Below, piece by piece: positions 1-64,000 of a stretch of 64,000 nucleotides of DNA. Where the stretch lies: contig OY282373.1 in the NCBI GenBank assembly GCA_958295805.1, forward strand, positions 95,001 through 159,000, read 5' to 3'. A program made the position numbers and the translations under genes. Under the pieces are notes generated by a model. The model did not search any database. It was not told where the DNA came from and worked only from the letters and a program-made list of their open reading frames with translations. Within the stretch, counting starts at the first letter, position 1, and each line of letters starts with the position of its first letter. The stretch comes from an uncultured Nitrospirales bacterium. Its GTDB lineage: Bacteria > Nitrospirota > Nitrospiria > Nitrospirales > UBA8639.

Positions 1-88
1 TGTACTACTCCGAAGAGCCTCTCGTGCGACTTGCATGTGTTAGGCGCGCCGCCAGCGTTCGTTCTGAGCCAGGATCAAACTCTCAAAC
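1..88 (-). rRNA. 16S ribosomal RNA, 5' end only (partial)
   Basis: Read on the minus strand, this stretch begins with the universal 16S 5' segment (AGAGTTTGATCCTGG at about 84-70, followed by CTCAGAACGAACGCTGGCGG) and continues into ACACATGCAAGTCG. The gene runs off the window at position 1, so only about 88 bases are seen. The GAACGAACGCTGGCGGCG form is common in Nitrospirota and several other phyla and does not fix the taxon. The mature 5' end is estimated from the conserved motif and may be a few bases off. Confidence 0.95.
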
Positions 89-148
89 ATTACATCTTCT
101 AACAAGGGCCGCCACTTCAACACACTTCTATGTTTGCCGTTTTTTCGG

Positions 149-217
149 CTATTCAATTGTCAAAGAACGTTTCACAACGAAGTTGCGGAATGTACTGAAG
201 CGTCAATGTAATGTCAA
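149..217 (-). promoter_or_regulatory. rRNA operon promoter and pre-16S leader element
   Basis: On the minus strand a -35 box TTGACA (217-212) and a -10 box TACATT (194-189) are separated by exactly 17 bases, close to the sigma70 consensus, and point at the 16S gene. Downstream, at about 168-149, the leader contains GTTCTTTGACAATTGAATA, a pre-16S leader motif with a boxA-like core that is widely shared among bacterial rRNA operons and associated with antitermination and processing. The rest of 90-316 shows no gene. Confidence 0.75.
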
Positions 218-316
218 GAGGGTTTTCACGAAATTTTTACGAAACAATCGATTTCGTCATGAATTGCGCGTTGGTGTGCCACGGACCCTCATCCATCACC
301 CAACGTCGTGCTCTGG

Positions 317-1033
317 TTATCGCCAACGTTCAGGATGCTCATGAGGCGGATTAAAAAACTGCACATGCGGATGCTTAAAGAATCCAATCAAGAACATACC
401 CGCGACGAATCCGCCAATATGAGCAAAAAACGCAACGCCGCCGCCTTCCGTCCCAAGACTCATTCCGCCACTGAGCACCTGCATCAAAAACCATAAACCC
501 AGCACAAGCACGGCCGGCACGTAGATCAATTGGCTGAAAAATCCCAACGGAATGAGCACCAACACCCGGGCACGAGGATAGAGCAACATGTAGGCGCCCA
601 AGATCCCCGATATCGCTCCACTGGCCCCCACCATGGGGACGGGAGACATCGGTTCAATGGCGGCATGACTCAACGCCGCAATCATCCCGCACAACCCGTA
701 AAAAACGATAAATCGTCCATGCCCCATCACGTCTTCAATATTGTTTCCAAAAATCCACAGATACATCATATTCCCGATCAAGTGCATCCACCCGCCGTGA
801 AGAAACATGCTGGTGAGCAAACTCCCATACGGTGACACCACTCCGAGTTGCAGAGGAAGTTCCGCATACCCGAACACCACGGCCGGAATGGCCCCATATT
901 GATACACAAACATGTCGCCGCTACGACTCCCCAACGTCACTTGGTGAAGAAAAACCAACACGCATATGACCATAAACCCGATGGTGAAGATGGGTTTGAT
1001 TTCCGTGGGGTTATCGTCACGTAAAGGAATCAT
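317..1033 (-). CDS. Rhomboid family intramembrane serine protease
   Basis: A 238-residue, strongly hydrophobic protein with about six membrane segments. It carries the rhomboid signatures: an HGGWMHLIGNMMYLWIFG segment around residues 80-97, the catalytic serine in GASGAISG (about 136-143) and the catalytic histidine in AHIGGFVAGM near the C-terminus. Family members cleave transmembrane substrates within the bilayer. The N-terminus MIPLRDDNPT is typical of the short bacterial GlpG-like branch, so the ATG at 1033 is likely correct. It lies directly upstream of the rRNA operon in the same orientation. The substrate cannot be inferred. Confidence 0.93.
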   Translation of the reverse strand: MIPLRDDNPTEIKPIFTIGFMVICVLVFLHQVTLGSRSGDMFVYQYGAIPAVVFGYAELPLQLGVVSPYGSLLTSMFLHGGWMHLIGNMMYLWIFGNNIEDVMGHGRFIVFYGLCGMIAALSHAAIEPMSPVPMVGASGAISGILGAYMLLYPRARVLVLIPLGFFSQLIYVPAVLVLGLWFLMQVLSGGMSLGTEGGGVAFFAHIGGFVAGMFLIGFFKHPHVQFFNPPHEHPERWR

Positions 1034-1075
1034 GGAAGCCTTCGTTTACCATAGAGGTGGGCGCATAAGATGGAA

Positions 1076-1915
1076 TCAGGGTGACAGGTCGCGTATGGGA
1101 TTGAGAATATCTGAAGCCTGCGAGTCAATCGGCCGCGAAAAACCGGCAGCGTTCACGTGTCCGCCGCCGCCATAGCGAAAGGCAATAGCGGAGACGTCGG
1201 CGGTTCCAGGTTTCGAACGCAGACTGAAATACCGGAGGCCGTCCCGTTCGTGCCAAATGATGCAGAACGGAAAACCCTGGCATAAGCGTTCTCCAATCTG
1301 ACTGGCCATCACCGGACTATACACCGCGGGCACGGTTTCCCTTTCAAATTCCACCAGGACGGATTCCTCAACAATCTTGTCAATCAACGAATGTTCTCGG
1401 CGAAGAATCGCCCGACCTTCCACTTCCAGCACGTCCCGGGTCAGCCCCTCCCACACGTGAAAATCAAACGGATACGAAGCCAAGGCCGCATTCATTTCCC
1501 GACTGTGAGGCAACCGCCATTTCCACAAATCCTTATCTTGCACGTACTGAAGCAACCAGGGAACCGGCTCCGCGTGCGCCCATTCCCACGCCAACACCGC
1601 CCCGGATTTCTTCACGTCGAAATACGCATACGGAAGTCCCGCCAACGTCGCCTGCGCCGTAACGTGGTGATCCAGGATAAGGAAACTCGCGGCAGAGTGC
1701 GCCAACCGTTCAATCACCTCACGCCGATAACTGAAATCCACCATCACCACGTGCGCTCCGTCCAATCCCTCCGGCGGAGGTTGCCCATGTTTGACCGCAA
1801 CGTACCGCGCCGTAGGATACTTCTTCCACAACGCCCACGCCGCACCGAACCCATCGGCACAATCCGCATGATACAGCACCACCGTGGGGTCCTGTTGCAA
1901 ACACGGTTTTTCCAT
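1076..1915 (-). CDS. DHH-family phosphoesterase
   Basis: About 279 residues. The N-terminal HADCADGFGAAWAL and the ILDHHVT motif around residue 90 are DHH-superfamily metal-binding motifs, and GGGGHVNAAGFS near the C-terminus is the DHHA1-type substrate-binding loop. Proteins of this kind hydrolyse phosphodiesters such as nanoRNAs, cyclic dinucleotide products or pAp, but the substrate cannot be read here. I place the start at ATG 1915 (MEKPCLQQ), because GAGGA lies eight bases upstream. An in-frame GTG at 1930 has no visible ribosome-binding site. The region from just inside the gene outward is duplicated 607-609 bp away (see the repeat entries). Confidence 0.88.
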   Translation of the reverse strand: MEKPCLQQDPTVVLYHADCADGFGAAWALWKKYPTARYVAVKHGQPPPEGLDGAHVVMVDFSYRREVIERLAHSAASFLILDHHVTAQATLAGLPYAYFDVKKSGAVLAWEWAHAEPVPWLLQYVQDKDLWKWRLPHSREMNAALASYPFDFHVWEGLTRDVLEVEGRAILRREHSLIDKIVEESVLVEFERETVPAVYSPVMASQIGERLCQGFPFCIIWHERDGLRYFSLRSKPGTADVSAIAFRYGGGGHVNAAGFSRPIDSQASDILNPIRDLSP

Positions 1916-2070
1916 GGACGCATTCCTCACTCAAAAAATCACAACTTGAATCCACGCTGGAACTGCGGCATCCCTGCTCGTAGGCAGGGACATGCCTCAC
2001 GCCGCCCCTGATAATTCACGCTGTACTCGAAAGACCATAACACGGAATCCGCCTGAAGACAAAGCTTTGG
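1895..2070. repeat. Direct repeat copy A: leader and first codons of the DHH gene
   Basis: This block contains the first codons, ATG, ribosome-binding site and upstream region of the DHH phosphoesterase gene, then a stretch around 1968-2003 containing GCAGGGACATGCCTCA. It matches 2502-2680 at about 85-90 percent by eye over roughly 160 bases. It lies in the gap 1916-2266, which otherwise holds only a dispersed palindrome (TGCGCCATCTTATGGCGCC, about 2153-2171) and no gene I can support. Confidence 0.75.
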
Positions 2071-2266
2071 ATGGGTTCAATCCCTTCGGCACTCGGGGCG
2101 AGGAGTATGAGGCGTACCGATGTGTCGGCGCGGCTTTTCCCTCTTGTGTAGCTGCGCCATCTTATGGCGCCTTCCGTTAGTAGCAGAAGCCAGAGCCTAA
2201 CCCCGCGAACGCGGGAGGTGAAGGGGCAGGGAAGGAACGGTCAATCCGTTGGAGAACACGGACACG

Positions 2267-2488
2267 TCATTTCAGATAAGTCAGCAGCACACCCACGCCC
2301 GTCATCGTGGCCGCCCACTGTATCTAGAGCGCACGGTAAAGTTCGGCCTTCACCGCATGGAGATCCTCTTTGGTGGCAAGTTGGCCGGTATCAGCCCGGC
2401 CTAACGCTTCTGCAATCGCCGCCGGCTTCTCATCCAGACCCGCGCCTACCAAATCGGTTTTCAAGCGTAGAGTATCGATCAATGGCAT
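2267..2488 (-). pseudogene. Small coiled-coil/TM protein (DUF1640-like), interrupted by an amber codon
   Basis: From ATG 2488 the minus strand reads MPLIDTLRLKTDLVGAG and continues through ATKEDLHAVKAELYRAL to TAG at 2324-2326. It then continues in the same frame with IQWAATMTGVGVLLTYLK and stops at 2267. Small DUF1640-like proteins have this order: an N-terminal helix, an ATKxDL coiled coil and one C-terminal membrane segment. The stop sits at the coiled-coil/TM junction, where a tryptophan (TGG) would fit, so a nonsense mutation is the simplest reading. No Shine-Dalgarno precedes the ATG. Family assignment is by motif resemblance only. Confidence 0.5.
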
Positions 2489-2501
2489 AGAGAGTAACTA
2501 C

Positions 2502-2680
2502 TGCTGCAACCGTGGTTTTTCCATGGACGTATTCCTCACTCAAAAAAACCACAACCTGAATCCACACTGTAGCTGCGGCATCCCTGCTCGTAGGCAGGGA
2601 CATGCCTCATGCCGCACTGATGACTCACTCGAAAAAACATAACATGAATTCGCTTACAGACAAAACCTTCTTTCCTTTTT
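2502..2680. repeat. Direct repeat copy B: orphan duplicate of the DHH gene leader
   Basis: Second copy of 1895-2070. It preserves the ribosome-binding site and ATG (at 2524), but the frame reads MEKPRLQQ and then TAG, so the duplicate no longer starts the DHH gene. The interrupted DUF1640-like frame begins shortly after, in the same frame. It fills most of the 2489-2728 gap. The rest of that gap shows no gene. Confidence 0.75.
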
Positions 2681-2728
2681 CTCCTGATCCCCTGGGGACA
2701 GGGGTCATACCCTTCACTGGCGTTGCCA

Positions 2729-2779
2729 TATAATCACAGCATGGCGTAAGGTAGAAAGCAACAAGCATTCTTCTACCTT
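2729..2779 (+). promoter_or_regulatory. vapBC promoter -10 box and palindromic operator
   Basis: A perfect TATAAT lies at 2729-2734. No convincing -35 is visible at 16-18 bases. It is followed by a 9-bp perfect inverted repeat, AAGGTAGAA (2748-2756) and TTCTACCTT (2771-2779), just before the vapB ribosome-binding site. VapBC operons are usually autorepressed by the toxin-antitoxin complex binding such palindromes, so this is a plausible operator. That role is inferred from position. Confidence 0.55.
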
Positions 2780-2796
2780 CTACTTGGAGAATGGCG

Positions 2797-3054
2797 ATGA
2801 GCCTCAACATCAAAAACGACGAAACCTGTCGGCTTGCCGGCGAACTGGCCCGGTTGACCGGCGAGACCATGACCGGCGCGATTACCGGCGCGCTCCGCGA
2901 ACGCCTGGAGCGCGAGAAGCGAGAGCGTAACGTCGAAACCCGCGTCCAAGAGATGCGCACCATTGCTGAGCGTTGTGCCAAGCTCATGGGGCCGGGCCCC
3001 TCGGCCGTGGAGCATGGTAACGTGCTCTACGACGAACGAGGATTGCCTAAGTGA
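2797..3054 (+). CDS. vapB: VapB-type antitoxin (Rv0623-like)
   Basis: An 85-residue protein starting MSLNIKNDETCRLAGELARLTGETMTGAIT, a short ribbon-helix-helix antitoxin of the Rv0623/PSK type, followed by a charged C-terminal tail that would bind the toxin. I choose ATG 2797 because GGAG (2786-2789) lies seven bases upstream. The ATG at 2791 would be only one base from it. Its stop overlaps the vapC start by four bases (GTGA), the usual coupled arrangement. The expected role is binding VapC and repressing the operon. Confidence 0.88.
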   Translation: MSLNIKNDETCRLAGELARLTGETMTGAITGALRERLEREKRERNVETRVQEMRTIAERCAKLMGPGPSAVEHGNVLYDERGLPK

Positions 3055-3437
3055 TCGTCGATAGCTCGGCGGTGCTCGCCGTTCTGTACCGCGAGCCGGA
3101 TGCGGAGCGTTACGAGACGGCGATGGCCATGGCCCAGAATTGCAGCATGTCGGTCGCCAATGTGCTGGAAACGTCCATCGTTGTGGAGAGCCACGGCGGC
3201 CCGGCGGCAGGGCACGCCCTTGATGCGTTCCTAGATAGGGCAGGAATCGCGTTGGTGCCAGTCATGGCCGAACACGTTGAAGCAGCCCGCCATGCTTGGC
3301 GGCGCTTCGGCAAAGGGAATCACCAGGCGGTATTGAATTTCGGCGACTGTTTTGCCTACGCGCTCGCGAAAACAACTGGCGAGCCACTCCTGTTCAAGGG
3401 CGAAGATTTCGCTCACACCGATATCGAGCCGGCGTGA
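3051..3437 (+). CDS. vapC: VapC-type PIN-domain ribonuclease toxin
   Basis: A 128-residue PIN domain starting at a GTG that overlaps the antitoxin stop. The acidic metal-binding residues are in place: D4 in MIVDSSAVLAVL, the glutamate in ANVLETSIV, the aspartate in NFGDCFAYALA and the final aspartate in GEDFAHTD. VapC toxins cleave tRNA or rRNA and are neutralised by the cognate VapB. The pair looks intact. Confidence 0.92.
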   Translation: MIVDSSAVLAVLYREPDAERYETAMAMAQNCSMSVANVLETSIVVESHGGPAAGHALDAFLDRAGIALVPVMAEHVEAARHAWRRFGKGNHQAVLNFGDCFAYALAKTTGEPLLFKGEDFAHTDIEPA

Positions 3438-3629
3438 TTGAGCAAGAAAATATTTGAAAAGCATCTATCCCTATTGAAGACTCGCCTGAAAACCAACCCT
3501 CGAATTAAAGGTCTTGCGCTTGCAACAAGAGAGGACATAGAAAAAGCCATTGACGTATTGGACGCACAGTTTGAAGACATCATCAAGGACACGCCTTCCC
3601 ACGTCTTTATAAACACGACCATTTCTTAA
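3438..3629 (+). CDS. Short hypothetical frame after vapC
   Basis: A 63-residue frame that would start at TTG immediately after the vapC stop, without a ribosome-binding site. The protein is lysine-rich and helical, with MSKKIFEKHLSLLKTRL at the start, and the DNA is AT-richer than the neighbours. I do not recognise it. It could be a remnant of a gene acquired with vapBC, or non-coding DNA in front of dus. Confidence 0.3.
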   Translation: MSKKIFEKHLSLLKTRLKTNPRIKGLALATREDIEKAIDVLDAQFEDIIKDTPSHVFINTTIS

Positions 3630-3645
3630 AATTCTCTGAACACTC

Positions 3646-4779
3646 ATGAGTTTCTGGCAACACCTTCCACGGCCCGTCATCGGGTTGGCGCCCATGGACG
3701 GGGTGACGGATATTGCGTTCCGGCACGTCGTGGCTACTCATGGACGGCCGGATGTCGTCTTTACTGAATTTACCAACGTTCATGACATTTGTCAGGGCCG
3801 GCAGATGGGGTGGGAACCATTACGGTTTACCGGCTGTCAACGACCGGTCGTCGCCCAACTCTATGGGAAACATCCTGATTTGTTTTATCAGGCGGCGCAC
3901 GTGGTGAGTGAACTCGGGTTTGACGGGCTGGACATCAACATGGGGTGTCCATCAAAAAACGTGGCCTCGTCCGGGAGTGGCGCGGGGCTTATCAGAATGC
4001 CGGAATTGGCGCTGGAGATCATGGCGGCAACCAAACGGGGCCTGCACGATTGGGCCAATGGACAAACGTTAGCCGAAGCCGGACTCAAACCAGCGATTGT
4101 CGAACGAGTGGCCCGGTTTCACGCCGCGCAAGAGCATGGCTCTCCGCAGACCGACCGCCGTGCCCTTCCCCTGTCAGTCAAAACGCGCCTGGGGTACGAT
4201 TCCGTGATTATCAAGGAATGGAGTACCTGTCTCGCGCAAGGCCAACCGGAGGTCATCTCGATCCACGGCCGAACCTTGCAACAGCTCTATCGAGGCGAAG
4301 CGGATTGGGAGGCCATTGCCGAGGCCGCGGCGCAGATTCGTCAGCACGGCGTCCTCGTGTTTGGAAACGGCGACATCGGATCTTTGAATGAATCCGTCGC
4401 TCGCATCCAAGCCAGCGGGGTGGACGGCATTCTCATCGGCCGGGCGGCATTAGGAAACCCGTGGATTTTTCAAGGCAAAGCGTTGATCCGAGAGGCCGTC
4501 AGGAAACATTGCCGTCAATCCATACCGGAGAAACGGGTGCCGTTGGAAGAACGGTTCGACATGATCCTTACGCACGCCCGCACGTTTGAACGGTTCCACG
4601 ACCCCGCCCGGTTTCCGCGAATGCGCAAACACCTGGGATGGTATTGCAGCGGTTTCCCCCATGCGGCCGCCCTCCGCGCCGGTATGGTCAAAACGAACCA
4701 TGCTCAAGACGTTGAACGATTGCTGGAAGCGTATGTCGCCCAACACGTCGCGCCAGAAGTCGAAGCCCTCACGGCTTGA
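3646..4779 (+). CDS. dus: tRNA-dihydrouridine synthase family protein
   Basis: 377 residues of TIM-barrel Dus type. The N-terminus has the FMN-binding APMDGVTDIAFR, then VAQLYG, then DINMGCPSKNV with the catalytic cysteine of the MGCP motif, VKTRLG, ISIHGRTLQQLY, FGNGDI and GILIGRAALGNPW. The enzyme reduces uridines in tRNA D-loops with NADPH. An extra segment around residues 125-175 separates the Cys loop from VKTRLG and makes it longer than the usual 320-340 residues. Its stop overlaps the possible TTG start of maf by four bases, suggesting a two-gene transcript. The subfamily (DusA, B or C) is not resolved. Confidence 0.9.
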   Translation: MSFWQHLPRPVIGLAPMDGVTDIAFRHVVATHGRPDVVFTEFTNVHDICQGRQMGWEPLRFTGCQRPVVAQLYGKHPDLFYQAAHVVSELGFDGLDINMGCPSKNVASSGSGAGLIRMPELALEIMAATKRGLHDWANGQTLAEAGLKPAIVERVARFHAAQEHGSPQTDRRALPLSVKTRLGYDSVIIKEWSTCLAQGQPEVISIHGRTLQQLYRGEADWEAIAEAAAQIRQHGVLVFGNGDIGSLNESVARIQASGVDGILIGRAALGNPWIFQGKALIREAVRKHCRQSIPEKRVPLEERFDMILTHARTFERFHDPARFPRMRKHLGWYCSGFPHAAALRAGMVKTNHAQDVERLLEAYVAQHVAPEVEALTA

Positions 4780-5444
4780 ATTCGATCACCCGTTCATTTC
4801 GGAATACCTCGTCCGTGCGCGTCATCCTGGCTTCCACCTCACCCCGCCGTCGAGAACTGCTGGCCTTGTTAGGCGTCGCCTTCGACGTCGTGCCGCCCGC
4901 GTGTGAGGAAGTTCGTTCCCCGGAGCTTGCGCCTCGGGACCAGGCACAACAATTTGCGCTTGATAAGGCCCGATCCATTGCTGACCGGTATCCGGCCGAT
5001 CTCGTCCTGGGCAGCGACACGGTGATTGACGTTGACGCAACCCTGTTGGGCAAACCGCACGATCTCACCCAGGCGGAAACCATGTTGCGTCAACTCCAAG
5101 GACGCGATCATCAGGTCCACACGGGTCTCGCGCTGATTCGCCACAAGACGAGGCTTTCCGTGGCAGTGGTGGAAACCGCCCGCGTCCGGATGAAACCGTG
5201 TCCCGACGAAGAACTCCGCGACTACCTCAAGACAAAAGAAAGTCTGGGAAAGGCCGGAGGCTATTCCATTCAAGGCGAAGGCGCGCGGCTCATTGAAAAG
5301 ATCGAGGGCGATTACCCCACCGTGGTCGGGCTACCCTTACTGCAGGTCGCCACACTGCTGGCACAACAGGGCGTCATGCTTCCGAAGTCCATAGAAGAAA
5401 TTTACCGCCTGAAGCCGTATGCGAATTGGAAGGAGTTTGCGTAA
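4776..5444 (+). CDS. maf: Maf-like nucleoside triphosphate pyrophosphatase
   Basis: Up to 222 residues, with the Maf hallmark ILASTSPRRRELLALLG, the catalytic-site segment LVLGSDTVI, GKP, the HTG segment and GGYSIQGEGARLIEKIEGDYPTVVGLP near the C-terminus. Maf proteins hydrolyse dTTP/UTP or modified NTPs to the monophosphate and are linked to septum inhibition or house-cleaning. The start is uncertain: TTG 4776 overlaps the dus stop, while GTG 4815 places the first residues directly before ILASTSPRR, as in most family members. Confidence 0.9.
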   Translation: MNSITRSFRNTSSVRVILASTSPRRRELLALLGVAFDVVPPACEEVRSPELAPRDQAQQFALDKARSIADRYPADLVLGSDTVIDVDATLLGKPHDLTQAETMLRQLQGRDHQVHTGLALIRHKTRLSVAVVETARVRMKPCPDEELRDYLKTKESLGKAGGYSIQGEGARLIEKIEGDYPTVVGLPLLQVATLLAQQGVMLPKSIEEIYRLKPYANWKEFA

Positions 5445-5516
5445 AGCGTTTGTGAACGTCGTGATTGATCTGAATCTATCCCTTCGGATCTTACTCGGGA
5501 GGGATTTTTGAATCCA

Positions 5517-5819
5517 CTACCCCGTTTGTTTGAGAGGCGGCCCCAGTCTGATTCCTTTGGCCCATTTTTCAACCTGCGCAGCATCATATTGAAACTGTAC
5601 CCGCATCCATCCTTCGGGTGTTCCCCCGAAAGCTTTGGAAAGCCGGACGGCCATCTCCCAGGATAAATCCGCCTTTTCATTCACGAGATTGCTCAACGCG
5701 GACCGTGACACGTTCAATCGTTTAGCCGCCTCGGTCACCGTCAAGCCGCTTCGATCCAGACAATCCACGCTCACCAGAACGCCTGGATGGGGCGGATTTT
5801 TCATTTTTATCGCCTTCAC
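5517..5819 (-). CDS. higA: HigA family antitoxin (XRE-type)
   Basis: A 100-residue protein with the HigA signature NPPHPGVLV near the N-terminus and a helix-turn-helix, LTVTEAAKRLNVSRSALSNLVNEKADLSWEMAVRLSKAFG, at about residues 27-67. It lies 14 bases downstream of the HigB-like toxin, the reversed toxin-first order typical of higBA. It should bind HigB and repress the operon. The start is GTG 5819 (AAGGGG seven bases upstream) or ATG 5804. Both have an acceptable ribosome-binding site. Confidence 0.92.
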   Translation of the reverse strand: MKAIKMKNPPHPGVLVSVDCLDRSGLTVTEAAKRLNVSRSALSNLVNEKADLSWEMAVRLSKAFGGTPEGWMRVQFQYDAAQVEKWAKGIRLGPPLKQTG

Positions 5820-5833
5820 AGCAACACCCCTTC

Positions 5834-6112
5834 CTAGTGATAGTCTTCCAGATTTACATCAAGGGCATATCCGTCTTCAAAGCGGAATGTAATCCGCCAA
5901 TTCGCCCGTACCGTGACGCTCCACACCCCTTTTCTATCACCCTTAAGCTCATGGAGTTTATATTCATGGACATCCATGTCCTCTATCCTCTCCGCCGCCG
6001 CCAGCCGTGCCAGGATAGCTCGTATCCGGCTTATCAGATCGGCAGGAAGCTTCCGGTGATCGTTTTCCTCAAAATACCGTTTCAGTCCCCGATGCTTAAA
6101 ACGGCCGATCAT
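5834..6112 (-). CDS. higB: HigB/RelE-type mRNA interferase toxin
   Basis: A 92-residue RelE-superfamily toxin with the order LKRYFEEND, LARLAAAERIEDMD, LHELKGDRKGVWSVTVRANWRITFRFEDG and a C-terminal VNLEDYH. The conserved histidine, arginines and tyrosine of ribosome-dependent HigB mRNases are present. It is paired with HigA immediately downstream. Confidence 0.93.
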   Translation of the reverse strand: MIGRFKHRGLKRYFEENDHRKLPADLISRIRAILARLAAAERIEDMDVHEYKLHELKGDRKGVWSVTVRANWRITFRFEDGYALDVNLEDYH

Positions 6113-6323
6113 CTAGAGACTGTAGCGTGTCATGCGACACACGTCAATAATTCATTTCCTGCTACCTTCCTACACGTTAGCGTTTGTCTGTTGCCCATTG
6201 AACCGCACGCCGTCATGCCCGCAGTCGTGAGCTGGCATCCAGGGTTTCTTTTGCGTTTGGTCATTGAATTTCCTCACGACATGCTTCCTGCCATTCCACT
6301 TTTAATCGTTTAACGTGGTTTCG

Positions 6324-6830
6324 TTACTGTCCAAAAACATCTCTTGTTCTGGCAAATGTCAAAAAAGCGGCAAAAATTTCTGGCCATTTCTCTTTGTTCC
6401 ATCTTTCGGTCAGATACTCCGAGAGAAAGTAGCGAGAGCCAGAAACAACCGGGCCTGGGAAAGGAGGATGCGATATTCGCCTCTTTTCTTTTGGAAAATC
6501 TGTAAATAAATTCGCTATTGCATTACTTGCTAAGTGTCCCATGACCCATACAATGGGTGCTTCCCTTGCCATTGGGAGAAGATGGGTAGGGTTTTGAACC
6601 CGCTCCGATTTATACCGTTGTGCTCTTTCACGTTCTTTCTTCACTTCATCTGTTGATATACGGCAACGAATTGCGTGGTCAAATAAGAATCCTGTTTCTC
6701 GAAATCCTGTTAGAGTCGCCGAATCCAAAATCTCTTGTTCATAAAGGTTCCGAAGAAGAGCCCGTCTCACTACGACAGGGTCGTTATTGTAACTTCTAGG
6801 TTCCTCATAAAAAATAAAGTTGTCCCTCAT
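6324..6830 (-). CDS. Hypothetical protein, unrecognised
   Basis: About 168 residues, no family recognised. It starts MRDNFIFYEEPRSYNNDPVV and has a charged central helix (TDEVKKERERAQRYKSERV), a VWVMGHLASNAIANLFTDF segment and a tail with RYFLSEYLTERWNKEKW. I chose ATG 6830. In-frame GTG 6845 and TTG 6848 are alternatives, and no strong Shine-Dalgarno decides between them. The gene and its flanks are clearly AT-richer than the neighbours, which suggests transfer together with the adjacent higBA pair. Confidence 0.55.
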   Translation of the reverse strand: MRDNFIFYEEPRSYNNDPVVVRRALLRNLYEQEILDSATLTGFRETGFLFDHAIRCRISTDEVKKERERAQRYKSERVQNPTHLLPMAREAPIVWVMGHLASNAIANLFTDFPKEKRRISHPPFPGPVVSGSRYFLSEYLTERWNKEKWPEIFAAFLTFARTRDVFGQ

Positions 6831-7235
6831 AGCTAGGGTTCTCACCAACTATAAGGCAACAAAGTTGGCGTGGTCGCCACTTCCGCCCAACCTCGAATTG
6901 TTCCCAAGGATGGCTGCTACATCCACAACGCGTTAACAATGAGATTTCCCTTTTTGATTTTCACAAAAAAGAATTATCGGAATGTAGCGATTCTTGCAAT
7001 GTAACAAAAAATGCAGTTATGGCGGAAATGGTTTTGGGTCATTCTGCCGAAACCAAAAGGACCTCGGCATGGGGTCAAAAGCCCGCATCTTTCAAAACTG
7101 GATTCCCGATTAAAACTTCGGGAATGACGCAATGGTTGTTGGGATGAGAAAAGAAGTATGTAGAGAAGTAAAAAGGGCGGTTTTTTAGAAAAAGAGCCAC
7201 CTTTGTCATTTGTAAAAGGAATAAATGACCACGCC
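6831..7235. other. Intergenic AT-rich stretch without recognised gene
   Basis: Four hundred bases of AT-rich DNA. Only a weak relative of the dispersed GGATTCCCG/CGGGAATGAC hairpin is visible, at about 7100-7125. I see no RNA gene or open frame with coding character. Confidence 0.5.
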
Positions 7236-7979
7236 TTACATGAACTTCATGAACTTTTCCTTGGCTTCGTCCATGAGTTCGGCGGAGACCGTGGTGGCGC
7301 CTCGTTCTTGGGCTATGCGTTCAATCTCTTTGCGGGCCATGGGTTGAATGAAGTCCGGGATGTTTTTCAATCGCTGTTCGGCTTCGGGAGACCAGGTCAA
7401 GCCGTTGGAGGAATTTTTCGAATCATCCATGACTTGAAGCGTGACGGTCGTATAGCCATGTTTCCGCGCATACGATTCCACGCTGCCCTTCACCATCGGT
7501 TGCACAAACGACGGCAATTTGCCCAACCGTTCCTGCGCGTCAGGGCTCCATGGAAGATCGGAGTGTGTCGTGCCGGCGGAGGATTCCCCGGTCGTCAATC
7601 CCATTTGAGCGACCATCGCGGAAAACGGACAACCGCCGGACTCCTCTTCTTTCGCGGGGGCACCGGCTGCGGGGGTGGCGCTCTGTCCCGCGTGAATTTT
7701 TTCATTCAGATAGGCCGCCATTGATCCGGCCTCAGCCGGCGCGCTGACTTCTTCTTTCAACGTGCCTCGCGTCATTTCCAATGGGGAAGCCTCCGTGGTC
7801 CGCCCCCCAAGCTGGACGCCCAGGGAACTGACCATTTGCGTTTCACCGGGATTTGTCACCATGGAAAACTTCGCCTCACAGGAAGGGCAGGCAAAAAAGA
7901 CCCCGAGCGAGCCTTCCGCCGGTTTTTCCACCTTTTCAAAACTCATATAGGTTTCGCAGTTCAAGCAGACAAATTTCAT
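7236..7979 (-). CDS. PCP-reductase-domain (PCP_red) protein with zinc ribbon
   Basis: 247 residues. The N-terminus has a zinc-ribbon pair, CLNCETYMSF and CPSCEAKF. The middle is an Ala/Gly/Pro-rich linker with a CPF motif. The C-terminal half has two tandem copies of the small PCP_red domain (WSPDAQERLGKLPSFVQPM and WSPEAEQRLKNIPDFIQPM, each followed by a helix and TTV). PCP_red occurs at the C-terminus of light-independent protochlorophyllide reductase subunit B and as stand-alone proteins of unknown role, often next to Mrp. The mrp gene lies about 50 bases upstream on the same strand, so the two are probably cotranscribed. A role with iron-sulfur or tetrapyrrole proteins is inference. Confidence 0.85.
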   Translation of the reverse strand: MKFVCLNCETYMSFEKVEKPAEGSLGVFFACPSCEAKFSMVTNPGETQMVSSLGVQLGGRTTEASPLEMTRGTLKEEVSAPAEAGSMAAYLNEKIHAGQSATPAAGAPAKEEESGGCPFSAMVAQMGLTTGESSAGTTHSDLPWSPDAQERLGKLPSFVQPMVKGSVESYARKHGYTTVTLQVMDDSKNSSNGLTWSPEAEQRLKNIPDFIQPMARKEIERIAQERGATTVSAELMDEAKEKFMKFM

Positions 7980-8032
7980 AACACCCTCACATGAAGGAGA
8001 GGACGGTACAAACGAGCAACCCCATCCTTCGT

Positions 8033-8965
8033 CTACAGGTTTTCGGCCAGCACTTTCTTATAATCCAGGATTGACTGAATGCGTCCCACCACGTCGTCGT
8101 ATCGCTGGTTGGTCGGATAGTCGTCATCCAGCAACGGTGCCCCTTTATCAAAGGTTTTCGCAAAGTTCCGATCAAACGGGATTCGTCCCAGCAATGGGAG
8201 ATTCAAGGCGTCGCACATGCCTTGAGTGTTGCCTTCGAAGAGTTCATTCTCTTCGCCACAAGACGGGCACCGGTAGTAGCTCATGTTTTCAATCACGCCG
8301 AACACGTTTATCCCTAGCTCCATGGCATAGCCAATCGACTTCTGCACGACGTTCGAGGCCACTTCCGAAGGCGTCGTGACCACAACCGCGCCGGCAAGAT
8401 CGGGAAGGAAACTCGCCAGCACGGGCGGTTTATCCGCCGCAGCGCCCGGGGGAAGATCGGCCAACAAATAATCCAGATCGCCCCAGACCATATCGGCGAG
8501 GAACTCCCGGATCACGTTCATTTCCATGAGGCCCAACCACACCGGGCTCAAATCCATCGGGCCTTTCCATCGAACCGGCGCGGTTTCACTGAGCAGGAAA
8601 TCCATGGAAGCCACTTTGATGCCATAGGGACCTTCCGGCGGCCGTGCCCCTTCCGGGGTAATCTCCACGCTTTTGCCGTGCATCCCCAGCATCCGGGGCA
8701 CGCAGGGACCGTTGAGATCCACGTCAATGACCCCGACTGTAGAGCCTTGCCGTGCCCACGCCAAAGCCAGATTGACCGTGGTCATGCTCTTCCCGACCCC
8801 GCCTTTCCCGCTCATCACCACGATCTTTTGCTTGATCCCGGACATGCGGTCCCGAACTTGCCGGGTTTGTCGGGTGATTTGCTCAACGACCTTCGCGTCG
8901 TCGGTATATTGTAATTTCCCTAAGATGCTTTTCAGATCTTTGTTCATGGTGGGTTGGTCTGCCAT
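8033..8965 (-). CDS. mrp: Mrp/NBP35-family Fe-S cluster carrier ATPase
   Basis: 310 residues. It has the deviant Walker A GKGGVGKSMTTVNLALA at about residues 53-69, VIDVDLNGP, DYLLADLPPG (Walker B) and a CxxC (YRCPSCGE) in the C-terminal third that can bridge an Fe-S cluster in the dimer. Mrp/ApbC proteins bind and transfer [4Fe-4S] clusters. The expected N-terminal DUF59 domain is reduced to about 45 residues without its motif, so this is the short form. It is upstream of, and cooriented with, the PCP_red protein. Confidence 0.93.
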   Translation of the reverse strand: MADQPTMNKDLKSILGKLQYTDDAKVVEQITRQTRQVRDRMSGIKQKIVVMSGKGGVGKSMTTVNLALAWARQGSTVGVIDVDLNGPCVPRMLGMHGKSVEITPEGARPPEGPYGIKVASMDFLLSETAPVRWKGPMDLSPVWLGLMEMNVIREFLADMVWGDLDYLLADLPPGAAADKPPVLASFLPDLAGAVVVTTPSEVASNVVQKSIGYAMELGINVFGVIENMSYYRCPSCGEENELFEGNTQGMCDALNLPLLGRIPFDRNFAKTFDKGAPLLDDDYPTNQRYDDVVGRIQSILDYKKVLAENL

Positions 8966-9080
8966 CAGAACATAAGGCAGAACGTATGAGGGTTGAAGAA
9001 AAAAATATCATAGCGATTTTTAGTACGTCAATTAAGGAAGCCACGGCTAAAACGGAGGCCATCCCTTTTTCAGAGGCTCG

Positions 9081-9398
9081 TCAACGTGGACGGCCCAATT
9101 TCAGAACTAACGTTCCCAACTGCTTCAGCCGTTCGAAATAGCCCAGGGATTCTTCGGCTAATTCCGGCAGCACGGTCTCTAAATCAGACAGACAATCTTC
9201 AAGGATGACCACACGCGGAGGATCGAGGTCGTGCTCCTCGAAAAAATAAGTGACGCAGCCACCGACCACGGTATCCAACGTCATGAGTGCGCCTTCATGA
9301 GGCCCCACCGACGCCGGCCATTCCGCTGCCTGGTGAACCGCCCACAACCGGGCCAAGTCCGGGTTCACGGCTTGAAGATCAGCCATGGAGCATGACAT
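9081..9398 (-). CDS. Hypothetical protein
   Basis: 105 residues (101 if ATG 9386 is used), acidic, with no signal peptide or membrane segment. It contains EEHDLDPPRVVILEDCLSDLETVLPEL. Not recognised. It overlaps the end of the upstream membrane protein gene by up to 20 bases, which argues for translational coupling. Confidence 0.6.
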   Translation of the reverse strand: MSCSMADLQAVNPDLARLWAVHQAAEWPASVGPHEGALMTLDTVVGGCVTYFFEEHDLDPPRVVILEDCLSDLETVLPELAEESLGYFERLKQLGTLVLKLGRPR

Positions 9399-9765
9399 CC
9401 GCCGCTAATAACACTGCGAAGATCAGAGAAATCACTCCGTTGCCCCGATGCAGCCACACCGGCCACGTGCCGACTTTGTGCAGCACCCGTTCTCGAAAAG
9501 ACGTTGAGGCCCCAAGTACAAAGCAGGCTTTGGCCACGGCGACCCCGCCGCACGCGACCCACAGCCAAAATCCTTGGAGACTGGTCGTGCCGACGATCAA
9601 GACCAACCCCATCAGCATCAGCACATACGCGATCCAGAATCGCCGCCAGTTATCAAGGACCGATCGTTGGATCCATGCGAATCCCACCATGGGCAGAATC
9701 GTCATCACCAATCCCCCCACCCCCCAGACCAAGCAGGTCAATCCCATGACCACGTGTGCAACCAA
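9379..9765 (-). CDS. Four-helix membrane protein, hypothetical
   Basis: 128 residues with four predicted membrane segments (about 5-27, 42-62, 66-84 and 104-124) separated by short basic loops. No catalytic motif is seen. It has the same length as the protein encoded just upstream (9793-10179) and a similar hydrophobic profile, so the two may be distant paralogues. They sit 27 bases apart on one strand. Confidence 0.65.
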   Translation of the reverse strand: MVAHVVMGLTCLVWGVGGLVMTILPMVGFAWIQRSVLDNWRRFWIAYVLMLMGLVLIVGTTSLQGFWLWVACGGVAVAKACFVLGASTSFRERVLHKVGTWPVWLHRGNGVISLIFAVLLAADVMLHG

Positions 9766-9792
9766 ACCTTCGGACTCCGTCTCGTTATCTCG

Positions 9793-10179
9793 TTATTGTG
9801 CCCCAAACGCACCCAATGCACGGATCAACAGCATCGAGAGCGTACACAACCCCAGCCCCCAAAACCGATAATCCACGGCCTCCCGGTTCAAACACCAATT
9901 CAGTGCGGAACGGCACGTGTCCTCATTCGACAACAGAAAAAATCCCCCCTTCACCACCATGGCCACGCCGATGACCATCCATAAGCCCTGGTACGCCAGA
10001 GCAGAAGCCTGAAGAAGCAGGATCATACCCGCGACCAGAGTCAACCCCGACCATTGTCTCATTGACGGAGAGGCCACGAGGGCTTGCCTGATTTGTCCAA
10101 TGATCCACAGTGGCGCCACCAACAAGGCCAACCCGTCAACCAGCCATAACCCTGCCATTGCCATAAGGAGATAGGTCAT
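9793..10179 (-). CDS. Four-helix membrane protein, hypothetical
   Basis: 128 residues, starting MTYLLMAMAGLWLVDGLALL, with four hydrophobic segments and a short cytoplasmic loop holding the cysteines of EDTCRSALNWCLNRE. No family is recognised with confidence (small DUF2065-like membrane proteins look similar). It is probably the first gene of a three-gene run ending with the soluble hypothetical at 9081. Confidence 0.62.
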   Translation of the reverse strand: MTYLLMAMAGLWLVDGLALLVAPLWIIGQIRQALVASPSMRQWSGLTLVAGMILLLQASALAYQGLWMVIGVAMVVKGGFFLLSNEDTCRSALNWCLNREAVDYRFWGLGLCTLSMLLIRALGAFGAQ

Positions 10180-10279
10180 CGCGTTGCCCGACCGGTCTTT
10201 TCACCATCAGGACGGTGGTATGAGAGAGCACGCGAAAAACAAGCCTGGCATTCACCAGGTTTCAGTGTCAACGCGCCGG

Positions 10280-10406
10280 TCAGGGCAAGCTCTCACCCTC
10301 TCCCGGATGGAGAGGGAAAAACCCCTCTCCCCCTGGGAGAGGGGCCGGGGTGAAGGTCAGGCCCGCAGCGATAAGTCCACCAAAGAATTTCAAACTGAGA
10401 CACTCC
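10280..10406. repeat. Decayed copy of the 12.5-kb MITE
   Basis: The sequence carries two CCCTCTCCC/GGGAGAGGG hairpins and ends AGAATTTCAAACTGAGACACT (10385-10405), the same right end as the element at 12487-12679. The left terminal repeat is missing. This fills most of the 10180-10490 gap, which holds no gene. Confidence 0.7.
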
Positions 10407-10490
10407 CCGTCCTTGAAGTCCGGAATCCGAACACGATACAGTAGGCCCCATGATCCGAATTGTCCAACGTTGATCCGTGAGGAGTAGACA

Positions 10491-11072
10491 ATGGGAAAAG
10501 AACTCTCCGTCATCTCACTGACAAAATCCGACGAAGCGGGAAACGAACTTCTCTATTGTCGGGTTTTCTGCCAACGACAAGACCCGCCGCCCCTCCGCCT
10601 GCTCCTGGATTTCTTAAAATCGAAAAGCCAAGTGCCGCTCATCCCTCAGATGACACCCGACGTTCTCGATGATTACTCCTGGGTCCAGATCGCGCTGGGC
10701 TACCACCGGGAGAAAAAGCCGATCCAACTGTTCTGCATTCGCAATGACGGCACCTATCAAGACGTGTTTGAAAAAGAACAGGCAGGGTTTTCCGGACAAC
10801 TGTCCGCGTTCGGCGACGTGGAGGCCGATCTGGCGAAGGAATTTGTGGTTCGCGCCTCATTCATTCTGACGACGCGCCTCATCCAAAACGATATCACGGA
10901 TGAGGGGTATGACTTTAACGGATGGATTCTGGAATTCTTTCAAGATAACTGTAACGGGATCGTACAGATTGATGAACAGGGATTTTTCTCGCCTAAAGGG
11001 GATCTCATCGTAGACATGCAAGGCGGGGCCGCCCAACACGACTTCTCCAAACCGGAAATCCAACCTTCCTGA
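10491..11072 (+). CDS. Conserved-looking hypothetical protein
   Basis: 193 residues, soluble and acidic, with a good ribosome-binding site (GAGGAG about nine bases before ATG 10491). The middle contains DYSWVQIALGYHREKKPIQLFCIRND and the C-terminal part DFNGWILEFFQDNCNGIVQIDEQGFFSPKGDLI. No signal peptide or known motif. Balanced composition and a clear start make it a real gene of unknown function. Confidence 0.65.
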   Translation: MGKELSVISLTKSDEAGNELLYCRVFCQRQDPPPLRLLLDFLKSKSQVPLIPQMTPDVLDDYSWVQIALGYHREKKPIQLFCIRNDGTYQDVFEKEQAGFSGQLSAFGDVEADLAKEFVVRASFILTTRLIQNDITDEGYDFNGWILEFFQDNCNGIVQIDEQGFFSPKGDLIVDMQGGAAQHDFSKPEIQPS

Positions 11073-11103
11073 CGCCTGCCCGTGAGAATGGCAGACAGGC
11101 AAC

Positions 11104-12414
11104 CTAGTCGGACGGAGGCGTTGCCAACAACTCGCGCACCCCGGAGCGAAAGGTTTTCTGAGGCAGTCCGTTCAGGTAACCGCGATACCCCACTCCATCT
11201 TTCACCACTTCCGCCAGCACTCCCTCATCCAATAAGTGGGGGTCTGCAATGACGTCACCCCGGCAAAGCAGAAAGTCGGCCCGATACCCGGGGAGCAATT
11301 TGCCGGCATCATGTTGTTCAATACGCTCGGCAGCAAGGCCCGTCCCGCTATACCAAGCCGCCAACGGGGTCAACCCGTCTTTGACCAGCGAGACCATCTC
11401 CATATAATTCCGGCCGTGCATGTGAGGGAAAATCGAGTCGGTGCCCGCGATCATGGTCAGACCACTCTTCTGAGCAATACGCACGGCTTCGGCGTGGACC
11501 CGGGTCACTTGCTCAACTTTCTCCACGACGGAAGCGGACAAGTCTTCGGCCCGTAGCAACTCATAATTGATCCACGACGTGGGCGTGACCGTACAACCTT
11601 TGACGTAGGCCTTTTCCGCCAAGGCTTCATCCAGAAACGAGACGTGCTGAATATCCTGCACCCCGCAATCAATGGCCAAAGCAATGCCGCGCCGGCTATG
11701 GGCGTGCGCCGCGACCATCATGCCGCGGCCTGCGGCTTCATCACAAATGGCTTCAATTTCCGCTTGTGTCAAATCCCGATGCTCCAATTTATCCGAGGGA
11801 GACACGACCCCGGGGCTCGTACAAATTTTCACCAGGTCCCCGCCACACGCGGCGATTTCACGAACCCGCTTTCGACATTCCCAAGGGCCGTCCACGATGC
11901 TGGACGGACGACCCGGGCCAGGAGGCCACAACCGCGAGACCGCCTCATGACACCGATCCGTGCCTCGAAAATCGGCATGACCGCCGGTCGTGGACAACAT
12001 GCAAATGGCAATTTTCAACCGGGGACCAATCAGAAGGCCCTCCTCCACCAACCGTTTCACCACGTGCGTGGCTCCCCCCACGTCACGAACCGTCGTGACG
12101 CCGCCGTGGACTAACGTGGCGTACAAAATACGCTCCGTATAGAGCATACCGGCCGGACCATTCATGGCAGCCAAATCTTCATCGCGGACGCCCAGCACCG
12201 TGACGTGACCATGACAATCAATGAGACCGGGCGTCACCGTGAGCGAGGAACAATCAACGCGGCACACGTCCCGCCCATGAGAAGGATGAGCCTCATGAGG
12301 TTTCACCGCTTCGATTGTGCCCCCGTCAACCCACACGTCCACGCCTTCATGAACCGCCGCGGCCGTGCCGGCGGTCCCGTCATACAATTTTTTGACGTTG
12401 GAGAGCACAATCAT
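11104..12414 (-). CDS. Imidazolonepropionase-like amidohydrolase
   Basis: About 436 residues of the metal-dependent amidohydrolase superfamily. An N-terminal beta-sandwich segment with TPGLIDCHGHV provides the first two histidine ligands. Next come LVKICTSPG with the bridging lysine position, AAHAHSRRGIALAI and IQHVSFLD with the next histidines, and IAGTDS with the final aspartate. PGYRADFLL closes the composite domain. The family includes Xaa-Pro dipeptidases and imidazolonepropionase-like hydrolases. Substrate unknown. ATG 12414 is preferred because AAGGG lies seven bases upstream. A frame to 12471 is open but lacks such a site. Confidence 0.85.
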   Translation of the reverse strand: MIVLSNVKKLYDGTAGTAAAVHEGVDVWVDGGTIEAVKPHEAHPSHGRDVCRVDCSSLTVTPGLIDCHGHVTVLGVRDEDLAAMNGPAGMLYTERILYATLVHGGVTTVRDVGGATHVVKRLVEEGLLIGPRLKIAICMLSTTGGHADFRGTDRCHEAVSRLWPPGPGRPSSIVDGPWECRKRVREIAACGGDLVKICTSPGVVSPSDKLEHRDLTQAEIEAICDEAAGRGMMVAAHAHSRRGIALAIDCGVQDIQHVSFLDEALAEKAYVKGCTVTPTSWINYELLRAEDLSASVVEKVEQVTRVHAEAVRIAQKSGLTMIAGTDSIFPHMHGRNYMEMVSLVKDGLTPLAAWYSGTGLAAERIEQHDAGKLLPGYRADFLLCRGDVIADPHLLDEGVLAEVVKDGVGYRGYLNGLPQKTFRSGVRELLATPPSD

Positions 12415-12486
12415 CGGATGACCCTTCATGAAAATCGGACTCTCTCTACCGTACTCGTGAAAATTTCTCAAGCACCCGGAAAGGCG

Positions 12487-12679
12487 GGTAGTGTCTCAAT
12501 TTGAGAATTTCCCTCACCCTTACCCTCTCCCGGAGGGAGAGGGAAGAACCAAGAGTGTCCTCTCCCCCTGGGAGAGGGAGAACCAAGACAGCCCCTCTCC
12601 CTCCGGGAGAGGGGCTAGGGTGAGGGTGTCCAGACCATAGCGACACATCCACCCAAGAATTTCAAACTGAGACACTACC
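12487..12679. mobile_element. 193-bp MITE with terminal inverted repeats and 8-bp target duplication
   Basis: The left end reads GGTAGTGTCTCAATTTGAGA and the right end, reverse-complemented, GGTAGTGTCTCAGTTTGAAA, an imperfect inverted repeat of about 24 bases. The element is flanked by the direct repeat GAAAGGCG (12479-12486 and 12680-12687), a target-site duplication. The interior has three CCCTCTCCC/GGGAGAGGG hairpins and no coding capacity, so it would need a transposase in trans. Several transposase families make 8-bp duplications and I do not assign one. Confidence 0.85.
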
Positions 12680-12778
12680 GAAAGGCGTGGTGGATTGCGA
12701 ATCGCTGATTTGATTGTTGATTTCCCGCAATTCTCACTCCACAATCACCCATTCACCATCCGCAATGCCGATCACGTC

Positions 12779-13276
12779 ATGACCGATCCCGCCCATCAGA
12801 CGGTACAAAGCCTCGTCCGCCTTATCCCGCCGTCGGTCACACCGGACTTCTTCGAAGACTATGGACTGACGCTGACCGCCCAACAAGCGCAAGCCGTCAC
12901 CACGGAATTACTTGCATTGACCACCTATTGGATCACCTGCGCCATTCGCGTGAGTATCCCCGAACCCATCGGCCGGCGGATGCACCAAGCCGTTCATCAG
13001 CAAATCAGGGAACAATGGGCCGGCAAATTCGGGCTGATTCAGGTGTCCATCAATCAGGTGTTCGACGTGATGAAGGAAAAACATCAGGCGTGGGAGCAGA
13101 TCAGCCGACAAGGCGGGGAACCCATTGCCATCTTCAGTGAAGCCGCCAAAGGTCTTGAAGCCGACAACGTGATCTCGCCACAAGATGAACAAAAACTCCT
13201 GGCCGTGTTCCTCGACTTGGTGCCGATTGAAGAGATCGGAGAACGCATCGCCGAACTCGAACAACGCTTGCGATAG
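12779..13276 (+). CDS. Hypothetical protein, DUF-like helical
   Basis: About 165 residues from ATG 12779 (MTDPAHQTVQSLVRLIPPSV). It is mostly helical, with LTAQQAQAVTTELLALTTYWI and a C-terminal helix ending EEIGERIAELEQRLR. Not recognised. The frame is open to 12695, but the upstream part is ordinary intergenic AT-rich repeat sequence. No clear ribosome-binding site decides the start. Confidence 0.6.
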   Translation: MTDPAHQTVQSLVRLIPPSVTPDFFEDYGLTLTAQQAQAVTTELLALTTYWITCAIRVSIPEPIGRRMHQAVHQQIREQWAGKFGLIQVSINQVFDVMKEKHQAWEQISRQGGEPIAIFSEAAKGLEADNVISPQDEQKLLAVFLDLVPIEEIGERIAELEQRLR

Positions 13277-13518
13277 GGGTGATCACACGCTTCAGTTATT
13301 GGCAAGGCATATGGTATATGGTTTAGAGCCCAACCGAAATCTCTAAAAAACATGTTTTTCCAACAGCCATTTTGCTAGTACACTAGATGGTCCAAAGGGG
13401 AAAGAGCCATGAAATGAGGCGTGTAATAAATGAAATGAAATAGTTGCACAGATATGGCTCCACGACAAACCGAGGCACCCAACATATAAATCCACCAACG
13501 AATTTACAACGTATCAAC

Positions 13519-16500
13519 ATGGCGACAAAATTTTTCACCAATGAGGACGGCAACACCTTGTTGAACAAGTTCGGTGGTGTTTTCAGACACAACCCCCATA
13601 TTGAGAAATTTGACGCGTTGGTCGGTTATTTCCGCTCTACCGGTTATTTCAACATCCGTCCTTTTCTGGAAGACATGCCGCAGATTCGGATTCTGGTCGG
13701 TATTAACGTTGACGCTATTACCGTAGAGTACAAAAGCAAAGGACTGCGGTTGCAGTCCATCGGCGACCCGGAAGAAACCAAGCGGGATTACCTGAATGCA
13801 CTCAAGCGGGAAATAGACGACGCAGACTACTCGCGGGAATTGGAACAAAGTATTATTCAATTCATCGAAGATATTGCCAGTGAGAAAATCAGAATCAAGG
13901 CGCATCCCACGCGCAAACTGCACGCCAAGATATATATCTTCCGTCCCAAAGACTTTAACCCCCACAGCAGTTGCGAAGTGATCACCGGTTCATCCAACCT
14001 GACTGAGGCCGGTCTGGGAACAGACGGGAATACATCAAACTATGAATTCAATGTTTCTCTCCGAGATTATGACGACGTCAAGTTCGCTACCGATGAGTTT
14101 GAAAAACTCTGGGCAGAAGCCGTTGACATTCTTCCCGAGGAAATAGAAGAGACAAAAAACAAAACGTTCCTGAAAGACGAATTCACGCCGTTTGAGCTTT
14201 ATATCAAACTGTTGATTGAATATTTCGATAAGGAGATTGACTTTGCCCCCACCAGCATGACGGACCTGCCGAAGGAGTTTCGGCGGCTTACCTACCAGTT
14301 GGACGCGGTACATCAGGGGTTTGAAATATTGAAGAAGCACAACGGCTTCTTTCTTGCCGACGTAGTGGGGCTGGGCAAAACCATCGTGGCGATACTGATC
14401 GCCCGACAATTTTTCTATTCCAATAACTACCCGGAACATATATCCAAAACGCTCATCATCATGCCACCGGCACTGAAAAGCCAATGGCGAGATACCGTGA
14501 GAAAATTCAAGTTACAGAACGTTGAGTATTTCACCAACGGCAGTCTGCACAAGGTTGAGGACCTTGAGGACTACGATCTGGTAATCGTGGACGAGGCGCA
14601 CAAATTCAGAAACGACACAACGCTTGGCTATGAGAATCTACAGCAAATCTGCAAAGTCCCATGTCAGCACGGCAAAAAGAAAAAAGTTATCCTGGTATCC
14701 GCCACACCGCTCAATAACCGGCCTGATGATATCCGCAATCAAGTCCTGTTGTTTCAGGATGCGAACGACAGCACGATGGAGATCAACATCGGTCACTTCT
14801 TCGCGAATATCAATAAACGATACAAAGCAATTATCCACAAAAAGGCATCCGGTACAGCCAGGAAAGCCGCGGAATTATACGCTGAAGTACGCGACAAGGT
14901 CATTGAACCGCTGACCGTCCGCCGTACCCGCACCGACCTGCTTGAACACGAGCTTTACGCGAAAGACTTAGCACAGCAGGGGATCGTCTTTCCTGAAGTC
15001 AGCACGCCGAAGAAACTTCTGTACCCTCTGGAATCGCGACTGAACAAGCTCTACGACGAAACAATACGGCTGATACAAGATAAGAAGGACGGGCTGCAAT
15101 ACATGCGCTACCGCGCCATAGAATTTATGAAGTCGGAACACGCCAAGGACTACCAACGCCCCGAATTCATTTCCAGTTTGCTGGCGAGAATAATGAAGTC
15201 CCTCCTGATCAAAAGACTGGACAGCAGCTTTTATGCCTTTCACTGCACCCTGCAACGTTTTGTCAAGGCATCCGATGCCATGCTGAATATGGTGGCGAAC
15301 AATCGCATCATCATCGCTCCGAATCACAAAGTTGAAGACTACTTTCGGGAAGAAGACGAAGATGAGTTGCTAAAAAAACTCGCTGAGGAACAATTCACCG
15401 ACCCCGGCATAAAAATCCTGTCGAAGGAGGATTTTGAGTCAGGATTTATTGAGGGGCTGAGAAGTGACCATAATATCTTGAAGGACATGAAGCAGCATTG
15501 GGAACGGGTAGTCGCAAATGAAGAGGACCCGAAGCTGGAGAACTTTCTATCCGTTTTGGAACCCGAATTATTGTCAAAAAATCAGAACCCAGAACAAAAA
15601 CTGGTGATTTTCTCGGAATCACTGGATACCACTGATTATCTGAAAGAAAAACTTCAGCCAAAACAAAACGTCCTATCGATAAATTCGAAAAACAGAGACA
15701 GTCTGCGAAACGAAATCCAACGGAATTTTGATGCCAATATTCCAATGAAGCAGCAAAGTTCCGACTACAACGTCATCATCACAACCGAAGTGCTTGCAGA
15801 AGGCGTGAACCTGCACCGCGCCAATACCATTCTCAACTACGACACACCCTGGAACGCCACGCGCCTGATGCAGAGAATTGGACGTATCAATCGCATCGGT
15901 ACAAAAGCGAGCAGAATATACATCTACAATTTCTTCCCCACTGAGAAAGTCGAAGACGACATCCAGTTGCAGCGTAAGGCAATGGTAAAGCTTCAGGCTT
16001 TCCACTCTGCTCTGGGTGAAGATTCACAGATCTATTCTGCCGATGAACAGGTGGAGACTTTCGGTTTATTCGACAAGAAACCACAGGGGGACGAAGGCGT
16101 CAATGAACGCTTGCAATACCTGATGGAAATTCGCAAATTCAGGGAAGAATCACCGGATGAATTCTGGCGTATCAAAAACCTGCCGCTGAAAATCCGCAAC
16201 GCGGTGAAAAACAGGGAAAAACAGAACGGCACCATATCCTATCTACGCAATAAAAAGCATCACGCCTTCTATGCAGTAGATAAAGAGTGCAATCTGAAGG
16301 AGTTAAGCTTTCTTGAGGCCGTCCCTATCTTCAAATGTGACCCGACCGTCAAAGCGCAACCTTTACACGAAAATCACCACGTACAGGTGCAGCAGGCACT
16401 GACGCACTTCTTACGGCAGGCGGAAGAAAAAATCGTCATCACCCTGCAGAATCAATTCCTGACGACGCAACAAAGGCGCGCGATCCACTACATAAAGGCA

Positions 16501-16800
16501 ATGCAAAATTTGGGTCACATTGGCGAGAAGGAAAAGCAAGATTTGGCTGGCGCTATTGACACCATAAAAACAGGACGATTTCAAGGCTTGCCGCGTGACA
16601 TAAACAAGCTGCAAAAGAGTGCAACGAAAGCACGTCAGGATACTGCGGTTCAACTGCAATTCCTGTTGAGAATCATACACAAGCACATGCCCAAAGTGGA
16701 AGATGCCGATGCACGGGATATGCAAAACACCGACAATGGACCGCGGACCCAGGCAGCAGATGCCCTGCCCAGAGTCATTATTTCCCAGTCTTACGTCTAA
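13519..16800 (+). CDS. PLD-like nuclease / SF2 (SNF2-type) helicase protein
   Basis: 1093 residues. The N-terminal quarter resembles phospholipase-D-type nuclease domains (KLHAKIYIF, then ITGSSNLTEAGL). The HxK is present, but the aspartate is displaced, so catalysis is uncertain. It is followed by a helicase core: VVGLGKTIVA (motif I), IVDEAHKFRN (motif II), VSATPLNN (motif III), TTEVLAEGVNLH and LMQRIGRINRIG (motif VI). This architecture is typical of defence islands beside DNA methylases. The next gene is a methylase, nine bases away. I start at ATG 13519. An upstream TTG (13444) is in frame but sits in AT-rich intergenic DNA. Composition is AT-richer than the host genes, consistent with transfer. 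Confidence 0.88.
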   Translation: MATKFFTNEDGNTLLNKFGGVFRHNPHIEKFDALVGYFRSTGYFNIRPFLEDMPQIRILVGINVDAITVEYKSKGLRLQSIGDPEETKRDYLNALKREIDDADYSRELEQSIIQFIEDIASEKIRIKAHPTRKLHAKIYIFRPKDFNPHSSCEVITGSSNLTEAGLGTDGNTSNYEFNVSLRDYDDVKFATDEFEKLWAEAVDILPEEIEETKNKTFLKDEFTPFELYIKLLIEYFDKEIDFAPTSMTDLPKEFRRLTYQLDAVHQGFEILKKHNGFFLADVVGLGKTIVAILIARQFFYSNNYPEHISKTLIIMPPALKSQWRDTVRKFKLQNVEYFTNGSLHKVEDLEDYDLVIVDEAHKFRNDTTLGYENLQQICKVPCQHGKKKKVILVSATPLNNRPDDIRNQVLLFQDANDSTMEINIGHFFANINKRYKAIIHKKASGTARKAAELYAEVRDKVIEPLTVRRTRTDLLEHELYAKDLAQQGIVFPEVSTPKKLLYPLESRLNKLYDETIRLIQDKKDGLQYMRYRAIEFMKSEHAKDYQRPEFISSLLARIMKSLLIKRLDSSFYAFHCTLQRFVKASDAMLNMVANNRIIIAPNHKVEDYFREEDEDELLKKLAEEQFTDPGIKILSKEDFESGFIEGLRSDHNILKDMKQHWERVVANEEDPKLENFLSVLEPELLSKNQNPEQKLVIFSESLDTTDYLKEKLQPKQNVLSINSKNRDSLRNEIQRNFDANIPMKQQSSDYNVIITTEVLAEGVNLHRANTILNYDTPWNATRLMQRIGRINRIGTKASRIYIYNFFPTEKVEDDIQLQRKAMVKLQAFHSALGEDSQIYSADEQVETFGLFDKKPQGDEGVNERLQYLMEIRKFREESPDEFWRIKNLPLKIRNAVKNREKQNGTISYLRNKKHHAFYAVDKECNLKELSFLEAVPIFKCDPTVKAQPLHENHHVQVQQALTHFLRQAEEKIVITLQNQFLTTQQRRAIHYIKAMQNLGHIGEKEKQDLAGAIDTIKTGRFQGLPRDINKLQKSATKARQDTAVQLQFLLRIIHKHMPKVEDADARDMQNTDNGPRTQAADALPRVIISQSYV

Positions 16801-16809
16801 GGAACGGAC

Positions 16810-19800
16810 ATGACAACCGAAGACGAACTGATGAGGCTTTTCAAGCAACCATATCAGCGCGATGACTGGCTCAGGATGCTTGGTGAACAACTGCCGATCA
16901 ATCAGTTCTCATGCCCCATCTCCATCAAGGGTGATGCGAAGGCATTTTTTCAGTTAGGCAAAGTGTCCCTTGCCGATAACAAAGAGTTGGGAATCTACGA
17001 AATACAAACCACGCCTGAAACCCGACTGCACCGCAACCGGGTGGAGATGCGCCAATTAGTGGCAAAGCAATGCCAGCAAAGCACCTTGGATGGCGCGCTT
17101 GCTGTTTACGACGACAACAGCGGCAACTGGCGATTCAGCTTCATCAGCGTGGAATACAAGTTAAACGATCAGGGACAGATCAACAGACAGGAGAGCGCAT
17201 CAAAACGCTTCACCTACCTGTTAGGAAACAATGCCAAAGTCCGCACGGCTGTTGAGCGATTCAGCCGACTCAATAAAACCGCCACGCTGACCGACTTGAA
17301 AAGCGCCTTCGCGGTGGAACAACTTAACAAAGAGTTCTATGAAGAACTGTTCAAGTGGTACGAAAAAGCCAAATCTCAGGTGGTTTTTCCCAACGATGAA
17401 CGTGAGGAAAAAGATAAGCACATCTCCATCAGCCTGATTCGCCTGCTTACTCGATTGCTCTTTGTCTGGTTTCTCAAGGAAAAAGGATTGATTAATCGGA
17501 ATTTCTTTGAATTCGATAAAGTCAGGCAAATGATTGATTGGAGCAAGGAGAGTGGATATTACAAAGCCATTCTGCAAAACCTGTTTTTTGCCACCCTCAA
17601 TAGAGAAATTACAGATCGCACGTTCCGCACCACCACCAATGGCAATCCTAACAGTAATAACTACCTAGTTGCCCACGTCTACCGCTACCAGAATATCTTT
17701 CTCCTGCAGGACAAAAATGCCATTTTGCGACTGTTCGAACAAACGCCTTTTCTCAACGGCGGACTGTTTGAATGTCTGGACAGAGAAGCCAATGAAGATG
17801 AACGGCGAGATCACGAGAAAGACGGGACAATTCGCAAAGAGAAACTGGCAATCCGCGTTGATGGATTTTCTGACCGGGAGGACAACGTTCTAGATGTGCC
17901 CAACAACCTCTTTTTCAACGAAGACGAAAAGCAACTTGGGCTAATCACCCTGCTCAACCGATACCAGTTTACCGTGGAAGAAAGCACACCGTTGGATGCG
18001 GACGTGGCGCTGGACCCCGAACTTCTGGGATTGGTGTTCGAAAACCTGCTGGCGTCCTACAACCCCGAAACACGGCAAACCGCCCGCAAAGCCTCCGGCT
18101 CTTATTACACACCACGGGAAATTGTCACCTACATGGTAGACGAGAGTTTGAAAGCATACTTTGCTCAAGCGACCAACATTGCCGACCACAAAATCAGCCG
18201 TTTATTTCACACTGCCTGTGCGGAAAACGACCTGACCGAAAATGAAACTGCATCGCTCATTCAGGCAATAGACACCATCAAAATCATTGATCCCGCGGTA
18301 GGCAGCGGCGCCTTCCCGATGGGAATATTACAGCGGTTAGTGCAGATACTCGGCATTGTCGATTCCGAAAACAAACAATGGAAACAACGTCAAACGGACA
18401 TTATTGACAAACTGCCGGACCCTGAGAGTCGCGAGCAGGCACTGAAGGAAGTTGAGACTATTTTCAGCAAGGAAAATCGTTTTAACGATTTTGGACGCAA
18501 GCTGTATCTGATCGAAAAGTGCATCTATGGCGTGGACATCCAACCCATCGCCTGCCAGATTGCCAAACTGCGCTTCTTCATCTCGCTGGCCATTGAACAA
18601 GAGCCGACCGATGACGCTGAAGATAACTACGGCGTCAAACCGCTCCCTAACCTCGAAACCAAGTTCGTCGCCGCAGATACCCTACTGGCATTGGAGAAAC
18701 CTAACCAATTGACGCTGGGACAAACCGAAACCGTACTCAGTTTGGAGAAGGAATTGACCGCCAACCGCGAGCGATACTTCCACGCCACCTCGCGCACCAC
18801 GAAGCGAAACTACCGCGATAAAGACAAGCAACTGCGGGACAGACTGGCCGCTGCATTGCAAGAAGCCGGATTTCCCACCCACGCCGTGGACAAGATCGCC
18901 AATGGGCCCCCTACGACCAGAACGCCAGCGCCGACTGGTTTGACGCCAAATATATGTTCGGTGTTACCAAAGGCTTCGACGTGGTCATCGGAAATCCGCC
19001 CTACATTCAGTTGCAGAAAAATGGCGGCCAACTAGGGTGGCTCTACAAGGACGCCGGCTATGAAACCTTCGCCCACACCGGCGACATCTATCAGCTTTTC
19101 TACGAAAAGGGCTGCCGCCTGCTCACGCAGCAACGCGGCCTGCTGTGCTACATCACCTCCGACAGTTGGCTGAATACGGAATACGGCAAACCCTTGCGCC
19201 GCTACTTCTCCGAGCGACACACCCCACTACGCCTGATGGTAATCGGCGAAGGGACTTTTACAAACGCCATCGTTAATACCAGTATTCTCACCGCTGGACA
19301 CGGTAAAAGCGAAGAGAACGGCAAGGCGGTGGATATGAACCGCCTTGCCAACAAAGACTTTCCACCCGACGCAAGCCTTTGGTTGCCGTTCTGCCCTCAA
19401 GGTGAAAGGCCGTGGAGCGTGATCTCGGCTATAGAACAGCCTATTATGGACAAGATGGAATCCGTCGGAACACCACTGAAAGACTGGGATGTGTCTATCT
19501 ATTATGGTATCAAAACTGGCTACAACAAGGCCTTCATTATTGATGGTGCCACCAAACAGGCGCTAGTTGCCAAAGACCTCAGATCTGCCGAAATCCTTAA
19601 ACCAGTGTTGCGCCGAGGCCACGATGTCCAGCGCTACTTGGCGAAATACACGGGCTGGTGGCTGATTGATACGCATAACGGATACGGAGACGTCCCTGCC
19701 ATCAATATTGACGATTACCCGGCTGTAAAATCCCATCTGGATAGATTCTACCCCCGATTGGAAAAGCGACAGGACAAAGGCAAAACGCCGTATAATCTCC

Positions 19801-20234
19801 GCAACTGCGCTTATCACAAAGAATTTACAAGAGAAAAGCTGGTGTGGCTTGATTTGACTCAAAAAGGACGTTTTGCCTATGACGACAGTGGCATATACTG
19901 TGAAGCTACAACGTTTCTGATGACTGGAGAGAACATCAAATATCTCTGCACAGTTCTCAATTCCGGTCTGATAGCTTGGTTTATGAAGAACACCGCACCT
20001 ACAGGAATGGGTATGCACCCCCGATGGAAAAAAGTTTACGTTGAACGTCTCCCCATTCCCAATATCCCAGCCAACGAGCAACGTCCATTCATCCGCTTAG
20101 TTGACTGCATCCTGTCGGCCAAATCCGCCAACCCGTCTGCCGACACCACCGAGCAGGAAGCCGAGATAGACCGGCTTGTGTATGGGCTGTACGGCCTGAC
20201 GTCAGAAGAGATCGCAACGGTGGAGAGGATTTGA
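16810..20234 (+). pseudogene. Eco57I-like N6-adenine DNA methyltransferase, frameshifted
   Basis: Read through one frameshift, this is an approximately 1141-residue methylase of the Eco57I/BREX-PglX-like class. The first part (ATG 16810 to stop 19035) has SAM-binding motif I, IIDPAVGSGAFPMGIL, around residue 495. The catalytic NPPY lies in the other frame (VVIGNPPYIQLQ at about 18980). At about 18897-18902 one base is missing: GATCGCCAATGGGCC leaves the frame, whereas a GCC CAA TGG reading gives KIAQWAPYDQNASADWFDA, the expected sequence ahead of MFGV and NPPY. The break separates cofactor binding from catalysis, so the gene is inactive unless this is a sequencing error. It likely formed a restriction-modification pair with the helicase gene. 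Confidence 0.85.
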
Positions 20235-20388
20235 CCAGATGAATAGAACAGTCTCAATACTGACGTGCCAAGACTTCGACGTAGCAGGTGATGTGACGAA
20301 GTCTTACATTGGGTAACACTCCATACAGCAATGACGAATACGCGATTTTTCGACGAAAGTAGAAACCAGTCTCGGGTAAAATCTGCTA

Positions 20389-20619
20389 TTGTCACCAAGT
20401 ATTTTTCGGTATGGGCGCGTGTCATTATCGGCGCTCAAAACCACAACCAACGCCGACACAACACAGTTTGAAGCACAAATAGCCCGGCCGGTCTATCATT
20501 TCTATAACCTAACCGATAAAAAATTAGGATTGTGGAGCAGAAAAGATAAGGTGGGCCAAGAACTCAACACATCTAAGATGAAAATCATTCGCTTACCACT
20601 TGTCCTGGGTGTTGCTTAA
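20389..20619 (+). pseudogene. C-terminal remnant of a second methylase/specificity protein
   Basis: A 76-residue frame containing ADTTQFEAQIARPVYHFYNL followed by TDKK. This is a degraded version of the C-terminal segment of the adjacent methylase (ADTTEQEAEIDRLVYGLYGL then TSEE), a typical Eco57I-class tail. The flanking sequence carries no supporting domain, so I read it as a relic of an earlier restriction-modification gene. The rest of 20235-20592 shows no gene. Confidence 0.6.
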
Positions 20620-20973
20620 AAGTTTGTGGAAATCATCAAAATCCCATATCTTTTCTGTTAAGTACTTAAGAGAAAGTCCCAAAGCAGTAGTAATGATACC
20701 CAATGTAAAGCCCAATCCAGGGCTTACCTGAGAAGTGCTGAAAACTATTAGCCAAATCGCCCCTGCAATCAAAAACAAAAATATGAGGCAAAGAATAATC
20801 GATGCAAATCGAGCAAACCACATTTGCTTAAGCGCAGAGGCCTTTATAGCGTGGGCATGTTCCTGCTCTCGGCTTTCTAATACTTGCTCATGCTCTTGCT
20901 TCGCAGTTTCCAGTCTTTGGGAATTTTCCGCCTGTTGCAGACGCGGGTCGTTGATGTTTGGAGTAGTATCCAT
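20593..20973 (-). CDS. Small coiled-coil protein with two membrane segments; candidate PanT toxin
   Basis: 126 residues from ATG 20973 (MDTTPNINDPRLQQAENSQR). A heptad-like Glu/Gln/His-rich helix (about 13-50) is followed by two hydrophobic segments (about 58-80 and 84-102) and an aromatic tail, WDFDDFHKLL. The start overlaps the stop of the Panacea gene (TAATG), so the two are translationally coupled. Small membrane proteins next to Panacea antitoxins are known as toxins of PanAT systems. The toxin role here is inferred from that context, not from a recognised family. Confidence 0.7.
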   Translation of the reverse strand: MDTTPNINDPRLQQAENSQRLETAKQEHEQVLESREQEHAHAIKASALKQMWFARFASIILCLIFLFLIAGAIWLIVFSTSQVSPGLGFTLGIITTALGLSLKYLTEKIWDFDDFHKLLSNTQDKW

Positions 20974-21437
20974 TAGCCGCTCATCAGTTGCTTGAAATGC
21001 TGCTTTATATCTTTTTGGTTTAAACTGTTGTTCCCTTTTTTCTTTGCCGATGACCAAGGCGTGTCGGATTTATGTGTCAAATTCGAAAGGTATAAACCAG
21101 AGTAAGGGGAATATAGGGCCCAAACCTGTTTCAATAGCTGGTGGAAATTTTCATCTTTCTTTGGCACTTCCCCCCTATTAGCAGTCCCGTATAATTCCCA
21201 ATTCTCTTGACTGATAGGCAAGCTCCCAAAAATTTTGTACTCATGATAAATCTCAGGGAAGACTGGCCCGTAGTGCCAAGCTTCTGGTTCATGTTCGATG
21301 GCTGGTTTGTCAAAACACGCCAAGTGCCATCCGTGAACGAGGTACACCAATTTTTGCAGTTTCAATGGGCTAATCCATTTTTCCTCGTCAAACGATAATT
21401 TTAATACACTGTTGGCAACTTGCAGTGCAGTATACAT
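20973..21437 (-). CDS. Panacea (DUF4065, SocA-like) antitoxin domain protein
   Basis: 154 residues. The Panacea/DUF4065 pattern is clear: LQVANSVLKLS, PLKLQKLVYLVHGWHLA, EHEPEAWHYGPVFPEIYHEYK and YSGLYLSNLTHKSDTPWS. Panacea is a promiscuous antitoxin domain (PanA) that neutralises unrelated toxins encoded beside it. Here the only coupled neighbour is the small two-TM protein. The usual order varies, and antitoxin-first is common. AT-rich composition matches the preceding restriction-methylase island. Confidence 0.88.
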   Translation of the reverse strand: MYTALQVANSVLKLSFDEEKWISPLKLQKLVYLVHGWHLACFDKPAIEHEPEAWHYGPVFPEIYHEYKIFGSLPISQENWELYGTANRGEVPKKDENFHQLLKQVWALYSPYSGLYLSNLTHKSDTPWSSAKKKGNNSLNQKDIKQHFKQLMSG

Positions 21438-21587
21438 TCCTAATCACCTCCTAAATTTATGGGTGTTGAAGAACCATAATCGCTAGCCTTAAATCTCTAT
21501 GATAATCCAACTTTAGCACAAATTCTAGCAAAAACTTGGCTCTACGACCTCCAACCAATACATCATTCCGAAAGTTCAAAAATGCCC

Positions 21588-22193
21588 TTACAAATACCGA
21601 TGGGCCACGGCCTGACCCCGATCATCCAACTCATACAGCAATGGGGCACCCGTGGGAATGTTGAGTTCGAGCACGTCTTCTCTGGAGAGTTGATCCAAGT
21701 ACATCACCAGCGCGCGCAAACTGTTGCCGTGGGCCACCACCAACGGGGTCTCGCCTTGCGCCAGTCGCGGCCAGACGTGTTGTTGGTAATAGGGAACGAC
21801 ACGTTCGGCGGTATCCTGTAAACTTTCTCCACCGGGAGGGCGCACGTCATAACTTCTCCTCCACAACTTCACCTGGTCCGCTCCATATTTTTCAGCGGTT
21901 TCCGCTTTATTCAGACCTTGTAATTCCCCGTACAGCCGTTCATTCAGGGCCTGTGTTTTTTCTATCGGGAGTTGAGGTTGGGCAATGACTTCCAGCACGA
22001 TCTCCAACGTGTGGATGGCTCGAATCAACACGGAAGTAAACGCACGGTCAAAGCGAAAGTTCTGCAATTTGGCTCCCGCGGTTCGCGCTTCCTGTTCACC
22101 CTTGGGGCTTAAAGGGACGTCCACCCAGCCGGTAAATCGATTTTCAAGATTCCATTGCGATTCGCCGTGACGAATCAGGACGACCTGTTTCAT
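21588..22193 (-). CDS. gpmA: 2,3-bisphosphoglycerate-dependent phosphoglycerate mutase
   Basis: 201 residues. The phosphohistidine motif [20 protein letters not shown] lies at the N-terminus, and [26 protein letters not shown] and [11 protein letters not shown] complete the active site. It interconverts 3- and 2-phosphoglycerate in glycolysis/gluconeogenesis. It is slightly shorter than E. coli GpmA (250) because a C-terminal segment is reduced, as in many non-proteobacterial enzymes. It is divergent from the next gene. Confidence 0.94.
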
Positions 22194-22346
22194 GCTGCAT
22201 TCTCCCTCCGAGTCACGCTCGCAACCTCAAGACGCGGTATTCGTCGCTCTGCCCTTGCGTTGCTCACCGCCACGCCGTACCATGCCAGCCACGTTTCATC
22301 ATCATTCCCCGAACCTGTTCGCTCATCATCTCCGGAATTGGCGCAG

Positions 22347-23171
22347 ATGGCTCAACCTGACCTGCCTCAACCGCCCGCGCAGTGGTGGAGAACGCTGGCT
22401 CAACGCCTCAACGTTGAGGAGAAGGTCGAACGGTTCTTTCACCACGCCACGACTCCCCCCAACGTGCTGGACCGCGTCGCGGACGTCAACGGAGACTTGC
22501 ACTATCTGCTCTTTGTCCTCGTCCGCCACTGGATTCCGATTGTCCTGCCTCCCCCGGGCCGGGAGCGCACATCCAAACACGAGCAGGATTATTGGTTGGA
22601 ATCCGCGGCGATTCTTCAGACGGCCGTGACGCGCCTGCGCGAATTAAAACCCCTGATCGACTTGCTGACCACGGCCAACCCGTTCGACCAGAAGCAGGAG
22701 TCCTCAACGCCCCCCGTTATCGAGGTTGAATTAGCCAACATGTTGCAAGGCATTGCCGAAGTCGCCGGAAGTTACGGCGGGCCGGACTATACGTCGATCA
22801 TCAAAAACTTTGATCCCATTCCCCTTCGACAAACTCAACCGTTCAAACATAACAAAAAATACAGCGCCGAGTTATGGGTCGTGTTTCTCCTCCGCGAGCA
22901 TTTTCGATCCCTCGGCATGGGAAAAGATCGGTATTGGCCGCTCGTCACGGACGTGGTGACCGCGGCCGGCATTCGCCAACCCAACGACCATGCGTTCACG
23001 GCCGGCGAACTCAAATCATGGTGGACAAAGAATTGGCCTCGAACCTACACCCTGTTGAAGGAAAAACCCGACGGCCCTGACGGAATTCATGCGGCGTACC
23101 AGAGCGATTACGCTTGGTTTCAGTCGTGGTTCACGTGGCAGTTGTCGTATGCCGAGGACCCGGATCGCTGA
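22347..23171 (+). CDS. Hypothetical protein, unrecognised
   Basis: About 274 residues from ATG 22347 (MAQPDLPQPPAQWWRTLAQR). The frame is open upstream into gpmA on the other strand, but that part has no protein-like character. Features include DVNGDLHYLLFVLVRHWIPI, a central ELANMLQGIAEVAGSYGGPD and a tryptophan-rich tail. No motif, signal peptide or membrane segment is recognised. Base composition is host-like. Confidence 0.6.
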   Translation: MAQPDLPQPPAQWWRTLAQRLNVEEKVERFFHHATTPPNVLDRVADVNGDLHYLLFVLVRHWIPIVLPPPGRERTSKHEQDYWLESAAILQTAVTRLRELKPLIDLLTTANPFDQKQESSTPPVIEVELANMLQGIAEVAGSYGGPDYTSIIKNFDPIPLRQTQPFKHNKKYSAELWVVFLLREHFRSLGMGKDRYWPLVTDVVTAAGIRQPNDHAFTAGELKSWWTKNWPRTYTLLKEKPDGPDGIHAAYQSDYAWFQSWFTWQLSYAEDPDR

Positions 23172-23180
23172 TCTTTTCCG

Positions 23181-23861
23181 TTAAAACGCCCGACGGTCCC
23201 CTTGTTCTTCGGCGTCGGGCAGGGGAACGTCTTCTTCAAGAGGAAGATCGTCCAGCAACGCATACAAGACCCCGATCTTCAGCAGGACCAACGCAACGAC
23301 CAACCATAGCACATACGGTTGAATGCCCCCTTCCTCGGCGAGTTCACGCAGTCGAGCCGCCGGGTCAAGCGCCGCCCGTTTTTTCGCCCTCAGGACAACG
23401 TCTTTCAGATGCCAATAATAAAGATAATTCGCACTCGCGCCGGCGATGACGGACCACACGATGGACACCGAGACGTCATTGGTTAAAAAGACGGAAACCA
23501 GCGGGCCGAAAAAATAGACCAACGCAAACAGGTACATTTTTCGATACAGAAACCAGAGAAAGGGCTCTAACAAAAAAGGCGCCCAGTTCCACGTCAGCGA
23601 AAATCGAGGGCCTTCCCTGGAGTCAAATCGTTGAAACACCCGTCGATAATAGTCCCACGCGGGTTTCCAGGCCCATCCGCTACTGAGCGTAAAATGGAGA
23701 CATTTACTGGGCCCGATCAACACGCGCCAATACTGTTCCTCCTCCACATGGAGTGAATCAGCAGCACCCGCGTCCTCTTCCGCGGGAAATGCCTTTCCGC
23801 ATCGAAGGCAAAACAGGGAATCATCGGGATTCTGTTGTTCGCAGGACCCGCAGGGTTTCAT
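23181..23861 (-). CDS. Zinc-ribbon membrane protein (DUF2628-like)
   Basis: 226 residues from ATG 23861. The N-terminal MKPCGSCEQQNPDDSLFCLRC with a following GKAF is a zinc ribbon (CxxC and CxxC). A soluble segment follows, then a cluster of hydrophobic segments with WNWAPFLLEPFLWFLYRKMY, the aromatic pattern of DUF2628 membrane proteins. A final TM segment sits near the C-terminus. Function unknown. A frame to 24011 is open, but it reads through dispersed repeat sequence and is not used. Confidence 0.75.
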   Translation of the reverse strand: MKPCGSCEQQNPDDSLFCLRCGKAFPAEEDAGAADSLHVEEEQYWRVLIGPSKCLHFTLSSGWAWKPAWDYYRRVFQRFDSREGPRFSLTWNWAPFLLEPFLWFLYRKMYLFALVYFFGPLVSVFLTNDVSVSIVWSVIAGASANYLYYWHLKDVVLRAKKRAALDPAARLRELAEEGGIQPYVLWLVVALVLLKIGVLYALLDDLPLEEDVPLPDAEEQGDRRAF

Positions 23862-24011
23862 GGCAAAGGTTATAACACGAGACCGCCGAAAAAGCACGTG
23901 CATGGATAAGTCCGGCACCCGTATGGCTATGACTTCTGCTTCCCCGGCAGCCTGATACTTCCCTGTCATTCCAAGCATAATGGCCAAAATGACAGTGAGT
24001 GCCGACGCCAC

Positions 24012-24546
24012 GCGCGGGTGTGTGCAACATTCCCACGTGCGGGAATGACATCCGGCTGCGCCAACGCCACGCGGTTATGTGTGCAACTGTAGCGGCGCAT
24101 CTCATGCGCCGACGCTGACTTTTTGGCAATTATTCCCAAAATGGCAAAAGATGGTGGAATGACGGCGGGGGAGTGCTCCCTCTCCCCTTGAGGGAGAGGG
24201 TCGGGGTGAGGGGAAGAAATGCCCGTACTCGATCCTCTGTCCCACGCCCCCGGCGTCATGCCCGTGCCAACGGGAAGCCAGATTCTTCACTTCGTTCAGG
24301 ATGACAGAGGAGGGGAAGGCATGACGGCGTGATCTTAGTAAGGGAAGCTTGACGAAGACCACGCAAGTCGAAGACATCTCAGACAAGCAGGGAGATACCC
24401 CATCTCTCCTACGCGTATCGCACCACGCCGTCATGCTGAGCGAAGCGAAGTATCTCAAAGGGACGCTATCCCGTTTCTCCTGCGCTTATTGCACCCCTGA
24501 AAATCCCTATGCTAGATTCGCCTGCATTCGCGGGGGGTTCGTTTCT
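24012..24546. repeat. Gap filled by dispersed palindromic repeats
   Basis: No gene is supported. The stretch holds a CCCACGTGCGGGAATGAC hairpin near 24031-24048, the palindrome GGCGCATCTCATGCGCC (24093-24109), a CCCTCTCCCCTTGAGGGAGAGGG hairpin near 24178-24200 and a CTTCGTTCAGGATGACAGAG unit at about 24291-24310. All four types recur elsewhere in the window. Promoter elements for the arginine cluster may lie at the right edge, but none is convincing. Confidence 0.6.
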
Positions 24547-25779
24547 GTGCTGACTGAAGATATTCAACAACGTTCGGCCCACACCATCATGAACACCTAT
24601 GCCCGATTACCCGTCAGTCTGGTGCGGGGCAAAGGGTGCAAGCTCTATGACGCCGAAGACCGGGAGTATCTGGACTTTGTGGCGGGCGTCGCGGTGAATG
24701 CGCTCGGTCACGGCCATCCTGATCTGGTAACCGCGATTGCGCGACAGGCCCAGCAACTCATTCATGCGTCCAATCTGTTTTATTCGGAACCGCAAGTGCG
24801 GCTGGCCGAACAATTGGTGTCCCGCTCCTTTGCCGACAAAGTCTTCTTCTGCAACAGTGGGGCGGAGGCCAACGAAACGGCGTTGAAGCTGGCCCGCAAA
24901 TATTCCTTTCAGAAATACGGGCCACACCGTCACGACGTAATCTGTATGAACAATTCCTTTCACGGTCGGACGTTGGCCACGTTGACCGCGACCGGACAAT
25001 CCAAAGTCCAGCACGGGTTTGCGCCGCTCCCGCAAGGATTTAAACATGCCGACTTGAACGATTTCTCTTCGGTTGAACGCCTGATTGACGACAACACCGC
25101 CGCGGTCATGCTCGAACCCATTCAGGGCGAGGGTGGCGTGGTGGTGGCCGACGGTTCGTTTCTGAAACACGTGCAGGCGCTGTGTCGCCATCGCGACGTC
25201 CTGTTGATTTTCGACGAAATTCAGACGGGAATGGGGAGAACCGGCACCCTCTTTGCGTATGAACACTACGCGGTGCGGCCGGACATCATGACCTTGGCCA
25301 AGGGCCTGGGCGGCGGACTGCCCATCGGCGCCTGTTTGGCGACCGATGCCGTGGCCCAAGCGTTTGATCCGGGCTCCCATGGGTCAACGTTCGGAGGGAA
25401 TCCTTTAGCCTGTGCCGCGGCCCTCGTCGTTCTCAACGCCTTGATGGACGACAATCTGCTTGAACGCAGTCGAACCACGGGAGCGTACCTGCACAAAGGC
25501 CTCCAGGAACTCCAGAGCCGCATTCCCTTGATCCGGGAAGTCCGCGGACTGGGCCTGTTACAAGGCCTCGCCCTCTCCATGGAAGGGAAGCCGATTGTGG
25601 AAAGCTGTCTGGCCCGGCGCGTCCTGATTAACTGCACCATGGAGACCGTTCTCCGCTTTGTGCCTCCGTTGATCGTGACCAACGATGAGGTTGACCGATT
25701 GTTGGAGGTCTTATCCAGCGTGTTCACGACGCGACTCGAATCGTTTGAGCATCATCGCAGGGCGATGCCCCGTTCTTGA
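24547..25779 (+). CDS. argD: Acetylornithine aminotransferase
   Basis: About 410 residues, class III PLP aminotransferase. Evidence: MNTYARLPVSLVRGKG near the start, CNSGAEANETALKLARK, NSFHGRTLATL, MLEPIQGEGG, LIFDEIQTGMGRTG, the PLP lysine in MTLAKGLGGGLPIGA, and HGSTFGGNPLACAA. It transfers the amino group of N-acetylornithine to 2-oxoglutarate. It is followed by argF, argG and argH, which supports the arginine assignment. I choose GTG 24547 (G-rich ribosome-binding site upstream, about 14 residues before MNTYARLP as in homologues). ATG 24589 is the alternative. An upstream open stretch is repeat DNA. Confidence 0.93.
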   Translation: MLTEDIQQRSAHTIMNTYARLPVSLVRGKGCKLYDAEDREYLDFVAGVAVNALGHGHPDLVTAIARQAQQLIHASNLFYSEPQVRLAEQLVSRSFADKVFFCNSGAEANETALKLARKYSFQKYGPHRHDVICMNNSFHGRTLATLTATGQSKVQHGFAPLPQGFKHADLNDFSSVERLIDDNTAAVMLEPIQGEGGVVVADGSFLKHVQALCRHRDVLLIFDEIQTGMGRTGTLFAYEHYAVRPDIMTLAKGLGGGLPIGACLATDAVAQAFDPGSHGSTFGGNPLACAAALVVLNALMDDNLLERSRTTGAYLHKGLQELQSRIPLIREVRGLGLLQGLALSMEGKPIVESCLARRVLINCTMETVLRFVPPLIVTNDEVDRLLEVLSSVFTTRLESFEHHRRAMPRS

Positions 25780-25802
25780 GACGGGGGACGTGAGTCCCAT
25801 TC

Positions 25803-26945
25803 ATGGCCATCCCAGGACGTTCCAGTCCCGACCAAAGCACGGCCCCCGCGCCGCGTGAGACCCTTCGAGACTCAGGGCAAGCCCTTCAAGGCTCAGGGGA
25901 ACCCCTTCGAGGCACTTCGAGGCTCAGGGGAACCTCAGGGCAAGCGTCACCGACCGGCTTGAAAGACTTGCTGACCGTGGGAGACGTTCCGCGGAATCAA
26001 CTCTTTCGCCTGTTCGACCTTGCTCATGAACTCAAGACCGCCCCGCGGGCCGGCCAAGCCACCCAACGGCTAGCCGGATTGACGCTCGGCCTGCTGTTTG
26101 AGAAACCCTCCACCCGGACGCGGGTCTCATTTGAAGTGGGGATGAATCAATCAGGCGGCAGGGCGTTATTCCTGCCGGCGGAAGAAATCCAGTACGGCCG
26201 TGGGGAGAGCCTGGCTGATACCGCGCTGGTGCTGTCCCGCTATCTCGACGGTCTGGTGATTCGAACGTTTGAACAGGCCACGTTGGAGGAGTGGGCTCGA
26301 CGTGCCACCATTCCGGTCATCAACGGGTTGACGGACCTGTGTCATCCATGCCAGGCCATCGCTGATCTTTTCACCATCATGGAAGCCAAAGGCAGAAGCC
26401 AGTGGCCGGAAACCAGTGACCAGAACACAGGCCACGGACCACAGGCCACAAGCCACTGTTTAGAAGGACTCAAACTCGCGTACCTGGGTGATGGAAATAA
26501 CGTGGCGAATTCCTTGATTGAAGCCGGTGCGAAAGTCGGGATGCACGTCGCAATCGGCTGTCATCCCGACTACCAACCCGACCCGGGGATCATCGAACGA
26601 AGCCGCGAAGACGCCGCGCAAACTGGGGCCACCCTGGTCGTGACCCATGATCCGATAGCCGCGGTGGAGCAGGCCGACGTCCTGTATACCGACGTCTGGA
26701 CCAGCATGGGGAAAGAACACGAACAACGCGAACGAGTGAACGCCCTGGCCCCGTACCAGTTAAATGCACGACTTCTCGAACGAGCCAAACCGTCGGCGAT
26801 TGTCCTGCATTGTCTGCCGGCCCACAGGGGAGAGGAAATTACGGCCGAGGTCCTGGACGGCCCGCAATCCGTGGTTGTTGAACAAGCCGAAAATCGTCTG
26901 CACGTGCAAAAAGCGATCTTGACGGAATGGCTGGGACGATCCTGA
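25803..26945 (+). CDS. argF: Ornithine carbamoyltransferase with repeat-derived insertions
   Basis: 380 residues against about 310 for the family. The core is intact: FEKPSTRTRVSFEVG (carbamoyl-phosphate loop), YGRGESLADTALVLSRY, DLCHPCQAIADL, YLGDGNNVANSL, DVLYTDVWTSMG and the ornithine loop LHCLPAHRGEEI. The excess comes from two repeat-like blocks. Residues 18-48 are encoded by tandem CTTCGAGGCTCAGGG-type units (25859-25947). Residues 197-220 are encoded by a CCAGTGGCC/GGCCACAAGCC-rich block (26391-26463) placed between the helix ending IMEAK and GLKLAYLGD. Both are in frame. If a later start such as TTG 25959 is used the first block is not translated, but no ribosome-binding site supports it. 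Confidence 0.92.
   Translation: MAIPGRSSPDQSTAPAPRETLRDSGQALQGSGEPLRGTSRLRGTSGQASPTGLKDLLTVGDVPRNQLFRLFDLAHELKTAPRAGQATQRLAGLTLGLLFEKPSTRTRVSFEVGMNQSGGRALFLPAEEIQYGRGESLADTALVLSRYLDGLVIRTFEQATLEEWARRATIPVINGLTDLCHPCQAIADLFTIMEAKGRSQWPETSDQNTGHGPQATSHCLEGLKLAYLGDGNNVANSLIEAGAKVGMHVAIGCHPDYQPDPGIIERSREDAAQTGATLVVTHDPIAAVEQADVLYTDVWTSMGKEHEQRERVNALAPYQLNARLLERAKPSAIVLHCLPAHRGEEITAEVLDGPQSVVVEQAENRLHVQKAILTEWLGRS
25859..25947. repeat. CTTCGAGGCTCAGGG repeat cluster in argF
   Basis: About five imperfect tandem units of CCCTTCGAGACTCAGGGCAA type, alternating GGGGAA and GGGCAA endings. The same unit occurs at 46636-46720, 47065-47130, about 47312-47410, 48594-48650 and 50300-50363. Such CTTCGA..CTCAGGGC repeats are dispersed in several environmental bacterial lineages. 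Here they lie at the 5' end of argF and are translated as LRxSGQAL-like residues. Confidence 0.8.
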
Positions 26946-26950
26946 AGGGA

Positions 26951-26987
26951 ATTGTTGATTGGAGATTGAAAATTGAAAATCAACAAT
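26951..26987 (+). promoter_or_regulatory. Hairpin repeat carrying the argG Shine-Dalgarno and TTG start
   Basis: The arms ATTGTTGATT (26951-26960) and AATCAACAAT (26978-26987) form a perfect 10-bp stem. The 17-base loop contains GGAG (26961-26964), eight spacer bases and the TTG start of argG (26973). A near-identical element (one change) starts argH at 28275-28311. In mRNA the ribosome-binding site and start would be displayed in the loop, or would become accessible on melting. Confidence 0.72.
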
Positions 26988-28235
26988 CAGCAATCACAAA
27001 TCCATCGAGTCGTGCTCGCCTATTCGGGTGGCCTGGATACCTCGGTGATTCTGCACTGGCTGCGAGAGGAATATCAGGCGGACGTCATCGCCTTTTGCGC
27101 GGATCTTGGCCAAGGCGAGGATCTGCACGCCATAGAACGGAAAGCCCTGGCAGTCGGCGCCTCGAAAGTCTACGTTGAGGATCTCCGCGAAACCTTCGTC
27201 AAGCACTACGTGTTTCCCATGCTCCGGGCCAACGCCGTGTACGAAGGGGGGTACTTATTGGGCACCTCCATTGCTCGCCCGCTGATTGCCCGCCGGCAGG
27301 TTGAAATTGCACGGCAGGAAAAAGCCCAGGCCGTGAGTCATGGAGCCACCGGCAAGGGCAACGATCAAGTCCGGTTTGAACTGACCTATACGGCCATGAA
27401 TCCCCGAATCGCCGTGATCGCGCCGTGGCGGGAATGGTCGTTTCAATCTCGTGGCGACTTGATTCGCTATGCACGAAAACATCGCATTCCCGTGACCGCC
27501 ACCAAAGCCAAGCCCTACAGCATGGACCTGAATCTGTTCCACGTGAGTTATGAAGGCGGCGTGCTGGAAGATCCTTGGCAAGCCCCGCCGGAATCCATGT
27601 TTCAGATGACCGTGTCGCCTGAGCGCGCACCGAACAAGCCGCAACACGTCGAGATCTCGTATGAGCGGGGAAATCCGGTTGCCGTGAACGGCAAACGCCT
27701 GTCACCGGCCCAATTACTCGCGTTCCTCAATCAGCTTGGAGGCAAACACGGCATCGGCCGAGCGGATATCGTGGAAAATCGATACGTGGGCATGAAGTCA
27801 CGCGGCGTCTACGAAACTCCGGGGGGCACGATCCTTCACGTGGCGCATCGCGGCGTGGAATCATTGACCATGGATCGAGAAGTCCTCCACCTCCGCGACA
27901 GTCTGATTTCACGATACGCCGAACTCGTCTATTATGGATATTGGTTTGCCCCCGAGCGCGTGATGTTGCAAAAGGCCATGGATGAAGCCCAACGCACGGT
28001 GAACGGGACGGTTCGGCTCAAATTGTACAAAGGGACCTGTACGGTCACGGGCCGACGGTCTGATTGGTCGCTCTACCGGGAAGAGTTGGCCACGTTTGAA
28101 GAAGACCGGGAGTATAACCAACGGGACGCCGACGGGTTTATCCGGCTCAATGCCTTGCGCTTAGCCCTGCTCAAATCCCAAGGGACGACGCGTTCCCGAA
28201 CAACCTCCCGTCAGAAAGCCTCACGGTCGAAATGA
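26973..28235 (+). CDS. argG: Argininosuccinate synthase
   Basis: 420 residues. [20 protein letters not shown] is the ATP-binding PP-loop, [12 protein letters not shown] the citrulline/aspartate site, and the [26 protein letters not shown] segment closes the family pattern. It condenses citrulline and aspartate with ATP. The start is TTG 26973 inside a hairpin repeat, eight bases after GGAG. The first nine residues (MKINNQQSQ) are encoded by the repeat, and no ATG lies before the PP-loop. Placed 28 bases after argF, it should be cotranscribed with it. Confidence 0.94.
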
Positions 28236-28274
28236 AATCCGGGAATCCGGAGCGTCGCTCTCCGTCATTTGTTG

Positions 28275-28311
28275 ATTGTTGATTGGAGATTGCAAATTGA
28301 AAATCAACAAT
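28275..28311 (+). promoter_or_regulatory. Hairpin repeat carrying the argH Shine-Dalgarno and TTG start
   Basis: Second copy of the element before argG: the same arms (28275-28284 and 28302-28311), 17-base loop, GGAG at 28285-28288 and TTG at 28297-28299 eight bases later. Only one base differs across the shared 37 positions (A to C in the loop). The conservation of spacing in two adjacent genes is the evidence for function. Confidence 0.72.
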
Positions 28312-29703
28312 CAAAAATCAAAGGCCTGGGCAGGGCGGTTTACCGAATCAACCCATGCCTTCGTCGAACGCTTCACCTCATCGCTTCCCTTCGATCAACA
28401 ATTGTTCGAATATGACATTCTGGGCAGTCTCGCCCATTGTCAAACTCTGGAAAAAGCCAAGATTCTCACCCGAGCGGAATGCCGGTCGCTCATGCGCGGG
28501 CTCCGACACGTCAGAACGGAGTTGCGTGAACGTCGGTTCCCCTTCGCGGATTCGGACGAGGACGTTCACATGGCCGTGGAACGTCGAGTCACGGAACTCA
28601 TCGGGCCCGTCGGCGGAAAACTGCACACCGGACGCAGTCGGAACGATCAAGTGACGCTGGACCTCAGGCTGTATCTCCGAGACCACCTTCAGATGGTCAC
28701 CCTTCGCCTCCAAGGGCTTCAACGGGCGTTCCTGCAACAAGCTCGTCAGACGACCGACGTCATCCTGCCCGGGTATACCCACCTTCAGCGGGCCCAGCCG
28801 GTGTTGCTGACTCATCACTTTCTGGCATACGTGGAAATGCTGGAACGAGACCACGCGCGCGTGCAGGACACCTATAAGCGGGTCAACGTGATGCCCTTGG
28901 GGTCGGGCGCACTCGCCGGCACAAATTATCCCCTTGATCGGGCCTTCACCGCGAAAGTGCTGGGGTTTCCCGCACTGACCCGGAACAGCATGGACGCGGT
29001 TTCCGACCGCGATTACGTGGCGGAAACGCTTGGCGTCCTTTCCATCATCATGATGCACCTCTCGCGTCTGAGTGAAGAACTCGTCTTATGGTCATCCGAG
29101 GAATTTTCCTTTGTGGACCTGCCGGACGGCTTCTGTACGGGCAGCAGCATGATGCCCCAGAAAAAAAACCCGGACGTGCCCGAACTGATTCGTGGGAAAA
29201 CCGGGCGAGTATATGGACATCTGTTTTCGATCATGACCACGCTGAAAGGCCTCCCCCTGAGCTACAATCGAGACCTGCAAGAAGACAAAGAACCTCTTTT
29301 TGACGCAATGGAAACTGTGCTAGAGTGCCTCACCGTCTCCGCCGAACTGATTCAGCGGTTGCAAATCCGGCGAGACGTGCTGACGGACACCCTGCAATCG
29401 GGGTTTGTCCTTGCCACCGAGTTGGCGGACTACCTCGTCCAGAAGGGGGTGCCCTTTCGGGACGCTCATCGCGTCGTGGGGCAACTGGTCCGGCATTGCA
29501 CGGAGCACAAGGTGACGCTGCACGATCTCTCGTTCGCTGATCTCAAAACAGTGTCGCCTCATTTTTCCCAAGACGCGATGGCTTGTCTGACTCTTGAAGG
29601 AGCCATTGACAGGAAAACCCAAATCGGGGGGACGTCCCGAAAACAGGTTGTTCGGCAAATGCACGCCTGGGAATCGCGTCTCGCCAAGAGATCGAAGGGC
29701 TGA
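28297..29703 (+). CDS. argH: Argininosuccinate lyase
   Basis: About 468 residues of the fumarase/aspartase superfamily. The N-terminal KAWAGRFTESTHAFVERFTS, TGRSRNDQVTLDLRLYLRD, GYTHLQRAQPVLLTHH and the signature SSMMPQKKNPDVPELIRG (mobile loop with catalytic serine) are all present. It releases fumarate and arginine. I start at TTG 28297 in the hairpin repeat, because the argG start has the same geometry. A TTG at 28276 would add seven residues without a ribosome-binding site. It is last in the argDFGH run and is followed by the LptM-like lipoprotein, an order seen in many diderm genomes. Confidence 0.94.
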   Translation: MKINNQKSKAWAGRFTESTHAFVERFTSSLPFDQQLFEYDILGSLAHCQTLEKAKILTRAECRSLMRGLRHVRTELRERRFPFADSDEDVHMAVERRVTELIGPVGGKLHTGRSRNDQVTLDLRLYLRDHLQMVTLRLQGLQRAFLQQARQTTDVILPGYTHLQRAQPVLLTHHFLAYVEMLERDHARVQDTYKRVNVMPLGSGALAGTNYPLDRAFTAKVLGFPALTRNSMDAVSDRDYVAETLGVLSIIMMHLSRLSEELVLWSSEEFSFVDLPDGFCTGSSMMPQKKNPDVPELIRGKTGRVYGHLFSIMTTLKGLPLSYNRDLQEDKEPLFDAMETVLECLTVSAELIQRLQIRRDVLTDTLQSGFVLATELADYLVQKGVPFRDAHRVVGQLVRHCTEHKVTLHDLSFADLKTVSPHFSQDAMACLTLEGAIDRKTQIGGTSRKQVVRQMHAWESRLAKRSKG

Positions 29704-29741
29704 GATTATGAGGTGGTTCAGTCGTTCTCCTTTGTCCCTCT

Positions 29742-29772
29742 CAAGGCGCCATGAGATGGCGCCACTACAGGC
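29742..29772. repeat. Dispersed palindrome (GGCGCCATGAGATGGCGCC family)
   Basis: AAGGCGCCATGAGATGGCGC continues into CACTACAGGC. Related copies sit at about 2150-2173, 24086-24113, 49078-49108, 49286-49316 and 63697-63722, all with an ATGAGAT or ATCTCAT core and a flanking GTAG/CTAC. They always lie between genes or at gene ends, like REP elements. Confidence 0.7.
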
Positions 29773-29785
29773 AGGGGAGGAGGCC

Positions 29786-30055
29786 ATGAGATCGAGCTAC
29801 ATGGGGAGTGTATGCGGACGTCAGGGCAGGGTCGCCGTGTTGACCGCGTGCATCGGGATGGCGTGTGCGTGGGGAACGGGCTGTGGGATGGTGGGCGCCC
29901 CTCTCCCACCGGAGGATATCGGCATTGAAGCCAAAGTTCGGGCGCAAGCCGAACGCACTCGCTCAACTCAAGAAGAAAACCAGACAGCTCCCACCGGTCA
30001 GGAATCGGAACCGGAAATTACGCTGCCCCCGTTGCAACCCCTCGGCATACAATAA
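29786..30055 (+). CDS. LptM-like small lipoprotein
   Basis: 89 residues from ATG 29786, which has a strong ribosome-binding site (GGGGAGGAGG). A basic N-terminus and hydrophobic stretch lead to a lipobox-like GTGC followed by GMVGAPLPPED, matching the CGxxGPLxxP start of LptM (YifL), which assists maturation of the LPS translocon LptD. A Glu/Gln/Pro-rich tail follows. The position between argH and lysA is where this gene is found in many diderm bacteria, which supports the call. The lysA partner is now 4 kb away. Confidence 0.72.
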   Translation: MRSSYMGSVCGRQGRVAVLTACIGMACAWGTGCGMVGAPLPPEDIGIEAKVRAQAERTRSTQEENQTAPTGQESEPEITLPPLQPLGIQ

Positions 30056-30143
30056 TAAAGAACTTCATCATCTTGATCGTGGCGTACACGATGATGCTTT
30101 AGAAGCCGACCAGAAAGGTTGTCATGGTCATCGTGGAGGTTGG

Positions 30144-30278
30144 ATGGAGAGTAATCTTAGGCCCTGCCGCGACCTTGCCAATGTCCTCATGGAAAACGGC
30201 GTGGGCAGACCCGACGACGGCGGAAAGCGGAAACCCTGGTGCAACGAATCCGTGGCCAGGACCGAGCCGCACGCATGA
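30144..30278 (+). CDS. Tiny hypothetical frame in accessory region
   Basis: 44 residues starting MESNLRPCRDLANVLMENGV, with GGAGG just upstream of ATG 30144. Its TGA overlaps the ATG (30275) of a second frame of 27 residues ending 30358 (MTPSQATDTPAAAKSKAYLR). The ATGA coupling hints at a small phage- or plasmid-type operon, but neither frame is recognised and both could be remnants. Confidence 0.3.
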   Translation: MESNLRPCRDLANVLMENGVGRPDDGGKRKPWCNESVARTEPHA

Positions 30279-30374
30279 CGCCGAGCCAAGCCACCGACAC
30301 CCCCGCGGCCGCCAAGTCCAAAGCCTACTTGCGAGCCTTGGCACAAAAGACCACGTGACCCATCAGCGTTTAAT

Positions 30375-30406
30375 GTCATTCCCGCCGTCAGTAAGCGGGA
30401 ATCCAG
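30375..30406. repeat. GTCATTCCCGC/GCGGGAATCCAG hairpin
   Basis: TCATTCCCGCCGTCAGTAAG followed by CGGGAATCCAG forms a hairpin with a TTCCCGC/GCGGGAA stem. Related hairpins are at about 39770-39860 and 43656-43685, and more weakly at about 7100. Confidence 0.65.
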
Positions 30407-30414
30407 AGAACAAC

Positions 30415-30615
30415 ATGAGGCAAACCGACACCATCCACGTCTTCGCCGAATGCGACGCCTGTCTGCGTGCGGACCCACACAGGCAGAATTGCCCCTTCAC
30501 GACCGAAGACCATTGACGAGGCATTGAAGCCGCCAGGCGACACGCCAAGCGCCAGAAGCACCGCGTCAAAATCGACGTGGGCAAGATTGAAATCATCAAC
30601 CACCGAGACCCGTAG
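30415..30615 (+). pseudogene. Small Cys-motif protein interrupted by an opal codon and a palindromic repeat
   Basis: ATG 30415 reads MRQTDTIHVFAECDACLRAD, then HRQNCPFTTEDH, then TGA (30514-30516). The same frame continues with RGIEAARRHAKRQKHRVKID to TAG at 30613. The stop falls where a tryptophan codon would fit. The ACLRADPHRQN part is encoded by a GCCTGTCTGCGTGCGGAC palindrome (about 30450-30484) that also occurs in the DUF6166 remnant nearby, so a repeat has entered the gene. Family unknown. Confidence 0.45.
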
Positions 30616-30647
30616 GGCGTGATCTCATCACGCCGAAAGGAAACCCC

Positions 30648-31697
30648 ATGACCAGATTCAGATTCATGACCCTGTTCATCCTGCTGCTCATCCCAACCGG
30701 TGCGAATGGAGCAGAAACAGGCGAATGGACACCGTTGCATGAGGCGGCGGCGGACGGGGGGGGGGGATGTAGCCGCGACGCCCACTCCTGCGCCAACGCC
30801 GGCGCCTTCTCCGCAGCCCAAGCCTTGGTGATACGCATCGTCGTCTCCGAGCAGGCCGCCGATATACCGAGATACGACAGGGGCGATTGGCGCCACTGGA
30901 TCGACGCGGACGGGGATTGCCAGGATACACGGCAGGAGACGCTGATAGCGGAATCCTCGGTCCCGGTCACTTTCAAGAACGGCGACTCATGCAGTGTGGC
31001 ATCGGGGCGATGGACGGACCCGTACACGGGCGAGGTCGTTGATGACCCTGGGAAGCTTCACGTCGATCACGTGGTGCCGCTTGCGAACGCGCACGTATCG
31101 GGAGGCCACTCGTGGAGCGCGGAGCGCAAGGAGGCGTACGCCAACAGCCTAGCCTACCGGGGCCACCTGGAAGCAACGACCGCGTTGGCCAATAAGAAGA
31201 AGAGCAGCAAGACGCCGGCCGAGTGGCAGCCTCCGGACCGGACGTACTGGTGCCAGTACGCCACTGACTGGGCAGTCATCAAGAGGGAGTGGCGATTGAC
31301 CGCGACTGACAAGGAGGCGGACGCCCTGTGCAAGATGCTGACCACCTGCGCTCACAGCGTATATCTCCGGGTCTCCACCGCTGCGCCGATACCTGCCATA
31401 TCCACGCCAACGCCCATCGCGCCTACCGTGACGCCAGCGGCAGCGCCAACCCCGGCCGTCAGTGGAGCGACCCCGGCAGCGCCCACGCCCGCTGCGCTCA
31501 CGCCAACGCCCCAGGCAAGCCCGCCGGACACGAAGTACGACCCGGATGGGCCAGACCGCAATTGCTCCGACTTCGATACGTGGAAGGAGGCGCAGGTGTT
31601 CTACGAGGCCGCCGGCGGCCCGGAAACTGACCGCCACAGGTTGGATAGGGACAGCGACGAGATTGCCTGCGAGTCGCTGCCCGGCGCGCCCTCCTGA
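30648..31697 (+). CDS. Secreted HNH nuclease (DUF1524-like) with Excalibur domain, in-frame G11 tract
   Basis: 349 residues. A signal peptide (MTRFRFMTLFILLLIPTGAN) is followed by TPLHEAAADGG, an ankyrin-like scrap, encoded just before an 11-G run at 30756-30766. The nuclease domain has DRGDWRHWIDADGDCQDTR, GRWTDPYTGEVV and the HNH motif LHVDHVVPLANAHVSGG. A Pro/Thr/Ala linker leads to a C-terminal Excalibur calcium-binding domain, with NCSDFDTWKEAQVFY and DRDSDEIACE. Such proteins are exported DNases. Only tract lengths of 8, 11 or 14 G keep this frame: G10 gives a short Pro/Thr-rich peptide ending at TGA, and G12 stops at TAG immediately. Confidence 0.8.
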   Translation: MTRFRFMTLFILLLIPTGANGAETGEWTPLHEAAADGGGGCSRDAHSCANAGAFSAAQALVIRIVVSEQAADIPRYDRGDWRHWIDADGDCQDTRQETLIAESSVPVTFKNGDSCSVASGRWTDPYTGEVVDDPGKLHVDHVVPLANAHVSGGHSWSAERKEAYANSLAYRGHLEATTALANKKKSSKTPAEWQPPDRTYWCQYATDWAVIKREWRLTATDKEADALCKMLTTCAHSVYLRVSTAAPIPAISTPTPIAPTVTPAAAPTPAVSGATPAAPTPAALTPTPQASPPDTKYDPDGPDRNCSDFDTWKEAQVFYEAAGGPETDRHRLDRDSDEIACESLPGAPS

Positions 31698-31737
31698 TTT
31701 CAGACGTTAGGGGGCTGGTCGGTAGAATCGGGCTGAC

Positions 31738-31923
31738 GTGGAGGCGAGGGAGAAGGGTGGATTGACGGCGTTGCATGAGGCGGCAGGCACGGGCAAAGCC
31801 GAGGCCGTCAGGGAGCTTGTGGAGGCATGGGCGGACATGGGAGCGAGGGATGAGGACGGAGAGACGCCACCACACAATCTTGCCAAGCATAAGGGCATCC
31901 TCAGACTGCTCGAAGGCCGATGA
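31738..31923 (+). pseudogene. Ankyrin-repeat fragment
   Basis: A GTG-initiated 61-residue frame with one and a half ankyrin repeats: GGLTALHEAAGTGKAEAVRE, LVEAWADMGARDEDGETPPH and NLAKHKGILRLLEG. There is no ribosome-binding site and no N-terminal part, so it looks like the tail of a larger gene. The TPLHEAAADG scrap at the front of the nearby nuclease is of the same family, suggesting that one ankyrin gene was split. Confidence 0.5.
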
Positions 31924-31936
31924 GCCAGGAGACCCC

Positions 31937-32186
31937 ATGACCCAACGCCAAGCCCCGAACACCTTCCGCATTTACGGCATCTTCGGCGACGCCACCGACC
32001 TGTCTGCGTGCGGACCCGCACAGGCAGGCCGCCGCGTATGGATTAACGGCATCGAACTGTCGCCAGAAGAAAGCTGGTCAATCCGCATTCACTCCCCCGA
32101 GCGGGTTCGCCTGGGGCTACGGCGGGAGCGGGCCAAGCCAATTAGCCTTGGCCATTCTCGATTCCATGACCGGCGACAAAGCGTAA
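31937..32186 (+). pseudogene. DUF6166-like gene with frameshift at a C5 tract and in-frame palindrome
   Basis: ATG 31937 reads MTQRQAPNTFRIYGIFGDAT, then DLSACGPAQAG encoded by a GTCTGCGTGCGGACCCGCAC palindrome (about 31998-32030), then RRVWINGIELSPEESWSIRI and HSP. At CCCCC (32094-32098) the frame must shift by one to continue as SGFAWGYGGSGPSQLALAIL, the hallmark of DUF6166 proteins often found in phages and islands. It ends at 32186. One extra C explains the break. The uncorrected frame runs to 32218 without similarity. Confidence 0.6.
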
Positions 32187-32270
32187 AGGACCTTGAGTCG
32201 GAGAACCCGATTCGGTAAGTTGCACCAACGTGTTACCCACTTTTTCAGCAAAACGAGGAACGCTTTTGAA

Positions 32271-34133
32271 ATGGACGTAAACGCAAAGCAAAAAAATTCT
32301 CGGACGTTACTGCTCCTTGATCCGTACCCGAGAGACAATCCGTATCAGATGACGGCCAGCGAGCGGCGGTCCATCTGGTTTCCCAAACTCAGCTTGCCGG
32401 TCATTGCGGCCTACACCCCTCCGGATTGGGACGTGTGTCTGGTTGATGAGGCGGTGCAAGAAATCGATGTTGACCAGCCGTGCGACCTGGTCGGCATTTC
32501 CGTGATGACGTGCTACGCGCCTCGGGCCTATGAGCTGGCCATGGCCTTTCGGCAACGCGGCAAAACCGTCGTCCTCGGGGGCGTCCACCCGACTTATTGT
32601 CCTGAAGAAGCCCTTCGCTATTGCGACGCCATTGTCTGCGGGGAAGCGGAAGACCTCTGGCCGCAAGTGGTAGCTGATTTTGAAGCCGGCCACGTGAAAC
32701 GCATGTATCAGATGGAACACTTTCCGGGGCTGGACCATTATCGATCCCCTCGCGTCCAACTCCTTAACCCGGACTCCTATATGACCCGGCATTGTACCTT
32801 CACCACGCGCGGCTGCCATTTTGATTGCGAGTTTTGCAGCGTGTCGCCCTTCAACGGGAAGACCACCAGACGGCGCCCGGTGCCGGAAGTGATTCAGGAG
32901 ATGCAACACGTCAAGGAATGGCTCCGCTCCGAGATCGTCGAGCGCATGAGCACGGGTTCGTTGTGGAATGCCGTGAAAACCTCTGCAAAAATCTGGGTCG
33001 GCCTGGAAGAAGGGTCCATCGTCGCGTTTGTCGATGATCTGCACAACAGCCACCGCGCCTATTGCCGCGAATTGTGGCAAGCCATGAAAGCGTTAAACAT
33101 CAAATGGGGGTGCCAATCCACGCTCTTTTTAGGGGACGATCAGGAGATGGTCAAACTCGCGGCTGAAAGCGGGTGCGTCTCGGTCTTCGTCGGCATGGAA
33201 TCGATCTCCGATGATTCCTTGGGCGAAACGAACAAGGGGTTCAATCAGGTCAGAAAATTTGAAGACCAGATCAAGATGTTTCACGACCACGGTATCATGG
33301 TGAACCCGGGCATGGTCTTCGGGTTTGATAACGACGATGAATCCGTGTTCGAATCAACGCTGAACTTTCTGATCCGCAACGGCGTAGAATTGGCGTATTT
33401 CAACGTCTTGACGCCGCTGCCCGGTACGGCGTTGTACGAACGGTATGAACGTGAAGGCCGGATATTCGATCGGGATTGGGCCAAATACGATGGAAAGCAC
33501 GTGGTGTTTCACCCGAAACGGATGACGCCCGACCAACTGCAGGAAGGATTCTTTTGGGCCAATCATCACTTCTATTCGTGGGGTTCCATCTGGCATCGGC
33601 TTCGGCACACCAACCAACGCTTGATCCCTCGTCTCGAAATGAATCACGAATTTCGCAAGCTCATCAGGCGGACTTGTCCGCAGGGGACGCTCTCTCCCAT
33701 CGCAACGGTCCTCAAGAATCTCCAGGCCAAACTTCCGACCATAGACACCGGATTGCTCATTCCCAGCGCGCTCCACACCATTACGCAAACCGTTCCGTTG
33801 AAACCCCAGGACTTGTTTCTCAAGATCAAAGGCCGACGTCACGATACTCTGACTGCCTTATTCATCGATCTCGAAGGCACGTTGGACCACTTGAACGCCC
33901 AAGAACTGCTGGACCGCATCAAAGACGCAGCGAAAAAGGCCAGACTGGACATTGTCGTCAACTTTGAGCATCTGCGGCAGGCGACCCCGAAGGCGCTCCA
34001 GATGCTCTTGGATCAGGAAATCCTCAAGGCGGTGGCCCCCTATGCCACGCTGCGTTACCGTAAATTGCGAGATGCGTTTCATTCTGCCTTGGAAGGCGTG
34101 ACCGTGTCGGAGTTCGAACCGTTGGAAGAGTGA
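32271..34133 (+). CDS. B12-binding radical SAM protein with C-terminal STAS-like domain
   Basis: About 620 residues. The N-terminal cobalamin-binding-type domain (LLLLDPYPRDNPYQ, LVDEAVQEID, VGISVMTCYAPRAYELA, LGGVHPTYCPEEAL) lacks a clear DxHxxG. The radical SAM core follows, with TRGCHFDCEFCSV supplying the CxxxCxxC cluster ligands. GMESISDDSLGETNKGFN and NVLTPLPGTALYERYEREGR match the B12/radical-SAM family that modifies lipids, cofactors or natural products. The last 100 residues, with ALFIDLEGTLDHLNAQELLD and DIVVNFEHLRQATPKALQML, resemble a STAS domain, an unusual fusion. ATG 32271 is chosen. The frame is open further upstream into repeat DNA. Confidence 0.85.
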   Translation: MDVNAKQKNSRTLLLLDPYPRDNPYQMTASERRSIWFPKLSLPVIAAYTPPDWDVCLVDEAVQEIDVDQPCDLVGISVMTCYAPRAYELAMAFRQRGKTVVLGGVHPTYCPEEALRYCDAIVCGEAEDLWPQVVADFEAGHVKRMYQMEHFPGLDHYRSPRVQLLNPDSYMTRHCTFTTRGCHFDCEFCSVSPFNGKTTRRRPVPEVIQEMQHVKEWLRSEIVERMSTGSLWNAVKTSAKIWVGLEEGSIVAFVDDLHNSHRAYCRELWQAMKALNIKWGCQSTLFLGDDQEMVKLAAESGCVSVFVGMESISDDSLGETNKGFNQVRKFEDQIKMFHDHGIMVNPGMVFGFDNDDESVFESTLNFLIRNGVELAYFNVLTPLPGTALYERYEREGRIFDRDWAKYDGKHVVFHPKRMTPDQLQEGFFWANHHFYSWGSIWHRLRHTNQRLIPRLEMNHEFRKLIRRTCPQGTLSPIATVLKNLQAKLPTIDTGLLIPSALHTITQTVPLKPQDLFLKIKGRRHDTLTALFIDLEGTLDHLNAQELLDRIKDAAKKARLDIVVNFEHLRQATPKALQMLLDQEILKAVAPYATLRYRKLRDAFHSALEGVTVSEFEPLEE

Positions 34134-34208
34134 ATTTCTGATTTTCGATTTCTGATTTTTGATTTTCGGTCAGGAATCAGCAATCTCCAATGGAAGAGTT
34201 GCCCCAGG

Positions 34209-35477
34209 ATGCGTGATTTTCACTATCGCGACGATGCGTTCTTCTGTGAAGACGTGCCTCTCGAACGGATTGCCAAGGAACGGGACACCCCCTGCTACGT
34301 CTATAGTCACGCGACGCTGACTCGGCACTTTCACGCGTTCGACCAGGCGTTTGCGGCAGTCCCGCACATTGTGGCGTTCGCCGTGAAAGCCAATTCGAAC
34401 TTGGCCGTTCTCCAACTCATGGCGTCCTGCGGAAGCGGGGCCGACATCGTGTCCGGCGGTGAACTCTTTCGGGCGTTACACGCCGGGATCCCGCCGAACA
34501 AGATCGTCTTTGCGGGAGTCGGCAAACGTGCCGAAGAAATCGCCTTTGCCCTCAAGTCCGACATCCTGCTCTTCAACGTGGAATCTTCAGCCGAATTGGA
34601 GGTCATCAACGACGTGGCCGGAGGAATGGGACGGCAGGCGCGAGTCGCGCTTCGGATCAACCCGGACGTCGATCCCCACACCCATCCCTACATTTCGACG
34701 GGGATGAAAAAAAGTAAATTCGGGATTGCCGCGGATCGTGCGAACGAGGCATTTCAGAAGGCGGCAGCACTGTCCCACATCCACGTCATCGGGGTACATG
34801 CCCACGTCGGCTCGCAACTGACGCACGTCAGTCCCTTTGTCGATTCGTTAAAACGGGTCATCGCGCTGACCCGAAACTTGAAGGCCCAGGGAATTCCAAT
34901 TCGATACGTGAACATCGGCGGCGGACTCGGGATTACGTATTCAAACGAAACACCGCCACACCCCAATGAATTGGCCGCGGCCGTCGTCCCGCTGCTGAAG
35001 GAAGCCGACTGTGACATCATTCTGGAACCCGGCCGGGTGATCGTGGGCAATGCCGGCGTGCTGTTGACGCGAGTCCTCTATCGAAAGGAGACGGACGCGA
35101 AAACGTTTGTCATCGTGGACGCGGCGATGAACGATCTGCTTCGGCCCAGCCTGTACGACGCGCATCACGACGTCTTACCGGTCCACCGCGTTCCGACTGC
35201 ACCGGAAGAGACGTATGACGTGGTGGGACCCGTTTGCGAATCCGGCGATTTTCTCGCGCAGAATCGAACCATGCCCACGGTCAAGGCCGGCGACCTGTTG
35301 GCCGTGATGTCCGCCGGTGCCTATGGCTTTACCATGGCGTCCAATTATAATTCGAGACCACGGGTCCCGGAGATTCTCGTCAAGGGCGGGGAGAATTTTG
35401 TGATTCGGGAACGGGAGACCTTCGAGGATCTGATTCGCGGAGAACGGGTCCCGGAATTTCTTTACTCAACGGCGTAG
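34209..35477 (+). CDS. lysA: Diaminopimelate decarboxylase
   Basis: 422 residues, fold-type III PLP enzyme. The PLP lysine lies in HIVAFAVKANSNLAVL, followed by GSGADIVSGGELFRAL, the glycine-rich phosphate loop NIGGGLGITY, ILEPGRVIVGNAGVLLTRV and the dimer-interface GPVCESGDFLAQNR and SAGAYGFTMASNYNSRPR. It removes the D-carboxyl of meso-diaminopimelate, the last step to lysine. dapA follows nine bases downstream. Confidence 0.95.
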   Translation: MRDFHYRDDAFFCEDVPLERIAKERDTPCYVYSHATLTRHFHAFDQAFAAVPHIVAFAVKANSNLAVLQLMASCGSGADIVSGGELFRALHAGIPPNKIVFAGVGKRAEEIAFALKSDILLFNVESSAELEVINDVAGGMGRQARVALRINPDVDPHTHPYISTGMKKSKFGIAADRANEAFQKAAALSHIHVIGVHAHVGSQLTHVSPFVDSLKRVIALTRNLKAQGIPIRYVNIGGGLGITYSNETPPHPNELAAAVVPLLKEADCDIILEPGRVIVGNAGVLLTRVLYRKETDAKTFVIVDAAMNDLLRPSLYDAHHDVLPVHRVPTAPEETYDVVGPVCESGDFLAQNRTMPTVKAGDLLAVMSAGAYGFTMASNYNSRPRVPEILVKGGENFVIRERETFEDLIRGERVPEFLYSTA

Positions 35478-35485
35478 GTAGAACG

Positions 35486-36352
35486 ATGTTTTCAGGCTCC
35501 CTCGTTGCGATTGTCACGCCGTTCCGGCACGGCACCTTTGACGAACAATCGTACAGCGAGTTAATCGAGTTTCAAATCGCCAACGGCACGCACGGCATCG
35601 TCCCGTGCGGAACCACCGGCGAATCCGCTACCCTCTCACACGCGGAACACGAACGCGTCGTGGCGTTGACCGTGGAGATCGTCAATCGACGGGTCCCGGT
35701 GATTGCCGGTACCGGATCGAACGCCACGGACGAGGCGATTGCCTTTACCAAACACGCCAAGCGCGTCGGCGCAGACGGGGCCCTGCTGATTACGCCCTAT
35801 TACAATAAACCCACGCAGGAAGGCCTGTATCAACATTATGCGGCAGTGGCCCAAGCCGTGGACCTTCCGCTGATCCTATACAACATCCAGGGCCGAACCA
35901 GCGTCAACATGACGCCCGCCACCATTGCCCGAACCGCCGAACTTCCCAACGTGGTGGGCATTAAAGAAGGGAGCGGGTCACTCGGGCAGGTCTCCGAAAT
36001 CATTCACCAATGCGGAGACGCATTCACGATCCTCTCCGGGGATGATCCGCTGACCGTTCCGATGATGGCGCTTGGGGCCAAAGGGGTAATTACGGTGACC
36101 GCCAACGTGGCCCCGAAAGAGATGGCGAACATGGTGAACGCCGCCTTGGCCGGAAACTTTGCCGAAGCGCGCACCTGGCATTTCAAACTCGCCCCCCTGT
36201 TCAAGGCCTTGTTCTATGAGACCAACCCCATTCCGGTCAAAGAAGCCTTGGCCATGATGAACAAAATCGACCCGGATATTCGTCTCCCTCTCACCCGTCT
36301 TTCGTCGGACAATCGTGACCGCCTCGGTCGCGTGATGCAGGAACACGAATAG
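35486..36352 (+). CDS. dapA: 4-hydroxy-tetrahydrodipicolinate synthase
   Basis: 288 residues, (beta/alpha)8 aldolase. GTTGESATLSHAEH carries the substrate threonines, LILYNIQGRT the catalytic tyrosine and the carboxylate-binding arginine, and VVGIKEGSGSL the Schiff-base lysine. It condenses pyruvate with aspartate semialdehyde. It is coupled to lysA. The next pathway gene, dapB, lies 3.5 kb further on, beyond a foreign-looking block. Confidence 0.95.
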   Translation: MFSGSLVAIVTPFRHGTFDEQSYSELIEFQIANGTHGIVPCGTTGESATLSHAEHERVVALTVEIVNRRVPVIAGTGSNATDEAIAFTKHAKRVGADGALLITPYYNKPTQEGLYQHYAAVAQAVDLPLILYNIQGRTSVNMTPATIARTAELPNVVGIKEGSGSLGQVSEIIHQCGDAFTILSGDDPLTVPMMALGAKGVITVTANVAPKEMANMVNAALAGNFAEARTWHFKLAPLFKALFYETNPIPVKEALAMMNKIDPDIRLPLTRLSSDNRDRLGRVMQEHE

Positions 36353-36441
36353 AATAAATCGGAATAAATTATTATTCGATCCCCTTCGTGCCCCTTCGTG
36401 TCCCTTCGTGGATAAAGTAGATAAAATTGACCAGGAGTAAG

Positions 36442-37203
36442 ATGAACTGCCAGCAGTGTGGACAGGAAACGGCGCCGGCGGCCAGCTTTTGCCGGGCTTG
36501 CGGGGCGCGGTTGCAACTCCGCTGCCCGTCCTGTCAAACGCCCCATAACCCCGGCGACCGCTTTTGTGGATATTGCGGCAGCGCCCTGCCCGAGGCCGGG
36601 GCCAATGACCGGGAACGGGACGGGATGGTTGCGCCGCCGGCCCCGGTTGCCCCGCCCTTTGACCAGCATGACCCGCCCGCCACCCCCTTCCATCCCTATG
36701 CCCCGCCGGCTCAGTACCCCGCCGGAACCGACGCGCCAACGCTGGGCGCCTTTGCCCTGGGACGGCCCGGCGGGTTCTGGCTGCGCCTGCCGGCCTACCT
36801 GATTGACGTGGTGATTGTTGCTGCCGTATTTCTTATCCTCTGGCTGGTGGTTCTGGGCCAGCCGGTTTCCAGCATTACCGGGACTTTGGAGACCGGCACG
36901 GAGGATGAGTACGATTTTCAGACATTGGGTAGAGATGGACTGAACGCGCTGTTGGGCCTGGTTTATGACACGGCGCTTATCACTATTTGGGCCACCACTT
37001 TGGGCAAGCGAGCCTTCGGGCTGTACGTGGTGCGTAGCGACGGCTCCCGGGTTGGCCCCGGCCGCGCCTTGGCCCGGCATCTGGCGACCATCCTTTCCCT
37101 CCTTATCCTGGGCATTGGTTTCCTGATGATTGCCTTCCGGCGGGACAAGCGGGGCCTGCACGACCTCATCTGCGACACCGTGGTAATTCAACGCCGCCGC
37201 TGA
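36442..37203 (+). CDS. Double zinc-ribbon plus RDD-family membrane protein
   Basis: 253 residues from ATG 36442 (AGGAG four bases upstream). Two zinc ribbons (MNCQQCGQETAPAASFCRAC, then CPSCQTPHNPGDRFCGYC), a Pro/Ala-rich linker, then an RDD domain with three membrane segments: GGFWLRLPAYLIDVVIV, GKRAFGLYVVRSDGSRVG and FRRDKRGLHDLICDTVVI. Function unknown. Codon use is visibly GC-richer at third positions than lysA/dapA, and this organisation is common in Chloroflexota-like genomes, suggesting a foreign origin for the block starting here. Confidence 0.85.
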   Translation: MNCQQCGQETAPAASFCRACGARLQLRCPSCQTPHNPGDRFCGYCGSALPEAGANDRERDGMVAPPAPVAPPFDQHDPPATPFHPYAPPAQYPAGTDAPTLGAFALGRPGGFWLRLPAYLIDVVIVAAVFLILWLVVLGQPVSSITGTLETGTEDEYDFQTLGRDGLNALLGLVYDTALITIWATTLGKRAFGLYVVRSDGSRVGPGRALARHLATILSLLILGIGFLMIAFRRDKRGLHDLICDTVVIQRRR

Positions 37204-37266
37204 GCGGACTTTTCACCCCGGCGGCCCTGTAGGGAAAGAGAACCCCGCGCCCAAGGGAGCGACTGT

Positions 37267-37908
37267 ATGCCCGAAGTAATCCTCTACGTCGCCGCCAGCG
37301 TGGACGGCTACATCGCCCGCCCCGACGGTTCGGTGGATTGGCTGGAGACGCTGCCGGAACCGGGGTCTGAACCGGAGTCGGAACCGGAACCGGAGTCGGG
37401 GTTGGAACCAGAACCGGGGCCGGAACCGGAACCGGCGGGGGGCCAGGTTGAGGATTACGGCTACGGCGAGTTTATCGCCGGCGTGGGCGTGGTGCTGATG
37501 GGGCGCGTTACCTATGAGCAGATATTGTCCTTTGGCGTCGATTACCCCTACCCCGGCACGGCCGGTTACGTCTTTTCCCGCAACCGGGCCTGGGAACAGG
37601 ATGACAATGTCCGCTTTGTGGACGGCGATGACATTGGCGGCCTGGTAGCCCGCCTCAAGGCAGAGCAGGACAAAAACCTCTGGCTGGTGGGCGGCGGGCA
37701 GTTGGTACGGGAGTTTCTGCGGCTGGACTTAATTGACCGCATCGAGCTGTTTATCCTGCCGATAATCCTGGGCGAAGGGATACCCCTGTTCCCGCCGGCC
37801 ACTCCCCAACGGGATCTGACGCTGACCGACTGCCGGGCCTACGCCACCGGCATGGCCCAGCTAACCTACCGCCGCGCCCCGGTTCAGGGGGATTCAGGCG
37901 TTGTTTAA
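37267..37908 (+). CDS. Dihydrofolate reductase-like (RibD C-terminal) protein with Glu-Pro insertion
   Basis: 213 residues of the bacterial bifunctional deaminase-reductase C-terminal/YyaP-like family: EVILYVAASVDGYIARPDGS, GVVLMGRVTYEQIL, NLWLVGGGQLVREFLRLDLI and ILGEGIPLFP. These proteins bind NADPH, and their physiological substrates are mostly unknown. Residues 31-58 are a Glu-Pro/Glu-Ser repeat encoded by hexamers of GAACCG/GAGTCG type (about 37350-37435), an unusual low-complexity expansion right after the VDWLE motif. Confidence 0.82.
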   Translation: MPEVILYVAASVDGYIARPDGSVDWLETLPEPGSEPESEPEPESGLEPEPGPEPEPAGGQVEDYGYGEFIAGVGVVLMGRVTYEQILSFGVDYPYPGTAGYVFSRNRAWEQDDNVRFVDGDDIGGLVARLKAEQDKNLWLVGGGQLVREFLRLDLIDRIELFILPIILGEGIPLFPPATPQRDLTLTDCRAYATGMAQLTYRRAPVQGDSGVV

Positions 37909-38264
37909 CCGTTTAATCCACGAATAACCCGAACCGGCGGGAATGTTTTTTGAGAGTTACGCAGTTGGCCGGTTACTCCGACCGCGTTGGTGTGTCATTC
38001 CGACCTGGTTGATATGTCATACCGGCCGTTTTGATGTGTCATTCCGACCTGGTTGATGTGTCATTCCGACCGCAGGGAGGAATCTAAAATGCTGAGCCGT
38101 TGTACCGTTCCGGTTCCGCCGGAAAGCCCGGATAAGAAAGGGTTTAGATTCCTCGCTCCGCTCGGAATGACATATAACCGAATGACATATAACCGCCGGT
38201 TTTAGTTCACCCATTCGTGCCTATCTATACCGGTTCGGGAATTACAGGAAAGGAAAGGGGAAAT
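37909..38264. repeat. Gap with GTGTCATTCCGACC repeats
   Basis: Three to four copies of GTCATTCCGACC(TGGTTGAT) lie at about 37993-38070, followed by GCAGGGAGGAATCTAAAATG and, near 38149-38172, the inverted counterpart TTCCTCGCTCCGCTCGGAATGA. This repeat type is different from those outside the block and adds to the evidence that 36.4-39.6 kb comes from another genome. No gene seen. Confidence 0.65.
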
Positions 38265-38894
38265 ATGCTGAGCTTGGCGCTGCTCATCATTCACATCGGG
38301 GCCGGGTCGGTGGCCTTGCTGGCCGCCGGCGGGGCGCTGTTCACGGCCAAGGGCGGCGTCAATCACGTGCGGTCGGGACGGGTATATGCCCTGGCGATGA
38401 CCGGAGTTTTCCTTACCGCCCTGCCGTTGGCGCTGTTGGGGGCCGACCTGTTCCTGCTGCTCATCGGGGTATTCAGCTTTTACCTGGTTTTCGCCGGCTG
38501 GCGTTTTGCCCGCAACCGCCGGGGGCATCCCCAACCGGTGGATTGGGCCGCCGTAGCGATTATGGGGCTGACCGGGCTGGGAATGGTGGGCTACGCCGTC
38601 ATCCTGGCCCGTTCCGGCGATTCTCAATGGGTAACTATGGTTATCTTTGGGGGCCTCGCCCTGGCGTTGGGTTTGGCGGACGCGCTCTTTTACCGGGCCG
38701 CGCCGGCGCCCTATGCCCGGCGCATTTCCCGCCACATGACCAATATGATGGGCGGCACTATCGCCACCATAACCGCCGTGCTGGTGGTCAACGTGGACAC
38801 CAACCCCCCGTGGCTGGCCTGGATACTGCCGACCCTGGTGATTACGCCGCTGATTGTCTGGTGGAACCTGCGGGTGGCCCGGCGGGGGCGGTAG
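38265..38894 (+). CDS. DUF2306-like multi-pass membrane protein
   Basis: 209 residues with about six membrane segments, starting at ATG 38265 behind AGGAAAGGGG. Conserved-looking elements are LLIIHIGAGSVALLAAGGAL, KGGVNHVRSGRVYALAM with a histidine, and SRHMTNMMGGTIATITAVLV. This matches small DUF2306-type membrane proteins of unknown function. High third-position GC, like the rest of the block. Confidence 0.7.
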   Translation: MLSLALLIIHIGAGSVALLAAGGALFTAKGGVNHVRSGRVYALAMTGVFLTALPLALLGADLFLLLIGVFSFYLVFAGWRFARNRRGHPQPVDWAAVAIMGLTGLGMVGYAVILARSGDSQWVTMVIFGGLALALGLADALFYRAAPAPYARRISRHMTNMMGGTIATITAVLVVNVDTNPPWLAWILPTLVITPLIVWWNLRVARRGR

Positions 38895-39305
38895 CGTTGC
38901 CCTACTCGGTCATCCAGCCAGGGATTGAGATACCATTGTTCCGTTGAACCCTGGGGCCTGTCGGGTCTTGCTGCCGGGGGTAGGGGCGGTTCGCGAACCG
39001 CCCCTACTGGTCAAAGGATGAACGGGTGGTTCGACAGGCTCACCATGAGCGGCTGTATATTGTAGTGGGTCAAGAGCCGAAATACCCTCGTTTGAATTAA
39101 ATTTTGCGATGTACCAACAGGGGCTGTATATTGTAGTGGGTCAAGAGCCGAAATACCCGGCGGGTATCTGCCCATAGGCTTGCAATAGGGTTTATAATTG
39201 GGGAGTTACCGCGTAGTTACGCTGCCGGAACTAGCGAAAACATAAATTGACGCTGCGGGAAATCCCGGCGCCTTTAAGCTCACAACACGCAACAAGGGAG
39301 ATAAG
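38895..39305. repeat. Gap with palindrome and a 37-bp direct repeat
   Basis: A GGGGCGGTTCGCGAACCGCC palindrome lies at about 38986-39006. A 37-bp direct repeat beginning GGCTGTATATTGTAGTGGGT occupies 39051-39087 and 39122-39158. The two copies are 71 bases apart. No gene or clear RNA is seen. Confidence 0.75.
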
Positions 39306-39630
39306 ATGGACTACGGAACGGAAGCAATCAATCGGCACCGGGCCAGCCGGGGCAAGGTAAGCATCGCCTCCAAGATGAAGGTAGAGACGATGGAGGAATT
39401 GTCCATTGCCTACACGCCCGGGGTGGCGGCGGTCAGCATGGCGATTTACCACGATAAGTCGGAGAGCTTTGCCCTGACCAACCGGGGCAACACCGTGGCG
39501 GTGGTGTCCGACGGTTCCGCCGTGCTGGGGCTGGGCAACGTCGGCCCGGAGGCGGCCCTGGCGGTGATGGAGGGCAAGTCCATCCTGTTTAAGGGCCTGG
39601 CCGATAAAGCGTCTTTCATGATTCCGCATT
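39306..39630 (+). pseudogene. Malic enzyme, N-terminal fragment
   Basis: From ATG 39306 the protein reads MDYGTEAINRHRASRGKVSI, with LSIAYTPGVAAVSMAI, SFALTNRGNTVAVVSDGSAV, LGLGNVGPEAALAVMEGK and ILFKGLADKASF. These are the N-terminal domain motifs of NAD(P)-malic enzyme (the tyrosine in YTPGV, then GLGNVG). It ends at about residue 105, where FPICL would follow, and runs into a field of GTCATTCCCGC repeats. More than two thirds of the enzyme is missing, so it is a fragment cut at the right edge of the foreign block. Confidence 0.85.
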
Positions 39631-39884
39631 ATCGTCAATACTGTCATCTCCGTCGTTCCCGCGCATCCGTCACGCGCGCGACGAATTGTCCCACGAGCCG
39701 TCATTCCCGCCATACTGTCTTCTCTGTCCTCTTCGTCATTCCCGCAGTCCTCTCTGTCATTCCCGCAGTTTTTAGCGGGAATCCAGTCGACTTTGCACGC
39801 GGCCGCAACCAACGCGCCTCCGTCATTCCCGAAATTTTCAGCGGGAATCCAGTATGAGCCATTATTGACCTCGTTGAATCCGTC
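39631..39884. repeat. GTCATTCCCGC repeat field before dapB
   Basis: Several partial CGTCATTCCCG units lead to two hairpins: GTCATTCCCGCAGTTTTTAG with GCGGGAATCCAGT at about 39755-39790, and GTCATTCCCGAAATTTTCAG with CGGGAATCCAGT at about 39822-39854. This is the junction between the malic enzyme fragment and dapB. Confidence 0.75.
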
Positions 39885-40694
39885 ATGGTTTCCCCAACCA
39901 ACGTAATTATCACCGGCGCCGCGGGCCGAATGGGAAAACGCCTGGTTGCCCTCGTCGCGGCATCCTCGCGTCTGCAACTGAGCGGAGCCACCGAAGCCGA
40001 ACACCACCCGGCATTGGGAACGGACGCCGGAGAGTTGGCCGGGTGTGGCCGCCTCAACGTCGCCGTGACCGACGACCTCGCCGCGGTTCTGCCCCAGGCC
40101 GACGTGGTGATTGATTTCACCGCGCCCGCGGCCACGTTGGGACATCTCTCTCAAGCCGTCCGGTACACACGCGCCATGGTCATCGGTACCACCGGGTTGT
40201 CGCCGGATGACGTGGCTCAACTTCGTCGGCACGCCGAGTCCATCCCTTGCGTGCAAGCACCCAACATGAGCGTCGGGATTAACGTGCTGCTCAAGACGAT
40301 TGGAACAGTAGCTCAAGCACTCGGAGAGGACTATGACCTCGAAATCGTCGAGGCTCACCACAACAAGAAGAAGGATGCGCCAAGCGGAACCGCGCTGAAA
40401 CTCGCCGAAGCCTTAGCCGCGGCCAAAGGCTGGGACCTGGACCAAACAGGGGTCTATGCCCGGCACGGCATGACGGGAGAGCGCCCCCAGCAAGCCATCG
40501 GCATCCAGACTCTTCGAGCCGGCGATATTGCAGGCGATCATACCGTGTTGTACGGCGGCCCCGGAGAACGGATTGAAATCACGCATCGGGCTCATAACCG
40601 CGACCCCTTTGCCCGGGGAGCCTTACGCGCGGCAGAATGGGTGGTGCATCAGCCTCCCGGGTTGTACGGCATGGCCGACGTGCTCGGGTTATAA
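39885..40694 (+). CDS. dapB: 4-hydroxy-tetrahydrodipicolinate reductase
   Basis: 269 residues. ITGAAGRMGKRLVALV is the nucleotide-binding loop, VVIDFTAPAATLGHL and VIGTTGLSPDD follow, and EIVEAHHNKKKDAPSGTALK is the catalytic/substrate segment with the double histidine and KKDAPSGT. It reduces the DapA product with NAD(P)H. Host-like codon use resumes here after the foreign block. A start at ATG 39885 is reasonable, but no strong ribosome-binding site is visible in the repeat-rich leader. Confidence 0.95.
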   Translation: MVSPTNVIITGAAGRMGKRLVALVAASSRLQLSGATEAEHHPALGTDAGELAGCGRLNVAVTDDLAAVLPQADVVIDFTAPAATLGHLSQAVRYTRAMVIGTTGLSPDDVAQLRRHAESIPCVQAPNMSVGINVLLKTIGTVAQALGEDYDLEIVEAHHNKKKDAPSGTALKLAEALAAAKGWDLDQTGVYARHGMTGERPQQAIGIQTLRAGDIAGDHTVLYGGPGERIEITHRAHNRDPFARGALRAAEWVVHQPPGLYGMADVLGL

Positions 40695-40767
40695 CAATGC
40701 GGTTGTTTCGGCCTGCCTGTACGGACACGCAGACAGGCAAGCGGCTTTCACATGCGAAGATCGTGGC

Positions 40768-41652
40768 ATGAAACACAAGAGCAACGGAAGCCTTGACCTG
40801 TATGAAACCGGCAGCTACATCCTGCCCGGCGATTGCTTGGACGTGCTTAGGGACATGCCGGCCGATAGCGTCGATCTGATCGTCACGTCACCGCCGTATG
40901 CCGATGCGCGAACACGCACCTACGGCGGCGTGAAACCGGCCGAGTACGTGGACTGGTTCTCGCCTCGTGCCACAGAGATGTTGCGCGTCCTCAAGCCAAC
41001 CGGATCGTTCGTGCTGAACATCAAGGAAAAAGCCATTGAGGGCGAGCGTCACCCCTATGTGCTCGACTTGATTCTGCACCTCAAACGAGACATCGGGTTC
41101 CGGTGGGTTGAGGAGTACATTTGGCACAAGACGACCGCCGCTCCTGGAAAGTGGCGATATCGGTTCCGGGACGCATGGGAGCGTATCCTGCACTTCTCGA
41201 AGACCAAACAGATCAAGATGCACCAAGACGACGTGAAGGTTCCCGTTGGCGATTGGACGAAAACGCGACTCAAAAACATGAGTGCCAACGATCTCATGCG
41301 CCGAGAATCGGCCACGCAATCAGGGGTTGGGCGGCGCATCAGTGCGTGGGTAGACCGAGGCATGGTGTATCCCACGAACGTCCTTCATGCGTCTCCAATC
41401 GCCCACAACAGCGGCCATAGCGCACCGTTCCCCGAGTGGTTGCCGGAGTTCTTCATCAAGCTCTTTACGGACCCCGGCGATCTCGTGCTCGACCCCTTCT
41501 CCGGCAGCGGCACCACGGTTCGGACCGCCGCGAAGCTTGGACGCAAAGGCATCGGGATTGAGATACTGGCCACGGCAAAAGAGAGCGTGTCATGCCTGAG
41601 CCCAGGTTGTGACGCTCGCACAAGCCCAGCGTCCGAGACCCCTGCTTCGTGA
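40768..41652 (+). CDS. Site-specific DNA methyltransferase (beta-class, TSPPY)
   Basis: 294 residues from ATG 40768. The catalytic motif IV DLIVTSPPYADARTRTYGG comes first, and the SAM motif I, LVLDPFSGSGTTVRTAAKLG, near the end, the beta/permuted order of N4-cytosine or N6-adenine methylases. TSPPY favours N4-cytosine but is not decisive. The last 20 residues (KESVSCLSPGCDARTSPASE) do not look like the family tail and may reflect a small rearrangement. No restriction gene is adjacent. The neighbours are a broken dual-OB gene and two DUF488 genes. Confidence 0.85.
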   Translation: MKHKSNGSLDLYETGSYILPGDCLDVLRDMPADSVDLIVTSPPYADARTRTYGGVKPAEYVDWFSPRATEMLRVLKPTGSFVLNIKEKAIEGERHPYVLDLILHLKRDIGFRWVEEYIWHKTTAAPGKWRYRFRDAWERILHFSKTKQIKMHQDDVKVPVGDWTKTRLKNMSANDLMRRESATQSGVGRRISAWVDRGMVYPTNVLHASPIAHNSGHSAPFPEWLPEFFIKLFTDPGDLVLDPFSGSGTTVRTAAKLGRKGIGIEILATAKESVSCLSPGCDARTSPASETPAS

Positions 41653-41736
41653 TGCGACAGCACGGAGAGCCTGTCTGCCGCGGCACAGGCAGAACGGCGC
41701 AACGCGATCACGTCATATATCCAGGAAGGGACGGAA

Positions 41737-42007
41737 GTGCCATACACGAAAAGAATCTTATGCCTGGCCAATTCAGATATGCCGGGCGGCCGTTGCATCG
41801 CATGCAAGGAACTACTGGCGGACGGCCCGCAGGTGGGCAGGTGGATTCGGTTGGTAAGCGGCAGAGAGAAAGCGGGATTGTCGTCAGTGGTATCAACAAA
41901 GAGGCGATGGTCCTTACCAGATCGGAGAACGTTTTCTCACCATAAGCCTCGGCGTGCCTTTTGACGGCTATGTCTACAAACTCATCGCCGCCGTCATCGA
42001 ACCCTGA
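41737..42007 (+). pseudogene. Dual-OB-domain protein with internal deletion
   Basis: GTG 41737, behind AGGAAGGGACGG, reads MPYTKRILCLANSDMPGGRC, IACKELLADGPQVGRWIRLV and SGRE, the N-terminus of dual-OB proteins found next to DUF488. In the +1 frame from about 41876 the sequence CRQWYQQRGDGPYQIGERFL, TISLGVPFDGYVYKLIAAVI follows, which fits the C-terminus of that protein, ending at 42007. About 150 central residues are missing and the ends are out of frame, so the gene is dead. Family identity is recalled from pattern, not searched. Confidence 0.6.
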
Positions 42008-42022
42008 TGGAGAAAATGTATC

Positions 42023-42658
42023 GTGGCCATCACTCAATTTCCGGTGTTCACGGTGGGCCATTCCAACCATTCGCCAGAGGAATTCATCAAACTCCTGCTG
42101 CGGCATAACGTGGATGAAGTGGCTGACGTGCGTTCGTCTCCCTATAGCCGCTATACTCCCCATTTCAACCATGAGCCGCTGAACGGCATCCTGAATGACA
42201 TGGGAATCGGCTATACGTTCATGGGAGAAGAACTTGGCGGCAGGCCGACCGACCGCTCGTGCTACGATGCCGACGGACGAGTCCGGTACGACAGGGTAGC
42301 GGACACTGACCCGTTCGATGACGGCATCAGGTGCATCATTCGCGGCGCTGATGAGCGCCGTATTGCCCTCATGTGTACCGAGAAGGAGCCGCTCGAATGT
42401 CACCGCACCCTGCTGATTGCTGGAACCCTTACGGAGCGCGGCGTGGCCGTTGCGCATATCCTCGCCGACGGCAATCTGGAAAATCACGAGGCAACGATGG
42501 ACCGGCTGATGGAACTTCTCAAGTTGCCCCACAACGGCGACATGTTCCGGTCTCGAGACGACGTCATTGCCGATGCGCTGAACCGGCAGGCGCAGAAAGT
42601 GGCCTACGTTGCCGAAAAGCTACCCGCATACGGCAATGGCCGGAAGGAACCGTTGTGA
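42023..42658 (+). CDS. DUF488 family protein (long form)
   Basis: 211 residues from GTG 42023. FTVGHSNHSPEEFIKLLLRH, VDEVADVRSSPYSRYTPHFN and the cysteine motif MCTEKEPLECHRTLLIAGTL define DUF488. The family is suspected of acting on nucleic acids, but no reaction is established to my knowledge. Its stop overlaps the next DUF488 gene by four bases, so they are coupled. Tandem DUF488 genes with a dual-OB gene are a recurrent cassette. Confidence 0.88.
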   Translation: MAITQFPVFTVGHSNHSPEEFIKLLLRHNVDEVADVRSSPYSRYTPHFNHEPLNGILNDMGIGYTFMGEELGGRPTDRSCYDADGRVRYDRVADTDPFDDGIRCIIRGADERRIALMCTEKEPLECHRTLLIAGTLTERGVAVAHILADGNLENHEATMDRLMELLKLPHNGDMFRSRDDVIADALNRQAQKVAYVAEKLPAYGNGRKEPL

Positions 42659-43089
42659 ACGTGTCCACGATCGGATTCACAAAAAAATCCGCCGAGGATT
42701 TCTTTGAACGGCTGCGGGAGTCGGGGGCAACATGCTTGGTTGACATGCGGCTGAACAACGTCTCACAACTGGCGGGTTTTACCAAAAAAGATGACTTGGC
42801 GTATTTTCTGCGTAAAGTTTGCCGTATGAAATATGTGCATCTGCCGGAGTTGGCACCCACCCAAAAAATGTTGGATGCCTACCACAAAGAGCATCACGAC
42901 TGGGAAACCTACGAGCGCCAGTTTCTTGACCTGATGGACGAGCGGAGCGTTGAGAAAAAGAGTATAAAAAGAACACTCTCCAACGGCTGCCTGCTCTGTA
43001 GTGAGGACAAACCTGACCATTGTCATCGGCGGCTGGTGGCGGAATATCTGCAAACAAAATGGGAGGACTTGGAGATCATTCATCTATAG
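42655..43089 (+). CDS. DUF488 family protein (short form)
   Basis: 144 residues, GTG start at 42655 (AAGGA upstream), overlapping the preceding stop. STIGFTKKSAEDFFERLRES, CLVDMRLNNVSQLAGFTKKD, DLAYFLRKVCRMKYVHLPEL and CLLCSEDKPDHCHRRLVAEY are the short-form DUF488 motifs, with the paired cysteines and CHR at the end. Probably works with the long form encoded just upstream. AT-richer than the host. Confidence 0.88.
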   Translation: MNVSTIGFTKKSAEDFFERLRESGATCLVDMRLNNVSQLAGFTKKDDLAYFLRKVCRMKYVHLPELAPTQKMLDAYHKEHHDWETYERQFLDLMDERSVEKKSIKRTLSNGCLLCSEDKPDHCHRRLVAEYLQTKWEDLEIIHL

Positions 43090-43171
43090 CCGGGACACGG
43101 TGTCTCGACTTGCCGTTCATTTTTTCGTTCCCCTGAATGTTGTACTTTTCTTGAATAAGGAGGTTGTTGCC

Positions 43172-43414
43172 ATGGATATGTTTGGAAAAATTCCCCTCAT
43201 CGAAATTCCACTCCACGTGACGCCGGACCAGAAAAAATGGCTGGACAAAATGGTCGAAGAGGGCCGGATTGCCGTCCCACCCGGCGGGACCTTGGAAAAA
43301 GGGTCCGTAATTTCCATGTTCATCCGCATGTTGATTCACAACGCCATGGAAGAGCAGATGCGCCAAGCTGCGCTGGAAGCCGAAGATGAGGATGATGACG
43401 ATGACGACGAATAA
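43172..43414 (+). CDS. Small acidic hypothetical protein
   Basis: 80 residues with an excellent ribosome-binding site (AAGGAGG nine bases before ATG 43172). The sequence MDMFGKIPLIEIPLHVTPDQ, then KKWLDKMVEEGRI and a long amphipathic helix, ends in a run of Glu/Asp. Not recognised. Probably a real small gene because of the strong start and even codon use. Confidence 0.65.
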   Translation: MDMFGKIPLIEIPLHVTPDQKKWLDKMVEEGRIAVPPGGTLEKGSVISMFIRMLIHNAMEEQMRQAALEAEDEDDDDDDE

Positions 43415-43522
43415 AGCATGGCGTCCGTCAACGGCACGGCATTGTTGGACGACGTGACGCGAATTCAACCGACACGGCCGGAGTGTTGAATCGATACCGC
43501 GTCCTCTGGGAAAACACGTATG

Positions 43523-43538
43523 TTCTGAAGTTTCAGAA
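43523..43538. promoter_or_regulatory. Palindrome upstream of AbrB-type gene, possible operator
   Basis: TTCTGAA (43523-43529), GT, TTCAGAA (43532-43538), a perfect 7-bp inverted repeat 40 bases before the AbrB start. Autoregulated antitoxins bind such sites. The role is inferred from position only. Confidence 0.35.
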
Positions 43539-43577
43539 ATATGCTAGAGCCTGCGCAGACCACGGGAGGACTGCCGG

Positions 43578-43686
43578 ATGAATGAAACCCTTGTTGTATC
43601 CAGCCGCGGTCAGATCACCCTGCCCGCGGCAATCCGCAAACGCTTGGGGAACGCCCCTCTAGATTCCCGCGTGCGCGGGAATGACG
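43578..43686 (+). pseudogene. AbrB/MazE-type antitoxin N-terminus truncated by a palindromic repeat
   Basis: ATG 43578, behind GGGAGGAC, reads MNETLVVSSRGQITLPAAIR, KRLG, the swapped-hairpin SpoVT/AbrB DNA-binding motif. After codon 25 the coding sequence runs straight into the hairpin TAGATTCCCGCGTGCGCGGG plus AATGAC (about 43660-43686), and homology stops. The frame continues but has no family character, and no toxin gene follows. The region 43687-43811 shows nothing else. Confidence 0.75.
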
Positions 43687-43811
43687 TGCCTTGGGGACAG
43701 AATGGTCGCCTGCATCGTATCCAGCACAAAAACATGCGCCATGAAGACTCGTTTCCGTCCCCAAACAGTGGACGGCACAACGATGGGTCAGAACAGATGC
43801 TTCCCCGTTGA

Positions 43812-45095
43812 TTACAATCGCCTGAAGACTTCGTGCGCGGCTTCCACGGTCCGGTCAACGTCCGCGGCCGTGTGCGCGGTGGAGACGAAGGCGGCTTCGA
43901 ATTGGGAGGGAGCGAAGTAGGAACCGCGTTTCAACATGTGGTGGAAGAACTTGGCATACCGCGTCGTGTCCGACTGTTTCGCTGAGACGTAATTCACCAC
44001 CGGCCCGTCCGTAAAAAATCCACCCATCAGGGAGCCGACTCGCGTTTGATAAAACGGGATTCCGGCATGACGTGCGGCTTTTGCCAGTCCTTCCCCTAGC
44101 TGCGTGCTCCGTCGGGCTAATTTTTCATACACCCCTGATTTTCTGAGTTGTTTTAACGTTTCGATTCCCGCGGTCACGGCCAACGGATTGCCGGAAAGCG
44201 TCCCGGCCTGGTAGACCGGACCCGCGGGAGCCACAAGGTCCATGATCGCTTGCGAACCGCCGTAGGCTCCGACCGGCAGGCCACCGCCGATGATTTTTCC
44301 GAGGCACGTCAGATCCGGGGTGACGTCATACACGGTTTGCGCGCCGCCGTAGGTGACGCGAAACCCGGAAATCACTTCATCGAAGATCAGCAGGATGCCG
44401 TGCTGCCGGGTCAGCGTGCGCAACTGCCGAAGAAAGTCCTCGTGGGGCAACACCACCCCCATGTTGCCCGCAATCGGCTCGACAATGATACAGGCCAGTT
44501 TCCGCCAATGTTTCCGAACCATGCTCCTGACCGCGGCAATATCATTATAAGCAGCGGTGAGGGTCTGTCCCGCGGCGGCCTTGGGCACGCCCGGGCTATC
44601 GGGAAGCCCCAGCGTTGCAGCCCCGGAACCGGCCTTGACCAGGAAATGATCCGCATGGCCATGGTAACACCCTTCGAATTTCAGGATGGCATCCCGTTTG
44701 GTAAATCCACGGGCCACCCGGACGGCACTCATCACCGCTTCCGTGCCCGAACTGACGAGTCGAACCTTTTCGATGGAAGGAAACGCGTCGCAAATCATTC
44801 TCGCCAGCGTCACTTCCCGTTCGGTCGGCGCGCCGTAACTGGTCCCGTGACGTGCCGCTTGCTGAATCGCCCGGGTCACCACCGGATGGGCGTGTCCCAG
44901 GATCATGGGTCCCCATGAGGCCACGTAATCCAGGTACACGTTGCCGTCGGCATCGGTTAATCTCGCTCCCCGTGCCCGTGTGATAAACAACGGATTCCCG
45001 CCCACCGACCGGAACGCACGGACCGGACTGTTGACGCCCCCGGGAATATACCGCTGGGCCTGGCGAAATAATTTGTTCGACGTTGCACGTTTCAC
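43812..45095 (-). CDS. hemL: Glutamate-1-semialdehyde 2,1-aminomutase
   Basis: About 427 residues from GTG 45095 (KRATSNKLFRQAQRYIPGGV follows). NSPVRAFRSVGG, DYVASWGPMILGHAHP, SSGTEAVMSAVRVARGFTKR, KFEGCYHGHADHFLVKAGSG, LIFDEVISGFRV and the PLP lysine in LTCLGKIIGGGLPVGAYGG are all present. It makes 5-aminolevulinate for tetrapyrroles by the C5 pathway. The frame is open to ATG 45140 but that would overlap the upstream gene. GTG 45095 has GAGATAGAG just before it and matches family starts. Confidence 0.95.
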   Translation of the reverse strand: MKRATSNKLFRQAQRYIPGGVNSPVRAFRSVGGNPLFITRARGARLTDADGNVYLDYVASWGPMILGHAHPVVTRAIQQAARHGTSYGAPTEREVTLARMICDAFPSIEKVRLVSSGTEAVMSAVRVARGFTKRDAILKFEGCYHGHADHFLVKAGSGAATLGLPDSPGVPKAAAGQTLTAAYNDIAAVRSMVRKHWRKLACIIVEPIAGNMGVVLPHEDFLRQLRTLTRQHGILLIFDEVISGFRVTYGGAQTVYDVTPDLTCLGKIIGGGLPVGAYGGSQAIMDLVAPAGPVYQAGTLSGNPLAVTAGIETLKQLRKSGVYEKLARRSTQLGEGLAKAARHAGIPFYQTRVGSLMGGFFTDGPVVNYVSAKQSDTTRYAKFFHHMLKRGSYFAPSQFEAAFVSTAHTAADVDRTVEAAHEVFRRL

Positions 45096-45129
45096 GATCT
45101 CTATCTCTTTCTTTAACTCTGACTTTCGA

Positions 45130-45903
45130 CTACCGCCCATTCGCGTTCGGGACCGCGGTCTCGCCGTCGGCCGAGTCGTTTCGGCACCGTGATTGCGCCA
45201 AATCCAGCGCGCCGGTCGGCTGGATATTTACCTTCAGAACGCGGGCTGCTTGATTGTAGGACAACCATCCACCTCCCGTTCCCCCGGACTCGGTAAACCA
45301 CCCTTCGTCCCGCCCGACGTGAAGGTCATTGCCGGTTATGCGCAATTCGCCCGACCATCTGTCGCCAAGGCCAATCTCACCCAGTTTTCTCATAATTATC
45401 CGATTTTTATCGGCCTTGATCGTCGTTTGCCGGTCCCAATCACAACACACAATGCCGTTGTCGAATTCGATGGTGAACAGCATGAGATTGACGAACCTGC
45501 CCGACCCGCCGCCGATGTCCGACGTGAAAAGGACGTGAACGCCAGAATCAGTCATGCCGACGTACCGGTATCCGAACCTGACACCAGCTTCTTCCGGGTC
45601 ATCCCAGTACACGTAGGGGCATTTCCCCTCCGCTTCAACAACGCCAACGGCACCGAAGTAGCGATTGCTCCTCTGAGAATCGACAAGATTGACTGCCACC
45701 ACTTGGTCGCCCGCGTCGCTCAACCACGTCGAAAGGTCCTTGACGATGCGCGGATGAACGAAGGGCGCGCGTACGAAGGAGTACGGAACGTCCACCGCCG
45801 GCACGTCGAAACTCGACTCTTCCGCCCGTGCCGTACACGCGGTGAGGATGAAGAGCGCGCCGACTATGCCTCGCACGACGGAAACGATGCGGCCTTGTAC
45901 CAT
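45130..45903 (-). CDS. Exported hypothetical protein, possible lipoprotein
   Basis: 257 residues. A signal peptide with basic start and VVRGIVGALFILTACTARAE, with a lipobox-like LTAC. The mature part is rich in beta-type segments (GKCPYVYWDDPEEAGVRFGY, VLFTSDIGGGSGRFVNLMLF) and contains two adjacent cysteines in GIVCCDW. No family recognised. It is the upstream neighbour of hemL on the same strand. Confidence 0.65.
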   Translation of the reverse strand: MVQGRIVSVVRGIVGALFILTACTARAEESSFDVPAVDVPYSFVRAPFVHPRIVKDLSTWLSDAGDQVVAVNLVDSQRSNRYFGAVGVVEAEGKCPYVYWDDPEEAGVRFGYRYVGMTDSGVHVLFTSDIGGGSGRFVNLMLFTIEFDNGIVCCDWDRQTTIKADKNRIIMRKLGEIGLGDRWSGELRITGNDLHVGRDEGWFTESGGTGGGWLSYNQAARVLKVNIQPTGALDLAQSRCRNDSADGETAVPNANGR

Positions 45904-46034
45904 CCCTCTTCTCCATTCTCATGCACGTCTCGATCACTCATGCCTCCCCTCACAAAGGGGAGGAAAAGAACCCGGCTCCCCCGCATCATGAGCCGCAGGC
46001 GCGTTGCGTTCCCTGGAATCTCTTCATAACTCCC

Positions 46035-46250
46035 CTACTCAGGATCACTGAAGCGCTGTCCTTCCTCACCCGACCAGCGCACGATGCCGATTTCTTCTGA
46101 TTCCCACAATGCCTCTTGTTCTCGTGCAGCCAGGTCGGCCTCTCTCTGTTTATCTTCCAAACTAAGCCTTGCCTCCCGCTCACTCTCAGAGACCCACCCC
46201 GGTGGTTTCTGTCCTTTTGGAACGTCTTTCCGGAGAACATTGACTGGCAT
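46035..46250 (-). CDS. Small charged hypothetical protein
   Basis: 71 residues from ATG 46250, preceded by GGGAGG five bases upstream. The protein is strongly charged and helical: RKDVPKGQKPPGWVSESERE, ARLSLEDKQREADLAAREQE. No recognised family. The open frame reaches 46313, but the ribosome-binding site favours the inner start. Confidence 0.5.
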   Translation of the reverse strand: MPVNVLRKDVPKGQKPPGWVSESEREARLSLEDKQREADLAAREQEALWESEEIGIVRWSGEEGQRFSDPE

Positions 46251-46319
46251 CTGATCCCTCCCTTTCATCCACCAAGCTTGCGGCCGATTTTTGGACTTAG
46301 CCTTAGAACCCACGGATTG

Positions 46320-47309
46320 TCAAGGTTTGGCGGCGTTCCGTGCCCGGTTGGCGGCCGACTGTACGCTTCGTCGTTCTTCCCCTCCGAATACATGATCCGA
46401 ACGGCGGTGCAAAGGATGCTGAACGCGATAGGCATACAACGCCATACTCGCGGCAGTGACGGCGTTTAAGGATTCAACCGATTCCGTCATGGGGATGGCG
46501 AGCCGCTTGCCGGAAGAGAACGGCGGCAGCCCCGGGCCCTCTTCTCCAACGACTATCCGAACGTCTTTCGGCCATTGAAACCCGGGCAGCCCCTCACCCT
46601 CCACGTGCAGCGTCACCCACGTAGCAGAGCCTGTCATGAGCCTCGAAGAGTCTGCCCTGAGGTCCCCCTGAGCCTCGAAGGGCCTCGAAGGGCCTGCCCT
46701 GAGCCTCGAAGGGTCAGGCAGGTCCCGGACCGAAGGGCCCTGAGTCAGAGGCACGTCAAACGTCGCTCCGCTGGCGGCTCGTATGGACTTGGGATGATAG
46801 GGATGCGCCGACTCTTTGAGCAGGACGACTTGGTTGGCGCCCATTGCCGCCGCCGTCCGCAACAAAGCACCCACGTTAGCCGGGTCCCCCAAAGGACACA
46901 GAAGTTCCAGACCCCGCGGTGGCGCCTCAACGTCTGCACAAGGAAGGGGAAGAGCCGTACAGACTAAGATCGGACAGCCCGTCCCAAAGATGTCAACGTG
47001 TTTGAAACACGTTGGGGACAAAGCATAGGTGGCGACGTGAACCGGAATCGAGAAAGACACGCGAGCCTGCCCTGAGGTTGGAAGGGCCCGCCCTGAGGCT
47101 CGAAGGGCTTGCCCTGAGCCTCGAAGGGTCTTGGCGGGATGGAGAAGTTCCAGACAGCGAGCGGGGTGCCGTCTGAGGGTTTCCTGCACGACTTTTTTCC
47201 CAAAGACGAGACATTGCCGAAATCGTTCAATCCCGCGCGCGTCCTGTAATGAAACCCATCGCTTTACGTGGGAATTCTGCAAGCTGCTGATGGTCCGAGT
47301 CATTGACAT
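46320..47309 (-). CDS. SpoU-family (TrmH) RNA 2'-O-methyltransferase with repeat insertions
   Basis: 329 residues against about 260 expected. N-terminal SSLQNSHVKRWVSLQDARGI and FGKKVVQETLRR form the substrate-binding domain. The knotted SPOUT domain has GDPANVGALLRTAAAMGA (motif 1), RIVVGEEGPGLP (motif 2) and IPMTESVESLNAVTAASMAL (motif 3). It methylates a ribose in rRNA or tRNA. Two segments, at about residues 59-83 (TLRGSGQALRASGRAL) and 196-222 (DPSRLRAGPSRPFEAQG), are translations of CTTCGAGGCTCAGGG-type repeats. They stay in frame and fall between motifs, so activity may be kept. Confidence 0.88.
   Translation of the reverse strand: MSMTRTISSLQNSHVKRWVSLQDARGIERFRQCLVFGKKVVQETLRRHPARCLELLHPAKTLRGSGQALRASGRALPTSGQARVSFSIPVHVATYALSPTCFKHVDIFGTGCPILVCTALPLPCADVEAPPRGLELLCPLGDPANVGALLRTAAAMGANQVVLLKESAHPYHPKSIRAASGATFDVPLTQGPSVRDLPDPSRLRAGPSRPFEAQGDLRADSSRLMTGSATWVTLHVEGEGLPGFQWPKDVRIVVGEEGPGLPPFSSGKRLAIPMTESVESLNAVTAASMALYAYRVQHPLHRRSDHVFGGEERRSVQSAANRARNAAKP
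46636..46720. repeat. CTTCGAGGCTCAGGG repeats inside the SpoU gene (second cluster)
   Basis: Four units of GAGCCTCGAAGGGCCTGCCC type in the plus orientation, interrupting the coding sequence between motifs 1 and 2. They correspond to the translated LRAGPSRPFEAQGDLRADS segment. Confidence 0.8.
47065..47130. repeat. CTTCGAGGCTCAGGG repeats inside the SpoU gene (first cluster)
   Basis: Three units (CCTGCCCTGAGGTTGGAAGG, CCCGCCCTGAGGCTCGAAGG and GCTTGCCCTGAGCCTCGAAG) inside the 5' part of the coding sequence, translated as LRGSGQALRASGRALPTSG. Further units lie upstream of the start at about 47312-47338 and 47388-47410. Confidence 0.8.
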
Positions 47310-47411
47310 TGACGCCTGCCCTGAGGCTCGAAGGGTTCCTCATCGCAACCCAGCCGGCCTTGCGATTTCTCAAGCATCAAGGATGTCTGCACTGAGCTTC
47401 GAAGGGTTCGG

Positions 47412-48533
47412 CTATTCTGCGGGACGGAAGTGTTTCGCTCTCCCGCGGAGTTTCACGTCGTCGGTGTCAATCAAGACTTCCCAATCGTCGCGACCCCCGT
47501 CGGTCACGTATCCAATCCGGTGGGCTTTTTTCTCAAACGCGGAGGCCAGCTCAAGCGTCCGGTCTGCTTGGCGTTCCGGCACCACGAGACAGAAGCCGAT
47601 TCCCATGTTAAACACCTCAAACATTTCCGAATCGGTGATTCCGCCGAGTTGTTGCACGATGGTGAAGATGGGAGGAGGAGAGGGAAGCGCATCAATCACA
47701 AAACTGACTGGAGACGGCACACGACTCAGATTCATGAATCCGTCGCCGGTCACGTGAATCAACGCCTTGACGTCAACGGCATGTTCCGCTTTGAGGACAT
47801 GCAAGATTTCCCGGGTGTAGATAAAGGTCGGCCGGAGCAATTCCTCACCTAATGATCGATCCAGTCCAGGCAAACGTTTGTCGTATAATGACCCGTCGTT
47901 TCCTATGGCTTTTCGTGCCAAAGTGAGTCCATTACTATGCACGCCGTTGCTCTCAATGCCGATGATGACGTCGCCTTTCTGAACCGCGTCCCCGACGATG
48001 ATCTTGTCCAGATCCACAATGCCTATGGCCGATCCTGCTAAATCAAACCCTTCGCCTTCCTTGCCGGCTTCACTTTTGATGACGTCCTTGAGCTGAGCAA
48101 TTTCCCCGCCGGGGATGGACACGCCGGCCATCCGGGCACCCTCCGTCAAACCCTTTGCCATTTCATGCAAGCAGCCCGGATCGAGATCCTGCACCGCGAT
48201 ATAATCCACCATGGCCAGGGGCGTCGCCCCGACGCAGAGCAGATCGTTGACGTTCATCGCGACGCAATCAATGCCGATGGTATCGTATTTTCCCATTCGT
48301 TGGGCAATCAGCACCTTTGATCCCACGCCGTCCGTGGTTACGGCGATGCCCTTATTGTTCCCGATCTCAATCACGTTGGCGAACAACCCGAAATCCAGAC
48401 GCACATTGCCGATTTCTCCCTTGGACCGCGTCCACGTCCGTCTGAACTGGTTCGTAATACCGGCCAGCGATTGAACGGCTCGTTCAATATCGACCCCGGC
48501 CCCCTGATAAGTCACGGCAGGCGAACGGCTCAA
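47412..48533 (-). CDS. purM: Phosphoribosylformylglycinamidine cyclo-ligase
   Basis: About 373 residues from TTG 48533. TYQGAGVDIERAVQSL, VTTDGVGSKVLIAQRMGKYD, GIDCVAMNVNDLLCVGATPL, DYIAVQDLDP, GGEIAQLKDV, IGIESNGVHSNGLTLARKAI and HVTGDGFMNLSRV are PurM/AIR synthase motifs. It closes the imidazole ring of AIR with ATP. The open frame reaches 48689, but that part translates repeat DNA. TTG 48533 follows AAGGGGGCC by a proper distance, and GTG 48515 is another option. The expected glycine-rich VTGGGL is here VTGDGF, a variant seen in some lineages. Confidence 0.93.
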   Translation of the reverse strand: MSRSPAVTYQGAGVDIERAVQSLAGITNQFRRTWTRSKGEIGNVRLDFGLFANVIEIGNNKGIAVTTDGVGSKVLIAQRMGKYDTIGIDCVAMNVNDLLCVGATPLAMVDYIAVQDLDPGCLHEMAKGLTEGARMAGVSIPGGEIAQLKDVIKSEAGKEGEGFDLAGSAIGIVDLDKIIVGDAVQKGDVIIGIESNGVHSNGLTLARKAIGNDGSLYDKRLPGLDRSLGEELLRPTFIYTREILHVLKAEHAVDVKALIHVTGDGFMNLSRVPSPVSFVIDALPSPPPIFTIVQQLGGITDSEMFEVFNMGIGFCLVVPERQADRTLELASAFEKKAHRIGYVTDGGRDDWEVLIDTDDVKLRGRAKHFRPAE

Positions 48534-48593
48534 TTCCCAGGCCCCCTTTTTCCAGGTTTGACTAAAAGAATTGTGAATTGTTGAATGAACGAC

Positions 48594-48650
48594 GCCCGCC
48601 CTGAAGCTTGCCCTAAGCCTCGAAGGGGCTCCCCTGAGCCTCGAAGGGTT
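48594..48650. repeat. CTTCGAGGCTCAGGG repeats upstream of purM
   Basis: Three units (GCCCGCCCTGAAGCTTGCCC, TAAGCCTCGAAGGGGCTCCC, TGAGCCTCGAAGGGTTCAGG) directly upstream of the purM leader. The frame stays open through them, but the chosen start lies after them. Confidence 0.75.
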
Positions 48651-48689
48651 CAGGTACAGGCGGTTTTCCATGTTGACAGTCCGGCACAA

Positions 48690-49330
48690 GCGGCGTCAAG
48701 AACCGTCTTGCGGGCGATTGATCTCTAGAGTCAGTTCCACTTGATGGAATGACGGAGTGACCGGAACGCACCAACGTTTAGGCAACGTGCGATTCGACAG
48801 CTACAGCGACGGCACCAGTTGCACGACCTAAACCTTGGGCACGATGAGTTTCACGAGCTGCGACGGGGATTCACGAAACGCGGTAAAACGCGGCGGGGTC
48901 ATGAGAAGGTGAGAAGAGGGTGTCTTACCCTCCATAAGATAAGACCTTTGCAAAGCCGTCATCGCTTCGAAAATCCCGGGCAGTTGCCGGTTGCCAATGA
49001 CCAGGGGATAGTGGTGAGTGACGAGTGAAGAGATATGCACAACCTGCAAATACCTTCTATCTCCCAGTCCATACCATCGTAGGGGCGACATCTCATGGCG
49101 CCCGTCCGCTTATCTAAAGACGTTTGGCACAATGACTGGCTGGCAAACTGGCTTAAACGAATACATCAAACGCCCTGATAGTTAGAACTTTTTGCTTTAT
49201 AGGAAAATTTCCATAAAAACCCAGCGGCCAACAACACTATGACCACTCTCCGGGTGTTGTGTTCTACACTACCCAAAAACCAGGCGCCATGAAGATGTCG
49301 CCGCTACACTGCCGTGAAGGTCCCAAAAAA
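48690..49330. other. Long intergenic region with repeats and a doubtful short frame
   Basis: No gene is well supported. A minus-strand frame at 48828-49091 ends with MTPPRFTAFRESPSQLVKLI and could be a small protein or remnant, but its upstream part reads common repeat sequence. Two dispersed palindromes of the GGCGACATCTCATGGCGCC type lie at about 49078-49108 and, inverted, 49286-49316. The right end precedes the 3' end of the tRNA gene. Confidence 0.5.
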
Positions 49331-49404
49331 TGGCTGGGGGACCAGGAATCGAACCTGGGTTCACAGATCCAAAATCTGTTGTCTTGCCCCTAGACGATCC
49401 CCCA
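49331..49404 (-). tRNA. tRNA-Gln (anticodon TTG)
   Basis: On the minus strand the cloverleaf is complete. The acceptor TGGGGGA pairs with TCCCCCA, the D arm is GTCT/AGAC, the anticodon stem ACAGA/TCTGT encloses the loop TTTTGGA with anticodon TTG, and the T arm is CCAGG with TTCGAAT and CCTGG. GCCA is encoded at the 3' end (49334-49331). It reads CAA codons for glutamine. Confidence 0.95.
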
Positions 49405-49473
49405 ACCGGGGGATCACCTTATCGGCTCGGGTTTAGCCAGTCAAGGATCGTGACGGGGGTTGACACCCGTCAT

Positions 49474-50133
49474 CTAATAGACCCGACCGGAGACCACCCA
49501 ATGCCGATCATCGGGTACGTCGATCAGAAGGCGGCTCAAATTCATTTCCGCCAAGTGAGCCGCGACTTCATCCTCGGTGAAGGCACTCAATAAGGAATGA
49601 TAAAAATCCTGTCGCAGTTGGTCCGGCTCATCAGCCGCGTAGCGATCCACCAACGCCTGGGCATCCTCCTCAGTATCGGGCCGTAACAAATCCATGATGA
49701 GCACTGGAGCCGCGGGTTTGGCCAAGGTTTTGACCGCGTACCAGAACTGAAACGGGTTGGGCACGTGATGCGCGAGGCTATTAGAGATGACGGCATCTGC
49801 CGGCGGGTCCAACCGGAGTTCCTGAAACCGCTGACGGATGAGCCGGATTCGTCCTTGCAATCCTGCCCGGTGCATGGCTTCTTCAGCCCACTGAATCATG
49901 GGGCCGGAGGCATCCACGCCGGTGACGTGCAGAGTGGGACGACCCCGGAGCAACCGGATGGGAATATCCGCCGGGCCACATCCCAGATCCAAGACGGTTC
50001 CCTCTTGAAAATCAGGGTACAAGTCCAGGAATTGATCGACGAATCCTTGATTTTCTTCCGCGAAATCGGCGTGCGCATACGCTCGCACCTGCTCTTCGCC
50101 GTCCATGACTTCCGGTTCCAACGTGCGTTCCAT
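49474..50133 (-). CDS. Class I SAM-dependent methyltransferase
   Basis: 219 residues from ATG 50133, preceded by GGAAGCGGAG. VLDLGCGPADIPIRLL is the SAM-binding motif I, VTGVDASGPMIQWA motif II, and DAVISNSLAHHVPNPFQFWY and APVLIMDLLRP motif IV and following. It resembles small-molecule/ubiquinone-type methyltransferases, and the substrate cannot be told. The frame is open to 50562 through repeat DNA, which I exclude. Confidence 0.85.
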   Translation of the reverse strand: MERTLEPEVMDGEEQVRAYAHADFAEENQGFVDQFLDLYPDFQEGTVLDLGCGPADIPIRLLRGRPTLHVTGVDASGPMIQWAEEAMHRAGLQGRIRLIRQRFQELRLDPPADAVISNSLAHHVPNPFQFWYAVKTLAKPAAPVLIMDLLRPDTEEDAQALVDRYAADEPDQLRQDFYHSLLSAFTEDEVAAHLAEMNLSRLLIDVPDDRHWVVSGRVY

Positions 50134-50554
50134 GGCTCCGCTTCCTTTCCAGAATCGTCTCTGTACCATCAACACTGGGCACGTGATCCTACCCGTCCCA
50201 TCATTCTGATTCAAGGTCATGAACACATGGACCCTGGGTGACGGCATTTTTTTGATTGTGCTCCGACGCTCACTGAGCCGACTCTGCAAAAATGCCTTCT
50301 CTGTCGTTCTGAGCGAAGCGCCTGCCCTGAGCTTGCCCTGAGCCTCCAAGGGCCTTGAAGGGAAGAATCTGCTTCGCTGCGGGAACAGGTCGGACCTTCG
50401 GTACATGGGAGGCGTACCTAGAGAGGGAGAGTACCCGGACGGGATGAAGGGACGGAAGTTCACGGGGGTTGAGGCGGGAACATTCAGGCACCCCTTGCAC
50501 CAAGCCGAGGTTCCGGCTAAGGTTGGCCCGATGAGCGTATTGTAAGGAACCCCT
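50134..50554. repeat. Intergenic region with CTTCGAGGCTCAGGG units
   Basis: The centre (about 50300-50363) holds a TCTGAGCGAAGCGCCTGCCC unit followed by two CTTGCCCTGAGCCTCCAAGG-type units. The remainder shows no gene. AAGGA at about 50544-50548 is the apaH ribosome-binding site. Confidence 0.65.
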
Positions 50555-51352
50555 ATGGCCACCTATGCCGTCGGCGACATTCAGGGGTGCCTGGCCCCAC
50601 TGCACAGACTGTTGGATCAGATTCGATTCAATCCTGCCACGGATCGGCTCTGGTGCGTGGGTGATTTAGTCAATCGCGGCCCCCACTCCCTGGAAGTCTT
50701 GCGATTTCTGAAAAATCTCGATTGCGTGGTCGTGCTTGGCAACCATGACCTGCACTTATTGGCGGTCCATTCTGGCGTCACGCAGCTCCGGACAAAGGAT
50801 ACGCTTCAGTCGGTCCTGGAGGCACCTGATGCAAAAGAACTGTTGGACTGGCTTCGACGGCAACGCCTGCTCTACCGCGAGGAAGGATACGTGTTGGTCC
50901 ACGCGGGCATCCTTCCCCAATGGTCAATCGAACAGGCAGTCGGGTTGGCACAGGAAGTGGAACACGTCCTGAGATCCGAACGCTACCACGATCTGTTCCC
51001 GTTCATTTACCGAAGCGAGGAAACTCGTTGGCACGACGCCCTCCCTTCCCCGGCCCGGCTGGGACTGATTACGAACGTGTTCACCAGAATGCGGATGTGT
51101 TCTGAAGACGGCACCCTCGACCTTTCGTTCAAGGGCCCACCTGAACGGGCCCCTGCCGGCCTCTCTCCCTGGTTTGACGTTCCTCCCCGGACCACACGAA
51201 AAGAAACCGTGATTTTCGGTCATTGGTCGGCGTTAGGATTACGTGAAGGGGAAGGGTTTCTTGCGTTGGACGCCGGATGCGTCTGGGGAAAGGAACTCGG
51301 CTGCATTCGTCTGGAGGACGGGACACGATATACGGTCTCGTGCCGAGACTGA
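50555..51352 (+). CDS. apaH: Bis(5'-nucleosyl)-tetraphosphatase, symmetrical
   Basis: 265 residues of the PPP-type metallophosphoesterase fold: YAVGDIQGCLAPLHRLLDQI, CVGDLVNRGPHSLEVLRFL, VVVLGNHDLHLLAV, YVLVHAGILPQW and IFGHWSALGL supply all metal ligands. ApaH splits Ap4A into two ADP and has decapping activity on Np4-RNA in E. coli. The start is ATG 50555 with AAGGA six bases upstream. The histidine kinase gene follows. Confidence 0.94.
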   Translation: MATYAVGDIQGCLAPLHRLLDQIRFNPATDRLWCVGDLVNRGPHSLEVLRFLKNLDCVVVLGNHDLHLLAVHSGVTQLRTKDTLQSVLEAPDAKELLDWLRRQRLLYREEGYVLVHAGILPQWSIEQAVGLAQEVEHVLRSERYHDLFPFIYRSEETRWHDALPSPARLGLITNVFTRMRMCSEDGTLDLSFKGPPERAPAGLSPWFDVPPRTTRKETVIFGHWSALGLREGEGFLALDAGCVWGKELGCIRLEDGTRYTVSCRD

Positions 51353-51448
51353 CGTTGCTCCATGCGTGCCGGATTGCCTGCCCAGCCTCCCTCTGAACCC
51401 GAGACAACGCTGTTTCCGAAAGATCGGTCCATCACCGAGAGACCTTTT

Positions 51449-53716
51449 ATGCAGTTTCGTCCATTCGGCGTGACGCCGGATGGGCAAAAGATTCGCGACG
51501 TCAGCGGGGTCACGGTCAAGGCCAACGTCGACTACCTGGAAGAAGTCTTCCACAAGACCAGAGGGGACGACGCGGCCCGCAACGCGGTTGACCGGCTCTG
51601 CGAGTCGTTGAACGCCCGGATCACTGATCCGGCCTACCACGTCACTCCCAAGTTTCTCCGAAACGTCTGGAACAGTTATTCCTATGAGTTTGTCTGTTAT
51701 CTCACGGAATTCTGCATTCGGATCACCGACGATCCGCACTTCCCATTCGAAATAGGCAAACACAAATATATTTCCCCTCTCATCCAGGCCTTGGGACGCC
51801 CGTTCTCCGTGCCACAAATCTTCAGAATGTTTCCGCACTTTGGAGAAAAATTCGCCAAGGGGTCAATCGATTTCCACGTCGGGGCAGTGACGAATGAATC
51901 CGCGGTGCTCGGCATGAAATTTACCGATCACGTCTATGAGCAGTTCGGCCCCTTCCGAAAGCGATGTGCCCATCTGATCTGTCTCTCGGCCAAAGCCGGC
52001 CTCGCTGCCGTGCCTCAACTCATTCATCACTTGGCTTTCGCCGATGTCCGCGACCGGCAATGTATCGCGGACGGAGACGAATACTGTGAATGGGAATTTC
52101 ATTGGCCCGCTCAGCCTCCCGTCGCAAACCACGTGGCATGGACCGTGAGCGGCATCGTCGTGAGCAGCGTCGCCTTCGCCGCCGTTCGATGGTGGCACCC
52201 GGAGTTTTCCTGGCTGGAGGCCGGCGCGTGGGCCGTCATTCCAGGCGTGGGGTCCTGGCTTGCCGGGAATTGGTATCGGCTGAAGAAACAGGCAACAAAA
52301 CGGGAAACCCTGATCCATGAACAAATTGTCTCCGCTGATACCCGTCATGAAGAACTGCGAGAAGCCTACCTGGAACAGGAACACACCGCCGTGGAACTCC
52401 GCCGTAAGGTGAGTCAACTCACCACCCTTTTCCAAGCGGGATTAGTGTTCAGTTCCACGATCGATCGGGAAACCCTGCTGGAGCACGTCCTGGACACGAT
52501 CAAAAGCGAACTGCCGTACGAGCGCGTCATGATTGCGTTTTTTGATCGGGATCGACAATGTGTTCACGACGCCCGAATGCTCGGCGCCTCGCCCGAGGTG
52601 GTCCGCTACGCGCGAACCCTGGAAGTCCCCGTCACCGATCCTTCCAGTCTCGAAGGCGTGGTGTTGCTTCAGGGCCAACCATTGTTGATCCATGATCTCG
52701 AACGGGAATGGGACCGGCTGCATCCCTTCAATCAGCAATTGGCTCGGTTGACTCGCGCCAAATCGTTGATTTCGGTTCCCCTCAAGGCACAGGGGACGGT
52801 CATCGGGTCGCTGACCGTCGAACCCCCGCACGAACACGCGTTGACCCAGGATGACGTGCAGGTCATGGTGACCGTGGCGAATCAAATCGCCGTGGCCTTG
52901 GACAACTCCGACGCCTATCACCAGATCGAAGAACTGAACGTGGGCTTGGAGAGACGCATTCACGAACGAACCCGCGAACTCGAAGTCGCCAATGAAAAAC
53001 TGCGAGAACTCGATCGCCTCAAATCAGCTTTTGTGTCCATGGTCTCGCACGAATTACGCACCCCGTTGACGTCCATGAAGGGGCTGGTGGAAAACATGCG
53101 GCATGGCTTCATCGGTGCAGTCAGCGAGCGGCAGGCCTTTTTTCTGACGCGGGTCAACCATAACATTGACCGCTTAACCCACATGGTGAACGATCTGCTT
53201 GATCTGTCCCGCATTGAGGCCGGCCGCATGGAGTTACGAATCACGGACGTGTCCCTACACGAATTAGTAGACGAACTGATCGACAATTTACGCCCCCAGG
53301 CAGAGGAAAAATCGATCCAGCTTCATGCCGTGTCTCCACCGCACCTCCCTTCTGTCCCCGGTGACCGGGATAAAATTTTCCAAATCCTGACCAATCTCAC
53401 GTACAATGCCGTGAAATTTACCCCGGCCGGTGGACGCATTTCCGTGTCCCTCACCTCTCTGGAAGAGAACGGCATCCAAGTCTGCGTCGCCGACACGGGC
53501 TGCGGCATTGCTCCGGCAGACGTCACCCACGTATTTGATCGCTTTTATCGGGGACAGGAAGGGGCAAGCGAAACGCGGGGAGCAGGGCTGGGATTAGCGA
53601 TTACCAAAAGTCTCGTGGAACTGCACCACGGACGCATCTGGGTGGAAAGCCGACAGGGCGAAGGGTCTCAATTTTTTTTCATCCTTCCAACCCGTATAAG
53701 GCAACCCTCCACGTAG
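51449..53716 (+). CDS. Sensor histidine kinase with N-terminal sensory, TM and GAF domains
   Basis: 755 residues. The N-terminal 200 residues (VSGVTVKANVDYLEEVFHKT, CIADGDEYCEWEFHW with a C-x5-C-like end) resemble V4R/4-vinyl-reductase sensory domains. Two membrane segments follow (about 222-240 and 247-264), a coiled coil, a GAF domain (about 320-490), then the dimerisation H-box FVSMVSHELRTPLTSMKGLV and the ATPase domain with NLTYNAVKFT (N box), VADTGCGIAP (G1) and GAGLGLAITKSLVELHHGRI (G2). No response regulator is adjacent. ATG 51449 is preferred over 51362. Confidence 0.9.
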   Translation: MQFRPFGVTPDGQKIRDVSGVTVKANVDYLEEVFHKTRGDDAARNAVDRLCESLNARITDPAYHVTPKFLRNVWNSYSYEFVCYLTEFCIRITDDPHFPFEIGKHKYISPLIQALGRPFSVPQIFRMFPHFGEKFAKGSIDFHVGAVTNESAVLGMKFTDHVYEQFGPFRKRCAHLICLSAKAGLAAVPQLIHHLAFADVRDRQCIADGDEYCEWEFHWPAQPPVANHVAWTVSGIVVSSVAFAAVRWWHPEFSWLEAGAWAVIPGVGSWLAGNWYRLKKQATKRETLIHEQIVSADTRHEELREAYLEQEHTAVELRRKVSQLTTLFQAGLVFSSTIDRETLLEHVLDTIKSELPYERVMIAFFDRDRQCVHDARMLGASPEVVRYARTLEVPVTDPSSLEGVVLLQGQPLLIHDLEREWDRLHPFNQQLARLTRAKSLISVPLKAQGTVIGSLTVEPPHEHALTQDDVQVMVTVANQIAVALDNSDAYHQIEELNVGLERRIHERTRELEVANEKLRELDRLKSAFVSMVSHELRTPLTSMKGLVENMRHGFIGAVSERQAFFLTRVNHNIDRLTHMVNDLLDLSRIEAGRMELRITDVSLHELVDELIDNLRPQAEEKSIQLHAVSPPHLPSVPGDRDKIFQILTNLTYNAVKFTPAGGRISVSLTSLEENGIQVCVADTGCGIAPADVTHVFDRFYRGQEGASETRGAGLGLAITKSLVELHHGRIWVESRQGEGSQFFFILPTRIRQPST

Positions 53717-53758
53717 CGCGAAGATACCCTGCCCGCGTTTCAGGAGGAAACGGCGGCG

Positions 53759-54745
53759 TCACGTTTTTCGTCCAGGTCCCCACTCTTCAATGACGGCCGC
53801 GGCCAACAGGGGAATCAGAATTTCATGGTGCCCTATTAATGCGTAGCCTCTGCCGCCTTTCTGAGTGGGGCGTTTCACGACGTTGGTCATGGGACGGTAA
53901 TGCGGAAAAAAATCCAGGTTCGCGGTGGTAATGTTCTTCAGCGCCTTGCCCAAATTCCGGCTCAGCGTGACGGTCTTGAGAAAGACTTCGGGCAAGAGGA
54001 CCGCGGACCCTACGTTCAGGTAGACGCCCCCTTCCATGTTCGACACCACTGCGGTCAATCTTCGAAAGTCCAGCAGCGACCCCTTCCCCCACGCGGCTCC
54101 ATCCGCCGAGGGGTGCATGTGTACGATATCCGTGCCAATGGCCACGTGAACGGTCACGGGCACGCCCAGTTGTGCTCCCACGGCCAGCAGGCTCGTCTTC
54201 CAATGCGGAAACCGTTTGCGTTGCCGAAGGATGGACTGCCCCACGGCTTCGCCGATTCCACACCCTTCCTGCATGCCGGTCAGGACGGCTTCGTTAATCA
54301 TGCGGCCAGTTTCTTCGGCCATCCCAAACCGGCCGGAATCAATTTCGGCTTCGACTTCCTCAGACGTGTGCCCCGTCAACGCCAGTTCGAAATCATGAAT
54401 GACGACGGCCCCATTGATCGCGACTGCGGTGACGATTTCCCGTCGCATCATATCGACAAGAATGGGATTGAGTCCTACTTTGGTCGGGTGCGCCCCCATC
54501 CCCAGAATCACCGGACGATTGCGGGTGCGGGCCCGCACAATTTCCCGGGCTAACCCGCGCAGGGTTTTGACCGCCAGCACGTCGGGAAGCGACGAGAGAA
54601 ACGCAGAGAACGATTGTCCCTGTTTCCAGGGCACGGCCCCGTCGGACACCCGTACCTTGCTCCGACGCGAGTTCAGTGAATAGGTTTTCAGGCGCGAGAC
54701 GTCAATCGGGCCGACGGACGCCGGTGTCTTACGAGGATTGGGCAA
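53759..54745 (-). CDS. Conserved hypothetical protein next to gmhA
   Basis: About 328 residues. Motif-rich but not assigned: ILGMGAHPTKVGLNPILVDM, INGAVVIHDFELALTGHTSE, EEVEAEIDSGRFGMAEETGR, VTVHVAIGTDIVHMHPSADG and GGVYLNVGSAVLLPEVFLK. The glycine, histidine and acidic clusters suggest a metal- or nucleotide-binding enzyme. The start is uncertain: TTG 54745 overlaps the end of gmhA by 17 bases, and no ATG lies near the conserved part. The coupling to gmhA suggests, but does not show, a role in sugar or LPS metabolism. Confidence 0.7.
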   Translation of the reverse strand: MPNPRKTPASVGPIDVSRLKTYSLNSRRSKVRVSDGAVPWKQGQSFSAFLSSLPDVLAVKTLRGLAREIVRARTRNRPVILGMGAHPTKVGLNPILVDMMRREIVTAVAINGAVVIHDFELALTGHTSEEVEAEIDSGRFGMAEETGRMINEAVLTGMQEGCGIGEAVGQSILRQRKRFPHWKTSLLAVGAQLGVPVTVHVAIGTDIVHMHPSADGAAWGKGSLLDFRRLTAVVSNMEGGVYLNVGSAVLLPEVFLKTVTLSRNLGKALKNITTANLDFFPHYRPMTNVVKRPTQKGGRGYALIGHHEILIPLLAAAVIEEWGPGRKT

Positions 54746-55310
54746 CGATTTTCTCTTCGACCATTTCACACAACACGTGGCCGAGCGTGATGTGACATTC
54801 CTGGATACGCGCGGTGACGGTTGACGGAACAATGAAGGGATGATCGACCAGGCGCGCGAGGGCTCCGCCGTCGTGTCCGGTCCAGGCGACGGTCATCAGG
54901 CCTTTGCGTCGGGCCGTTTCCACTCCTTTCACGACGTTGGATGAATTCCCGCTGGTACTGATGGCAATGGCGAGATCGTTCGGGTGCCCGAGTGCGTCTA
55001 TCTGTCGGGCAAAGACGTCGCCATAGCCATAATCATTGGCAATACACGTCACGGCCGCCATATCCGTCGCCAGGGCCAAGGCAGGCCACGGCGCCCGGTC
55101 TCGGGCATATCGGCCCACAAACTCGGCCGCAAGGTGGGAGGCATCCGTGGCACTGCCTCCATTGCCGAAGAACAGCAGTTTCCCGCCCGCCTCAATGGTG
55201 TTGACGATGCACTCCGCGACCTGCGCAATCCGGTCGGCATGGGTTCGCACAAATTGGCGTTTGACTTCTGCGCTTTCCTGAAATCGCTGTTCTATTTGTT
55301 CCGACGTCAT
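54729..55310 (-). CDS. gmhA: D-sedoheptulose-7-phosphate isomerase (SIS domain)
   Basis: 193 residues from ATG 55310. The SIS-domain motifs FFGNGGSATDASHLAAEFVG, CIANDYGYGDVFARQIDALG, AIAISTSGNSSNVVKGVETA and a C-terminal EMVEEKIV match GmhA, which makes D-glycero-manno-heptose 7-phosphate for LPS inner core. TTG 55319 is an in-frame alternative. Presence of this gene fits a diderm with heptose-containing LPS. Confidence 0.92.
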   Translation of the reverse strand: MTSEQIEQRFQESAEVKRQFVRTHADRIAQVAECIVNTIEAGGKLLFFGNGGSATDASHLAAEFVGRYARDRAPWPALALATDMAAVTCIANDYGYGDVFARQIDALGHPNDLAIAISTSGNSSNVVKGVETARRKGLMTVAWTGHDGGALARLVDHPFIVPSTVTARIQECHITLGHVLCEMVEEKIVAQSS

Positions 55311-55319
55311 AGTCAACAA

Positions 55320-55490
55320 ACAGATGCTTCACTTCGTTCAGCATGACAGAATGGGTTGCTCCAGCGTCATAGGAGGCGATTCTAGGCTGCCATTCCAGAA
55401 ATCTCAACCGGAGACCAGATCGAAAAAACCTTCCCGAGTCCGTCGGAGAAAAACAGATGCTTCACTTCGTTCAGCACGACAGAATGGCTG
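55320..55490. repeat. Pair of ACAGATGCTTCACTTCGTTCAGC repeats
   Basis: Two direct copies beginning CAGATGCTTCACTTCGTTCA, continuing GCATGACAGAATGG, lie at 55321-55354 and 55454-55487, the second with one change and followed by a further partial TTCAGCATGACGGAATGGCT. A relative is at about 24285-24310. No gene between them. Confidence 0.75.
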
Positions 55491-55569
55491 TTCAGCATGA
55501 CGGAATGGCTGCATGCGTCAACGTCGTCCGACTCTTGGCGTTTGGTGGGGGCAATGGTATAGTCCCGTC

Positions 55570-56832
55570 ATGGTGCACGTGGACTATCGGACCAAAGCCT
55601 TACTCATCGCCGTCTCGGCGGATCCTTTACCCGTGCAAGCCTGCATCAATCGCCTGGTCCCCGAGTTTCTCTGTTTTGTGGTATCCGAATCGCAGAAAGG
55701 CTCCATCGAATCAGACGTTCAACCGACGATCACCAAAATGCCGCAACGCTGGGATTGGATTCTGACGGATGATTCCGGAAGTTTTACCACCGCGCATCAG
55801 ACCGTCACCCAACGCCTGCACGACACGTTGAAGACCTGGGGCCTGCAACCCGGAGACCTGGTGGTCGATTTCAGCAGCGCCGACCCGGCCATGGCCGCGG
55901 CCATGGCTCTCGCCAGCCGACCATGGACCTCGCAGATCGTTCACGTGACCACCCCGGGCAGCGGGACGTCGAAACGGGATCTGGTTGAGTTCAAAGGACG
56001 GACCTTCGCCTGGGAAGACAGTAATCCTTGGAATGAAGAAGCCGTCTCTGCACGACACGACGCTGCTCTGTTATTTACCCACGGCGCGTTCTCCGCGGCG
56101 GCCAAACGGTTTCGGCGCATTGAATCGTTGATCGGTGGAAGCCAGAAACCCTTGTATCACGCGCTCGCGGATATGGCCGATGGGTACGCCGCATGGGAAG
56201 GCTTCAATTATCGCGGGGCCTGGGACAAACTCAAAACCGCGCTCAAAGCCTTAGAGTTAGCCTCGGTCTGGGGAGGTCCACCCGGGATGGCGTCTTTGCT
56301 CGGCAGCGTCAAACACAACCTGACGTTCCTGGAACGCCTCGTCATGGACCCCAATGACACCAAGCTCTCCGTGGCGCATGATTTACTCGCCCACGCCAAA
56401 CGACGCGGGGAACGCGACCATCACGTTGACCTGGCCCTTCACCTGTTGCTTCGAGCCTTGGAAGCGTATGCCCAGCACCAATTGTGGGATCGTTATGAAA
56501 TCAAAAGCTGGGACGTGCAGGTAGAACAATTACCGCCGGAGTTACAGGAATCCTGTCGTGCGTGCTATACCAACGAGGTGGACGGCAAATTTCACCTGCC
56601 GCTCCATGCCCAATTGCGCACCCTGGCCGGGCTGGGACACCCCATGGGGCAAACCTTTCTGCATGAATGGCCCAAAATGAAAACCCTCTGGGACGCGGCC
56701 AACCACAGCGTCCTGGGTCACGGATTTCAGACCTCGAAAGCCGACCGCTTCGCGCAATTCTATGCCTGGGTTCTCAAACTCACCAACGTCACGGAATCCG
56801 ACGTCCCGACCTTTCCAACGATGACGTTATAG
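55570..56832 (+). CDS. CARF-domain protein, TIGR02710/Cas02710-like
   Basis: 420 residues from ATG 55570. The N-terminal part is Rossmann-like (KALLIAVSADPLPVQACINR, FLCFVVSE). DLVVDFSSADPAMAAAMALA and FAWEDSNPWNEEAVSARHDA match the CARF pattern of TIGR02710 proteins, in which GTKPM and a G-E..NPW segment are usual. The C-terminal helical domain includes LIGGSQKPLYHALADMADGY and HDLLAHAKRRGERDHHVDLA followed by LHLLLRALEAYAQHQLWDRY, as in the 6H-type region of that family. CARF proteins sense cyclic oligoadenylate made by type III Cas10. None is encoded here. Assignment rests on motif resemblance. It lies 0.6 kb upstream of cas9 on the same strand. Confidence 0.72.
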   Translation: MVHVDYRTKALLIAVSADPLPVQACINRLVPEFLCFVVSESQKGSIESDVQPTITKMPQRWDWILTDDSGSFTTAHQTVTQRLHDTLKTWGLQPGDLVVDFSSADPAMAAAMALASRPWTSQIVHVTTPGSGTSKRDLVEFKGRTFAWEDSNPWNEEAVSARHDAALLFTHGAFSAAAKRFRRIESLIGGSQKPLYHALADMADGYAAWEGFNYRGAWDKLKTALKALELASVWGGPPGMASLLGSVKHNLTFLERLVMDPNDTKLSVAHDLLAHAKRRGERDHHVDLALHLLLRALEAYAQHQLWDRYEIKSWDVQVEQLPPELQESCRACYTNEVDGKFHLPLHAQLRTLAGLGHPMGQTFLHEWPKMKTLWDAANHSVLGHGFQTSKADRFAQFYAWVLKLTNVTESDVPTFPTMTL

Positions 56833-56834
56833 GT

Positions 56835-57200
56835 TCAGCGGGAACGATCCTCTGGTTTGTCTCGAAACCACCAGGCCAAGTACATGCCGGCGATGGCCAA
56901 GGTGACCAACTCCACGGTCTGGAGAACTCGACTCACCACCGCCTCGGGCTGCGGGGGAGACAGGATAAAGTGCATCCCTAAATAGGCGGGCGGCTCACCG
57001 GGCGGCGATTCCCACGGCGGAAACAGCACCGCCACAATCAACGCCCCCACCATGACGTACAAAATCCGAAGATTGAGAATTTCCTTGGCCCGAGACGCCT
57101 CGCGCGGCTCCTGAAAAACCTGCTTCCCGCAATCGGGACAAAAACGAGCCGCCGAAGGCACCGCCTGCCCGCAAGCCCGACACGTCTTAGGATCATTCAT
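56835..57200 (-). CDS. Zinc-ribbon membrane protein, hypothetical
   Basis: 121 residues from ATG 57200 (MNDPKTCRACGQAVPSAARF). An N-terminal zinc ribbon (CRAC and CPDC) is followed by two membrane segments (about 42-58 and 90-110) and a short basic tail. It runs convergent to the CARF gene, two bases from its stop, and downstream of the tracrRNA terminator on the same strand. No family assigned. Confidence 0.65.
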   Translation of the reverse strand: MNDPKTCRACGQAVPSAARFCPDCGKQVFQEPREASRAKEILNLRILYVMVGALIVAVLFPPWESPPGEPPAYLGMHFILSPPQPEAVVSRVLQTVELVTLAIAGMYLAWWFRDKPEDRSR

Positions 57201-57240
57201 CACGGACACGCCAGAAATGGAAAGGAAACAGCTATACACA

Positions 57241-57272
57241 TAAACACAAAAGGGCGACCCGTAGGTCGCCCT
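57241..57272 (-). terminator. Intrinsic terminator of tracrRNA
   Basis: Minus-strand reading: AGGGCGACC (57272-57264), TACG loop, GGTCGCCCT (57259-57251), then TTTTGTGTTTA. A 9-bp perfect stem closed by C(UACG)G, an extra-stable tetraloop, followed by a U-rich run. Confidence 0.88.
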
Positions 57273-57337
57273 CTGAATGTTGCGAATTCTCGCTTGTTAA
57301 TCCTAGCGAAAACCGCCTATTCCCATATGTTCTAAGG
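57243..57337 (-). ncRNA. tracrRNA of the type II-C locus
   Basis: About 95 nt on the minus strand, divergent from cas9. The 5' part (57337-57296) is the anti-repeat. ATGGGAATAGGCGG pairs with CCGCCTATTCCCAT of the crRNA repeat over 14 bp. After a small internal loop, GCTAGGA pairs with TCCTAGC, and AAC with GTT. Then come a small hairpin GCGA-GAAT-TCGC (57293-57282) and the terminator hairpin. This is the expected tracrRNA plan: anti-repeat, nexus-like hairpin, terminator. The start is inferred from the promoter. Confidence 0.9.
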
Positions 57338-57343
57338 AGTTAT

Positions 57344-57372
57344 ATACTACACCGTTCCTAGTTGAGAATCAA
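57344..57372 (-). promoter_or_regulatory. tracrRNA promoter
   Basis: Minus strand: -35 TTGATT (57372-57367), 17-base spacer, -10 TAGTAT (57349-57344). Transcription would begin near 57337, at the first base of the anti-repeat. It lies between the divergent tracrRNA and cas9 starts. Confidence 0.72.
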
Positions 57373-57399
57373 TCTCCAAAGAAGAAGGAGGTTTTTACA

Positions 57400-60300
57400 A
57401 TGTTTTCTTACAGACTAGGACTAGATGTCGGCACCAACTCCCTTGGATGGAGCGTGTTGGAACTCAAGGAAGCAGGCGAGCCGTTTGCAGTGAGAGATGC
57501 CGGCGTCAGGATTTTCAACGATGGACGCGATGACCAATCCAAAGCCACGTTGAAAGCCGATCGTCGCGCGGCTCGTTCAGCCCGCCGACGCCGCGACCGC
57601 TATAAGCAGCGCAGGGACTTCTTGTTGGATGAACTGACCAAAGCCGGGCTGTTTCCCAAACAAGACGAAGAAGACGAACACGGCGACAACATACGCGACA
57701 AACTGCAAAAACTTGATCCGCTGGAACTGCGTGCCAAGGCGATCACGGAAACATTGAAGCCCTATGAGATTGGCCGGGCTCTGTTTCACCTGAACCAACA
57801 CCGGGGGTTCAAGAGTAATCGAAAGGATGCCGAATCCCGCGATGGTGTCGTCAAAAAATCTGTTAAGAAACTGAAAACCGAACTGACCAAACTGGCCGAA
57901 AGTGATGTGGAAACATTCGGCCAGTTCCTATGGCAACGACGCAAGGTCAACGAACCGACTCGTGCGCGGCGGCATGGCACAACACAACAAGATCTGTACG
58001 AGTTCTATCCCACTCGCGACATGTTGGAGCATGAGTTTACTAAGATTTGGGACGCGCAGGCTGAATGCCATCCCGAATTACTCCCGGAGAAAACCCGCGA
58101 ACGTATCAGGAGCGTGATCTTTACCCAGCGCCTGCTCAAGCCGCAAAAGGTCGGAAAATGCACCTACATGTCTGGCGAGAATCGGGTGTTCAAATCCATG
58201 CCGAGTTTTCAGCGTTATCGGATTTATCAAGAAGTGAATAATCTGGAATGGATGACAAGCCGACAAAGGAATGCACTGATTCAATATCCAGAGGCACGAA
58301 ACAAAATTGTCGACATGCTAGAACGCCCCAAGACCAAGGCTGGTAATGTCACCTTCGGCAAAATGAAGAAGATTATGAGAGAAATGGAACTGGCCGAAGG
58401 TCATTTTCAGTTCAATTTTGAAACACCGAAACGCAAAGGCTTTGACGGCAATCACACATCTAACCTGATGCAGGATGAACGTCGTGTCGGGCCGCAATGG
58501 CACCAGTGGTCTCTGGAAAAACAGGATGAATTTATTAGTATCATTTTGAACGATGAACTGGATGACCATGCAGTCCAAGAACGCTTGATGCAGGACTATG
58601 GCCTTAGCAAGGAGGCGGCAATGGCATGTACTGAGGCACCGCTGACGGAAGGCACGGCGGCTCTGTCAAGGAAGGCAGCGCATTTGCTACTTGCAAAAAT
58701 GAAGGACGACATGCTGAGCCAGACGGACGCCGTACAGGCTGTTGCACAAGAGGAAACAGATTTTGTCAACCCTTTCAAACGCGCCAGTGAGGGCCAATTG
58801 CTGGATCGCTTGCCCTATTACGGCGAAGTATTTCAGGATGGCCGTCATATTATTCTGGGTAGCCGTGAAGAAGACGACGACGGCGATGACCTGAAGTATT
58901 TTGGCGGTGTGACCAACCCCACGGGCCACCGCCAAAATCAAATTCCTAAGATCAGACGAGATGACCTGAAGTATTTTGGCGGTGTGACCAACCCCACGGT
59001 GCATATCGCGTTGAACCAGATTCGTCACGTGGTGAATGAATTGCTCACCCGTTATGGGCATCCGGCTTCCATTGCCATTGAACTGGGGCGTGAGTTGCCC
59101 GCCGGAAAGGAAGGTCGCGCTGAGATCGAGAAGGAGCAGAGAAAAAATCAGGAAAACAACGAGAGGCTGAACAGTATTTTACGCGAACATGGCCAAACAT
59201 GTACCCACGATAATCGCCTGCGTTTGCGACTCTGGGAAGAATTAGACGATGATCCGAATGGTCGCCGATGTCCTTTCTCTGGACAGAAAATAGGCATTGC
59301 CGACCTGTTCAACGGTAACGCCGAGATCGAACACTTGATCCCCTTCAGCATATCGCTGGATGACAGCCCCGCCAACAAAGTGATTTGCACCCGTCAGGCC
59401 AACCGCAATAAAGGACAACGAACACCGTATGAGGCTTTTGGTGATAGTCCTGATGGTTACAATTGGAAAGAAATTTTTGAACGGTGTACAAAGCTGCCAA
59501 AGAACAAACACTGGCGTTTCCAGGAGGATGCATTGGAGATATGGAAACGCGACTACGCTGACTTTACAGCCCGGCATTTGAATGACACACGGTATATCGG
59601 CCGGCTGGCCAAGGACTACCTGGAAAACATTTGTCCGTTCAACAAGATCGACGTGCTGACGGGGCGGCTTACGGCTTTGTTGCGGAGCCACTGGGGATTG
59701 AACAGCGTCCTACACGACCAGAATCAACCGCAAGAAGGAAAAAAGAACCGCAACGACCACCGCCATCATGCGGTGGATGCGATTGTGGTCGGTATGACTT
59801 CGCGCTCCATGCTCCAACGGGTCTCCACCGCCGCCAACCGCGCCGAAGAATTTTACCTAGACCGTTTATTTGAGAGGAGCGTCAACGGTAGAAGCCCCAT
59901 TGATCCATGGCCTAAATTCCGTGATGACGTGAGAGACATAGTGAGGGGTATGATCGTCTCACACAAGCCGAAACGAAAACCGCTCCAGGCGCAGGTGGAT
60001 GCCTGGATGCAGGCCAATAGCATGATCGTCTCACACAAGCCGAAACGAAAACCGCTGGGCACAAATACAACTGACGGTAAACTACACAATGAGACGGCGT
60101 ATGGCATCATTTCAGGACCGAACAAGGGTTATTATAACGTGGTTAACCGTTGGGAGATTAAAAAATTCGAAAAGAGGGAACATGTAGAAAATATCCGTGA
60201 TGAACATTTGCGGGACGAATTTTTGCAGGCTTTTGATGCTGCTGATAAGAACGGTATTGTCCGTCTTGCCAAGGACAAAAAGATAAGACGGTTAAGACGA

Positions 60301-60792
60301 ACCGAAAGACTGAAAGTCATTCCCATCAAAAACATATCCGGCAAGGAATATAAAGCTTATAAAGGCGACAGCAACTGGGGAATAGAGATTTACGAATATC
60401 CAGACGGCCACACAAAGGCGGGACAATGGGATGGTGAGGTTCTATCGAGATATGAGGCCAACCAAAAAGGGTTTCGACCCGGGCAGACGAAAAAGCCGCA
60501 CCCGGCTGCACGGCTGGTCATGCGACTGCGAATCAACGATTGTGTTGAAATTACGAAAGATGAGCATAGGCAAATCATGCGGTTACAAAAACTTTCGCAG
60601 AATGGAACTCTAACGTTTGCTCCACATAATGAAGCGAACGTTGATGCGAGAAACCGTGACAAGAATGATTCGTTTAAATATTTCTCCAAAACAGCTAGCA
60701 CACTTAAGGGAAGCAACGCCCGTAAGATGCACATCAGTCCGGCTGGTCGGGTGACTTATGAAAGCCGTCGCAAGCCCCGCCGAAAGCACTGA
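57400..60792 (+). CDS. cas9: Type II-C CRISPR-associated endonuclease Cas9
   Basis: 1130 residues, behind a strong AAGGAGG site. RuvC-I YRLGLDVGTNSLGWSVLE has the catalytic D9. An Arg-rich bridge helix follows (about 52-75, ADRRAARSARRRRDRYKQRR). RuvC-II IAIELGREL has E561. HNH EIEHLIPFS has H645, with the partner N668. RuvC-III HRHHAVDAIVVG has H790 and D793. All nuclease residues are present, so it should cut crRNA-matched DNA. Size and the absence of csn2/cas4 fit type II-C. Odd: residues 496-533 and 851-886 each contain a duplicated 12-13 residue motif (DDLKYFGGVTNPT, MIVSHKPKRKPL) around an unrelated insert, adding 25 and 24 residues in frame. The PAM-interacting C-terminus is basic (SRRKPRRKH). 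cas1 follows six bases later. Confidence 0.97.
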   Translation: MFSYRLGLDVGTNSLGWSVLELKEAGEPFAVRDAGVRIFNDGRDDQSKATLKADRRAARSARRRRDRYKQRRDFLLDELTKAGLFPKQDEEDEHGDNIRDKLQKLDPLELRAKAITETLKPYEIGRALFHLNQHRGFKSNRKDAESRDGVVKKSVKKLKTELTKLAESDVETFGQFLWQRRKVNEPTRARRHGTTQQDLYEFYPTRDMLEHEFTKIWDAQAECHPELLPEKTRERIRSVIFTQRLLKPQKVGKCTYMSGENRVFKSMPSFQRYRIYQEVNNLEWMTSRQRNALIQYPEARNKIVDMLERPKTKAGNVTFGKMKKIMREMELAEGHFQFNFETPKRKGFDGNHTSNLMQDERRVGPQWHQWSLEKQDEFISIILNDELDDHAVQERLMQDYGLSKEAAMACTEAPLTEGTAALSRKAAHLLLAKMKDDMLSQTDAVQAVAQEETDFVNPFKRASEGQLLDRLPYYGEVFQDGRHIILGSREEDDDGDDLKYFGGVTNPTGHRQNQIPKIRRDDLKYFGGVTNPTVHIALNQIRHVVNELLTRYGHPASIAIELGRELPAGKEGRAEIEKEQRKNQENNERLNSILREHGQTCTHDNRLRLRLWEELDDDPNGRRCPFSGQKIGIADLFNGNAEIEHLIPFSISLDDSPANKVICTRQANRNKGQRTPYEAFGDSPDGYNWKEIFERCTKLPKNKHWRFQEDALEIWKRDYADFTARHLNDTRYIGRLAKDYLENICPFNKIDVLTGRLTALLRSHWGLNSVLHDQNQPQEGKKNRNDHRHHAVDAIVVGMTSRSMLQRVSTAANRAEEFYLDRLFERSVNGRSPIDPWPKFRDDVRDIVRGMIVSHKPKRKPLQAQVDAWMQANSMIVSHKPKRKPLGTNTTDGKLHNETAYGIISGPNKGYYNVVNRWEIKKFEKREHVENIRDEHLRDEFLQAFDAADKNGIVRLAKDKKIRRLRRTERLKVIPIKNISGKEYKAYKGDSNWGIEIYEYPDGHTKAGQWDGEVLSRYEANQKGFRPGQTKKPHPAARLVMRLRINDCVEITKDEHRQIMRLQKLSQNGTLTFAPHNEANVDARNRDKNDSFKYFSKTASTLKGSNARKMHISPAGRVTYESRRKPRRKH
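58885..58999 (+). repeat. In-frame 40-bp direct repeat inside cas9 (first)
   Basis: A 40-bp unit starting GATGACCTGAAGTATTTTGG is repeated perfectly at 58885-58924 and 58960-58999 (period 75). The 35-bp insert contains CACCGCCAAAAT (58927-58938), the exact inverse complement of ATTTTGGCGGTG within each copy (58898-58909 and 58973-58984). It sits just before RuvC-II, where family members read a single GG(V/I)xNPTVHIALNQ. Confidence 0.92.
59950..60056 (+). repeat. In-frame 35-bp direct repeat inside cas9 (second)
   Basis: A 35-bp unit starting ATGATCGTCTCACACAAGCC is repeated perfectly at 59950-59984 and 60022-60056 (period 72), separated by 37 bp encoding QAQVDAWMQANS. It lies after RuvC-III, where other Cas9 proteins have one IVSHKPKRK segment before the GxLHxETAYG motif. 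Confidence 0.92.
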
Positions 60793-60798
60793 TGCGTC

Positions 60799-61707
60799 AT
60801 GCCCGATCAGATTGTTGAAATCACCACGCCTGGACTGCATCTCTCCAAGAAGCGCGGATTTTTACAGGTGAGAAACAAGGGCAAACTCGTTGGACAGGTA
60901 TCACTGGACGACATCATCGCCGTGATTGTCGGCGTGCAGGGCTGCTCAATTTCCACCAGACTCATGGATCAACTCAGCCAGCGAAACATTATGCTGGTGG
61001 TGTGCGGACGAAACTTTGTCCCCAGTTCTTTCATCCTGCCTGTTGCCGGTTACGGACGGCAATTCCAGGTGATGCGAGCACAGACGAAAGTGTCTGAACC
61101 GCGCCGCAAACGCGCTTGGCAAAGGATCGTCCGTGCCAAAATTCATAACCAAGCCGAGTTACTCGCTCGCGTGGGGAAAAACAACAACCAGCTTGTCCGG
61201 CTGGCAAACATGGTAAAGTCCGGCGATCCGGAAAATTGCGAGGCGCAGGCCGCACGCATCTATTGGCAACGACTGTTTGGCAACCACTTCCGACGTGACC
61301 CCGAAGCACCGGGGTTGAACGCTGCACTGAATTACAGTTATGCCGTGATACGCGCATGTGTGGCTCGCGGAGTGAGCGCGGCAGGTCTGCATCCTAGTTT
61401 TGGTCTGCATCACAAGAACCCGCAAAACCCGCTGAATCTTGTTGACGATTTGGTAGAACCTTTCCGGCCGATCGCCGACTATGTTGTTTGGCAAGGTAAT
61501 ATCGGTTGCATTCAGGATCTCTCACCAAAAATAAAGGCAAGTCTGTCGACGATTACCACGATGGTCATCCCACTCAAGGAAGAGACCTCTCCTGTGTCAT
61601 TGGCGGCAGTGAAGGTCTGCCGTTCATTCGCCGGTTACTGCCTTAGCGAAACGGATGAGCTTTTGTTGCCCGCCCTACCCACGCCTCCCGACATTTCAGG
61701 CCCATGA
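60799..61707 (+). CDS. cas1: CRISPR-associated endonuclease Cas1
   Basis: 302 residues. The N-terminal beta domain has VEITTPGLHLSKKRGFLQVR. The alpha domain has the metal ligands E148 (NCEAQAARIYW), H205 (GLHHKNPQNPLN) and E220 (DDLVEPFRPIADYVVW), at the positions known for type II Cas1. It integrates spacers with Cas2. The start ATG 60799 is six bases after the cas9 stop. The end overlaps cas2 by four bases (ATGA). Confidence 0.96.
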   Translation: MPDQIVEITTPGLHLSKKRGFLQVRNKGKLVGQVSLDDIIAVIVGVQGCSISTRLMDQLSQRNIMLVVCGRNFVPSSFILPVAGYGRQFQVMRAQTKVSEPRRKRAWQRIVRAKIHNQAELLARVGKNNNQLVRLANMVKSGDPENCEAQAARIYWQRLFGNHFRRDPEAPGLNAALNYSYAVIRACVARGVSAAGLHPSFGLHHKNPQNPLNLVDDLVEPFRPIADYVVWQGNIGCIQDLSPKIKASLSTITTMVIPLKEETSPVSLAAVKVCRSFAGYCLSETDELLLPALPTPPDISGP

Positions 61708-62045
61708 AGCAACGGAAACATCTCAGTCCCTATCGTATCATGTGGCTCTTTGTGATGTTTGACCTGCCCGTTGTGACTAAAAAGGAAAGAAAGCAGGCGA
61801 TGGGTTTTCGCAACAACCTGCTTGACCTCGGTTTTGAAATGTCACAATTTTCGGTGTATGTGAAATATTGCGCCTCTGGCGACAGGGCAGAATTTGTCGG
61901 TGTCCGGATCCAACGCCAGTTACCGCCTGGCGGAAAGGTTGATATTCTGACGATTACCGACAAGCAATTTACGAATATGAAGCGATTTTATGCTACAAGC
62001 CGAATCAAAAATGACGGGAAAGTTGATCAATTGCATTTGTTTTGA
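61704..62045 (+). CDS. cas2: CRISPR-associated endoribonuclease-fold protein Cas2
   Basis: 113 residues of ferredoxin fold: YRIMWLFVMFDLPVVTKKER with the conserved aspartate, SQFSVYVKYCASGDRAEFVG, LPPGGKVDILTITDKQF and a C-terminal KVDQLHLF. It bridges two Cas1 dimers during spacer acquisition. It is the last cas gene and is translationally coupled to cas1. Confidence 0.95.
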   Translation: MKQRKHLSPYRIMWLFVMFDLPVVTKKERKQAMGFRNNLLDLGFEMSQFSVYVKYCASGDRAEFVGVRIQRQLPPGGKVDILTITDKQFTNMKRFYATSRIKNDGKVDQLHLF

Positions 62046-62085
62046 AGGGATTTTTTCAGCATCAGGCAGAGAAAATCCCTTCAAA
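62041..62085. terminator. 14-bp perfect stem-loop at the cas2-array boundary
   Basis: TTTGAAGGGATTTT (62041-62054) and AAAATCCCTTCAAA (62072-62085) with a 17-base loop. It starts inside the last codons of cas2 and ends 22 bases before the first repeat. There is no U-tract after either arm, so intrinsic termination is not certain. It could also stop or process convergent transcripts of cas2 and the array. Confidence 0.6.
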
Positions 62086-62107
62086 CATAAGGCCTTACAG
62101 AGGACCT

Positions 62108-63529
62108 AGCCTAGCACATGGGAATAGGCGGGGCTAGGACAACGATTTGAAGTGCCTATTGAGCATGTGGCCGAGCCTAGCACATGGGAATAGGCGGGGC
62201 TAGGACAACTACTGAAGAACCATATGCTGAATATATTCGAGCCTAGCACATGGGAATAGGCGGGGCTAGGACAACAAGTGACCCGTGTTATTTGGCGCTT
62301 GGATCAGCCTAGCACATGGGAATAGGCGGGGCTAGGACAACAGATTCGAGGTACCTATTGAGCATGTGGCCAGCCTAGCACATGGGAATAGGCGGGGCTA
62401 GGACAACAGCCGTCCGTTTCTCCGTCGGACACTACTGAGCCTAGCACATGGGAATAGGCGGGGCTAGGACAACGATCGTACGGCTCCAAAGCTTATATGT
62501 CAGAGCCTAGCACATGGGAATAGGCGGGGCTAGGACAACCAGGAGGTCTCTACTATTTTGGAAAAGGTCAGCCTAGCACATGGGAATAGGCGGGGCTAGG
62601 ACAACAGAAGCTTTGTGATCCACTACATATTGTGGAGCCTAGCACATGGGAATAGGCGGGGCTAGGACAACTACAGATTAGCAGTGGTTATCGCTGTACG
62701 GAGCCTAGCACATGGGAATAGGCGGGGCTAGGACAACAACCGGTTCCTATAGGTTTCTTCTTCTTTAAGCCTAGCACATGGGAATAGGCGGGGCTAGGAC
62801 AACCGTTGGTCAGTCTCTGACGAACGCGGATTTAGCCTAGCACATGGGAATAGGCGGGGCTAGGACAACAGCATCCTATCTGGTGTTGATGTCATCATAA
62901 GCCTAGCACATGGGAATAGGCGGGGCTAGGACAACCACTCAGTCAGTCAGGCTATCGTCGTTCCGAGCCTAGCACATGGGAATAGGCGGGGCTAGGACAA
63001 CAAGGTTCGAGCCTATAAATCCTAGATGTGTAGCCTAGCACATGGGAATAGGCGGGGCTAGGACAACTCACTTCGCCCTATTGCTAAAGCAATCGGGAGC
63101 CTAGCACATGGGAATAGGCGGGGCTAGGACAACAGAATCAGGAGCCTCACATGAACTGGTTCTAGCCTAGCACATGGGAATAGGCGGGGCTAGGACAACT
63201 ACCGCAATCAAATCGTTGAATAAAAACCAAGCCTAGCACATGGGAATAGGCGGGGCTAGGACAACGGATACCATTGTTGCATGGTCATGCCTTCGAGCCT
63301 AGCACATGGGAATAGGCGGGGCTAGGACAACACAGCTATCCATCGCACGCATCACCCGCACAGCCTAGCACATGGGAATAGGCGGGGCTAGGACAACGCG
63401 TGGGATGTTCTAACGGAGGGTGTAACTAGCCTAGCACATGGGAATAGGCGGGGCTAGGACAACCGGCCGCCGCGGGTCATCCGTTCAGGATGAAGCCTAG
63501 CACATGGGAATAGGCGGGGCTAGGACAAC
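62108..63529 (-). CRISPR. CRISPR array, 22 repeats of 36 bp and 21 spacers of 30 bp
   Basis: Repeats begin every 66 bases from 62108 to 63494. All 22 appear identical and every spacer is exactly 30 nt. In the minus orientation the repeat starts GTTGTCCTAGCCCCGCC and ends ATGTGCTAGGCT, the GTTG start typical of type II-C, and it is complementary to the tracrRNA. So crRNA is expected from the minus strand, with the leader on the high-coordinate side. The repeat's 3' end contains TGCTAGGCT, an extended -10-like element at the place where Neisseria repeats carry TGCTACAAT, so each unit may have its own promoter. Spacers 62144-62173 and 62342-62371 are homologous. Confidence 0.98.
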
Positions 63530-63630
63530 GTAAGCTCAAAGCGACATTCATGAACCTTGAAGCTTGGCGAAGGTATTGCAAGATCATTGATGTACCTTCG
63601 GGTCGTTCTTTCCATATACTCTCACGAAAA
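63530..63630 (-). promoter_or_regulatory. Putative CRISPR leader
   Basis: About 100 bases adjoining the last (leader-proximal) repeat. It contains an 8-bp inverted repeat, CGAAGGTA (63568-63575) and TACCTTCG (63593-63600), with a 17-base AT-rich loop, 39 bases from the repeat edge. No good sigma70 promoter towards the array is seen. Assigned as leader from orientation only. Confidence 0.55.
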
Positions 63631-63660
63631 TTGACAGTTCTGGAGGGGCGTTTCTATAAT
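63631..63660 (+). promoter_or_regulatory. gpsA promoter with consensus -35 and -10
   Basis: TTGACA (63631-63636) and TATAAT (63655-63660), both perfect sigma70 hexamers, separated by 18 bases. Transcription would start near 63667 and read into gpsA at 63732, away from the CRISPR array. Confidence 0.85.
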
Positions 63661-63696
63661 CCTGCACCCGTTTTCACGTCACATGTTTCACGACAG

Positions 63697-63722
63697 GCCG
63701 CATGAGATGCGGCGACTACAGG
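63697..63722. repeat. Dispersed palindrome before gpsA
   Basis: GGCCGCATGAGATGCGGCGA followed by CTACAGG, another copy of the ATGAGAT-core palindrome family, here inside the gpsA 5' leader, ending ten bases before the start codon. Confidence 0.6.
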
Positions 63723-63731
63723 TTTTTGACG

Positions 63732-64000
63732 ATGGGTTACCCTGACATTCACGCGGCGTCGGTTATTGGGGCCGGGGCCTGGGGCACGACGCTGGCTCGG
63801 CATTTGGCAAATCAGGGGCTCACGGTTACGCTTTGGACGTATGAAAAAGACGTTGTCGAACAGATCCATCGCAACAGGGAAAATGTCTTGTTTCTGCCCG
63901 GGGTCACGTTGCCGACGGGTCTCTCCGCTACCCATTCTCTTCACGAGGCGGTCTCCGGCGTTGATTTGATCGTGCTGGCCGTGCCGTCTCATGCCATGAG
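63732..64000 (+). CDS. gpsA: Glycerol-3-phosphate dehydrogenase [NAD(P)+], N-terminal part
   Basis: 89 codons before the window ends. ASVIGAGAWGTTLARHLANQ is the GxGxWG dinucleotide-binding loop of GpsA. VTLWTYEKDVVEQIHRNREN, VLFLPGVTLPTGLSATHSLH and DLIVLAVPSHAM follow the family order. It reduces dihydroxyacetone phosphate to glycerol-3-phosphate for phospholipids. The ribosome-binding site is weak, and a dispersed palindrome occupies the leader. Confidence 0.93.
   Translation, partial: MGYPDIHAASVIGAGAWGTTLARHLANQGLTVTLWTYEKDVVEQIHRNRENVLFLPGVTLPTGLSATHSLHEAVSGVDLIVLAVPSHAM

Follow-up and report, generated by a model that had tools for sequence, protein, structure and literature searches.

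The window, as we call the whole stretch of 64,000 nucleotides analysed here, contains a cas9 gene in which two perfect direct repeats each enclose a short insert. How do such structures come to lie within a CRISPR effector gene, and do they give the protein a new part? We refer to each repeat pair with its insert as an event and to the repeated sequence as its target (Table 1).

We found that a single open reading frame (ORF) encodes this Cas9 (NCBIfam TIGR01865, 622.8 bits against a cut-off of 100 in a profile search). It shares with type II-C Cas9 the family profile, the HNH and RuvC motifs, a 36/30 array and the gene order cas9-cas1-cas2-array, with neither csn2 nor cas4 alongside, and differs in two lineage-specific insertions that five related Cas9s lack. 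The ORF list holds no further ORF of appreciable size between cas9, cas1, cas2 and the array, and Rfam gave no match at gathering score within 57200-63600. Upstream of cas9, the reverse-complemented II-C repeat finds its best match at 57301-57336 (19/36 ungapped, with the run GCCTATTCCCAT); going by this run and its position, a tracrRNA anti-repeat may lie here, a score of 19/36 being reached elsewhere as well.

Table 1. Coordinates of the cas9 locus, the four events and the resident CRISPR-Cas systems. Positions are those of the window unless given in Mb or as a contig position.
Feature	Position	Strand	Content	Basis or remark
cas9 (type II-C)	57400..60792	+	1130 aa; events 1 and 2 inside	ORF list, NCBIfam profile
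Event 1, target copy 1	58885..58924	+	40 bp	exact repeat scan
Event 1, insert	58925..58959	+	35 bp, single-copy; 12 bp inverse to target	putative spacer
Event 1, target copy 2	58960..58999	+	40 bp	exact repeat scan
Event 2, target copy 1	59950..59984	+	35 bp	exact repeat scan
Event 2, insert	59985..60021	+	37 bp, single-copy	putative spacer
Event 2, target copy 2	60022..60056	+	35 bp	exact repeat scan
Event 3, target copy 1	39051..39087	+	37 bp, intergenic	
Event 3, insert	39088..39121	+	34 bp, single-copy	putative spacer
Event 3, target copy 2	39122..39158	+	37 bp	
Event 4	L054:3968 (contig position 723968)		repeat/insert 37/37	
II-C cas1 and cas2	60799..62045	+	cas1 60799-61707, cas2 61704-62045	judged not the source of the events
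II-C array	62108..63529	+	22 repeats of 36 bp, 21 spacers	
Type I-MYXAN (I-B-like)	2.316 Mb		cas6, cas3, cas8a1, cas7, cas5, cas4-cas1 fusion, cas2	
Type I-G	0.27 Mb		Cas4-Cas1; repeat 36, spacers 36-38	
Type III-A	2.85 Mb		cas10, csm3, cas1; repeat 37, spacers 34-36 in 13 units	two irregular gaps

The exact scan reproduced to the base the two perfect repeats, around inserts of 35 and 37 bp, that the initial annotation had described: the copies are 100% identical over 40 bp at a spacing of 75 in event 1 and over 35 bp at a spacing of 72 in event 2. The frame stays open through both, as had been claimed, in one 1130-aa ORF; the protein gains 25 residues in event 1 (GHRQNQIPKIRR from the insert and a second DDLKYFGGVTNPT) and 24 in event 2 (QAQVDAWMQANS from the insert and a second MIVSHKPKRKPL). 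The repeated peptides begin at residues 496 and 521 in event 1 and at residues 851 and 875 in event 2. The catalytic motifs are retained, again as annotated, and all four were located: LDVGTNS from residue 8, IAIELGREL from 558, IEHLIPFS from 643 and HRHHAVDA from 787, which we take to be RuvC-I, RuvC-II, HNH and RuvC-III, with their catalytic roles assumed likewise. The events had been placed close to RuvC-II and RuvC-III; event 1 does lie near RuvC-II, and for event 2, approximately 60-95 residues past RuvC-III, the description is loose. Alignment to solved Cas9 chains begins at approximately residue 522-531, so event 1 lies just ahead of the aligned RuvC-II part. A structure model of the Cas9 (two sequences) reached a mean pLDDT of 33.5, too poor for placing the inserts.

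A Cas9 search of 97 genomes returned six with a match, namely this genome, four others from its genus and one other member of its order; a scan of contigs gave one relative (L017, a Nitrospirales bin), which was taken to be the same contig as that of genome G008. All five related Cas9s carry a single copy at both event sites. A conserved Cas9 subdomain is thereby ruled out, in line with the orthologue comparison that the initial annotation had proposed. A second cas9 acting as donor is likewise ruled out, since this genome has only one match. In the relative G006, cas9 is split between two ORFs (L019:4550-7878), with both event sites in the second; a pseudogene or an assembly break is possible there. 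Our data indicate that the two cas9 events are independent and lineage-specific, with the motifs kept. All four events of Table 1 look recent on the timescale of these relatives because the copies are identical within each pair.

We scanned 92 non-overlapping stretches of this genome for exact direct repeats (1.884 Mb, 65% of its 2,904,372 bases), taking as isolated pairs those with a repeat of at least 20 bp and a gap of at least 10 bp. There are 27 such pairs; the repeat, the insert or both recur in 16, and both are single-copy in 11. Seven of these 11 have repeats shorter than 30 bp and gaps of 21, 25, 29, 41, 66, 107 and 184. The other four, comprising every single-copy pair with a repeat of at least 30 bp, have repeat/insert lengths of 40/35, 35/37, 37/34 and 37/37, thus forming one class of 35-40 bp repeats and 34-37 bp inserts. 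Two are the cas9 events, which leaves no more than two, events 3 and 4, that do not depend on the original finding; three of the four fall within the window. Event 4 causes a frameshift in a Sel1-repeat gene (Sel1 E 1.1e-6, 29.4 bits against a Pfam cut-off of 30.7), and its flanks, when joined without the insertion, give a short C-terminus and a clean stop. A further pair, L030:12866 (36/35, 94% alike), was excluded since the exact scan reads it as 23/48 and its insert recurs in the genome. The targets are single-copy, which rules out a repeat family at these sites.

The last 0.4 Mb of this genome to be sampled held no event of the class. Neither did 0.4 Mb of G010 (a genome without a match to Cas9 or to the MYXAN Cas4-Cas1), 0.4 Mb of G087 (with Cas1 matches at two places) or 155 kb around the relatives' CRISPR loci, samples too small for proving a difference from this genome. 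Repeat pairs in general are commoner here: 1.484 Mb of this genome gave 17 rows, and the three comparison samples gave 1, 0 and 1.

Four CRISPR-Cas systems share this 2.9 Mb genome (II-C, I-MYXAN, I-G and III-A), and every one of them has a cas1 and an array of its own. The local II-C system is ruled out as the integrator, since its spacers are 30 bp long in 21 of 21 cases. The cas1 and cas2 genes of the class 1 systems appear intact (MYXAN Cas4-Cas1 and Cas2, I-G Cas4-Cas1 and type III Cas1); in a profile search the MYXAN Cas4-Cas1 (535 aa) gave a full-length match above the cut-off, and its Cas2 (99 aa) also scored above the cut-off. The MYXAN array has repeats of 36 bp and spacers of 34 (three), 35 (ten), 36 (six) and 37 bp (two), and it is the only array that spans all four insert lengths of 35, 37, 34 and 37. 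The duplications, at 40, 35, 37 and 37 bp, compare with resident repeats of 36-37 bp and are not strictly 36 bp; with the duplication fixed at a strict 36 bp, the inserts become 39, 36, 35 and 38 and I-G fits approximately as well as MYXAN. The repeat and spacer lengths of the resident class 1 systems match the four events. The averages given in PMC11237760 for myxobacterial arrays, 35 bp for I-B-type and 36-37 bp for I-G-type spacers, make the MYXAN and I-G spacer sizes found here appear ordinary.

The arrays themselves hold some further features. Spacer 7 of the II-C array (approximately 62551-62570) and spacer 3 of the I-G array (L114:11119-11137) agree over 19-20 bases when one of them is read in inverse orientation, as though both had been taken from a single invader. 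A MYXAN spacer beside a degenerate repeat (L080:4322-5855) matches a multi-site repeat family of its own genome at up to 31 of 33 positions and looks self-derived, or like part of a degenerate array end. Spacers 13 and 14 of the I-G array (L114:10919-12048) do not differ over 37 bp, which marks a duplicated unit within the array.

We consider it probable that each event is one spacer that a class 1 Cas1-Cas2 complex, with the MYXAN Cas4-Cas1/Cas2 as the most likely candidate, integrated outside the arrays. Cas1-Cas2 would join both ends of a prespacer of approximately 35 bp to opposite strands of the target, approximately 36 bp apart, and gap filling would then copy the 35-40 bp between the nicks, leaving target, insert and target as a one-spacer 'neo-array'. 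Away from an array, the same reaction would duplicate any sequence that happened to lie between the two nicks. We infer here that an integrase acted, which of the three class 1 systems it came from and that the inserts are foreign. Several points speak against integration outside the arrays, among them that it does not predict an inverse match to the target in insert 1, that the duplication lengths vary more than they do in arrays, that no insert gave a protospacer and that just two of the events are independent of the original finding.

Given that integrases can favour sites resembling their own leader-repeat junction, we took the five bases to either side of each edge of the four targets and matched them, in the better of two orientations, to three junctions, in small tests devised after the sites were known. 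With the MYXAN junction 20 of 40 positions agreed where 13.3 were expected (p 0.009), compared with 11 for I-G (p 0.79) and 15 for type III (p 0.24), each over the four sites. The 7-mer AGCCGAA is common to three of the four targets (p 0.005 for any shared 7-mer) and resembles TGCCGTAA, the core of the MYXAN repeat. In register with that repeat, event 2 agrees at 18 of 36 positions (p 0.002), the other three events being unremarkable. When the targets were compared with whole repeats at free offsets, no firm resemblance emerged (lowest p 0.033 among 16 tests). These resemblances point to MYXAN, tentatively and with somewhat less than even confidence, as the acting system.

The inserts were also compared with the rest of the genome. 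Their GC fractions, 0.46, 0.65, 0.35 and 0.24 for inserts 1 to 4, compare with 0.33-0.80 among the spacers of the genome's own arrays. Copying from elsewhere in the genome is ruled out: each insert is single-copy, with no other genomic copy at up to three mismatches over the central 24-27 bases. None of the four gave a convincing protospacer in viral contigs (one 19-mer per insert), in phages (all four inserts) or in plasmids (insert 2), and two 19-bp viral matches do not extend (26/37 and 24/37 positions). Since none of three genuine MYXAN spacers, used as a control, gave a protospacer, the missing protospacers of the inserts say little.

An alternative held in part by the initial annotation is that template switching during faulty replication or repair produced these structures, with the opposite strand of the target as template for part of insert 1 and some other place as the source of the remainder. 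Insert 1 does contain the reported 12-bp exact inverse complement of its own target, CACCGCCAAAAT, a length reached in none of 300 shuffles of the insert and in approximately 1 of 10,000 random 40-mer/35-mer pairs from the genome (400,000 pairs), and insert 4 has 7 bp in common with its target in direct orientation (p 0.017). A significant local inverted match is confined to insert 1, with none for inserts 2-4, so template switching is not supported as a general cause. Inserts 2 and 3 and the remaining 23 bp of insert 1 have no source nearby, and slippage gives no reason for four pairs of 35-40/34-37 bp with no other single-copy pair of at least 30 bp. We therefore regard this explanation as unlikely; a template switch during repair of an integration intermediate could account for the inverse match of insert 1, which is speculation.

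An error of assembly or sequencing is highly improbable. The events are unique to this assembly and are known from the assembled sequence, but the genome is a single contig (99.85% complete, 1.11% contamination), the four events form one size class that matches the resident arrays, and the inserts, being single-copy, are not misjoined genome sequence. A short mobile element of non-CRISPR type, leaving a long target-site duplication, would fit the narrow insert size and the lineage-specific occurrence; we give it scarcely any credence because the four inserts are each single-copy and have no sequence in common, and their GC of 0.24-0.65 is spacer-like and unlike that of copies of one element. 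That the inserts, whatever their origin, were selected as functional Cas9 loops altering the handling of RNA, DNA or PAM is very unlikely in our judgement. Two in-frame events in one gene with intact motifs and perfect copies would suit it, and the initial annotation had read the frame in this way, but both would stay in frame by chance with a probability of 1/9, events of the same class lie out of frame and between genes, and neither insert occurs in any of the five related Cas9s. Selection need not be invoked.

Integration outside the arrays can account for the open frame. The existence of an intergenic event (event 3) and a frameshifting one (event 4) indicates that the process also yields out-of-frame events, and two of two in frame needs no more than the loss of those that broke the frame. 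The cas9 events would have survived since their lengths (75 and 72) and sequences left the frame open. Frame retention is thus probably survivorship and not new Cas9 function, and the 25 and 24 extra residues are most likely tolerated passengers. We think it rather unlikely, on present evidence, that class 1 adaptation complexes repeatedly paste spacers outside arrays in this lineage as a source of in-frame insertions of approximately 25 residues, with the Cas9 of a co-resident system twice remodelled, possibly through conflict or tuning between systems.

To our knowledge, integration of spacers outside arrays is known mainly from overexpression and in vitro work. A 2018 study, cited in PMC9456107 and PMC11788318, reportedly described a spacer-length insert between duplicated repeat-length targets outside arrays. 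The anatomy here is the same; the present cases differ in being natural chromosomal events as read from sequence, two of them in frame in the cas9 of another system, with an I-MYXAN Cas4-Cas1 fusion complex as their likeliest maker. We found no report of spacers integrated in cas9 in the openly licensed literature searched. Integration outside arrays in vivo upon Cas1-Cas2 overexpression is cited in PMC11788318. For acquisition within an array, PMC6895254 describes a new spacer joined to both repeat ends, with gap filling duplicating the repeat. The same paper reports that off-target sites of Streptococcus thermophilus type II-A Cas1-Cas2 in vitro favour likeness to its own leader-repeat junction; the four sites found here appear to resemble the junction of their putative integrase likewise. 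The S. thermophilus products were probably half-site and on plasmids, whereas those found here are full, repaired, duplicated and chromosomal.

Since the dimensions of the events are those of the units that the genome's other CRISPR systems add, stray memory fragments in the gene of another system are the most likely explanation. The cas9 duplications are thus most likely rare marks left in nature by CRISPR writing beyond the arrays, and they do not obviously amount to a new part of Cas9. If this is true, a natural chromosome carries four full-site scars, two of them in the effector of another CRISPR system, and adaptation would mutate host genes in nature. A single-copy insert of spacer length between perfect duplications of repeat length would then be a signature that can be counted across genomes, and the leakiness of Cas4-Cas1 fusion integrases would become directly testable.

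What the first reader, a model, noticed from the sequence alone, without database searches (positions are those of the whole stretch)
62144..62371. Two spacers hit the same coding target and differ only by three synonymous third-position transitions
Spacer 62144-62173 and spacer 62342-62371 align over 29 bases with a one-base offset and three differences, at aligned positions 5, 8 and 11, each three bases apart and each a transition. In that frame both read FEVPIEHVA, with codons TTT/TTC, GAA/GAG, GTG/GTA. The array sampled two diverged alleles of one conserved protein gene, most simply from related phages or plasmids, three acquisitions apart. The offset also bears on PAM slippage. The conserved nonapeptide gives a handle on the target.
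Basis: partly seen in the sequence, partly recalled or inferred. Interest (0 to 1): 0.78.

Follow-up and report, generated by a model that had tools for sequence, protein, structure and literature searches.

The report
CRISPR spacers against two microvirus alleles
A bacterium's CRISPR memory recorded the same short stretch of one tiny-virus gene twice, from two virus strains that differ only in silent positions, and the gene can be recognised as the external scaffolding protein of phages related to phiX174, which shows repeated contact with that virus group.

Summary
Spacers 1 (62144-62173) and 4 (62342-62371) of a type II-C array match at 26 of 29 bases with a one-base offset. The three differences are transitions three bases apart.

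No nucleotide protospacer was found in IMG/VR, phages, plasmids or related genomes. The target was identified through protein motifs. RFEVPIEHVA is the conserved motif of the microvirus external scaffolding protein (phiX174 gpD family), for example RFEVPAEFVA and RFEVPAEYTA (1 of 8000 shuffles scores as well). This protein is a hallmark of Suborder I microviruses (Bullavirinae and pequenoviruses).

Independent support comes from a type I-G array in the same genome. Its spacers 5 and 8 overlap with three differences, all silent, and together read DYKEFSGDPRLWQNEPPH, the microvirus major capsid protein.

The best account is ordinary CRISPR adaptation against several related phiX-like phages. The pair's differences fall in the PAM-proximal seed, and the newer spacer probably lies nearer the leader, as expected after escape and re-acquisition. 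That last step is inferred. Similar cases are known in Legionella.

The parts
62144..62173 (-). spacer 1; guide transcribed from the minus strand; the plus strand reads (x)GA TTT GAA GTG CCT ATT GAG CAT GTG GCC G = FEVPIEHVA of a microvirus external scaffolding protein
62342..62371 (-). spacer 4; second allele of the same target, AGA TTC GAG GTA CCT ATT GAG CAT GTG GCC = RFEVPIEHVA
62540..62569 (-). spacer 7; overlaps 19/19 bases at its end, on the opposite strand, with spacer 3 of the genome's type I-G array (shared, still unidentified target)
62108..63529 (.). type II-C CRISPR array: 22 identical 36-nt repeats, 21 spacers of 30 nt
62046..62107 (.). cas2-side flank with a hairpin and CATAAGGCCTTAC motif, conserved in four congeneric arrays; probable acquisition (leader) end
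   Evidence: the opposite flank shows only the next gene's promoter in common
57248..57337 (-). tracrRNA: anti-repeat (57301-57334), conserved tail and terminator hairpin with T run (57248-57271); fixes the crRNA strand as minus
57400..60792 (+). cas9, 1130 aa (TIGR01865, 1.4e-186)
60799..61707 (+). cas1, type II (TIGR03639)
61704..62045 (+). cas2 (TIGR01573)

Best explanation
This is the memory of a type II-C CRISPR-Cas9 system. It acquired the same protospacer twice, one base out of register, from two related phiX174/pequenovirus-like microviruses (ssDNA phages of about 6 kb). The protospacer lies in the external scaffolding protein gene (gpD family), at the motif PRFExPAEYxAA. The two viral alleles encode the same peptide and differ only at third codon positions. 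Shown: the array, the pair, the crRNA strand, the peptide motif, and an independent second allele pair in the type I-G array of the same genome hitting the microvirus major capsid protein. Inferred: that spacer 4 is older, that the three differences (positions 6, 9 and 12 from the PAM side of spacer 4) let the second virus escape the older guide, and that the newer spacer 1 restored immunity. A genome of only 5-6 kb offers few PAM sites, which makes repeated sampling of one site likely.
For: Pair score 20 vs shuffle maximum 9. RFEVPIEHVA lies on the gpD-family motif: RFEVPAEFVA (L107), RFEVPAEYTA (L067), RFAVPAEYVA (L105); the less usual residues also occur there, H in L108 (RCTVPAEHLA) and I in L099 (RFPAPIEFIA). 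Profile score reached by 1/8000 shuffles for spacer 4 and 19/8000 for spacer 1; 19 distinct microvirus peptides score at least 31, against 1 in the reversed set. The best DNA matches of both spacers among 61 microvirus sequences (22/30 and 21/30) fall on this motif in frame. I-G spacers 5 and 8 overlap 18/21 with all three differences in one codon phase and read DYKEFSGDPRLWQNEPPH. The only tblastn hits for that peptide among 50,697 phage records are pequenovirus major capsid proteins, at the homologous place, 0/8000 shuffles. Over both pairs 6 of 17 third positions and 0 of 33 others differ (P = 0.0008). II-C spacer 7 and I-G spacer 3 share 19/19 bases, so both systems sampled one element. 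The external scaffolding protein is a hallmark of Suborder I microviruses (PMC9239249).
Against: No protospacer is known at nucleotide level, so the exact viruses, the flanks and the PAM are unseen. The D assignment rests on a 10-residue motif. Spacer order is inferred from flank conservation; all repeats are identical, so there is no decayed end. The seed clustering is weak: three differences within the first 4 of 10 third positions, P = 0.033. The spacer 7 / I-G spacer 3 target does not match the microvirus families tested (2134/8000 shuffles as good), so other elements or untested genes are sampled too.
Confidence: 0.86

Rival explanations
1. The pair comes from some other phage or plasmid gene that happens to contain FEVPIEHVA; the gpD resemblance is chance.
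For: A 10-residue motif is short. The GTDB scan found EVPIEHVA in 8 genomes, including NFEVPIEHVA in what looks like a threonine synthase.
Against: The 8 GTDB hits fall in unrelated proteins and frames, at about the number I expect by chance from the size of the collection. No phage or plasmid hit was found. Only 1 of 8000 shuffles matches the microvirus profiles as well, and the same genome's I-G array targets the capsid gene of the same virus group.
Confidence: 0.1
2. The target is read in the antisense frame (ATCSIGTSN), or is a non-coding stretch whose differences share a phase by chance.
For: That frame is open and all three differences are silent in it as well.
Against: It scores as chance against the microvirus families (22.8, below the null median of 25), while the sense frame scores 35.0 with the smaller profile and 40.6 with the larger one.
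Confidence: 0.03
3. One spacer is a mutated copy of the other, made by duplication inside the array.
For: Duplicated units do occur in this genome: I-G spacers 13 and 14 are identical.
Against: The one-base shift needs a gain at one end and a loss at the other with both repeats left intact. All 22 repeats are identical, and the three changes are all silent.
Confidence: 0.01

Closest known systems
Legionella pneumophila Toronto-2005 type I-C spacers against LME-1 (PMC5071653)
   Same: Pairs of spacers in one strain target overlapping sites; the newer one matches while the older one has a seed or PAM mismatch. Different CRISPR types in the species target the same element.
   Different: There the element is a 30-kb mobile element with known sequence and PAM, and protection was tested. 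Here the virus is known only by protein motif, and the systems are II-C plus I-G.
Legionella pneumophila Corby spacers matching microvirus capsid genes (PMC9863629, table)
   Same: Several spacers of one strain match microvirus VP1 genes, i.e. recurrent contact with Microviridae.
   Different: Those hits are to gokushovirus and other VP1 records. Here the scaffolding protein points to Suborder I (phiX174/pequenovirus-like) microviruses.
Type II-C CRISPR-Cas arrays in general (PMC8092290, PMC12638026)
   Same: crRNA repeat starts GTTGT, transcription runs toward the acquisition end, and 3'-end acquisition is reported for the subtype.
   Different: None seen in architecture; acquisition was not observed here.

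Membership tests
Type II-C CRISPR-Cas | cas9, cas1 and cas2 without csn2 or cas4, next to an array | tested here: met
   Cas9 1130 aa, Cas1 type II, Cas2, then the array; no further gene between cas2 and the array
Type II-C CRISPR-Cas | tracrRNA with anti-repeat and terminator | tested here: met
   conserved minus-strand tracrRNA upstream of cas9 in five genomes of the genus
Type II-C CRISPR-Cas | PAM 3' of the protospacer | not testable with these tools
   no protospacer with flanks found
Microvirus external scaffolding protein (gpD) as target | spacer peptide fits the conserved motif PRFExPAEYxAA | tested here: met
Microvirus external scaffolding protein (gpD) as target | nucleotide protospacer in a known microvirus genome | tested here: not met
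   best DNA match 22/30; no exact or wobble match in IMG/VR. The claim made is therefore homology of the target gene, not identity of the virus
Type I-G CRISPR-Cas (second array) | Csb1/Cas7, Csb2, Cas3, Cas4-Cas1 fusion | tested here: met

The most novel reading that the evidence does not exclude
Re-acquisition at the identical PAM site was not a coincidence: Cas9 carrying the older, seed-mismatched guide bound the variant virus and steered Cas1-Cas2 to that same site, a guide-directed form of primed adaptation in a type II-C system that lacks Csn2.
Probability: 0.12. Interest if true: 0.75.

Novelty: new member of a known kind. Interest (0 to 1): 0.52.

Why it matters
It ties phiX174/pequenovirus-like microviruses, whose hosts outside enterobacteria and Vibrio are little known, to this bacterial lineage, and it does so by translating overlapping spacers when no nucleotide match exists. 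The paired, silently diverged spacers in two CRISPR types give a small natural record of virus divergence and a testable case of seed escape followed by re-acquisition.

Tried and rejected
Exact and wobble DNA patterns for FEVPIEHVA and EVPIEHVA in IMG/VR and in relatives and the phylum: nothing except the array itself. BLASTN of the whole array against phages and plasmids: only chance hits. GTDB-wide EVPIEHVA scan: 8 hits in unrelated proteins or wrong frames. Rfam for the tracrRNA: nothing relevant; it was found by alignment instead. The repeat in viral contigs: none, so no virus-borne copy was seen. The joint 47-nt target of spacer 7 and I-G spacer 3: no hit by pattern or BLASTN or by microvirus profiles. 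Placing FEVPIEHVA in the capsid protein (FxVPxxHV or PEHG sites) was considered and dropped once the gpD motif scored clearly better. Microvirus prophage in relatives (PF02305): none, but the control rang nowhere, so this is not evidence of absence. The bacterial control set is contaminated (it holds the arrays and the loci chosen for EVPIEHVA), so only its reversed-protein control is used.

Full report
What is there. The window ends in a complete type II-C locus: cas9 (57400-60792), cas1, cas2, and an array of 22 identical 36-nt repeats with 21 spacers of exactly 30 nt (62108-63529). Spacers 1 and 4 align over 29 bases with 26 identities and a one-base offset. The differences are transitions at aligned positions 5, 8 and 11. 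The pair scores 20; over 300 shuffled spacer sets the best pair never exceeded 9.

A correction to the reasoning. Transitions at third positions are almost always silent, and the third positions of the sense frame are also the third positions of one antisense frame. That frame (ATCSIGTSN) is open in both spacers and also synonymous. The sequence alone therefore supported 'coding', but not uniquely FEVPIEHVA.

Orientation. An anti-repeat lies upstream of cas9 (57301-57334). On the minus strand it is followed by a tail and a terminator hairpin with a T run that are conserved in four other species of the genus. The crRNAs are therefore read from the minus strand, and the PAM lies on the low-coordinate side of each listed spacer. 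The flank between cas2 and the array is conserved across the genus, while the far flank is not. Type II-C arrays are reported to acquire at the end toward which they are transcribed (PMC12638026, PMC8092290). Spacer 1 is thus probably newer than spacer 4; this is inferred.

Search for the target. Degenerate patterns for FEVPIEHVA and EVPIEHVA, and a wobble pattern covering both frames, gave no hit in 2.9 million viral contigs. BLASTN of the array against phages and plasmids gave only chance hits. The genome-wide GTDB scan gave 8 scattered chance-like hits. Relatives and the phylum carry only the array itself.

The clue from other arrays. The same genome holds four CRISPR loci. Comparing all 72 spacers showed two more overlapping pairs besides the given one. 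II-C spacer 7 and spacer 3 of the type I-G array share 19/19 bases at their ends on opposite strands. I-G spacers 5 and 8 overlap 18/21 on opposite strands, with all three differences in one codon phase. The second overlap reads DYKEFSGDPRLWQNEPPH. Tblastn of this peptide against all phage records returned only the major capsid protein of Eel River basin pequenoviruses, members of Microviridae. The E-values were weak (5-8), but the hits lie at one homologous site in a conserved stretch (TYKEIAGDPNVIRNEPPQ), and no shuffle of either spacer scores as well against the microvirus profiles (0/8000 each).

The given pair. With microviruses as a lead, RFEVPIEHVA was scored against five protein families built from 61 microvirus sequences. 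It falls on the best conserved motif of the external scaffolding protein, the gpD family of phiX174. Closest are RFEVPAEFVA, RFEVPAEYTA, RFKVPAEYIA, RFELPAEYMA and RFAVPAEYVA, and the unusual residues I and H of the spacer also occur there (RFPAPIEFIA, RCTVPAEHLA). Shuffles reach the score of spacer 4 in 1 of 8000 and of spacer 1 in 19 of 8000 cases. Among the 61 sequences the best DNA match of spacer 1 (22/30, L105:1197) and of spacer 4 (21/30, L067:2371) both lie on this motif in frame. The antisense frame scores at chance level. Reversed proteins give one peptide at score 31 or more, against 19 in the real set. This scaffolding protein is a hallmark of Suborder I microviruses, i.e. Bullavirinae and the pequenoviruses (PMC9239249). 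A congeneric II-C array (G008, spacer 5) reads SCPKAVRYS, close to the microvirus replication protein motif SCPIAVRFS (28/8000, one of 34 spacers tested), which fits recurrent contact across the genus.

How it works. The simplest account is repeated adaptation to a family of related phiX-like phages. In both allele pairs together 6 of 17 third positions and none of 33 other positions differ (P = 0.0008), so the viruses encode the same peptides but are well diverged at silent sites. A genome of 5-6 kb has few PAM sites, so the same site is easily sampled twice. The three differences of the given pair lie at positions 6, 9 and 12 from the PAM side of spacer 4, i.e. in the seed. An older guide 4 would be expected to fail on the second virus, and a new spacer at the same site would restore immunity. 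This matches the Legionella LME-1 case, where newer spacers match and older overlapping ones carry seed or PAM mismatches (PMC5071653). The clustering itself is only suggestive (P = 0.033), and order, escape and immunity are inferred, not shown.

The offset. The one-base shift lies at the PAM end. In 36 of 44 distinct gpD motifs proline (codon CCN) precedes the arginine, so the PAM-side flank is predicted to read NGG for spacer 4 and NNGG for spacer 1. This is a prediction, not a measured PAM. For the I-G pair, spacer 5 supplies the flank of spacer 8: if the crRNA runs with the repeat as listed, the bases 5' of its protospacer read CATTTT, consistent with the TTN PAM reported for type I-G (PMC11640852). 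The reverse flank (of spacer 5, taken from spacer 8) ends TTCA and would need a one-base slip.

What is known and what is new. Paired spacers against variants of one element, several CRISPR types against one element, and CRISPR spacers against microviruses are all known (PMC5071653, PMC9863629, PMC9239249). New here, as far as the searches went, are the link of Suborder I microviruses to this lineage by reading overlapping spacers as protein, and the same silent-divergence pattern in two CRISPR types of one genome. The host could not be named with the tools.

Noticed in passing
window 62540-62569 and G000:C1:271102-271137 (L042): II-C spacer 7 and I-G spacer 3 overlap by 19 identical bases at their ends on opposite strands, giving a joint 47-nt target CAGGAGGTCTCTACTATTTTGGAAAAGGTCATGCTATTGTTTCGGCA that matches no phage found.
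   Followed up: partly
G000:C1:270919-272120: Type I-G locus; spacers 5 and 8 overlap with three silent differences and read DYKEFSGDPRLWQNEPPH of a microvirus major capsid protein; spacers 13 and 14 are identical.
   Followed up: yes
G000:C1:2316249-2317855 and 2850348-2851316: Two further CRISPR arrays (22 spacers beside a Cas4-Cas1 fusion; 13 spacers with a type III-like repeat), so the genome has four CRISPR loci.
   Followed up: partly
window 58885-58999 and 59950-60056: cas9 carries two in-frame direct duplications: 40-bp identical copies 75 bp apart (DDLKYFGGVTNPT twice) and 35-bp identical copies 72 bp apart (MIVSHKPKRKPL twice).
   Followed up: no
window 55513-56832: A CARF-domain CRISPR-associated protein (TIGR02710) lies just upstream of the II-C locus.
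   Followed up: no
L026 1667-1698 and 1916-1947: A congeneric genome (G008) has two tandem copies of the tracrRNA, and its II-C spacer 5 reads SCPKAVRYS, close to a microvirus replication protein motif.
   Followed up: partly
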